Source: a virus | DNA length: 20,988 nucleotides | IMG/VR virus record: IMGVR_UViG_3300021138_000204 | Span: 1 to 20,988 of that record | Strand: one strand, 5' to 3' | Notes under the pieces: generated by a model | The model's input: the letters and a program-made list of their open reading frames with translations, nothing else | Told to the model about the DNA's origin: nothing | Database searches by the model: none | In this document: positions 1 to 20,988 of the stretch, in pieces | How positions within the stretch are numbered: the first letter of the stretch is position 1 | Layout: each line of letters opens with the position of its first letter | Made by a program: the position numbers and the translations under genes

Positions 1-84
1 TCCGCTCTTGACGGACAGACGGCCTAAAGCCCAAAGTCCAAGGCAAACCGAAGGTCGGGGGTTCAAATCCCTCACCCGGCACCA
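1..84 (+). tRNA. tRNA, 3' part only (anticodon uncertain, possibly CTT)
   Basis: The 3' end is clear. A T-arm at about 56-72 has a 5-bp stem around the loop TTCAAAT, followed by the acceptor 3' strand ACCCGGC, discriminator A and encoded CCA. The 5' half lies outside the window. A stem TCCG/CGGA around CTCTTGA at positions 1-15 could be the anticodon arm, giving CTT (Lys, codon AAG). That would leave about 40 nt between it and the T-arm, far too long for a normal variable loop, and G37 would be unusual for a Lys tRNA. The anticodon is therefore not settled. The gene is probably part of the phage tRNA complement. Confidence 0.7.
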
Positions 85-104
85 AACTTTCACAGAAACC
101 ACAA

Positions 105-515
105 ATGAACAACATAGCAGACATGAAAAAAATCACAGACGCCATTCAAAAGGTTAAAAATGTTTGGCCATTTAACACACGTATTGATTTTGTGGATTTC
201 CTGGATCGTGCCAGCATCAACAAATCAGCCACAGGTATCTATATCATAACAGAAGGACAAGATGTTCTATATGTGGGCAAGGGACACATTGCCGCACGTC
301 ATGAAAGACATCTGCAAAAGATCCAGGGCCTAAGCAAAGTAGAGCCCCGAGGCTGGGTGTGGCTTCGCACAGTGAGGCAAAGCCGTCCTGAAAATTGGAA
401 AATGATCATGGTGTTTGTCGAAAGCCGCAGCGTGGAAAGTCTGCTGGAGGGCGCTTTGATCCACGAACTGCAACCTCTTGTCAATGATGAAATTTTTGGA
501 AAACCTGTAAAATAA
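105..515 (+). CDS. GIY-YIG nuclease domain protein
   Basis: A 136-residue stand-alone GIY-YIG domain. The motif GIYII (about residues 44-48) is followed by VLYVGKG (54-60), an Arg/His-rich helix (HERHL, 66-70) and a late LLEGALIHELQPLVND segment. That segment matches the catalytic Glu helix and Asn of the family. GIY-YIG enzymes cut DNA with a metal ion. In T4-like phages they are often free-standing homing or genome-exclusion (Seg-type) nucleases. No DNA-binding extension such as NUMOD repeats follows, so it could also be a small repair or host-targeting nuclease. The ATG at 105 has no good ribosome-binding site; ATG 123 is an alternative. It sits between a tRNA and a DGQHR-like gene. Confidence 0.75.
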   Translation: MNNIADMKKITDAIQKVKNVWPFNTRIDFVDFLDRASINKSATGIYIITEGQDVLYVGKGHIAARHERHLQKIQGLSKVEPRGWVWLRTVRQSRPENWKMIMVFVESRSVESLLEGALIHELQPLVNDEIFGKPVK

Positions 516-603
516 CTGTTGACGTATCTTGATACTCCTGTAGAGTTATAGTTGTAGGCCGCACAGTGCTGCTTACAGATCATATAGCTTATGGAGGCAT
601 TAA

Positions 604-1794
604 ATGATCGCACCAACAATTACCACAAGTCCCGCTCAACAGACTATTCGGCAAATTGTGAAAAAGGTAGTAAACCCTCACGCCGACATTGTGAACGCTC
701 AGTTTACTCACAGCAAAAGCCAGTATGTCAATCTCAAGCAACGTATTGATGCCTCACTTGCAGCCAATAGCTGGCATCTGCCCCGTTACAACTTTGCACA
801 AACTACCTGGCGCAGCACCTACCCTGGTATTAAATCCTTCAAGCAGATCCTTCTATGCAAGGCAGTGTTAGCAACACTGGATATGATTGATATCGACGTC
901 ACTCTGCAACGTGTTGTGAACTTCCCACATCTGTGTGGGATTTTGGCCAATTTCAAGCAGCTACTGGTGATGCCTATCTGTGTATATGAGGACAAAACGA
1001 ATCCAGGCCGCTATGTTTGCTGGGATGGACAGCACACCGTTTTGGTTCTTTACATTATTGCCTGTGTGATCTTGGGCCATGATCCTGCCACTGTGGAAGT
1101 GCCTATTGTGATGTATGATAGCAATCTCAAAAGTGAAATGCGGGAAAGCTTCCTGGAACTCAACGGTGATGCCAAAAAGCCTCTGGATCCAATCGATCAT
1201 TTCCACCAGTATCTTTTTGGCGTGCGCACTGATAATGCCCAAAATGACAAGTGGCTGGCTGCTGAGCGCAAGCAGGTTCATTTGGAAACCCACGGCATGT
1301 TTGCCACTCATGAAAAATTTGGAGATCAAACCCAGCCCGGTGCATTGAGCAACTTGACTGAGTTCATGGAACTTGATGAATCCTGGGTGGAAGTGGTTTG
1401 CAAATACTTTTTCCACGTGTGCAACAGCAATCGTGCTGTTGACACCAAGGAATTCTGGATGATGAGCATGTATTTTAAGCTGGCACAGAGCCAGGGTATT
1501 ATACCTACAGATACATTCATCAAAGAGGTTTGTACCAGTCTCAATGCAGCTTTTGGCGGCAACTACAATCCTGATGCTTTGTATAACCAAGCTCAAATTG
1601 CCTATGAGGAGTGGTGGAGGATCAACAAGCCCATGCCCGACGGTACTCTTTTGGGTATCAACCGTCATCGCAAGAATGACACCATCACATTCCTCACAGC
1701 TCAGATTGCCAAATATATCAAACCGGGAGTTAACGTGCCCAATACCAATGCACAATACAACCGTTGGCAGGTTGATCCTGCCTACTTGTTTTAA
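604..1794 (+). CDS. DGQHR/ParB-like domain protein
   Basis: A 396-residue protein. The clearest feature is the motif VCWDGQHT (residues 138-145), followed by a hydrophobic helix and later by ESFLELNGDAKKPLDP (181-196). This pairing of a DGQH motif with an F-x-x-x-N segment is typical of the DGQHR and ParB-like fold families, which include the DNA-modification protein DndB and assorted phage proteins. Reported activities in the wider fold include nuclease, CTPase or DNA binding, so none can be assigned here. The start is well supported: GGAGG at 593-597 lies 6 nt before the ATG. The gene ends just before a strong hairpin (1801-1826), so it is probably the last gene of its transcript. Confidence 0.55.
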   Translation: MIAPTITTSPAQQTIRQIVKKVVNPHADIVNAQFTHSKSQYVNLKQRIDASLAANSWHLPRYNFAQTTWRSTYPGIKSFKQILLCKAVLATLDMIDIDVTLQRVVNFPHLCGILANFKQLLVMPICVYEDKTNPGRYVCWDGQHTVLVLYIIACVILGHDPATVEVPIVMYDSNLKSEMRESFLELNGDAKKPLDPIDHFHQYLFGVRTDNAQNDKWLAAERKQVHLETHGMFATHEKFGDQTQPGALSNLTEFMELDESWVEVVCKYFFHVCNSNRAVDTKEFWMMSMYFKLAQSQGIIPTDTFIKEVCTSLNAAFGGNYNPDALYNQAQIAYEEWWRINKPMPDGTLLGINRHRKNDTITFLTAQIAKYIKPGVNVPNTNAQYNRWQVDPAYLF

Positions 1795-1800
1795 GTTCTG

Positions 1801-1826
1801 TAGTGGCAGGAGAAATCCTGCCACTA
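1801..1826 (+). terminator. perfect 11-bp hairpin with GAAA tetraloop
   Basis: TAGTGGCAGGA, loop GAAA, then its exact complement TCCTGCCACTA, starting 6 nt after the stop codon of the preceding gene. The GNRA tetraloop gives a very stable RNA hairpin. There is no long T run after it (only ATTGGCTTTA), so it may act as a weak terminator or as a 3'-end stabiliser against exonucleases. Confidence 0.6.
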
Positions 1827-1838
1827 TTGGCTTTATCC

Positions 1839-1867
1839 TTGACAGTTCCCTAAGCCTGTAGTAAATA
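1839..1867 (+). promoter_or_regulatory. candidate sigma70-type promoter with overlapping TAAATA box
   Basis: TTGACA at 1839-1844 is followed after 17 nt by TAAATA (1862-1867), in the A/T-rich run GTAAATATATTATATAAG. The -35 is perfect and the -10 is weak. The same run contains the TAAATA core seen upstream of several other genes here, so it could instead or also be a phage late-type promoter. It would drive the structured segment and the gene starting at 2038. Confidence 0.4.
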
Positions 1868-1901
1868 TATTATATAAGCTGTGCCAAAAAGGAGCAGCAT
1901 A

Positions 1902-1993
1902 GGTGCCCTCGGCGATGCGGAATGCCCCTAGTTACCATTTGCATTCTGTCGAAAGAGGCGCAACGTGTGAACTACGCCATTCACAGGCACCGC
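1902..1993 (+). other. structured non-coding leader segment
   Basis: The segment can fold into a multibranched form. A closing helix pairs GGTGCC (1903-1908) with GGCACC (1987-1992). Inside it GAATGC pairs with GCATTC and GTGAA with TTCAC, and GGCG with CGCC is a further option. It does not fit a tRNA cloverleaf. It lies between a candidate promoter and the next gene, so a leader RNA or regulatory element is possible. It overlaps a possible 34-codon reading frame. Confidence 0.3.
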
Positions 1994-2007
1994 CCACTGG
2001 GTTTTAG
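1903..2007 (+). CDS. possible 34-residue small protein
   Basis: A GTG codon at 1903 is preceded by AAAAAGGAG at 1886-1894, spaced 8 nt, which is a good ribosome-binding site. The frame runs 34 codons to TAG at 2005-2007. The product starts VPSAMRNAPSYH and has no recognisable motif. It is kept only because of the strong Shine-Dalgarno sequence. The same bases can form a branched RNA, so this may be non-coding. Confidence 0.25.
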   Translation: MPSAMRNAPSYHLHSVERGATCELRHSQAPPTGF

Positions 2008-2037
2008 ATACCAGGTCACCAAACATAAGGGATGATC

Positions 2038-2802
2038 ATGCGCAGGGATATGAATAAAGTTATTGTGGAGCGTCCTCGACGTCCGGGATTTGACACCCAC
2101 AGCCGGGCTCGGCCACAGGACCTGGATTTGCAAGTGAGCCACGAGGGCATGCGGGCGCCGCACGTTCGCCACTGGGGTGGCAAAGAACTCAACGAAAATT
2201 TGGCACCTCTGCTGCGTTTCCTGGGTAGTCGTGTGGGCAGGGTTTGGAACGATGTTTTTAGCGAGATATGTGAAAACATCCGCATCACCAGCACTGTGCA
2301 AAAACATGTGCGTGATCACATCGCTCACATGGTGGCCACCCGAGTGTGGATTGACGATGCAGGCAACCCCTGGAACATGGCAGGCAGTCCCCGAAAGTTG
2401 AGCCAACAGGGTTATATCAAATACTGGGTTGATCCTCGTGATGGTATCCTCAAGCTCAACACCGCCAAAAGCTACAGGCAGCGCAATCGTGAAACTCAAG
2501 CTGAGCGACTCCGAGATGCTTACTCTCGGAGTCGCAGTCTGCCTGGTGGTATCGAGCTACGCCTGTTACACGGTATTTGGTATCAAGTCTCAATAGAGAC
2601 TATTCCGGAATCCACACAACGCTCATATACCCGTGCCGATGGCACAGTGCGAACCTGGGAAACAGGTGGCAGCGCGTATGATGTGATCTTGGAAGCCCAA
2701 GTGCAGCGTAGTCGTTATAGAGGCAGCCCCAACACCTACTGTGCCAGCAAGCGACAGCTCAGTGGCGCAGAGTTGCGCCGATATGGTGTGGCTAACCAAT
2801 AA
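2038..2802 (+). CDS. conserved hypothetical protein, function unknown
   Basis: About 254 residues, rich in Arg. It has a central segment of the form VGRVWNDVFSEICENIR followed by TSTVQKHVRDHIAHMVAT. From memory this resembles a family of uncharacterised bacterial proteins with a 'SEICE...VQDHVRDHV' core. I know of no assigned function. I chose ATG 2038 because AAGGG at 2027-2031 is 6 nt upstream; ATG 2032 lies directly against that site and is less likely. A third ATG is at 2050. No signal peptide or membrane segment is visible. It stands alone between the leader segment and the convergent endolysin gene. Confidence 0.6.
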   Translation: MRRDMNKVIVERPRRPGFDTHSRARPQDLDLQVSHEGMRAPHVRHWGGKELNENLAPLLRFLGSRVGRVWNDVFSEICENIRITSTVQKHVRDHIAHMVATRVWIDDAGNPWNMAGSPRKLSQQGYIKYWVDPRDGILKLNTAKSYRQRNRETQAERLRDAYSRSRSLPGGIELRLLHGIWYQVSIETIPESTQRSYTRADGTVRTWETGGSAYDVILEAQVQRSRYRGSPNTYCASKRQLSGAELRRYGVANQ

Positions 2803-2832
2803 GTATAACTGGGATCAGCGGCAACCATTTTC

Positions 2833-2855
2833 GACCTTTACGGTCTTGTTAAAGG
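2833..2855 (+). terminator. short hairpins in the convergent intergenic gap
   Basis: Between the + gene ending at 2802 and the minus gene ending at 2882, two small alternative stems are visible: GACC/GGTC (2833-2836 with 2842-2845) and CCTTTA/TAAAGG (2835-2840 with 2850-2855). The position between convergent genes suits a bidirectional terminator, but the stems are weak. Confidence 0.25.
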
Positions 2856-2881
2856 AGAAGGTGCCGACAGGCAGCAGACGC

Positions 2882-3625
2882 TCAGGTTTTGGTTTTGATA
2901 TTCAGTGCCTGCCGGTACCAGGCATAATTGGCCGATCTATCTTCCAGACCCTGCATGCCGCGATTGATCTTGTGTGTGACGCTGCGAACATCGTTCCAAT
3001 CGCGCACCTCAGGACGAACACGATTTTTCCAAAACCACAACGCTATCCGCGCTGCCACCGCAGGCTTCGCTGCCAACTCAGGATGTTTTTCCAGTGGCAA
3101 CTTGAGCGCTGTTCCTGCTCTTCGGTAATTGTCTCTGCCTGTTAGGTGTATGAACCCACGCCCTTTGTATCTGGCGCCATCCCCGGCATTTACATTGCCC
3201 AGCTCAGCAGCTTTGGCCGGGTTGCCCTTGATGTCGTATAGATTTGTGAAATAGGCGTCGTCTCCCCGTTCAACCATGGTGTGGAACCCCATGGTTTCGT
3301 GTGCAGTTTGTGCCAGGAATGCCGCAAGTTCATCTCCGTGCATGCCAGCACGCACAGCATGCGCACGCAGGAAATTCTGTTTTACTAGGTCAGCTGTCTT
3401 GGCCGTGCCTGTTGTGACCGCAGGCACTGCCACAGGGGATTTTTTTTGATCCAGTGCAGGGGTGGCGGGCGCAGCAGGCTGGCTCACCGCAGTGGGTCTG
3501 GATAGGTCATCGGAACTCGTGGTGCCGGGATTTCCAAACATGGCGGCTGCTCCCAAGCCAGCTATGCCAGCCCACTTGGCCAGTCCTTCGTCAACTTCAT
3601 CCGGGAATAGTTCATGTAGTTTCAT
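2882..3625 (-). CDS. GH19 (chitinase-like) endolysin
   Basis: A 247-residue lysozyme-like enzyme expected to cut cell-wall peptidoglycan at lysis. The GH19 domain spans about 76-247. The first catalytic Glu is E110 in QTAHETMGF and the second is probably E119 in MVERGDDA. The substrate-groove motif YKGRGFIHLTGRDNY (153-167) is typical of phage GH19 endolysins. The N-terminus (MKLHELFPDEVDEG) is followed by a hydrophobic Ala/Gly stretch (about 16-31) and a Pro/Ala-rich linker (about 44-70). I chose ATG 3625 because MKLHEL matches leaders of other proteins here. An in-frame upstream ATG lies inside the palindrome at 3627-3640. No Shine-Dalgarno is visible, so the mRNA may be leaderless. A tiny lipoprotein at 4471 could be a lysis partner. 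Confidence 0.85.
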   Translation of the reverse strand: MKLHELFPDEVDEGLAKWAGIAGLGAAAMFGNPGTTSSDDLSRPTAVSQPAAPATPALDQKKSPVAVPAVTTGTAKTADLVKQNFLRAHAVRAGMHGDELAAFLAQTAHETMGFHTMVERGDDAYFTNLYDIKGNPAKAAELGNVNAGDGARYKGRGFIHLTGRDNYRRAGTALKLPLEKHPELAAKPAVAARIALWFWKNRVRPEVRDWNDVRSVTHKINRGMQGLEDRSANYAWYRQALNIKTKT

Positions 3626-3626
3626 G

Positions 3627-3640
3627 ATGATATTTATCAT
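3627..3640 (-). promoter_or_regulatory. palindromic TGATAAATATCA box between divergent genes
   Basis: The near-palindrome ATGATATTTATCAT reads ATGATAAATATCAT on the minus strand. The core GATAAATA resembles the T4 late promoter TATAAATA. On the minus strand it ends 1 nt before the endolysin ATG; on the + strand it is 10 nt before the ATG at 3651. The same core flanks the divergent genes at 8209-8244. It is probably a shared late promoter. Confidence 0.5.
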
Positions 3641-3650
3641 AAGTATTGGT

Positions 3651-4232
3651 ATGAAGATAAGCGAATTGGAACGCAACACCATCAAGCCACATCAAGTTGT
3701 GACCACAGGATCCCGACCACGGAGGCCACCCGAATGGCATCTGGGCTCGTGGGATGTGTTTCAGAGAGAAAGCGCCGGCACCATTTACGCTGATGTATTT
3801 GATCACAACCGCAAGATTTTGGAAAGTATATTTGTCACACAGCGATGGGCTGATGAAGAATTCTACTGGCCAGTACCAGGCATAATATCACGCACTGTGG
3901 AAGTGAACAAAGCCTATCAGGGTCAAGCCATTGCGTTGTCATTTTACCGGGAATTGATTGTGAACCATGGCACCAACATCTACACCAATTACAGCCAAAG
4001 TGTGGGAGCCAGAAAGATGTGGGCAAGATTGAATCAAGATGCTGCCATCAATGTGTATGTGCTAGATGGCACCCACAAAAAAGTGTATAAACCCACAGTG
4101 ATAAACTCAGAACTTGCCCTAGGCAACCAGGATATCTACTCGGAAGCCACTTTCAGCTTGTGTGCTGTTGCTAGAGGAAACCCAGCAGATAACCAATTGA
4201 AATCTTTGATGAAAAAACAAGGGAACACATGA
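3651..4232 (+). CDS. GNAT-like protein with MKISEL leader
   Basis: A 193-residue protein beginning MKISELERNT. The segment about 85-127 reads like the core of a GNAT acetyltransferase: VNKAYQGQAIALSFYREL as the acetyl-CoA loop and helix, then IYTNYSQSVGARKMWARL as strand and helix. Similar degenerate GNAT-like domains occur in other T4-like phages. The canonical Q/RxxGxG/A pyrophosphate loop is only partly kept (YQGQAIA), so activity is uncertain. The start at 3651 is preferred over longer in-frame extensions because those run backwards through the endolysin gene and because the leader matches other genes here. No Shine-Dalgarno is visible. It begins a tightly packed operon with 4229 and 4471, each junction overlapping as ATGA. 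Confidence 0.55.
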   Translation: MKISELERNTIKPHQVVTTGSRPRRPPEWHLGSWDVFQRESAGTIYADVFDHNRKILESIFVTQRWADEEFYWPVPGIISRTVEVNKAYQGQAIALSFYRELIVNHGTNIYTNYSQSVGARKMWARLNQDAAINVYVLDGTHKKVYKPTVINSELALGNQDIYSEATFSLCAVARGNPADNQLKSLMKKQGNT

Positions 4233-4474
4233 TGCGAAGCGGCCGTGGACCCGAAACTCTTTTGAAAGCCAGCAAAAAACCACATGTGCAGGACCTAGTG
4301 GCGCGCTGCATTGACATGACAGATGACCAGATTGATTCTTTGGAGGAAAAGCCCGATGTCAAACGCGGTCTACGCAACATTCGCCGCGAACATCAACAAG
4401 GTGCTGCGGCGGTTCGTGCAGAAGCCATTGCACAAATCATGATGATTGCACACAAATTGAGGCATATCACATGA
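4229..4474 (+). CDS. small hypothetical protein
   Basis: An 81-residue, mostly charged and helical protein (MMRSGRGPETLLKASKKP at the start) with an Ala/Arg-rich C-terminal helix. No domain is recognised. Its ATG overlaps the stop of the previous gene (ATGA), with AGGGAA a few bases upstream. Its own stop overlaps the start of the lipoprotein gene in the same way. This coupling argues that it is a real gene of the 3651-4623 operon. Confidence 0.65.
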   Translation: MMRSGRGPETLLKASKKPHVQDLVARCIDMTDDQIDSLEEKPDVKRGLRNIRREHQQGAAAVRAEAIAQIMMIAHKLRHIT

Positions 4475-4623
4475 AGTGGATGTTGATGCTGTTGGTGCTG
4501 GCAGGTTGCAGTATCAAGAGATGCGATCCCGGTGCCAACTTGGTACAACCCAAGACTGAGTACTGGATGTATCACGATGATATCCCAACTGGCATAGAGG
4601 TCAAGGCCAAATGCAGTTTTTGA
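4471..4623 (+). CDS. 50-residue lipoprotein (possible outer spanin)
   Basis: The product starts MKWMLMLLVLAGC, a short positively charged end, a hydrophobic run and a clear lipobox (LVLAGC) with cleavage expected before Cys13. The mature part is about 38 residues with two more Cys. A lipid-anchored small protein in a phage lysis neighbourhood, with the endolysin gene starting about 850 bp away, suggests an outer-membrane spanin (Rz1-like). However, it lacks the usual proline richness and no inner spanin is recognised nearby. The start overlaps the previous stop (ATGA). The gene is followed at once by the tRNA promoter. Confidence 0.6.
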   Translation: MKWMLMLLVLAGCSIKRCDPGANLVQPKTEYWMYHDDIPTGIEVKAKCSF

Positions 4624-4633
4624 CAAATAACGC

Positions 4634-4662
4634 TTGACGACTATGTGAGAATGCCTTATATT
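4634..4662 (+). promoter_or_regulatory. sigma70-type promoter of the tRNA cluster
   Basis: TTGACG (4634-4639), a 17-nt spacer, then TATATT (4657-4662). Both hexamers match the consensus at five of six positions with ideal spacing. The predicted transcript starts about 40 nt before the first tRNA (4711) and would cover tRNA-Met, tRNA-Leu and tRNA-Gln. A host-type promoter suggests expression early in infection. Confidence 0.65.
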
Positions 4663-4690
4663 GCTGATATAGACACAGTGTGGAGAGGTG

Positions 4691-4703
4691 CACTAAATAA
4701 ATT
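4691..4703 (+). promoter_or_regulatory. TAAATA box directly before tRNA-Met
   Basis: CACTAAATAAATT ends 7 nt before the tRNA. The core CTAAATA is also found in front of the DUF4337 gene, tRNA-Arg and the HNH gene, and resembles the T4 late promoter. It could give a second, late promoter for the tRNA operon. In A/T-rich spacer DNA a chance match is possible. Confidence 0.3.
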
Positions 4704-4710
4704 TCAGTTA

Positions 4711-4792
4711 GGACGTAACGCCAAGTGGGTCGGCACCGGTCTCATAAACCGACGCGAAAGCAGGGTTGGTTCGATTCCAACTGCGTCCACCA
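4711..4792 (+). tRNA. tRNA-Met (anticodon CAT), enlarged variable loop
   Basis: Acceptor GGACGTA pairs with TGCGTCC, followed by A and encoded CCA. The D-stem is GCC/GGC with GGG in the loop. The anticodon stem is CGGT/ACCG with loop CTCATAA, giving CAT at 4743-4745; the outermost pair (C-A) is mismatched. The T-arm is GTTGG-TTCGATT-CCAAC. The variable region (4753-4764) is 12 nt, longer than the usual 4-5 nt. CAT could also be a tRNA-Ile2 that needs lysidine modification; that cannot be decided here. Confidence 0.85.
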
Positions 4793-4934
4793 AGACAGGT
4801 AAGAGCAGCAATGACCCAACACCTCCTTTCACTAGTTGGGTAGTGTCAGAGGCAGCTCACAGCGCCGGCGGAGAGTGGGGCCAGGTGTTGAAGCTTATAT
4901 AGGCAGGTGCGATACACCGTAAGACCTGTAATAT
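4793..4934 (+). other. structured spacer between tRNA-Met and tRNA-Leu
   Basis: This 142-nt gap lacks a recognisable tRNA but has strong pairing: ACCCAAC with GTTGGGT (local hairpin), CAACACCT with AGGTGTTG (long range), and ACAGGT near 4795 with ACCTGT near 4924 enclosing the whole. It is co-transcribed with the tRNAs and may be a processing spacer, a decayed tRNA or a small RNA. Confidence 0.3.
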
Positions 4935-5011
4935 GCCCGGGTATCCCAATTGGCAGAGGAGACGGTCTCAAAAACCGTATGTTGTCGGTTCGAATCCGAC
5001 CCCGGGCACCA
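4935..5011 (+). tRNA. tRNA-Leu (anticodon CAA) with short variable loop
   Basis: Acceptor GCCCGGG/CCCGGGC is perfect, followed by A and encoded CCA. Anticodon stem ACGGT/ACCGT encloses CTCAAAA, so the anticodon is CAA (codon TTG). The T-arm is GTCGG-TTCGAAT-CCGAC. The D-loop keeps TTGG, and the D-stem has one mismatch. The variable loop is only 5 nt (ATGTT), whereas bacterial tRNA-Leu normally has a long variable arm. The discriminator A fits leucine, but charging identity is open. Confidence 0.85.
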
Positions 5012-5016
5012 GCTAC

Positions 5017-5092
5017 AGGGATGTGGTGTAACCCGGCAGCACAGAAGACTTTGAATCTTTTAGTTCTTGTTCAAATCAAGGCGTCCCTGCCA
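5017..5092 (+). tRNA. tRNA-Gln (anticodon TTG)
   Basis: Acceptor AGGGATG/CGTCCCT, discriminator G and encoded CCA. The D-stem is GTGT/GCAC with a GG-containing loop. Anticodon stem GAAGA/TCTTT encloses CTTTGAA, giving TTG (codon CAA). The T-arm is TCTTG-TTCAAAT-CAAGG. All arms are normal in size. It begins 5 nt after tRNA-Leu and is the last tRNA of the operon. Confidence 0.88.
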
Positions 5093-5149
5093 ATTTTACT
5101 ACGAGTCTTTCGTGGTTGCTTTATATTGCTAATATCGTAACATCTCTTC

Positions 5150-5503
5150 CTATACAAACGGATCCGTGATAACCAGAACTCCGCCACGTCGCATGAAGTT
5201 TCCACTGTGTAGGTCAAAGTTGATTACCCCATGAGCTTTGGCGTAATTTACAAGATCTTGACATAGGCCGATCCATGCTGGCGTGACCTTTCCCAATTCA
5301 TTCTGGATGGTTTTGAGGTTGGTAGAGGGATCCCAGAATGGGATCCCTCGATCTTTGAGAAGATTAATAATTATCCGGCTAAGGCGATGCCCAAGCGACC
5401 TTGTCTTTTGTTGACTGCCAATCCAGGCCAAAGTAGCTAGCTGAGCAATGTAGTGAGTCAACAAGGTATTTTCATCAACCGGCTTGAGCGTTTCCATTCT
5501 CAC
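5150..5503 (-). CDS. kinase-fold protein, C-terminal fragment
   Basis: This is the third piece of the broken kinase gene, 117 residues if translated alone from GTG 5503. It carries the catalytic loop HGVINFDLHSGNFM and the metal-binding ITDPF near its end. Without the N-lobe it could not bind ATP. The GTG overlaps the stop of the middle fragment (ATGTGA), so reinitiation is conceivable. Confidence 0.5.
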   Translation of the reverse strand: MRMETLKPVDENTLLTHYIAQLATLAWIGSQQKTRSLGHRLSRIIINLLKDRGIPFWDPSTNLKTIQNELGKVTPAWIGLCQDLVNYAKAHGVINFDLHSGNFMRRGGVLVITDPFV

Positions 5504-5691
5504 ATACGACCATCCCCCGGCAGATTTCTCACATATCGATTGAACCGAGGCAGATATGGGTTAGGTTGATGGTTTTGAACAAACTCTACAAATTGAGAAT
5601 ATCGGCTGCTATTGCGATAGAGCTTGATTACGTAGGGCCGGTTGGGATGCTGGGCCACGGCTCCCCGAGGCCGGACCCTATCACCTTCCAT
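5500..5691 (-). CDS. kinase-fold protein, N-lobe fragment
   Basis: Middle piece of the broken gene, 63 residues if started at ATG 5691. It holds the ATP-lysine strand (PYVIKLYRNS) and the following helix. The residues before GAVAQHP in this frame (MEGDRVRPR) are probably out-of-frame reading of the Gly-rich loop, so the ATG is likely not a true start. Confidence 0.35.
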   Translation of the reverse strand: MEGDRVRPRGAVAQHPNRPYVIKLYRNSSRYSQFVEFVQNHQPNPYLPRFNRYVRNLPGDGRM

Positions 5692-5772
5692 CCGTGTTTG
5701 ACCAATATGTTCCGTGGATCGTAATTAGTTTCGAGATCATGTCGAAGTACAAGTTCTTGAATTTTCATGATT

Positions 5773-6360
5773 TTATAACGGCCAAGAAATGTTCGTCAAC
5801 AACCCCAACAAGAACAAAGCAATACCGATGCAGCCAGCTGAGATTCCCACCCACAGGAACGCCATGCTCACCGCCAAGATGCTGCTGGATGCCAGAACAA
5901 TGCCTATCTGCAGACCAGTGCTGGCTGCGCTGAACCACGCACCTTTCTTTTTGGCAGCATCGCGCTCATCTTCCAGCTTGTGAGCCTTGGTCATGAGCTC
6001 TTGTTTGCCTTCTCCCGACACTGGATCGCTTTCGTATCGTTCCACTGTGATGCGAGTCTGGGCAAGTTTATTTGTGATGGCAGTGCGTTGTATATTAGTG
6101 AGGTTGGGGTCAAGTAACTGAACTTCCAAGTCTGCCACCGTTTGTTCAAACACAGCTTGTTTTATACTCTTGGCTTGGTAGAAGTTCCACATGTCGTTTG
6201 AGCTCAACGTGCCGTTCAGCACACGGCTGCTGTAACTGTTGCCCACCATGGCACACAACGCCAACACCGCAGCACAAATGCTGATAACAACACTGGCTCG
6301 ACTTTTCATTATGGCTTCGCCTTCGCTACGACTCAGCACCTTCCCTGTTTTGTCTTTCAT
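5773..6360 (-). CDS. DUF4337-like membrane protein
   Basis: A 195-residue protein starting MKDKTGKVLSRSEGEAIMK. There is a membrane segment at about residues 20-36 (VVISICAAVLALCAMVG) and two more near the C-terminus, with a coiled, charged middle. The segment NDMWNFYQAKSIKQ resembles the DUF4337 family signature; its function is not known. The start at 6360 is set by AAGGAG about 8 nt upstream on the coding strand, and longer in-frame extensions cross the promoter inverted repeat. The kinase-like gene follows after 4 nt. Confidence 0.65.
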   Translation of the reverse strand: MKDKTGKVLSRSEGEAIMKSRASVVISICAAVLALCAMVGNSYSSRVLNGTLSSNDMWNFYQAKSIKQAVFEQTVADLEVQLLDPNLTNIQRTAITNKLAQTRITVERYESDPVSGEGKQELMTKAHKLEDERDAAKKKGAWFSAASTGLQIGIVLASSSILAVSMAFLWVGISAGCIGIALFLLGLLTNISWPL

Positions 6361-6377
6361 GAGGTAACTCCTTGTTT

Positions 6378-6445
6378 TGAGATATTTAGTCTTTGCCGTG
6401 CAAGCCTGTGAGATCTTGCTGCGCAGCAGTTTACTAAATATCTCA
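6378..6445. promoter_or_regulatory. divergent late-type promoter pair in a 13-bp inverted repeat
   Basis: TGAGATATTTAGT (6378-6390) and ACTAAATATCTCA (6433-6445) are exact inverted copies separated by 42 nt. Read outward, each arm gives ACTAAATATCTCA, with a TAAATA core like the T4 late promoter. The left arm faces the DUF4337 gene and lies just ahead of its AAGGAG. The right arm faces tRNA-Arg. This symmetrical layout matches the pair at 8209-8244. Confidence 0.55.
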
Positions 6446-6486
6446 GCTCGACATTGTCTCGATGCTGTTGTAATATCTGGAAATAG

Positions 6487-6563
6487 GCCCTGGTAGCTCA
6501 AATGTATAGAGCTGGTCCGTCCTAAGGACAAGGTTGGGAGTTAGAATCTCTCCCAGGGCGCCA
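6487..6563 (+). tRNA. tRNA-Arg (anticodon CCT) with altered elbow
   Basis: Acceptor GCCCTGG/CCAGGGC is perfect, then G and encoded CCA. The D-stem is GCTC/GAGC. Anticodon loop GTCCTAA gives CCT (codon AGG); the outermost stem pair (G-A) is mismatched. The T-arm is GGGAG-TTAGAAT-CTCTC. Position 56 is A instead of C, and the D-loop AAATGTATA has GT where GG is usual, so a T19-A56 pair could replace G19-C56. Confidence 0.85.
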
Positions 6564-6570
6564 TCTGGTG

Positions 6571-6685
6571 TAAATATTTATGAGGTATGCCTAGCGCAGA
6601 ACCGGCGTCGCATGAGATAGACCGAAACTGTTCTTATAACTGGCATCGCAAGCTGAGGAGGTCCGATCTCCTGAGGCCTCCGCTA
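6571..6685 (+). other. structured segment after tRNA-Arg, possibly a degenerate tRNA
   Basis: It begins with the palindrome TAAATATTTA (6571-6580), like the boxes before other tRNAs. It ends with AGGAG-GTCCGAT-CTCCT, which resembles a T-arm, then GAGGCCTCC. A D-arm-like GCC/GGC is present near the 5' side (GAGGTATGCC start at 6582). No acceptable anticodon arm was found and no CCA is encoded. It could be a decayed tRNA or another small RNA. Confidence 0.3.
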
Positions 6686-6687
6686 TA

Positions 6688-6715
6688 TTGACACTCAATG
6701 TTTATGCGTTATAGT
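6688..6715 (+). promoter_or_regulatory. sigma70-type promoter, TTGACA-16-TATAGT
   Basis: TTGACA (6688-6693), a 16-nt spacer and TATAGT (6710-6715). The predicted start of transcription is about 6722, almost at the ATG at 6724. The downstream gene would then have a leaderless mRNA, which fits the missing Shine-Dalgarno. Confidence 0.6.
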
Positions 6716-6723
6716 TGCATATA

Positions 6724-6972
6724 ATGGAAAACAACAAAAGAGTCGCCCCCAAGCCCTATCAATGGCTGGCTTGGTGTGCCACGGCAAGTTTGATTGCCAG
6801 CAGCATCATGGCCAGTTTGAACCTCTATCCCTATTACAACTGGGGATTTGTGTGGAGTAATCTGTTGTGGATCGCAGTGGGTATAATGTGGCGTGAAAAA
6901 AGTTTGATAGTTATGAATACAACACTAACTGCGATCTACATTGTGGGTCTCGCATTCACATATATCAAATAG
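6724..6972 (+). CDS. small membrane protein (three predicted helices)
   Basis: 82 residues from ATG 6724 (MENNKRVAPKPYQWLAWC). Hydrophobic segments at about 14-32, 40-56 and 62-80 suggest three membrane helices. The order of W, G and N residues (WSNLLWIAVGIMW, then LIVMNTTLTAIY) loosely recalls PQ-loop/SemiSWEET proteins, but this is only an impression. A TTG at 6715 would add three residues and overlaps the -10 box, so it is unlikely. The DUF3307-like gene follows after 9 nt, so the two form an operon. Confidence 0.6.
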   Translation: MENNKRVAPKPYQWLAWCATASLIASSIMASLNLYPYYNWGFVWSNLLWIAVGIMWREKSLIVMNTTLTAIYIVGLAFTYIK

Positions 6973-6981
6973 AGGCAAACA

Positions 6982-7350
6982 ATGATTACTGTAATTGGTC
7001 TACTTGTGCTGTTGCAAATCAAACATGTTTTTGCCGACTATGTTTGGCAAACCATGTGGGAGATTACAAACAAAGGCACGTGGGGGCATGCCGGAGGCAT
7101 TGTTCACAGTGCCAAACACGTGGCTTTGAGTTCACTGGTGTTGTGTTGGTTTGTGCCGTCGACTGGCATGTTCATGATGCTGTTGGCCACAGAGTTTGTG
7201 TTGCATTACCATATCGACTGGGCCAAAAATCAAGTTCTCCAGCGCATGGCATGGACCAGTGCAGGACCGGGATATTGGTGGGCCATGGGCACAGACCAGA
7301 TGTTGCATCAGTTGTGCTATTTGCTCATGGCAGGCTGGGCAGTGGCCTGA
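6982..7350 (+). CDS. DUF3307-like membrane protein
   Basis: A 122-residue multi-helix membrane protein. The conserved polar residues of the DUF3307 family appear to be present: H15 and D19 in KHVFADYVWQ, H36/H42/H46 in the loop GHAGGIVHSAKH, H75xH77 and D79 in HYHIDWAK, and DQxxH (105-109). The family is common in phages and has no known function; the buried His/Asp set suggests a metal site. GAGG is 6 nt before the ATG. The 3' end overlaps the convergent gene at 7317-8183 by 34 bp. Confidence 0.75.
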   Translation: MITVIGLLVLLQIKHVFADYVWQTMWEITNKGTWGHAGGIVHSAKHVALSSLVLCWFVPSTGMFMMLLATEFVLHYHIDWAKNQVLQRMAWTSAGPGYWWAMGTDQMLHQLCYLLMAGWAVA

Positions 7351-8183
7351 ATCTTGAGCTGACCAGACTCTTGCCAATATCGGAATTTATCAACAGGCAC
7401 TATATAGCTGGGAGCACTGAGCCACACTTCGTGCTCTGCTGGAAATTTTAGTCCGCTGAGCTGTCTTGCTGAAAAGTTGTTTTTGGCTGGATCCAGCAGT
7501 TGATCACAAGTGTGCAACATGTTGCCACCCAGTTTGAGAAGCCTGTTGGCCATCCCATCTTTCCAGGCTTGCGCACCACGAAACAGGTCAATGCCACTTG
7601 TGGTGCTGTCTGTGCGGCGTCCTTGCCAATAGGGGTTCAAAGTGTCAATAGCCTGTAAAGCATCAACCAGCTCGGTATATGATGGTGTTTCGCGTAGTTC
7701 ATTGTGTGTCAAGGTCCAGTATATGTATCTCAATACACTATTCAAGTCTGCTGGACCTCCACCTGGCCCCAATACCGGTTCGAGTTGTGGAAAACTGTGC
7801 CACCAATCTCCGGCAGGGCATATGCCAATGACAGGATTGCCCTGGGGCAACACAACATAGACAGTGCCGTAACCATAGGCAGTGGCCAAGTCCGTGGAGC
7901 AAATCAAACTTTGGCTACGTTTGGGATACATGCTCCAGCGATCACTGTTGTCCACAATCTCGGTGTAATAGTTCATGGTGTTGGCGCTCCACCGTTTGAA
8001 CTTGGCTGGCTCCACATATTGCACCCCCGATGATTTTGCTGGTGTACCTCGGTAAATGCGGCACAGGCCGCTTATGGCCCGATCTAGTGCCAGCTTGATG
8101 GTGGGCAGATTTTGGAAAAACTCATCATCGCTAACGGCCACATTTCGTGTGCGTTGTTCATATTCCACTTCGCTGATCTTCAT
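7317..8183 (-). CDS. ADP-ribosyltransferase-like protein with MKISEV leader
   Basis: A 288-residue protein beginning MKISEVEYEQ. The pattern of an R-S-E ADP-ribosyltransferase is visible. An early strand has IYRG (R45). A middle strand has KRSQSLICST (S-x-S at 90-92, with S96 as another candidate), followed by AYGYGTVYVVLP. A late E-x-E is in PAEHEVWLSAP (E250, E252), followed by the hydrophobic strand usual after it. Such enzymes transfer ADP-ribose from NAD to host proteins. T4 Alt is the best-known phage example and is injected from the head. Fold assignment is by motif order only. The start has AGGA about 10 nt upstream and lies behind the divergent late-type box at 8209. Confidence 0.55.
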   Translation of the reverse strand: MKISEVEYEQRTRNVAVSDDEFFQNLPTIKLALDRAISGLCRIYRGTPAKSSGVQYVEPAKFKRWSANTMNYYTEIVDNSDRWSMYPKRSQSLICSTDLATAYGYGTVYVVLPQGNPVIGICPAGDWWHSFPQLEPVLGPGGGPADLNSVLRYIYWTLTHNELRETPSYTELVDALQAIDTLNPYWQGRRTDSTTSGIDLFRGAQAWKDGMANRLLKLGGNMLHTCDQLLDPAKNNFSARQLSGLKFPAEHEVWLSAPSYIVPVDKFRYWQESGQLKIQATAQPAMSK

Positions 8184-8208
8184 GTTGCTGAATTCCTGTG
8201 TTATGTGT

Positions 8209-8244
8209 GATATTTATCGCTGCCATTGCGGTGTGATAAATATC
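8209..8244. promoter_or_regulatory. divergent late-type promoter pair, GATATTTATC / GATAAATATC
   Basis: GATATTTATC (8209-8218) and GATAAATATC (8235-8244) are inverted copies separated by 16 nt. Read outward, both give GATAAATATC, close to TATAAATA. Each lies 22-25 nt before an ATG (8183 minus, 8267 plus). The two downstream leaders also resemble each other (ACAGGAATTC and ACAGGATTC), which suggests the intergenic region arose by inverted duplication. Confidence 0.6.
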
Positions 8245-8266
8245 CTGTATCACAACAGGATTCGTT

Positions 8267-11200
8267 ATGAAGTTATTCAAAATACTGGAAAGCCGCCTAC
8301 TGGACCAACCTACGAAAACCCCCGAACATATTGCACAAGAGCAAAATGTGCCAGTCGCTCAGGTAATGAAATCCCTGAAAGCGGGCATTGCGGTGGAGCA
8401 AGAGCACACAAGTGATATTGGTGCGGCTCGCGAGATAGCCCTGGACCACTTGGCTGAGCGCTGGGATTATTATGATGTGCTGGCCCGGGCAGAGAGCAAC
8501 ACGGTCACAGAAGCACCTGTGCCTGGCACACAGTTTGTCACGCTTGATGCCGCACAGATCCAGGAAGGGTTGACTTATCTGGAAGGGTTGTCAGAACAAA
8601 TCAGTGACGAAAGCACGGAGTATGATGACGAAAACCGCCCCGACATCTACCGAAAATTGGAACGAGACCACAGAGCGGTTACTGCCGTGCAGACTGTGAT
8701 GCAAAACAATCTTAGAGCCATGGCCGATCCCCATCTGGGAGCCAACAGCATCTTTCTCTACGACGTGGACGACAGTGATCTCAGTTACATGGACTTTGTG
8801 GGGGCCATTCATGTGGTGCTGGAGGACCGCGTGGCCGAGGTCAAGTGGATTGGCAGCTACGGCGCCAACGGTGGTGGACTTCTCAAGGCAGCAATGAAGA
8901 TCGCCAAGCAGCGAGGCGCCACCAGCATGAAACTGGATGCCAAGTGGGAGAGTGAAGGGTTCTATACCAAAATGGGGTTCCAGCAAACTGGGCCATCGGT
9001 GAGCCAGCCCCTGAGCGGCAGCCAACTCACACCGTTCAGCAAGGAACTGGACGAAGTGGCCATGAGCCCCAACGCCTTGAAAACCTGGGTAAGACAAAAT
9101 TCCAACGTGATAAACAATGTCACCATGGGATTTGAAGCCGAAATGTGCGTGCCCGATCTGGCGGGGTCGGAAGACGATGACGAGCTGGAATTGGATTACC
9201 GCGAGGACGAATTCATCAGCAACTACAACTGGCACCAAGATATAAAAAACTTCTTTTTGGGGGGTGAGAGCCCAGACCTCCGCCGCGATATCCAACGGGC
9301 AATTGATGCCTGCGAGGAGGACATAAACGACTGGATATCAGATGACATGCAAAAATCGATTACAAAAGCTGACGTCCTAGAGCGCATACGCAGTAACAAT
9401 CCAGACCTAAGCACCCAAGAGATCACGGACGAATATGAAAACCAGGGTGCAGAACATGACACTGCCATGGAAGAACTGATCCAGGAATATTACGAAAACT
9501 GGGAATTTGACGACTGGGGCAGCCCAAACAACTGCCGCAAAATGAGTCAGTTTGCCGACAGATACGATCTATCATGGCCCTATTGGCGGGAAAGCGCTCG
9601 GACTAAGAATAGTGACTACAGCTACAGCGAACTGGCTGACAGTTGGACGAGTTCATCGGGATATAAGAGCACTGCCAGCACTGGATATCACAGTACCAAG
9701 CGTCAACCTGATCTTTGGATATTTGAGCCCGACAGCAGCATAACGCCTGACGACAGCGATGATGGTGGTGTGGAAATGGTGAGCCCGCCCATGCCGTTTC
9801 AGGATGGCATAGCCGCATTGACTAAATTCTTTGCCTGGGCCCAAACCGCCGGCGCCTATGCCAATCAATCATGCGGCTTCCACATCGGAGTCAGTTTGCC
9901 ATTGGAGATGCAAAAAGCCATAGATCCTGTGAAATTGTTGCTGTTTCTGGGTGATGAACATGTGTTGGCTCAATTTGGTCGCAGTGCCAATACCTATGCT
10001 CGCAGCAGCATGAAAACGCTGCGAAACAAATTAAGTGAGTTGCCCGGTCTAAAAAACAGCAACCCCCAAGATGGCATGGCAGTTGTGAAAAGGATCCTGG
10101 CTGACCCAGCTCGCGGCTGGATGGAGCAACTACTCAACAACAGTGACCGCTATGTCAGTGTCAACATCAAAGACAACTACATTGAATTTCGCAGCGCAGG
10201 CGGCGACTACTTTGAAAAACAGCAGGAAATTTTCAACACTGTGATGCGTTATGTGAGAGCCATGACCATTGCAGCCGATCCTCAAGAGGAAAAGCAGGAA
10301 TATCTCAAAAAACTCTACAAGTTGTTGGCTGGCAGCATCCAGCAGAGTGCTAATCCTATTGGTGCGTTTATGAGATATGCCGCAGGCCAGATAACTCGTG
10401 ACGAACTGTTGAAAATTATACAACAGAAAGCACCAAGTAAGCCCAAACTTGACTCAACCCCCAAACCAACAGGCACAGCGGTACCCGCGGATTGGCAGCA
10501 TTATGAAATATTACGCGCTAGTGACGAATTCAAAGTGCATGAGTTCCTGGCACCCAACCCCAGCGCTGCGCTGGAAAAGAAAGCACAGTGGGCGTCCGAA
10601 TCAGGTGTAAAGAACAGTGATTACATATTGCGACGGCCATCTACAACGCCGGTTGCAGAAAACTTCGCGGATGGTAAGGGTCCGGGTCGGCCCGGCGACA
10701 GCCAGCGGCACGGTATCCCGAAAAATGCCACCATTGCTCAGCTTGAGAAGGCAGCCAAATCCAAAGGTCGCAAAGGCCAGCTGGCACGGTGGCAGATCAA
10801 CATGCGCCGAGGTCACCACAAGGAAAGCCTACAAGAATTATTTGATCCCGACAACTTGCCTCGAGACATAGAAATCGACCTGGTTAATGAGTATCCTGAT
10901 GAAAAAAGATGGAACATTGTGAGAGAGGGCAAGCAGCGATGGCGGCTGGATATTGGAACAAGCGAGGAACCGGGAGTTTGGGAGGTGTCATTTCTCGCCC
11001 TTGGTAGTGACAGGTCATGGGAAATAACCGGCGGTGGCGGCGCTCCGCAGATATTTGCCGCCGTGGGTGCTGTTTTGTATCAAGAAGCTCAAAAAAACTC
11101 TGAAATCCAAGGTTATTTGTTTACAGCCAAAGAACCCAGCCGAGTCAAGCTATATAAAGTTCTCAGTAAAAAACTCAGCCAACAGTTGCACTGGGTTTAT

Positions 11201-11914
11201 GATCCCCAATTGGGAGAAGTGCTGAGAGATTGGGCTGACGAACAGGTATTCGCCATTGTTAGCCCTGCCAAGTATCGACAAGTTTCGGGATATTTCCAGG
11301 ACACTGATGTTGCTGAAGCCACACAACCGTCAGCTCAAACGGGCGCGAGTCTGACTGTCTGGGATATCGATGACACCCTGATGCACACAGCAGCGCGTGT
11401 GTTTGTTGTGGAACCCAGTGGTCGTCGACGCCAACTATCACCATCTGAGTTCAACAGTTACGATTTGCGTCCTGGCGAACATTATGACTTCTCAGAGTTT
11501 CAAAATTCTCAGTTGTTCTATGACACCAGCAAGCCAATTGAAAAGATTTGGCGCACAGCTCAAAACACCTTGGCCAACATAGGAAAACGCCCCGGCAGTC
11601 GCATGATCATTGTGACAGCACGATCAGAGTTTGACAACACAAGCTTGTTTCTCAAGACCTTTGAGAAACATGGCATGGACATGAGCAAGGTCAAAGTCTA
11701 CACTGTGGCAGGTGCCAGCAACAAAAAACCACTGATCCGGAGATTGCTGGACAAGGGGCAGTTTACGGAATGTCGCCTATTTGACGATCATCCCGGCAAC
11801 TTGCAAGATTTCCTCAGCTTGCATCAGGACTTTCCGGAAATCAAGCTCAAAGCATTTCCAGTGGGACACAACGGTGCCGTGGGCAACCCTGTTATTTTGG
11901 GTGGACAAAAATGA
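8267..11914 (+). CDS. 1215-residue multidomain protein (DUF5661-like, GNAT, amidoligase, HAD)
   Basis: Domains in order, by motif. Residues 18-74 are DUF5661-like (EHT...AREIALDHLAE...YY). About 165-242 is a GNAT acetyltransferase core (GANGGGLLKAAMKIAK, then EGFYTKMGFQ). About 284-690 is an amidoligase: GFEAEM (288-293), CGFHIGVSL (536-544) and YIEFRSAGG (638-646) match the Glu, His and Arg motifs of that ATP-dependent peptide-bond-forming family. A basic segment follows (803-848, GPGRPGDSQRHGIPK), then an alpha/beta domain of unknown type (about 860-1002). A HAD phosphatase ends the protein (1029-1205): DIDDTL at 1033-1038, T1117, and FDDH at 1172-1175. The leader MKLFKILES resembles other leaders here. 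The protein may be cut into parts by the prohead protease. Its role is unknown; modification of host or virion proteins is an inference. Confidence 0.7.
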   Translation: MKLFKILESRLLDQPTKTPEHIAQEQNVPVAQVMKSLKAGIAVEQEHTSDIGAAREIALDHLAERWDYYDVLARAESNTVTEAPVPGTQFVTLDAAQIQEGLTYLEGLSEQISDESTEYDDENRPDIYRKLERDHRAVTAVQTVMQNNLRAMADPHLGANSIFLYDVDDSDLSYMDFVGAIHVVLEDRVAEVKWIGSYGANGGGLLKAAMKIAKQRGATSMKLDAKWESEGFYTKMGFQQTGPSVSQPLSGSQLTPFSKELDEVAMSPNALKTWVRQNSNVINNVTMGFEAEMCVPDLAGSEDDDELELDYREDEFISNYNWHQDIKNFFLGGESPDLRRDIQRAIDACEEDINDWISDDMQKSITKADVLERIRSNNPDLSTQEITDEYENQGAEHDTAMEELIQEYYENWEFDDWGSPNNCRKMSQFADRYDLSWPYWRESARTKNSDYSYSELADSWTSSSGYKSTASTGYHSTKRQPDLWIFEPDSSITPDDSDDGGVEMVSPPMPFQDGIAALTKFFAWAQTAGAYANQSCGFHIGVSLPLEMQKAIDPVKLLLFLGDEHVLAQFGRSANTYARSSMKTLRNKLSELPGLKNSNPQDGMAVVKRILADPARGWMEQLLNNSDRYVSVNIKDNYIEFRSAGGDYFEKQQEIFNTVMRYVRAMTIAADPQEEKQEYLKKLYKLLAGSIQQSANPIGAFMRYAAGQITRDELLKIIQQKAPSKPKLDSTPKPTGTAVPADWQHYEILRASDEFKVHEFLAPNPSAALEKKAQWASESGVKNSDYILRRPSTTPVAENFADGKGPGRPGDSQRHGIPKNATIAQLEKAAKSKGRKGQLARWQINMRRGHHKESLQELFDPDNLPRDIEIDLVNEYPDEKRWNIVREGKQRWRLDIGTSEEPGVWEVSFLALGSDRSWEITGGGGAPQIFAAVGAVLYQEAQKNSEIQGYLFTAKEPSRVKLYKVLSKKLSQQLHWVYDPQLGEVLRDWADEQVFAIVSPAKYRQVSGYFQDTDVAEATQPSAQTGASLTVWDIDDTLMHTAARVFVVEPSGRRRQLSPSEFNSYDLRPGEHYDFSEFQNSQLFYDTSKPIEKIWRTAQNTLANIGKRPGSRMIIVTARSEFDNTSLFLKTFEKHGMDMSKVKVYTVAGASNKKPLIRRLLDKGQFTECRLFDDHPGNLQDFLSLHQDFPEIKLKAFPVGHNGAVGNPVILGGQK

Positions 11915-12990
11915 GCACAGTAGTGGCACTGGGCAGCAATGCTTTTTATATCCGCAGTCGACCCAGTCTTGCATACAACGTCACCAACATACAGTGGAAT
12001 ACTCCCACTGTTTACAACAATGGAACTTACAACCAACTGGTGTCCATGGTTACCGTGGGTTCTTACTACGTAGGGGCCACAAACACCGGCACCGTTGTGG
12101 CAGGCACCAGTCTGGACGCCATTGGTGAAGGGCCAAGTATAAGTGGAACCAATGCATGGTTCACGCCCACTGGCATGTCAACTGATGGCACAGTGGTATT
12201 GATTGTGGGTATGTATAGAGATCCCACCACACTGCAAGAGGTAGGGGCAGTGTTTACCAACCAGGAAAACGATGCCTTGTTGTATGTGGACCCTGCTACG
12301 CTGCTGGTCACCTCGGTTTCCAGCCCCGATACCATTTCAGCATACCAAGGAAACCAGTGTATCATTTATTATCCACTGTGGAATGTTCCCACTGCCAACA
12401 GTGTGTTATACAGTTGCAGATATGTAAAGATCCCTTTGATTTATGACACAGATCCGGTGCCAGTATGGATTGTGTGTGGACGAAAAGACAGCAGCCATGG
12501 TGGCATCTGGTGGTCCAGTGATCAAGTAACTTGGACCGAGCTGCCATTGCCGCTGGCTTTTCAAGATCGCACGGTATTTGATGTCACAGTTATGGAGTAT
12601 ACAGACACCAGTCCCCCCACTTATCGCATGTATTTCAGTTGCTGGGGTGTGATATTGAACTTTGAATTCCTATCAGCAACATGGAACAGCAGTCAGGAAC
12701 TAGTGACCCCCTATGCACAACCCGATCTATTTCGCATTGCGCAAAATAACAGCAATGAACTGGTGGCTGTGGCAAGTGGTGGCATTTTCCGCAGTGCAGA
12801 CGGAGTAAACTGGAGCAGATTCAGTCAACCAGGATATCAATTTCGCGGTGTGGCCTGGCTAAACGACATGTGGGTCGTGGGCAGTGAAACCTTGTTGCAG
12901 ACCAATCAGTTGTGGACCAGCACTGACGGGGTCACTTGGACAGGCAACACAGTGGGCGTCAACGTGCAAGATGTCACAGTTGTGGGTTGA
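11911..12990 (+). CDS. Asp-box (BNR-like) beta-propeller-like protein
   Basis: A 359-residue protein with at least three Asp-box repeats: SSDQVTW (202-208), SADGVNW (295-301) and STDGVTW (337-343), the SxDxGxTW turn of sialidase-type beta-propellers. The sequence is rich in Thr, Ser, Val and Gly, as in virion surface proteins. The repeats suggest a carbohydrate-binding or structural propeller, perhaps part of a tail fibre or capsid decoration. Sialidase catalytic residues are not evident. Its ATG overlaps the stop of the multidomain gene (ATGA), so the two are translated from one mRNA. Confidence 0.55.
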   Translation: MSTVVALGSNAFYIRSRPSLAYNVTNIQWNTPTVYNNGTYNQLVSMVTVGSYYVGATNTGTVVAGTSLDAIGEGPSISGTNAWFTPTGMSTDGTVVLIVGMYRDPTTLQEVGAVFTNQENDALLYVDPATLLVTSVSSPDTISAYQGNQCIIYYPLWNVPTANSVLYSCRYVKIPLIYDTDPVPVWIVCGRKDSSHGGIWWSSDQVTWTELPLPLAFQDRTVFDVTVMEYTDTSPPTYRMYFSCWGVILNFEFLSATWNSSQELVTPYAQPDLFRIAQNNSNELVAVASGGIFRSADGVNWSRFSQPGYQFRGVAWLNDMWVVGSETLLQTNQLWTSTDGVTWTGNTVGVNVQDVTVVG

Positions 12991-13041
12991 CAACATATGA
13001 TGTTATATTACAAACTTGTATAACAACAAGGAGACTATAAT

Positions 13042-13317
13042 ATGACATTGGGTGTTCTCGACGCTGGCGACAAGGTTCGCCTTTCTGCACTTATTAACGA
13101 AGGTGTTCAAACACTGAACGATATCCAGGCCCTCAAAGAAAGCCTCAAGGACACTGTTGATACCATCAGCGAGGAGATGGAGATTGACAAGAAGGTTCTC
13201 AACACTGCTATCCGAACTGCTTGGAAAAGCACACAGAACAAGAACCCACTGGAAGACAGCCGTGAAGCACTAGACGAAGTGGAACAAGTGCTCGTGGCTG
13301 CTGGATTTCAGGTCTAA
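13042..13317 (+). CDS. dsbA: DsbA-like double-stranded DNA-binding protein
   Basis: 91 residues, acidic and all-helical (GDKVRLSALINEGVQTLNDI at residues 9-28, then a long charged helix). Length (T4 DsbA has 89) and helix pattern fit the phage DsbA family, a double-stranded-DNA-binding protein of T4 that binds near late promoters. AAGGAG lies 9 nt before the ATG. It stands directly before the polymerase gene and is followed by a perfect hairpin. Assignment is by pattern, not alignment. Confidence 0.65.
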   Translation: MTLGVLDAGDKVRLSALINEGVQTLNDIQALKESLKDTVDTISEEMEIDKKVLNTAIRTAWKSTQNKNPLEDSREALDEVEQVLVAAGFQV

Positions 13318-13329
13318 TATACTCAACTA

Positions 13330-13362
13330 TACGCCTGGCATCTATAGCAGTTGCCAGGCGTA
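13330..13362 (+). terminator. perfect 11-bp hairpin before the polymerase gene
   Basis: TACGCCTGGCA (13330-13340) and TGCCAGGCGTA (13352-13362) are exact inverted repeats around an 11-nt loop. There is no T run afterwards. It may terminate dsbA transcription, stabilise the 3' end of the mRNA, or regulate the polymerase, since its 3' arm is only 6 nt before a TATAAT box. Confidence 0.5.
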
Positions 13363-13368
13363 GTCGTC

Positions 13369-13374
13369 TATAAT
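13369..13374 (+). promoter_or_regulatory. TATAAT -10 box before gp43A
   Basis: A perfect TATAAT 27 nt before the polymerase GTG start. No good -35 lies 17 nt upstream, since that region is in the hairpin. It would need an activator or a phage-modified polymerase. Confidence 0.35.
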
Positions 13375-13401
13375 AGATGAGAATAGTGCAAGGAGAAGTA
13401 T

Positions 13402-15099
13402 GTGTCTTATATTGATGCATTTGTAGATAGAGAAAAGAATATCGTGCATGTGGTGGAGAGAACTCCCCAGGGCGAACGAAAGTTTGTCACACATCCCACA
13501 CAATATGTGGTCTATTGGCCACAAGAAACCGGAAAATACACCAACATTTTTGGTGACAAACTCAATAGATTTCGCACCACACGAAATCAGGAGTTTCAGC
13601 GTGAGATTCGCATGCTGCCGCAGGGCAAACTCTTTGAGAGTGACATCAATCCCATGTTTAGATGCTTGTATCAAAATTATCGCGATGTGCCCAGCCCCAA
13701 CTTGCATGTGGGCTTCTTTGATATTGAAGTTGATTTTGATCCCGATCGTGGATATAGTGCTGCTGACGAAGCATTCAATCCCATCACCGCCATTAGTGTT
13801 TATCTCAACTGGATGAAGCGCTGCTTTACACTGGTCCTAAAGCCGAAAAAATGGACCATGGCTGACGCTCATGCAGTGTGTGAACAGTTTCCCGACACGG
13901 TGTTGTGTGAGACCGAGCATGAAATGCTGGACATGTTCCTGAGCTTGATTGAAGATTGCGATGTCATAAGTGGCTGGAACAGCAGCACATACGATATCCC
14001 CTACGTTTACAACAGAATCATACAACAGTTGGGCAAAGAACAAACTCGCCGCCTGTGTTTGTGGAACAAACTGCCTGTCAAGCGGGAATTCTTGAACTAT
14101 GGCAAGAAGCAAGTCACATATGAACTGCAAGGCCGTGTGCATCTGGACTACTTGGATCTCTATCGCAAGCACACATACCAGGAACTGCACAGTTACAAAC
14201 TTGACTTTGTTGGTGAAATTGACACTGGCGAACGCAAAGTGCCCTATGAAGGCAGTCTTGACGCACTATACAACAAGGACTTTAAAAAGTTCATTGAGTA
14301 TAACCGACAGGACGTCATGCTGTTGGTCAAGATTGACATCAAACGACGTTTGATTGAGCTGTGCAACAACTTGGCCCATCAAAACTGTGTGCTGTTGGCC
14401 ACAACTCGCGGCAGTGTGGCGCTGATTGACCAAGCCATTGTCAACGACGCCTGGGATCAGGGTTTGGTTGTACCCAATCGCCGAACTGAAGAAGAGCCTG
14501 AAGATGCAGGTGATTTCAACATGGGCGACGAGGACGATGATGACGACGGGCCTGAAGAGAAACACGGCATTGTGGGGGCATATGTTGCTGATCCCAAAAA
14601 GGGCATGCACGAGCACATTGGCGGGGTGGACATCACCAGCCTGTATCCATCAGACATTCGTGCCCTGAACATGAGTCCCGAAACCATCGTGGGCCACATC
14701 AGACCCGAATACACAGACAAACTGATACGCAAGCGCATGCATCAGGAAAAGCGAAAGTTTGCCGAAGCATGGAACGGATTGTTCAGTACTCTGGAGTTTG
14801 CCGAAGTTCACAACCGCAGCGACATGCCACTGGTGGTGGATTTTGAAGAGGGCGTTACAGTTACAGTAACAGCAGCAGAGATGTATAAACTGGTGTTTGA
14901 TAGCAAAAAGCCCTGGATACTCAGTGCCAATGGCACCATCTTTACAACTGAAAAACTGGGTATTATCCCGGGTCTACTGGCTCGCTGGTTTGCAGATCGC
15001 ATGAAAATGCAAACGAAAATGAAAGAAATTGACAAAATAAAAACTGGCATCGAAATACCTGAGGAACTGCTTGAAAGTGTGAAGAAATTACTTTCGTAA
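13402..15099 (+). CDS. 43A: DNA polymerase gp43A (exonuclease domain and palm motif A)
   Basis: 565 residues forming the N-terminal half of a T4-like family B DNA polymerase. The 3'-5' exonuclease motifs are Exo I FFDIEVDFD (D107, E109), Exo II GWNSSTYDIPY (N193, D198) and Exo III YNRQDV (Y300, D304). Polymerase motif A is DITSLYPS (D410). An acidic insert (about 363-387) precedes motif A. After the fingers start (ANGTIFTTEKLGIIPGLLARW) the frame stops at EELLESVKKLLS, before motifs B and C. GTG 13402 is the start, with AGGAG 6 nt upstream; an out-of-frame ATG overlaps it. Motifs B and C lie in gp43B, 1.2 kb downstream beyond an HNH gene. Split gp43 genes that work as two chains are known in Aeromonas T4-like phages. 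Confidence 0.9.
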   Translation: MSYIDAFVDREKNIVHVVERTPQGERKFVTHPTQYVVYWPQETGKYTNIFGDKLNRFRTTRNQEFQREIRMLPQGKLFESDINPMFRCLYQNYRDVPSPNLHVGFFDIEVDFDPDRGYSAADEAFNPITAISVYLNWMKRCFTLVLKPKKWTMADAHAVCEQFPDTVLCETEHEMLDMFLSLIEDCDVISGWNSSTYDIPYVYNRIIQQLGKEQTRRLCLWNKLPVKREFLNYGKKQVTYELQGRVHLDYLDLYRKHTYQELHSYKLDFVGEIDTGERKVPYEGSLDALYNKDFKKFIEYNRQDVMLLVKIDIKRRLIELCNNLAHQNCVLLATTRGSVALIDQAIVNDAWDQGLVVPNRRTEEEPEDAGDFNMGDEDDDDDGPEEKHGIVGAYVADPKKGMHEHIGGVDITSLYPSDIRALNMSPETIVGHIRPEYTDKLIRKRMHQEKRKFAEAWNGLFSTLEFAEVHNRSDMPLVVDFEEGVTVTVTAAEMYKLVFDSKKPWILSANGTIFTTEKLGIIPGLLARWFADRMKMQTKMKEIDKIKTGIEIPEELLESVKKLLS

Positions 15100-15100
15100 T

Positions 15101-15110
15101 TACTAAATAG
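15101..15110 (+). promoter_or_regulatory. TAAATA late-type promoter for the HNH gene
   Basis: TACTAAATAG lies immediately after the gp43A stop, with the core CTAAATA ending 21 nt before the HNH ATG. It matches the CTAAATA boxes at 4693, 6379 and 6435. In T4 the intron endonuclease I-TevI is also expressed from its own late promoter, which keeps it separate from early host-gene expression. Confidence 0.45.
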
Positions 15111-15130
15111 TTTATACGGAGGCATTACGA

Positions 15131-16327
15131 ATGAAACTATCGGAAATCAAAACATTGCTGGAACAAACCCTGCATATTAGGTCCCAATTACATTTTGACC
15201 GATATATCAAGTTTGTCGAAAGCTTTGTAGAGCTAAATCTATCCAAACCCAATGGCAGTTGTGGTGGGTTTGAAACTCACCACATACTTCCAAAAAAAAT
15301 TTTTCCGGAATTTACCACAAGCCGGTGGAACAAGATAATAATGCCATCGAAGGCACATTATCTAGCACATTACCTATTGTTCAAAGCCATTGCTCATCCT
15401 AGTCTTGTTTACTCGTTCAACCAAATGAGAAGAGTATCCAAGAAAGCCGGAAAAGTCAATTGTAGACTATATGCCGCAGTGAGACAAGAATTCGCTGAAT
15501 TGATCCGACAGACCAATACCGGTAAAGTCCGTTCCGAAAAATTTCGAAATGATGTGTCAGCACGAACGATCGGAAAGAACAATTATCGTAATGACAAAAC
15601 ACAAGAGGTTAAAAAATTTCCGGTAGGGCAACAACCGGAAGGATGGGTTCCATTCCAAAAAGGTCGAAAAAGAACTGACGAATCAAAAGACAAGATAACA
15701 GAGATAATGACCGGCAGGATCTGGCAGTATAACGAACTGACCCAAGAAGTTAGATTTGAAAAATCTCTATTACCAGGATTTGTACAAGGTTATCCTGATT
15801 GGTACGACACAAGTAAAGATTACTTGAAGTCTCTCAGTTGGGCATATAACTCTGATACCGGGGAAGTTGTTCGAGTCAAAAAAGAAACCGTACTGCCAGA
15901 TGGATTTATCCTAGGACGAAATTACAACAATGTCGGATTCACTGCAATCAATAACGCCCAAGTAGCCAGAGTTGTTGATTTACAGGAGAAAGAGTTCTGC
16001 ATGGTACCATCCAACATACTTCCTCATCCTAGGTATATCAAATCTGGATCCTCCATAGACAATGTCTGCTTATTTGTTTATAATAACATAGTATACACGT
16101 CATATAAAGATTTGATTGAGATGAATCCGGAACTTCCTGACCTAGGAGTTCGAAACACTGATTTGTCATCAAGACTGGTTCCAAAACCACACTTCAATAT
16201 GACCGATCTGAGGAAAGAATTTTGCACAAAGAACCAGGGACTCACCATGAATACCATAGGCCTAACGGTCCTTCAACTATCTCAATTCAAATATCAGGAG
16301 GATGTAATATATGTTAGACGTAAGTGA
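15131..16327 (+). CDS. free-standing HNH homing endonuclease
   Basis: 398 residues. The HNH core is H50-H51 in FETHHILPKKIF, N67 in RWNKII, and H76/H80 in KAHYLAH. The C-terminal half holds at least two repeats of the form W-x-YN-x-x-TxEV...LPxGF...G (IWQYNELTQEV near 198 and SWAYNSDTGEV near 243), with a weaker third copy (KTQEVKKFPVGQQPEGW). These are probably DNA-binding modules. A good site (GGAGG) lies before ATG 15131. The leader MKLSEI resembles other leaders in the window. The gene is visibly A/T-richer than its neighbours, as expected for an acquired element. It separates gp43A from gp43B, and its last 17 nt overlap the gp43B start. It has its own start and stop, so it is not an intein. 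Confidence 0.85.
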   Translation: MKLSEIKTLLEQTLHIRSQLHFDRYIKFVESFVELNLSKPNGSCGGFETHHILPKKIFPEFTTSRWNKIIMPSKAHYLAHYLLFKAIAHPSLVYSFNQMRRVSKKAGKVNCRLYAAVRQEFAELIRQTNTGKVRSEKFRNDVSARTIGKNNYRNDKTQEVKKFPVGQQPEGWVPFQKGRKRTDESKDKITEIMTGRIWQYNELTQEVRFEKSLLPGFVQGYPDWYDTSKDYLKSLSWAYNSDTGEVVRVKKETVLPDGFILGRNYNNVGFTAINNAQVARVVDLQEKEFCMVPSNILPHPRYIKSGSSIDNVCLFVYNNIVYTSYKDLIEMNPELPDLGVRNTDLSSRLVPKPHFNMTDLRKEFCTKNQGLTMNTIGLTVLQLSQFKYQEDVIYVRRK

Positions 16328-17793
16328 AATAGAATCTGCAATCGAAAGTGGTGATGCAGATAAATTAGCAAGTCTTGTCAAGACTTACAATTTGAAAATC
16401 AAGGAGGGACGAATTACAGCCGATTTGGATGTTTCCAAGCAATATGAAGCGTATTGGGACCAAAGGCAACTAATTCAAAAGATTCTCCTAAATTCGTAAA
16501 AATTGCGACCCAAGCAGGCAACTGTTTGATGAAAACCGCTCTAATTGCTGGAAACTCCCTTCTGGGACAATCAGCAGCCAAGCCTGGAAACAGGAAGGTT
16601 CAACGACTAGATCGAAAGATCGTAGATCCAAGTGGATCGAAATGGGTGGCATCCCTCTGGGATGGTGATATAGTCTCCTCTGCATAGTAATATGCAGCAG
16701 CATTTCGAATGCGGAACAGAACTAACGACTCTGTTTGAAGATAAAGGTATACGGCGCTATTGGCAATGCTGGTTCCAGGTTCTTCGATGAGCGCATTGCT
16801 CAGAGTGTGACACTGACTGGTCGCTGCATTGCGCGTCACATGGGCAGTAAAATCAATGAGCTGATAACTGGTCTATACGATCACACTGGCGATGCACTCG
16901 TATATGGTGATACCGATTCCGTTTATTTCTCAGCGTATCCTGTGATGCGAGGCCAGCCGGAGTTTGCAGACTTTGACTGGAGCCGTGAGAATGTCATTGA
17001 TTTGTATGACAAAATTGCAGCGCTGACAAATGAAAGCTTTCCTGTCTACATGAAGGCAGCCTTCAACTGCCCTGATACAAACGGCAAACTGATTAAAGCT
17101 GCCCGAGAATTGTGTGCAAGCCGTGGCATCTTTATCAAGAAGAAGCGTTACGCAGTGTTGATCTTTGATAAAGAAGGCAAGCGCAAGGACAAAAACGGCA
17201 GTGCGGGTGAAATCAAGGCTATGGGCTTGGATCTCAAGCGCGCAGACACGCCCAAGATTGTGCAGGACTTTCTCAGTGCAGTGTTGCTGAACTTGCTCAC
17301 AGGCACCACGCAGGAAGATCTCATGACACAAGTTGCAGAATTCCGCAAGGTTTTCTCCGACTGGCCCGGCTGGGAAAAAGGCACGCCCAAACGTGTAAAC
17401 AAGCTGAGCTATTATCGAGATGCCAAAAAGAACAACGAAACATTGGTATGGGGTACAAAATCCAAACGTGTGAACTTGCCAGGCCACGTGCTGGCCAGCC
17501 TAAACTGGAACCAACTCAAGAAGTTGTATGCCGATCATGGCTGCATGGAGATACAAGACGGGGCCAAGGTGATTGTGTGTAAATTGCGTGACAATCACCT
17601 GGGCATGACCAGCGTGTCTTATCCCATCGATCAGGACCACTTGCCCGATTGGTTCAAACAGTTGCCGTTTGATCATGAGGCCATGGAGACTGCACTTATT
17701 GACAAAAAAGTGCATAATCTACTATCGGTATTGGGATGGGATTTATCCCAAAGCAAACGGGACAGCAGTTTTGACAGCTTGTTTAGCTTTTGA
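16311..17793 (+). CDS. 43B: DNA polymerase gp43B (spliced: 16311-16497 + 16748-17793)
   Basis: A 410-residue C-terminal half of the polymerase. Exon 1 starts at ATG 16311 with CAGGAGG at 16297-16303, inside the end of the HNH gene. It codes for fingers residues and YWDQRQLIQKILLNS. Unspliced, it stops at once (TAA at 16497-16499). Joining T16497 to T16748 makes a Leu codon and restores polymerase motif B, LLNSLYGAIGN (N61-S62-L63-Y64-G65). Exon 2 carries motif C, VYGDTDSVYF (D117, D119), the thumb, and a C-terminal SSFDSLFSF that resembles the clamp-binding tail of T4 gp43. The total frame (187 + 1046 nt) is a multiple of three. The product must pair with gp43A to give an active enzyme; this is inferred from known split gp43 proteins. 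Confidence 0.88.
16498..16747 (+). ncRNA. group I self-splicing intron (250 nt, no ORF)
   Basis: All four conserved core elements are present in order. P is AATTGCTGGAAA (16543-16554). Q is AATCAGCAGCCA (16569-16580). R is GTTCAACGACTAG (16598-16610). S is GATATAGTC (16667-16675). P1 forms between the exon end TCGT and GCGA (16505-16508), giving the required U-G pair at the 5' splice site (T97-G05). The intron ends in G16747 as expected. P9-type hairpins follow S: CTGCATA-GTAA-TATGCAG (GNRA-type loop) and GCATT-TCG-AATGC. Splicing restores polymerase motif B exactly. The intron has no reading frame of its own; the nearest endonuclease is the HNH gene about 170 bp upstream. Confidence 0.93.
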
Positions 17794-17795
17794 CC

Positions 17796-17825
17796 TTGAC
17801 ACAGATCATCAATAAAAGTTATCAT
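17796..17825 (+). promoter_or_regulatory. sigma70-type promoter of the sliding-clamp gene
   Basis: TTGACA (17796-17801), an 18-nt spacer and TATCAT (17820-17825). It begins just after the gp43B stop and lies 27 nt before the clamp ATG, so the clamp can be made independently of the polymerase. Confidence 0.65.
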
Positions 17826-17851
17826 ACACAAACTAAAAAGGAACACTACGC

Positions 17852-18595
17852 ATGAGTATCAAAGACTACATCAAGGACCTCAACACCTACGTGGCCAGCA
17901 GCGGCTTCTTTGAGAAGATCAAGATCACTGCCGGCAAAAAGGAAATCCTGGTGGAAGCCATGGACAAGGACAAGGAAGTAATCTTCAAGGGCAAGTTCAA
18001 CGATCCGCTTGATGAACTACAGGGTGAGTTTGGTCTCAGCAACCTCAACCTCCTGAACACCATTGCCAACGATCCACAATACACACACGAAGACAGTGTG
18101 ATCACAATCGAAACAGAGTCACGCGATGGTGAAACTGTGCCGGCCACGCTGGGCTACCGCAATGCCAGTCAGAGTGAGCTCTATTATCGCTTCATGGGCA
18201 AGGCACTGGTGCCCAATCAGCCCAAGTTCCAGGAACCCAAGTGGGATATTGTGATCAAGCCCACCAAGGCCAACATTCAGCAGTTTGCCTGGGCAGCAAA
18301 TGGTCTAAGTGCCTACGAGCAATATTTCCAACCTGCTGTGAAAGACAAGACTCTGCGCTTCTTCATTGGCGAGGATGGTGCTCAGACACAGCGCGGCGGC
18401 GTGGTGTTTGCAACTGATGTTGATGCCACATTCAACTGTGACCACAAGTGGAAGATCAGTGATGTGCAGAGCATTCTCAAGTATGCTGACACAACCGAGT
18501 GCGAGATGGCTTTCAGCACCAAGGGCGCAATCCAGATCACACTCAAGACTGGCTTGGCTGAGTGGAAATATATTCTCACAGCAAAGGTGAAGTAA
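17852..18595 (+). CDS. 45: sliding clamp, gp45-like
   Basis: 247 residues; T4 gp45 has 228. The order of segments matches T4-type clamps: an N-terminal domain with FNDPLDELQGEFGLSNLNLLNTI resembling the gp45 'DLNGFLGILSLV' region (here the insert is split for length), then PNQPKF, and a second domain with FAWAANGLSAYEQYF, and the final EWKYILTAKVK. The trimer encircles DNA and tethers the polymerase through its C-terminal tail; in T4 it also activates late transcription. AAGGAA precedes the ATG, and a strong promoter lies at 17796. It is followed by a hairpin terminator. Confidence 0.85.
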   Translation: MSIKDYIKDLNTYVASSGFFEKIKITAGKKEILVEAMDKDKEVIFKGKFNDPLDELQGEFGLSNLNLLNTIANDPQYTHEDSVITIETESRDGETVPATLGYRNASQSELYYRFMGKALVPNQPKFQEPKWDIVIKPTKANIQQFAWAANGLSAYEQYFQPAVKDKTLRFFIGEDGAQTQRGGVVFATDVDATFNCDHKWKISDVQSILKYADTTECEMAFSTKGAIQITLKTGLAEWKYILTAKVK

Positions 18596-18601
18596 TCAAA
18601 C

Positions 18602-18632
18602 TGGGCGCTGTATAAAATATACACAGTGCCCA
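18602..18632 (+). terminator. hairpin terminator after the sliding clamp
   Basis: TGGGCGCTGTATA (18602-18614) pairs with TATACACAGTGCCCA (18618-18632) around a 3-nt loop, with one G-U pair and a 2-nt bulge, followed by TTTG. It starts 6 nt after the clamp stop. The loop region TATAAAATATA also resembles a late promoter for the next gene. Confidence 0.6.
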
Positions 18633-18645
18633 TTTGTGGAACATC

Positions 18646-19416
18646 ATGAAAACAAAATATCACAGCATCTTTGTCAGTGACTTGCATTTGGGAGCAGGCG
18701 AAAGCCAAGCTGACGCATTTGCCAGCTTTATGAAACAGTTTGATTGCGACAACCTCTACATGGTTGGCGACATGATTGACGGCTGGAAGATGAAGCGCAG
18801 ATGGTATTGGCCACAGAGCCACAGCAATGCACTAAGGCGTGTGCTCACCAAGGCCAAACGCGGGTGTCGTATTGTTTATGTAACTGGCAATCATGACGAA
18901 TTCCTGCGTGATTTGTTTGTGGAGCATGGCAGATTTGGGGACATCGAAATAGTAAATGAAATCATCTACACAGATGTAAAAAACCGCCGTTGGCTGGTGA
19001 CTCATGGCGACATGTTTGATCAAGTAACACGACACTATCGCTGGATTAGTTTGCTGGGGGATCGTCTCTACACCATGTTGTTGTGGAGCAATCGTCTGTT
19101 GCATGTTGTGAGAAACCGTCTGGGTCTCAGTCACTGGAGTTTGAGTCAGTATATCAAAAGCAACACCAAACAGGCACTGAATTTCATCTACAAGTTTGAA
19201 GAGCATCTTGTGGCACATGCAGAGAAGCAATCAGCGCAAGGTGTGATTTGTGGTCACATCCACACACCGGCGATGAAGATGATTGGCAATCTGCATTACA
19301 TCAACACCGGTGACTTTTGTGAAACATGCAGTGCTGTGGCAGAAACACCTGACGGGCAATGGCATTTGTTGATGCTAGATGCCGACGGAAACTGGTTTGT
19401 GCAGGACATGCTATGA
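18646..19416 (+). CDS. calcineurin-like phosphoesterase, PlcP/LpxH-like
   Basis: 256 residues with every metal-binding motif of the family: SDLHLG (D12, H14), VGDMIDGW (D42), TGNHDE (N82, H83), THGD (H120) and CGHIHTP (H204, H206). By family it resembles UDP-2,3-diacylglucosamine hydrolase (COG2908). Members paired with a GT4 enzyme include PlcP, a phospholipase C that removes phosphate headgroups from phosphatidylglycerol and phosphatidylethanolamine to give diacylglycerol during phosphate starvation. The next gene overlaps (ATGA) and is such a GT4 enzyme, which favours PlcP over LpxH. LpxH remains possible. I chose ATG 18646; TTG 18634 would add four residues. No signal peptide or membrane segment is visible, so it probably acts at the inner face of the membrane. 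Confidence 0.75.
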   Translation: MKTKYHSIFVSDLHLGAGESQADAFASFMKQFDCDNLYMVGDMIDGWKMKRRWYWPQSHSNALRRVLTKAKRGCRIVYVTGNHDEFLRDLFVEHGRFGDIEIVNEIIYTDVKNRRWLVTHGDMFDQVTRHYRWISLLGDRLYTMLLWSNRLLHVVRNRLGLSHWSLSQYIKSNTKQALNFIYKFEEHLVAHAEKQSAQGVICGHIHTPAMKMIGNLHYINTGDFCETCSAVAETPDGQWHLLMLDADGNWFVQDML

Positions 19417-20426
19417 AGATTTGCATCGTTACAGACACCTGGCAACAAATCAACGGTGTGAGCACCACCTTGAAAAACACAGTCAAGTGTCTCCGGCAAA
19501 TGGGGCATGAAGTTTTGGTTATCGAACCCAGCCAGTTTTTTCACATGCCCATGCCTGGCTATCGCGAAGTGCAATGGAGTTTGGATCTGTGGAATGTGGG
19601 CAGACGAATTGCCAAATTCCATCCCCACGCCATACATATCGCCACTGAAGGACCCCTGGGGTTCGCTGCACGTTGGTACTGCAAAGTCACACGACGCAGC
19701 ATTCCGCATAACACCAGCTATCATACCAAAATGCCCGAGTATCTGCAGAAAAAGTTCGGGGTTCCGGTGAGCTGGAGTTATCCTGTGTTTCGCATGTTCC
19801 ACAAATACAGTCATCGTGTGTTGGTGACCAATAAAACCATGGTTCGTGAACTGGCCGCACAGGGTTTTGCCAAATTGACCGTGTGGAGCAGAGGGGTGGA
19901 TCAAGAATTATTCACCCCAGAACTGCGATCGCCTGTTAGTCAACATGACTTGGGACCTGCGCCTATTATAATGTGCGTGAGCCGAGTTAGCCACGAGAAA
20001 AACCTGGAAGCCTTCTGTGAATTGCGCACCGCGGGCACATTGGTTGTAGTGGGCGATGGTCCTACCAGAGCCGAACTGCAACGACGATATCCTGCCGTTA
20101 AGTGGCTGGGATATAAAACAGGAACAGAGTTAGCCAAATGTTACGCCAACGCCGATGTGTTTGTGTTTCCCAGCAAAACAGACACGTTTGGTGTGGTGAT
20201 GTTGGAAAGCATGGCATGCGGCACTCCAGTGGCTGCTTATCCTGTCACTGGTCCTGTGGACGTGGTGGAACAAAACATCACAGGAATTTTACATGAAGAT
20301 TTGCAGACTGCCATGGAACAAGCACTATTGCTTGATCGCAACACAGTTCATCAAGCCAGCGCACGCTGGACATGGCAATCTTGCACGGAAACATTCGTGC
20401 AGAATCTCATAACAATATCACACTGA
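19413..20426 (+). CDS. GT4 glycosyltransferase, Agt-like
   Basis: 337 residues with a GT-B fold pattern. The N-domain has KICIVTDTWQQINGVSTTL (2-20), IATEGPLGFAAR (76-87) and TSYHTKMPEY (101-110). The C-domain has WSRGVD (158-163), VSRVSHEKNLEAF (189-201), GDGP (214-217) and the donor site FPSKTDTFGVVMLESMACGTPV spanning 252-273 (E265; the usual first Glu of the EX7E motif is D257). This pattern fits lipid glycosyltransferases that put a sugar on diacylglycerol. Paired with a PlcP-like enzyme it would make glycolipids (mono-hexosyl diacylglycerol) from the released diacylglycerol, as Agt does in phosphate-starved marine bacteria. ATG 19413 overlaps the previous stop (ATGA), so the two are translationally coupled. 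The sugar and acceptor are not provable from sequence. Confidence 0.75.
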   Translation: MKICIVTDTWQQINGVSTTLKNTVKCLRQMGHEVLVIEPSQFFHMPMPGYREVQWSLDLWNVGRRIAKFHPHAIHIATEGPLGFAARWYCKVTRRSIPHNTSYHTKMPEYLQKKFGVPVSWSYPVFRMFHKYSHRVLVTNKTMVRELAAQGFAKLTVWSRGVDQELFTPELRSPVSQHDLGPAPIIMCVSRVSHEKNLEAFCELRTAGTLVVVGDGPTRAELQRRYPAVKWLGYKTGTELAKCYANADVFVFPSKTDTFGVVMLESMACGTPVAAYPVTGPVDVVEQNITGILHEDLQTAMEQALLLDRNTVHQASARWTWQSCTETFVQNLITISH

Positions 20427-20430
20427 ACAC

Positions 20431-20459
20431 TTGAATACCATGATCACACGTTGTATTCT
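20431..20459 (+). promoter_or_regulatory. candidate promoter, TTGAAT-17-TATTCT
   Basis: TTGAAT (20431-20436), a 17-nt spacer and TATTCT (20454-20459), 21 nt before the ATG at 20481. Each hexamer matches the consensus at four positions, so this is a moderate candidate. Confidence 0.35.
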
Positions 20460-20480
20460 ACAATCAACAAGGAGTTATCT

Positions 20481-20852
20481 ATGACAACAGAACCCACTGC
20501 CCGCATGATCTACGTCACGTTTCAGAAAGAGGGAATACACTGTTATCCCGCTGCACTGGAAGATCCTGCATTAGAAGCAGTTTCCTTTTTGGGATATCCA
20601 CATCGCCATTTGCTGAAGTTCAAAGTGGCTATTAGTGTGGAGCATAACGACCGTGATATTGAATTTATTTTGGCCAAAAGATGGTTAGAATCTCTTTATG
20701 ATAATAAGACTTTAGAGCTCAACCATCGCAGTTGTGAGATGATAGCCGAGGAGTTATATGAGCGCATATCAGACAAATGGCCCGGACGAACTATCAACAT
20801 CGACGTGAGCGAAGACGGTGAAAACGGTGCACTCTTGATGTGGGAGGCATGA
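20481..20852 (+). CDS. conserved phage protein, T-fold-like pattern
   Basis: 123 residues from ATG 20481, with AAGGAG about 8 nt upstream. A His-rich strand SFLGYPHRHLLKFKV is followed by HNDRDIEFI, then LELNHRSCEMIAEEL and INIDVSEDGENGAL. The order of these elements loosely resembles the 6-pyruvoyltetrahydropterin synthase/QueD T-fold (HxH strand, then an N-x-x-S/T-x-E helix, then an acidic strand end), but the full zinc site is not evident. Similar small proteins occur in T4-like phages without known function. The stop is one base before the next gene. Confidence 0.55.
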   Translation: MTTEPTARMIYVTFQKEGIHCYPAALEDPALEAVSFLGYPHRHLLKFKVAISVEHNDRDIEFILAKRWLESLYDNKTLELNHRSCEMIAEELYERISDKWPGRTINIDVSEDGENGALLMWEA

Positions 20853-20853
20853 G

Positions 20854-20988
20854 ATGATACGTTATCGAAAAGAAAATGAACCGGTGCGCAATGGCATCAA
20901 TCTCTACCACAAGGATGATCCCAGCAGCAAGGGCGCGGTATCGCGCATTGGCAATCTATGGCTATGGACGCGATATTCCTACCATCTG
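20854..20988 (+). CDS. unknown protein, 5' part only (cut by window end)
   Basis: An ATG at 20854 with GGGAGG 6 nt upstream opens a frame that runs to the window edge (45 codons). The visible start is MIRYRKENEPVRNGINLYH, charged and without signal peptide. No family can be named from this piece. It starts one base after the preceding stop, so it belongs to the same operon. Confidence 0.55.
   Translation, partial: MIRYRKENEPVRNGINLYHKDDPSSKGAVSRIGNLWLWTRYSYHL

Follow-up and report, generated by a model that had tools for sequence, protein, structure and literature searches.

In the 20,988-base IMG/VR virus fragment analyzed here (the window), the T4-type DNA polymerase gene gp43 is encoded as gp43A, an HNH gene, and gp43B, and gp43B is itself interrupted by a group I intron. 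The HNH gene, the tip of the polymerase fingers encoded on either side of it, and the intron appear to move as one unit of ~1.7 kb, because they make up a single foreign tract in the window and a mirror-image tract shared by two other phages (loci L172 and L209). Judged by these sequence comparisons, the two elements were acquired jointly in at least two lineages.

The virus is a large T4-like bacteriophage, and its gp43 belongs with those of the T4-type jumbo-like phages; the closest isolates are Sinorhizobium phage Phosso (50% identity, exon 2) and Agrobacterium phage Atu_ph07 (47%). The gp43 features described here all lie on the plus strand. The N-terminal chain of this family B polymerase, gp43A (positions 13402..15099), spans the exonuclease, palm motif A, and the first fingers arm, and it matches phrog_262 at 8e-113. 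The HNH gene (15131..16327) follows after 31 nt and overlaps gp43B by 17 nt. From its start codon at 16311, gp43B exon 1 (16311..16497) encodes the second fingers arm and the start of motif B (..ILLNS plus the first base of Leu), and exon 2 (16748..17793), which matches the C-terminal half of phrog_262 at 8e-66, encodes LYGA.., motif C (GDTDS), and the thumb. The ribosome-binding site of gp43B, AGGAGG (16296..16301), sits within the 3' end of the HNH gene; this SD-ATG arrangement is common to the relatives and is kept in one of them (L220) despite deletion of most of the HNH gene. All coordinates of the preliminary description of this DNA hold. Elsewhere in the window, the gene after gp43B (17852-18595) matches phrog_12062 (unknown function), and a similarly placed Phosso gene is annotated as a sliding clamp. 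A 1215-aa open reading frame (ORF) at 8267-11914 contains DUF5661, amidoligase-like, and polynucleotide-kinase-like stretches, and four tRNA genes, for Met (cat), Leu (caa), Gln (ttg), and Arg (cct), are found at 4711-6563.

Both interruptions are real insertions, since the window's nearest relative, L002 (94% amino acid identity over the aligned core), encodes gp43 without either of them. The preliminary description took gp43 to be broken by a free-standing HNH gene, and profile matches to both gp43 halves and to the HNH gene agree with it; the alignments with L002, RaK2, and Phosso likewise bear out its expectation that gp43 is continuous across the HNH gene in homologs. As in other split T4-type gp43 genes, two ORFs jointly cover an uninterrupted homologue, here RaK2, Phosso, L002, and the halves of phrog_262. 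Alignment to T4/RB69-type polymerase structures and the known domain layout indicate that the break interrupts the fingers and that the intron falls within motif B. In RaK2 and Phosso the fingers are one chain, and the gp43A tail plus the gp43B head align with them over their full length, with all conserved residues present; the window's fingers are accordingly predicted to be divided between two chains, as had been supposed. Atu_ph07 has its gp43 split at this position as well, the two parts being separated by a gap of 18 nt that holds no endonuclease. From GIIP to LYG, the fingers measure 63 aa in L002 and about 111 aa in the window; short fingers are the rule among the window's near relatives, and its own long fingers resemble those of RaK2 and Phosso. 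The idea that the split arms form a new assembly domain was rejected, since the unsplit RaK2 and Phosso polymerases have the same long fingers; the arms seem new because the comparison was with short-fingered relatives.

No intein halves were found at the HNH break, where the gp43 halves align directly with uninterrupted fingers, and a fractured gene with a split intein (Dassa type) was therefore rejected for this site. Nor did 15000-16480 yield a second intron (no Rfam match up to E = 1). Intein-like sequences were seen at gp43 motif C (GD/TDS or nearby) in L030 (4480-6912), L023 (2412-4969), L082 (2079-3736), and L083 (5680-7437). In L030 and L023 they are split in the manner of a fractured gene, the two halves lying on either side of an endonuclease-like ORF, and L030 combines a split, an intron, and a split intein in one polymerase gene. 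In L010 (2869-7044), a probable intein of ~400 aa lies in the gp43 exonuclease domain, within a single 1391-aa ORF.

The product of the HNH gene (398 aa, Mob/NUMOD-like) is identified as a Mob-type homing endonuclease from its profile match, predicted fold, and invariant residues. The ORF matches the homing endonuclease family phrog_655 (1.5e-25) and, weakly, NUMOD3, and its HNH residues (HH..P...WN...H...H) are invariant in an alignment of 7 sequences. Among viral folds, its structural model (pLDDT 71, moderate confidence) comes closest to phage HNH/Mob homing endonucleases, including MobE-named entries. Searches with the protein gave no PDB match by sequence or fold, no confirmed relative in bacterial genomes, and, among isolates, no relative covering 80% of the query. 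Directly 5' of the gene is a T4-late-promoter-like box, CTAAATA (15103..15109, plus strand), and in 7/7 loci examined a [CA]TAAATA box precedes the HNH start by no more than about 35 nt. This putative late box suggests that the HNH gene may be expressed independently of gp43. T4-late-promoter-like TAAATA boxes also stand directly 5' of motif C endonuclease ORFs (L209, 7957; L216, 8122).

The second interruption is a group I intron of 250 nt without an endonuclease ORF (16498..16747). The Rfam model RF00028 matches positions 16488-16697 at 83.6 bits (gathering score, 50), and the match includes the conserved core (P3-P8). The preliminary description had placed this intron in motif B of gp43B with a splice junction at T16497/T16748, which proved exact: the intron ends at G16747, and the predicted ligated exons, AATTCGT/TATACGGC (slashes mark junctions), restore the reading frame as ...LLNS/LYGA.... 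In P1, exon UCGU pairs with intron GCGA, giving a U.G pair at the 5' splice site; this pair, the terminal G, the in-frame exons, and the conserved pairs are all as expected of a group I intron. Nine related gp43 introns have the same splice sites (TC[GC]T/A...G/TNTA), and the alignment with these nine relatives reveals compensatory changes in 38/71 predicted intron pairs. The covariation extends to P1, where a G-C pair formed by 5' exon and guide sequence is changed to C-G in L021 and L216. From this structure and covariation, self-splicing would be expected to remove the intron from the RNA. In intron-bearing genes TC[GC]T precedes the splice site, but only 3/87 intron-less genes have it there, a rarity which argues that the intron takes its 5' exon along when it moves. 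Introns are found repeatedly at three closely spaced sites within about 12 bp of motif B; the L211 intron, to judge from the frame and the CGT before it, is about 3 nt downstream of the window site. The motif B of L290 gp43B, which is split and has no intron, reads AATTCGTTATACGGC, the same as the window's ligated exons, which may mean that an intron was lost or that the site is unoccupied. Vibrio phages D181 and D148, the strongest isolate intron match by coverage, were set aside, as the annotated neighbors in D181 are not gp43.

The case for joint movement comes from identity along the locus. Between the window and L002, which ends within exon 2, nucleotide identity along the coding sequence runs 0.92 / 0.56 / 0.92; it changes at 15012 and again at 16748, the base that directly follows the intron (LR 110.7). 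The inferred mobile unit (15012..16747, plus strand), foreign relative to L002, comprises the gp43A fingers tail, the HNH gene, the gp43B fingers head, and the intron. At its right edge, window and L002 differ at 19/46 nt just 5' of the intron site and at 9/150 just 3' of it (Fisher p = 6e-8), nearly all amino acids being kept on the 5' side despite the mismatches. On that side the window is identical to phages with HNH gene and intron at 34-37/46 positions, versus 27/46 for L002, and L002 is identical to unsplit relatives (L003, L009, L023) at 35-40/46; on the 3' side, window and L002 agree at 57/60 nt. Because the window's 5' side resembles HNH-and-intron phages, while unsplit members of its clade resemble L002, the window is the recipient. 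This kinship with L002 is near in gp43 and not over the whole contig, identity dropping to 0.4-0.75 upstream of 13000.

L172 and L209 are the mirror image, with identities of 0.71 / 0.94 / 0.67 (LR 212). Their similar stretch runs from the gp43A tail, about 4 nt from the equivalent of 15012, to 7 nt past the intron; the introns are 97% identical, the HNH genes have a dS of 0.20 and a dN/dS of 0.23, and identity in exon 2 is 69%. In a control pair without interruptions, L003/L009, the signal was weak and lay elsewhere (LR 20 vs 111 and 212). L021/L216 was rejected as a third transfer pair, since identity is 0.93 in the intron and only about 0.7 in the HNH gene, with no recent joint transfer. 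Two tracts with shared ends are what joint inheritance with co-conversion of the flanks would leave, and recombination without cleavage would also fit. The preliminary description's further proposal, that the window captures two stages of invasion, has to be given up: one foreign tract extends from 15012 to the 3' end of the intron, and L172 and L209 share the same unit. The transfer also replaced the fingers tip, which is short in the near relatives and long in the window.

We gathered 101 polymerase lineages (98% identity clusters) by polymerase, HNH gene, and intron searches; lineage and locus counts come from pattern scans and are lower bounds, and the key loci are metagenomic contigs, except Providencia phage PSTCR6. 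Of these at least 101 lineages, 17 are split and 84 unsplit, and the intron occurs in 11/17 split and 0/84 unsplit lineages, an association (Fisher 8e-11, or 1e-6 without intron-pattern loci and the window) that is uncorrected for phylogeny. On a quick polymerase tree, the split changes at least 9 times and the intron at least 6 times. A tree-aware test of whether split and intron go together, based on a small number of independent pairs, points in the expected direction (p 0.03-0.25) and is no more than suggestive.

A query with the HNH gene only returned 12 IMG/VR loci, 11 with the gene at the same place in a split gp43 and one, L215, too short to tell. In all 11 informative loci except L217, the intron lies 170-190 nt downstream of the HNH gene. 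HNH gene and intron occur together in the window, L021, L172, L209, L211, and L216; the pair is thus present in at least five other distinct lineages and is not a one-off. L217 has the HNH gene without the intron, and L112 has the intron with a truncated HNH-like remnant. In L220 (1182 bp shorter than L172) and L082, the HNH gene is deleted, with split and intron kept. L030 pairs the intron with a minus-strand Vsr/EDxHD-like endonuclease (named Vsr-like from sequence reading, not from a profile match), and L083 pairs it with another type of minus-strand endonuclease-like ORF. L022, L271, and L290 are split, with other genes and no intron. The coupling of HNH gene and intron is therefore not absolute, because L030, L082, L083, L112, and L220 lack an intact HNH gene, L217 lacks the intron, and the L211 site is shifted. 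The relatives show separate stages, although the window's two elements came together.

In Acinetobacter Lazarusvirus, gp43 is also broken at the fingers, by a distant relative of the window's HNH gene (about 28% identity), but on the opposite strand; no group I intron was found in the Lazarusvirus loci. PSTCR6 (MW057858.1) has, like the window, a split gp43, a related HNH gene (24% identity), and a group I intron in motif B (71.8 bits). It differs in that its HNH gene is on the opposite strand and its intron lies about 12 nt further downstream (LYGA/LGN, from the frame and preceding CGT). Within its locus (L206; MW057858.1 24329-31279), this arrangement, at 2276-4005, is unannotated as such, with exon 1 listed as a hypothetical protein of 58 aa.

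We regard collaborative homing, with the HNH enzyme cutting motif B, as the best fit to these patterns and as somewhat more likely than not. The locus would then be a composite selfish unit of ~1.74 kb, made of the HNH gene and the endonuclease-less intron with the fingers tip between them; as with F-CphI of cyanophage S-PM2, a free-standing endonuclease gene stands beside an endonuclease-less intron. The enzyme is probably made late, from its own promoter, when the phage meets an uninterrupted gp43, and would cleave the recipient's copy at the conserved motif B or right beside it. Donor-templated repair would copy the gp43A tail, HNH gene, gp43B head, and intron between the nearest stretches of homology, a step to which the tracts point. 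The intron would splice itself from the RNA, the polymerase would form from two assembling chains, by analogy with 43A/43B of phage 25, and the intron presumably also abolishes the cut site in the donor.

Alternatively, the HNH enzyme may home alone, cutting elsewhere in gp43, with the intron hitchhiking in the co-converted flank. The HNH genes without introns in L217 and Lazarusvirus would fit, and the intron, only about 170 nt from the HNH gene, is within reach of co-conversion. However, the right tract end coincides with the 3' end of the intron or falls 7 nt past it, suggesting that the break was at the intron site, and the recurrence of introns at three positions so close to motif B also speaks against hitchhiking, which we consider unlikely. 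Ordinary homologous recombination could instead have swapped the fingers region, with endonuclease and intron as passengers and neither driving transfer. The tracts end at the edges of short-/long-fingered homology, so ordinary recombination would give similar ends; phage gp43 is mosaic, and the similarity of window and L002 varies along the contig. Yet the endpoints are common to two independent tracts, the tree shows repeated changes in both split and intron, and the HNH gene is under purifying selection (dN/dS 0.23), as expected of an active endonuclease; we consider passive exchange improbable. That the HNH gene split the polymerase and the intron entered motif B later and separately is very improbable: relatives with a single element (L217; L030, L082, L220) indicate that the two were once separate, but in the window one continuous foreign tract holds both, and the exon between them is also foreign.

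T4 nrdB carries an intron and, unlike the window gp43, is not split by an endonuclease gene. Group I introns with HNH enzymes (I-HmuI, I-BasI, and I-PfoP3I) are known from other phage DNA polymerase genes (see also PMC3428280). There, the HNH gene lies within the intron, whereas in the window it lies outside, as a separate interruption of a family B gene. In T4, the free-standing Mob-type endonuclease MobE mobilizes the nrdB intron, whose own endonuclease is defunct or absent (trans homing; PMC2988022), and the window would follow the same scheme. F-CphI and the psbA intron of S-PM2 likewise combine a free-standing endonuclease gene with a nearby endonuclease-less group I intron (PMC6083498); their joint spread has been proposed, with the endonuclease cleaving alleles that lack the intron close to where it inserts (PMC6083498). 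F-CphI is of the Endo VII-motif family and lies beside an unsplit, intron-containing psbA, whereas the window enzyme is HNH/Mob-like and is encoded inside the coding region, splitting the gene, so that part of the host protein would belong to the mobile unit. According to the summary of Petrov 2010 in PMC2988022, gp43A and gp43B of Aeromonas phages 25 and 44RR are separated by an endonuclease gene or spacer; the same source reports that the split chains of phage 25 together make up an active polymerase.

Each of the components has precedents: gp43 genes that are split, whether or not they harbor an endonuclease; HNH enzymes of the Mob type; phage introns lacking an endonuclease; and homing in trans or by collaboration (PMC2988022, PMC6083498, PMC10448857). 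Our literature search, mostly of open-access coverage, turned up no report of a family B polymerase gene that combines an intron with an endonuclease split. The parts are of known kinds, and their pairing in one family B gp43 is a new variant. The preliminary description thought the combination unusual; its presence in other lineages and in PSTCR6 means that it is not peculiar to the window. Endonuclease turnover has been proposed as the origin of such loci (PMC10448857), and L030 and L083 fit this proposal. More tentatively, we suggest that the HNH gene, intron, and fingers tip form a recurrent cassette with fixed ends and that successive endonucleases may take over the same intron, because split and intron persist while the endonuclease in the break is deleted or gives way to unrelated types (L030, L083).

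Mobile introns could, it has been proposed, acquire endonucleases through collaborative homing, an idea that rests on few cases. The relatives described here provide a graded series at one site: empty, HNH gene only, HNH gene with intron, HNH gene decayed or deleted, and HNH gene replaced. This series, together with two clean tracts and an isolate counterpart in PSTCR6, makes the collaborative homing model testable.

Follow-up and report, generated by a model that had tools for sequence, protein, structure and literature searches.

A candidate homing cassette of an HNH endonuclease gene and an ORF-less group I intron in a split phage gp43

The DNA analyzed here (the window) is a 20,988-base IMG/VR virus contig whose DNA polymerase gene, gp43, carries a freestanding HNH endonuclease gene followed by an ORF-less group I intron. 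We consider it probable that this region is a composite homing cassette, which both splits a previously intact gp43 and gives it an intron, with the HNH enzyme cutting at or near motif B. This reading draws on the anatomy of the locus, block transfers, covariation within the intron, copies of motif B beside the nuclease gene, and the exchange of nucleases beside a constant intron. The original prediction, made from the window sequence alone, had proposed collaborative homing, in which the freestanding nuclease spreads both elements; the mechanism is plausible and now better supported than it was from that sequence.

Anatomy of the split gp43 locus

Among named phages, the nearest relatives of the window gp43 are in jumbo phages such as Sinorhizobium phage Phosso and Agrobacterium phage Atu_ph07 (47 to 50% protein identity). 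The gene is divided into two cistrons: gp43A, which holds the exonuclease, motif A, and the fingers as far as their tip, has its own stop codon at 15099, and gp43B restarts at an ATG at 16311 (Table 1). The prediction that an HNH gene lies upstream of the intron in the same gene is correct as to position, but the host gene is split and its frame interrupted. The last HNH codons overlap the gp43B start, and the HNH stop is separated from the intron by 170 nt of coding exon.

Table 1. Features of the gp43 locus, in window positions
Feature	Position	Strand	Content or basis
gp43A	13402..15099	+	N-terminal part of a PolB-type DNA polymerase; phrog_262 (E 8e-113), PF03104 and PF00136
Foreign C-terminal tail of gp43A (...GIEIPEELLESVKKLL)	15012..15099	+	Left edge of the putative transferred block
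Vestigial motif B-like copy, LLNSLYGGI	15100..15126	+	Between gp43A stop and HNH start
T4-late-promoter-like element, CTAAATA	15103..15109	+	5' of the HNH gene; putative function
Shine-Dalgarno-like sequence of the HNH gene, GGAGG	15118..15122	+	Within the motif B copy; sequence
MobE-like HNH homing endonuclease gene, 398 aa	15131..16327	+	PHROG, conserved residues, Foldseek
Ribosome-binding site of gp43B, AGGAGG	16296..16301	+	In the 3' end of the HNH gene; sequence
gp43B exon 1	16311..16497	+	Head segment, P helix, first half of motif B (QLIQKILLNS)
ORF-less group I intron, 250 nt	16498..16747	+	In motif B at NS(T^TA)YG; Rfam, exon ligation, covariation
gp43B exon 2	16748..17793	+	LYGAIGN, motif C, thumb; native

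Among the PHROG families, the HNH protein hits phrog_655 (homing endonuclease; E 1.5e-25) and also phrog_12434 (HNH endonuclease; 8.5e-11); its residues H50, H51, N67, and H76 show no variation across 11 homologues. Foldseek against viral structure models returned phage MobE, MobB, and MobC; since the pTM of the structure model is 0.35, we took into account only hits in the viral library that are named HNH homing endonucleases. Sequence and Foldseek searches of the PDB with this protein gave nothing usable, and no match to a Pfam or NCBIfam model was found. A single-protein search of IMG/VR returned no HNH relatives, while a search with a two-sequence alignment (A1) returned 12. By its active-site residues and family similarity, the protein is predicted to be a MobE-type HNH homing endonuclease. 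CTAAATA occurs four times in the window (1.0 expected), and (C/A)TAAATA recurs at this position in every HNH relative; it is likely a late promoter, and the enzyme is probably made late. The GGAGG before the HNH gene is invariant in the window's HNH clade.

In agreement with the prediction of an intron without an endonuclease gene, no ORF of note lies inside the 250 nt. The intron gives a full-length match to Rfam RF00028 (16488-16697, 83.6 bits, E 2.9e-20), and ligation of 16497 to 16748 restores an intact motif B, ILLNSLYGAIGN, as expected if splicing proceeds as predicted. Double-sided changes are seen in 26 of 73 predicted intron pairs in an eight-sequence alignment. In P1, where the Ser codon of the exon pairs with the intron, the bases are UCG/CGA in six introns and UCC/GGA in two (L223 and L229); because this exon-intron pair covaries, the end of the exon and the intron evolve together. 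The conserved core, the P1 U.G at the 5' splice site, and the terminal G place the element, by sequence, as a group I intron, probably IA2-like. The core of this intron subfamily is present in 47 IMG/VR stretches (L164-L210), only six of them in gp43; the intron therefore also inhabits other host genes.

Two further observations concern the rest of the window. An ORF at 105-515 has a GIY-YIG-like stretch (GIYIIT...YVGKG) and is possibly a further nuclease gene, with no PHROG match; at 18634-20426, genes for a metallophosphoesterase and a group 1 glycosyltransferase adjoin the replication genes.

Block transfer of the nuclease gene and the intron

The ingredients of a collaborative pair are present: an ORF-less intron whose splicing is predicted, a freestanding HNH gene beside it, and empty alleles in close relatives. 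One such relative, L002, has neither HNH gene nor intron, and alleles without intron or nuclease also occur in close relatives L003, L004, L011, and L023. Identity between the window and L002 is 88% to the left of about 15011 and 92% from 16748 onward; blastn aligns nothing in the stretch between, coding exon 1 included. The last 45 nt of exon 1 encode nearly the same peptide in both, yet just 27 of 45 nt (60%) are identical, and several other split alleles match the window at 33 to 36 of the 45. The first 165 nt of exon 2, by contrast, are 94% identical to L002 and 59 to 67% identical to other intron-bearing alleles; the difference in identity to L002 between the end of exon 1 (60%) and the start of exon 2 (94%) has a binomial P of about 1e-7. 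GC content is 33 to 42% from 15000 to about 16400 and mostly 44 to 54% in the flanks. The simplest reading is that the gp43A tail, the HNH gene, exon 1, and the intron entered in one transfer whose right edge lies at the intron; unsplit neighbors suggest that the direction in the window was gain.

A second pair of alleles gives a similar picture. L220 and L222 are mostly 87 to 99% identical across the gp43A tail, HNH gene, exon 1, and intron, against about 75% in the left flank and about 60% in the right, and the right edge falls within about 8 nt of the intron end. In both comparisons, this edge is at most about 10 nt from the intron 3' end. Joint spread, as originally proposed, accords with this single block in each pair, and the two comparisons support the conclusion that the HNH gene and the intron moved together.

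The gp43A tail shared by split alleles (GIEIP.ELL..V.KLL) and the gp43B head are both missing from unsplit relatives. In the window, both are foreign along with the HNH gene and the intron, and thus the block brings with it the split, a recoded motif B, and the intron. Our guess is that tail and head help to join the gp43A and gp43B chains.

Relatives, nuclease turnover, and known systems

The same intron occurs at the same site in further contigs, every one with a split gp43. It is paired with an HNH gene in the window, L220/L221, L222, L223, and L229; with a Vsr-like nuclease gene on the other strand in L030/L218 and L177 (NUMOD3 in L030); with a DUF723-type nuclease gene, also on the other strand, in L194; and with no nuclease in L180 and L217. 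L224 and its near-identical relatives combine the HNH gene with an intron about 3 nt further on, as read from the alleles themselves. HNH genes without an intron are found in L230 and, by Rfam, in Lazarusvirus (L160/L161), and L022 has a split gp43 with a decayed Vsr-like nuclease and no intron. Among the loci scanned with Rfam, introns occur only in split gp43, and gap analysis of the unsplit gp43 loci checked found no insert at the motif B site. The gp43 of L109 (4250-4750; motif B NSAYGA) is split without nuclease or intron, a possible split-only state like that of phage 44RR.

The gp43A tree has 5 changes of the intron, 7 of nuclease presence, and 6 of nuclease type. The independent events are few: in 5 independent pairs, nuclease and intron typically change together in 4, oppositely in none, with 1 tied (median p 0.125). 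In a sample gathered by gp43 similarity only, both introns lie in the three nuclease loci (hypergeometric P about 2.5e-4, uncorrected for kinship). The other loci came from searches for one of the two elements, intron or HNH gene, so their frequencies are biased. The original prediction had counted independent distribution among relatives as evidence against the pair, and by this standard it is partly contradicted: the joint changes speak for the pair, but the intron also occurs with other nucleases or none and the HNH gene without the intron. The partnership is loose, and neither element therefore needs the other to persist.

This looseness bears on a turnover reading, to which we give about an even chance. 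The intron would be an old motif B resident of split gp43, with unrelated nucleases settling successively in the adjacent split and each mobilizing it for a while, and the window HNH would be the current tenant and no dedicated partner. Near-identical introns beside HNH, DUF723-type, Vsr-like, or no nuclease, together with the type changes on the tree, argue for it: the L194 intron (DUF723-type) is 93 to 94% identical to those of L220 and L222 (HNH), the L177 intron (Vsr-like) is 87 to 88% identical to the same two, L180 has the intron alone, and L217 and L220, whose gp43A is 79% identical, have introns 100% identical with a nuclease only in L220. It accounts less readily for the HNH gene, exon 1, and intron forming one foreign block in the window lineage, or for the presence of HNH plus intron in the window, L223/L229, L224, and L220/L222 alike. 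Turnover is compatible with a homing cassette and differs from it on the stability of the pair. A further report of collaborative homing concerns T3/T7-like phages and raises nuclease turnover with purging of an intronic nuclease as the alternative (PMC10448857).

The expectation of a second example in a different gene, after cyanophage psbA, was mistaken, as the same gp43 architecture was described from Aeromonas phage 25 in 2010. Gene 43 of this phage (L163) runs 43A - seg43(25) - 43B, with a freestanding endonuclease gene in the split and an ORF-less group IA2 intron in 43B (Petrov, Ratnayaka and Karam 2010; PMC2993671, PMC2988022). The window shares its host gene and gene order, split gp43, freestanding nuclease, and ORF-less group I intron in motif B of 43B. 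It differs in having an HNH enzyme instead of a GIY-YIG/Seg-like one and an intron at NS^LYG instead of after LYGA, 12 nt downstream; moreover, no motif B copy was found beside seg43, and the phage lineages are very different. In vitro, the phage 25 nuclease reportedly cuts homologues of the 43B site that lack the intron.

Closer in nuclease family is Providencia phage PSTCR6 (MW057858, L162), in which 43A, a MobE-like HNH gene, 43B exon 1, an ORF-less group I intron (Rfam, 71.8 bits), and exon 2 follow one another, with a motif B copy beside the HNH start; intron and cassette are unannotated in MW057858. Unlike in the window, this HNH gene lies on the opposite strand, its product is only 23% identical, and the intron is at the phage 25 position. 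Lazarusvirus (Acinetobacter phages Lazarus, Apostate, and others) likewise has a split gp43, a MobE-like HNH gene, and a motif B copy at its start, but the HNH gene is reversed, several small ORFs occupy the split, and there is no intron.

Outside gp43, the psbA intron of cyanophage S-PM2 and F-CphI were proposed to spread jointly, the intron blocking self-cleavage (PMC6083498). There too a freestanding nuclease gene adjoins an ORF-less intron; unlike in the window, the enzyme is endonuclease VII-like, its gene lies outside the host gene, and cleavage was established by experiment. T4 MobE mediates homing in trans of the nrdB intron, which has a defunct I-TevIII (PMC2988022): again a MobE-family HNH enzyme mobilizes an intron outside which it resides, although the gene differs and the intron retains a dead nuclease ORF.

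What was already known, then, is the order of nuclease and ORF-less intron in a phage gp43; the window and its relatives add, as new features, a different nuclease family, an intron site shifted by 12 nt, visible nuclease turnover, and transfers of whole cassettes. The locus bears on how a freestanding nuclease and an enzyme-less intron came to share one target, for which nuclease pre-adaptation and nuclease turnover with a purged intronic nuclease are candidate routes. The locus and its relatives offer snapshots of this process: one and the same intron is seen in the company of three nuclease classes or of none, two block transfers are clean, and copies of the target adjoin the nuclease gene. 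They also supply concrete alleles for direct tests: L002 (empty), L217 (without nuclease), L220 (with HNH), and L194 (with another nuclease).

Pectobacterium phage POP12 (L233) was considered as a further split gp43 with an HNH gene and was set aside, as a group I intron at motif A seems to house its HNH gene. This HNH, of the same broad family, is at about 3880-5015, in a putative intron at FDLTSL^YPS that was read from sequence and is unreported by Rfam at the gathering threshold. Intein-like insertions at or near YGD^TDS (motif C) were seen in the gp43 of L030, L222, L229/L188, L023, L177, L180, and L194, some with a Vsr-like nuclease domain; most of the hosts also have the split and the intron. 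In L010 (3869-8041), gp43 is one uninterrupted frame, and its exonuclease domain holds about 1.3 kb of additional sequence, probably another intein.

Motif B copies and the proposed mechanism

Between the gp43A stop and the HNH start, TTACTAAATAGTTTATACGGAGGCATT reads LLNSLYGGI, compared with LLNSLYGAI in the real motif B, and scores 39 against a null mean of 17 (sd 3.8). Similar copies occupy the same place in L223, L229, L224, and L228; in L220 and L222, only SLYGGI is left, with a score that about one random stretch in 10 also reaches. The copies in PSTCR6 (MNSLYGASDN) and Lazarusvirus (VNPLYGALG) read in the polymerase sense and abut the start of a reversed HNH gene. Scores in these loci are 32 to 42 against null means of 16 to 19; they are weak in L220, L222, and L230, where the L230 copy is not convincing. 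In a six-frame scan of 2.35 Mb, matches scoring at least 35 other than gp43 motif B itself occurred only at such HNH starts; the filter missed the ordinary gp43 motif B sites of L010 and L233, and it removed the window copy as native-like. Next to the Vsr-like and DUF723-type nucleases, the search turned up no copy.

In the window clade, the copy overlaps the promoter-like and Shine-Dalgarno-like sequences. We considered whether it is simply these two signals; they could explain part of it but leave the longer copies in L223, L229, PSTCR6, and Lazarusvirus unexplained. By its adjoining copies, the HNH gene is tied to the intron insertion site in two separate insertions. Motif B is thus the likely HNH cleavage target, and the copy may be a scar of HNH insertion there.

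In the homing cassette that we propose, the parts would be a new gp43A tail, the HNH gene, a gp43B head with its own ribosome-binding site, a recoded P helix and motif B, and the intron. During co-infection, the HNH enzyme would cut the other phage's gp43 within or beside motif B, and repair would extend the copied block to the nearest homology on either side, the gp43A palm and fingers on the left and exon 2 just past the intron on the right. Both elements would be inherited together through this repair; the intron and the exon recoding would leave the product without a cleavable site, and the intron would splice out, so that the split polymerase works. We infer the cleavage site, immunity, gp43A/gp43B assembly, and expression timing of this scheme. 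A more specific version, a 'home-and-rescue' element, is tentative and to our mind somewhat less likely than its negation. Here the HNH enzyme would cut motif B of an essential polymerase, the cassette would supply a recoded, intron-shielded replacement for the segment destroyed and a matched tail/head pair allowing the polymerase to function as two chains, and unrelated nucleases would repeatedly take the same dock next to an unchanging intron.

The HNH enzyme might instead target its own insertion point at the fingers tip, as in intron-less homing, with the intron, 170 nt off, merely co-converted. HNH genes do occur without an intron (L230 and Lazarusvirus L160/L161), and homology alone can explain the block edges: similar ones could arise from a fingers-tip cut, since the first conserved stretch to the right of it is motif B. 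We nevertheless regard this as unlikely, given that two separate insertions, with the HNH gene in opposite orientations, each have a motif B copy up against the HNH start and that the right block edge lies at the intron and not at random distances. That ordinary recombination among co-infecting phages spread the block, with the HNH gene a passenger or inactive, is in keeping with the general mosaicism of gp43 in these phages but highly improbable in view of intact ORFs, catalytic residues invariant in 11 homologues, repeated gain in separate gp43 lineages, and block edges that match in two transfers.

The HNH-bearing, intron-less gp43B of L230 (7305-7450) reads NSLFGSEL at motif B, possibly a case of sequence-based immunity.
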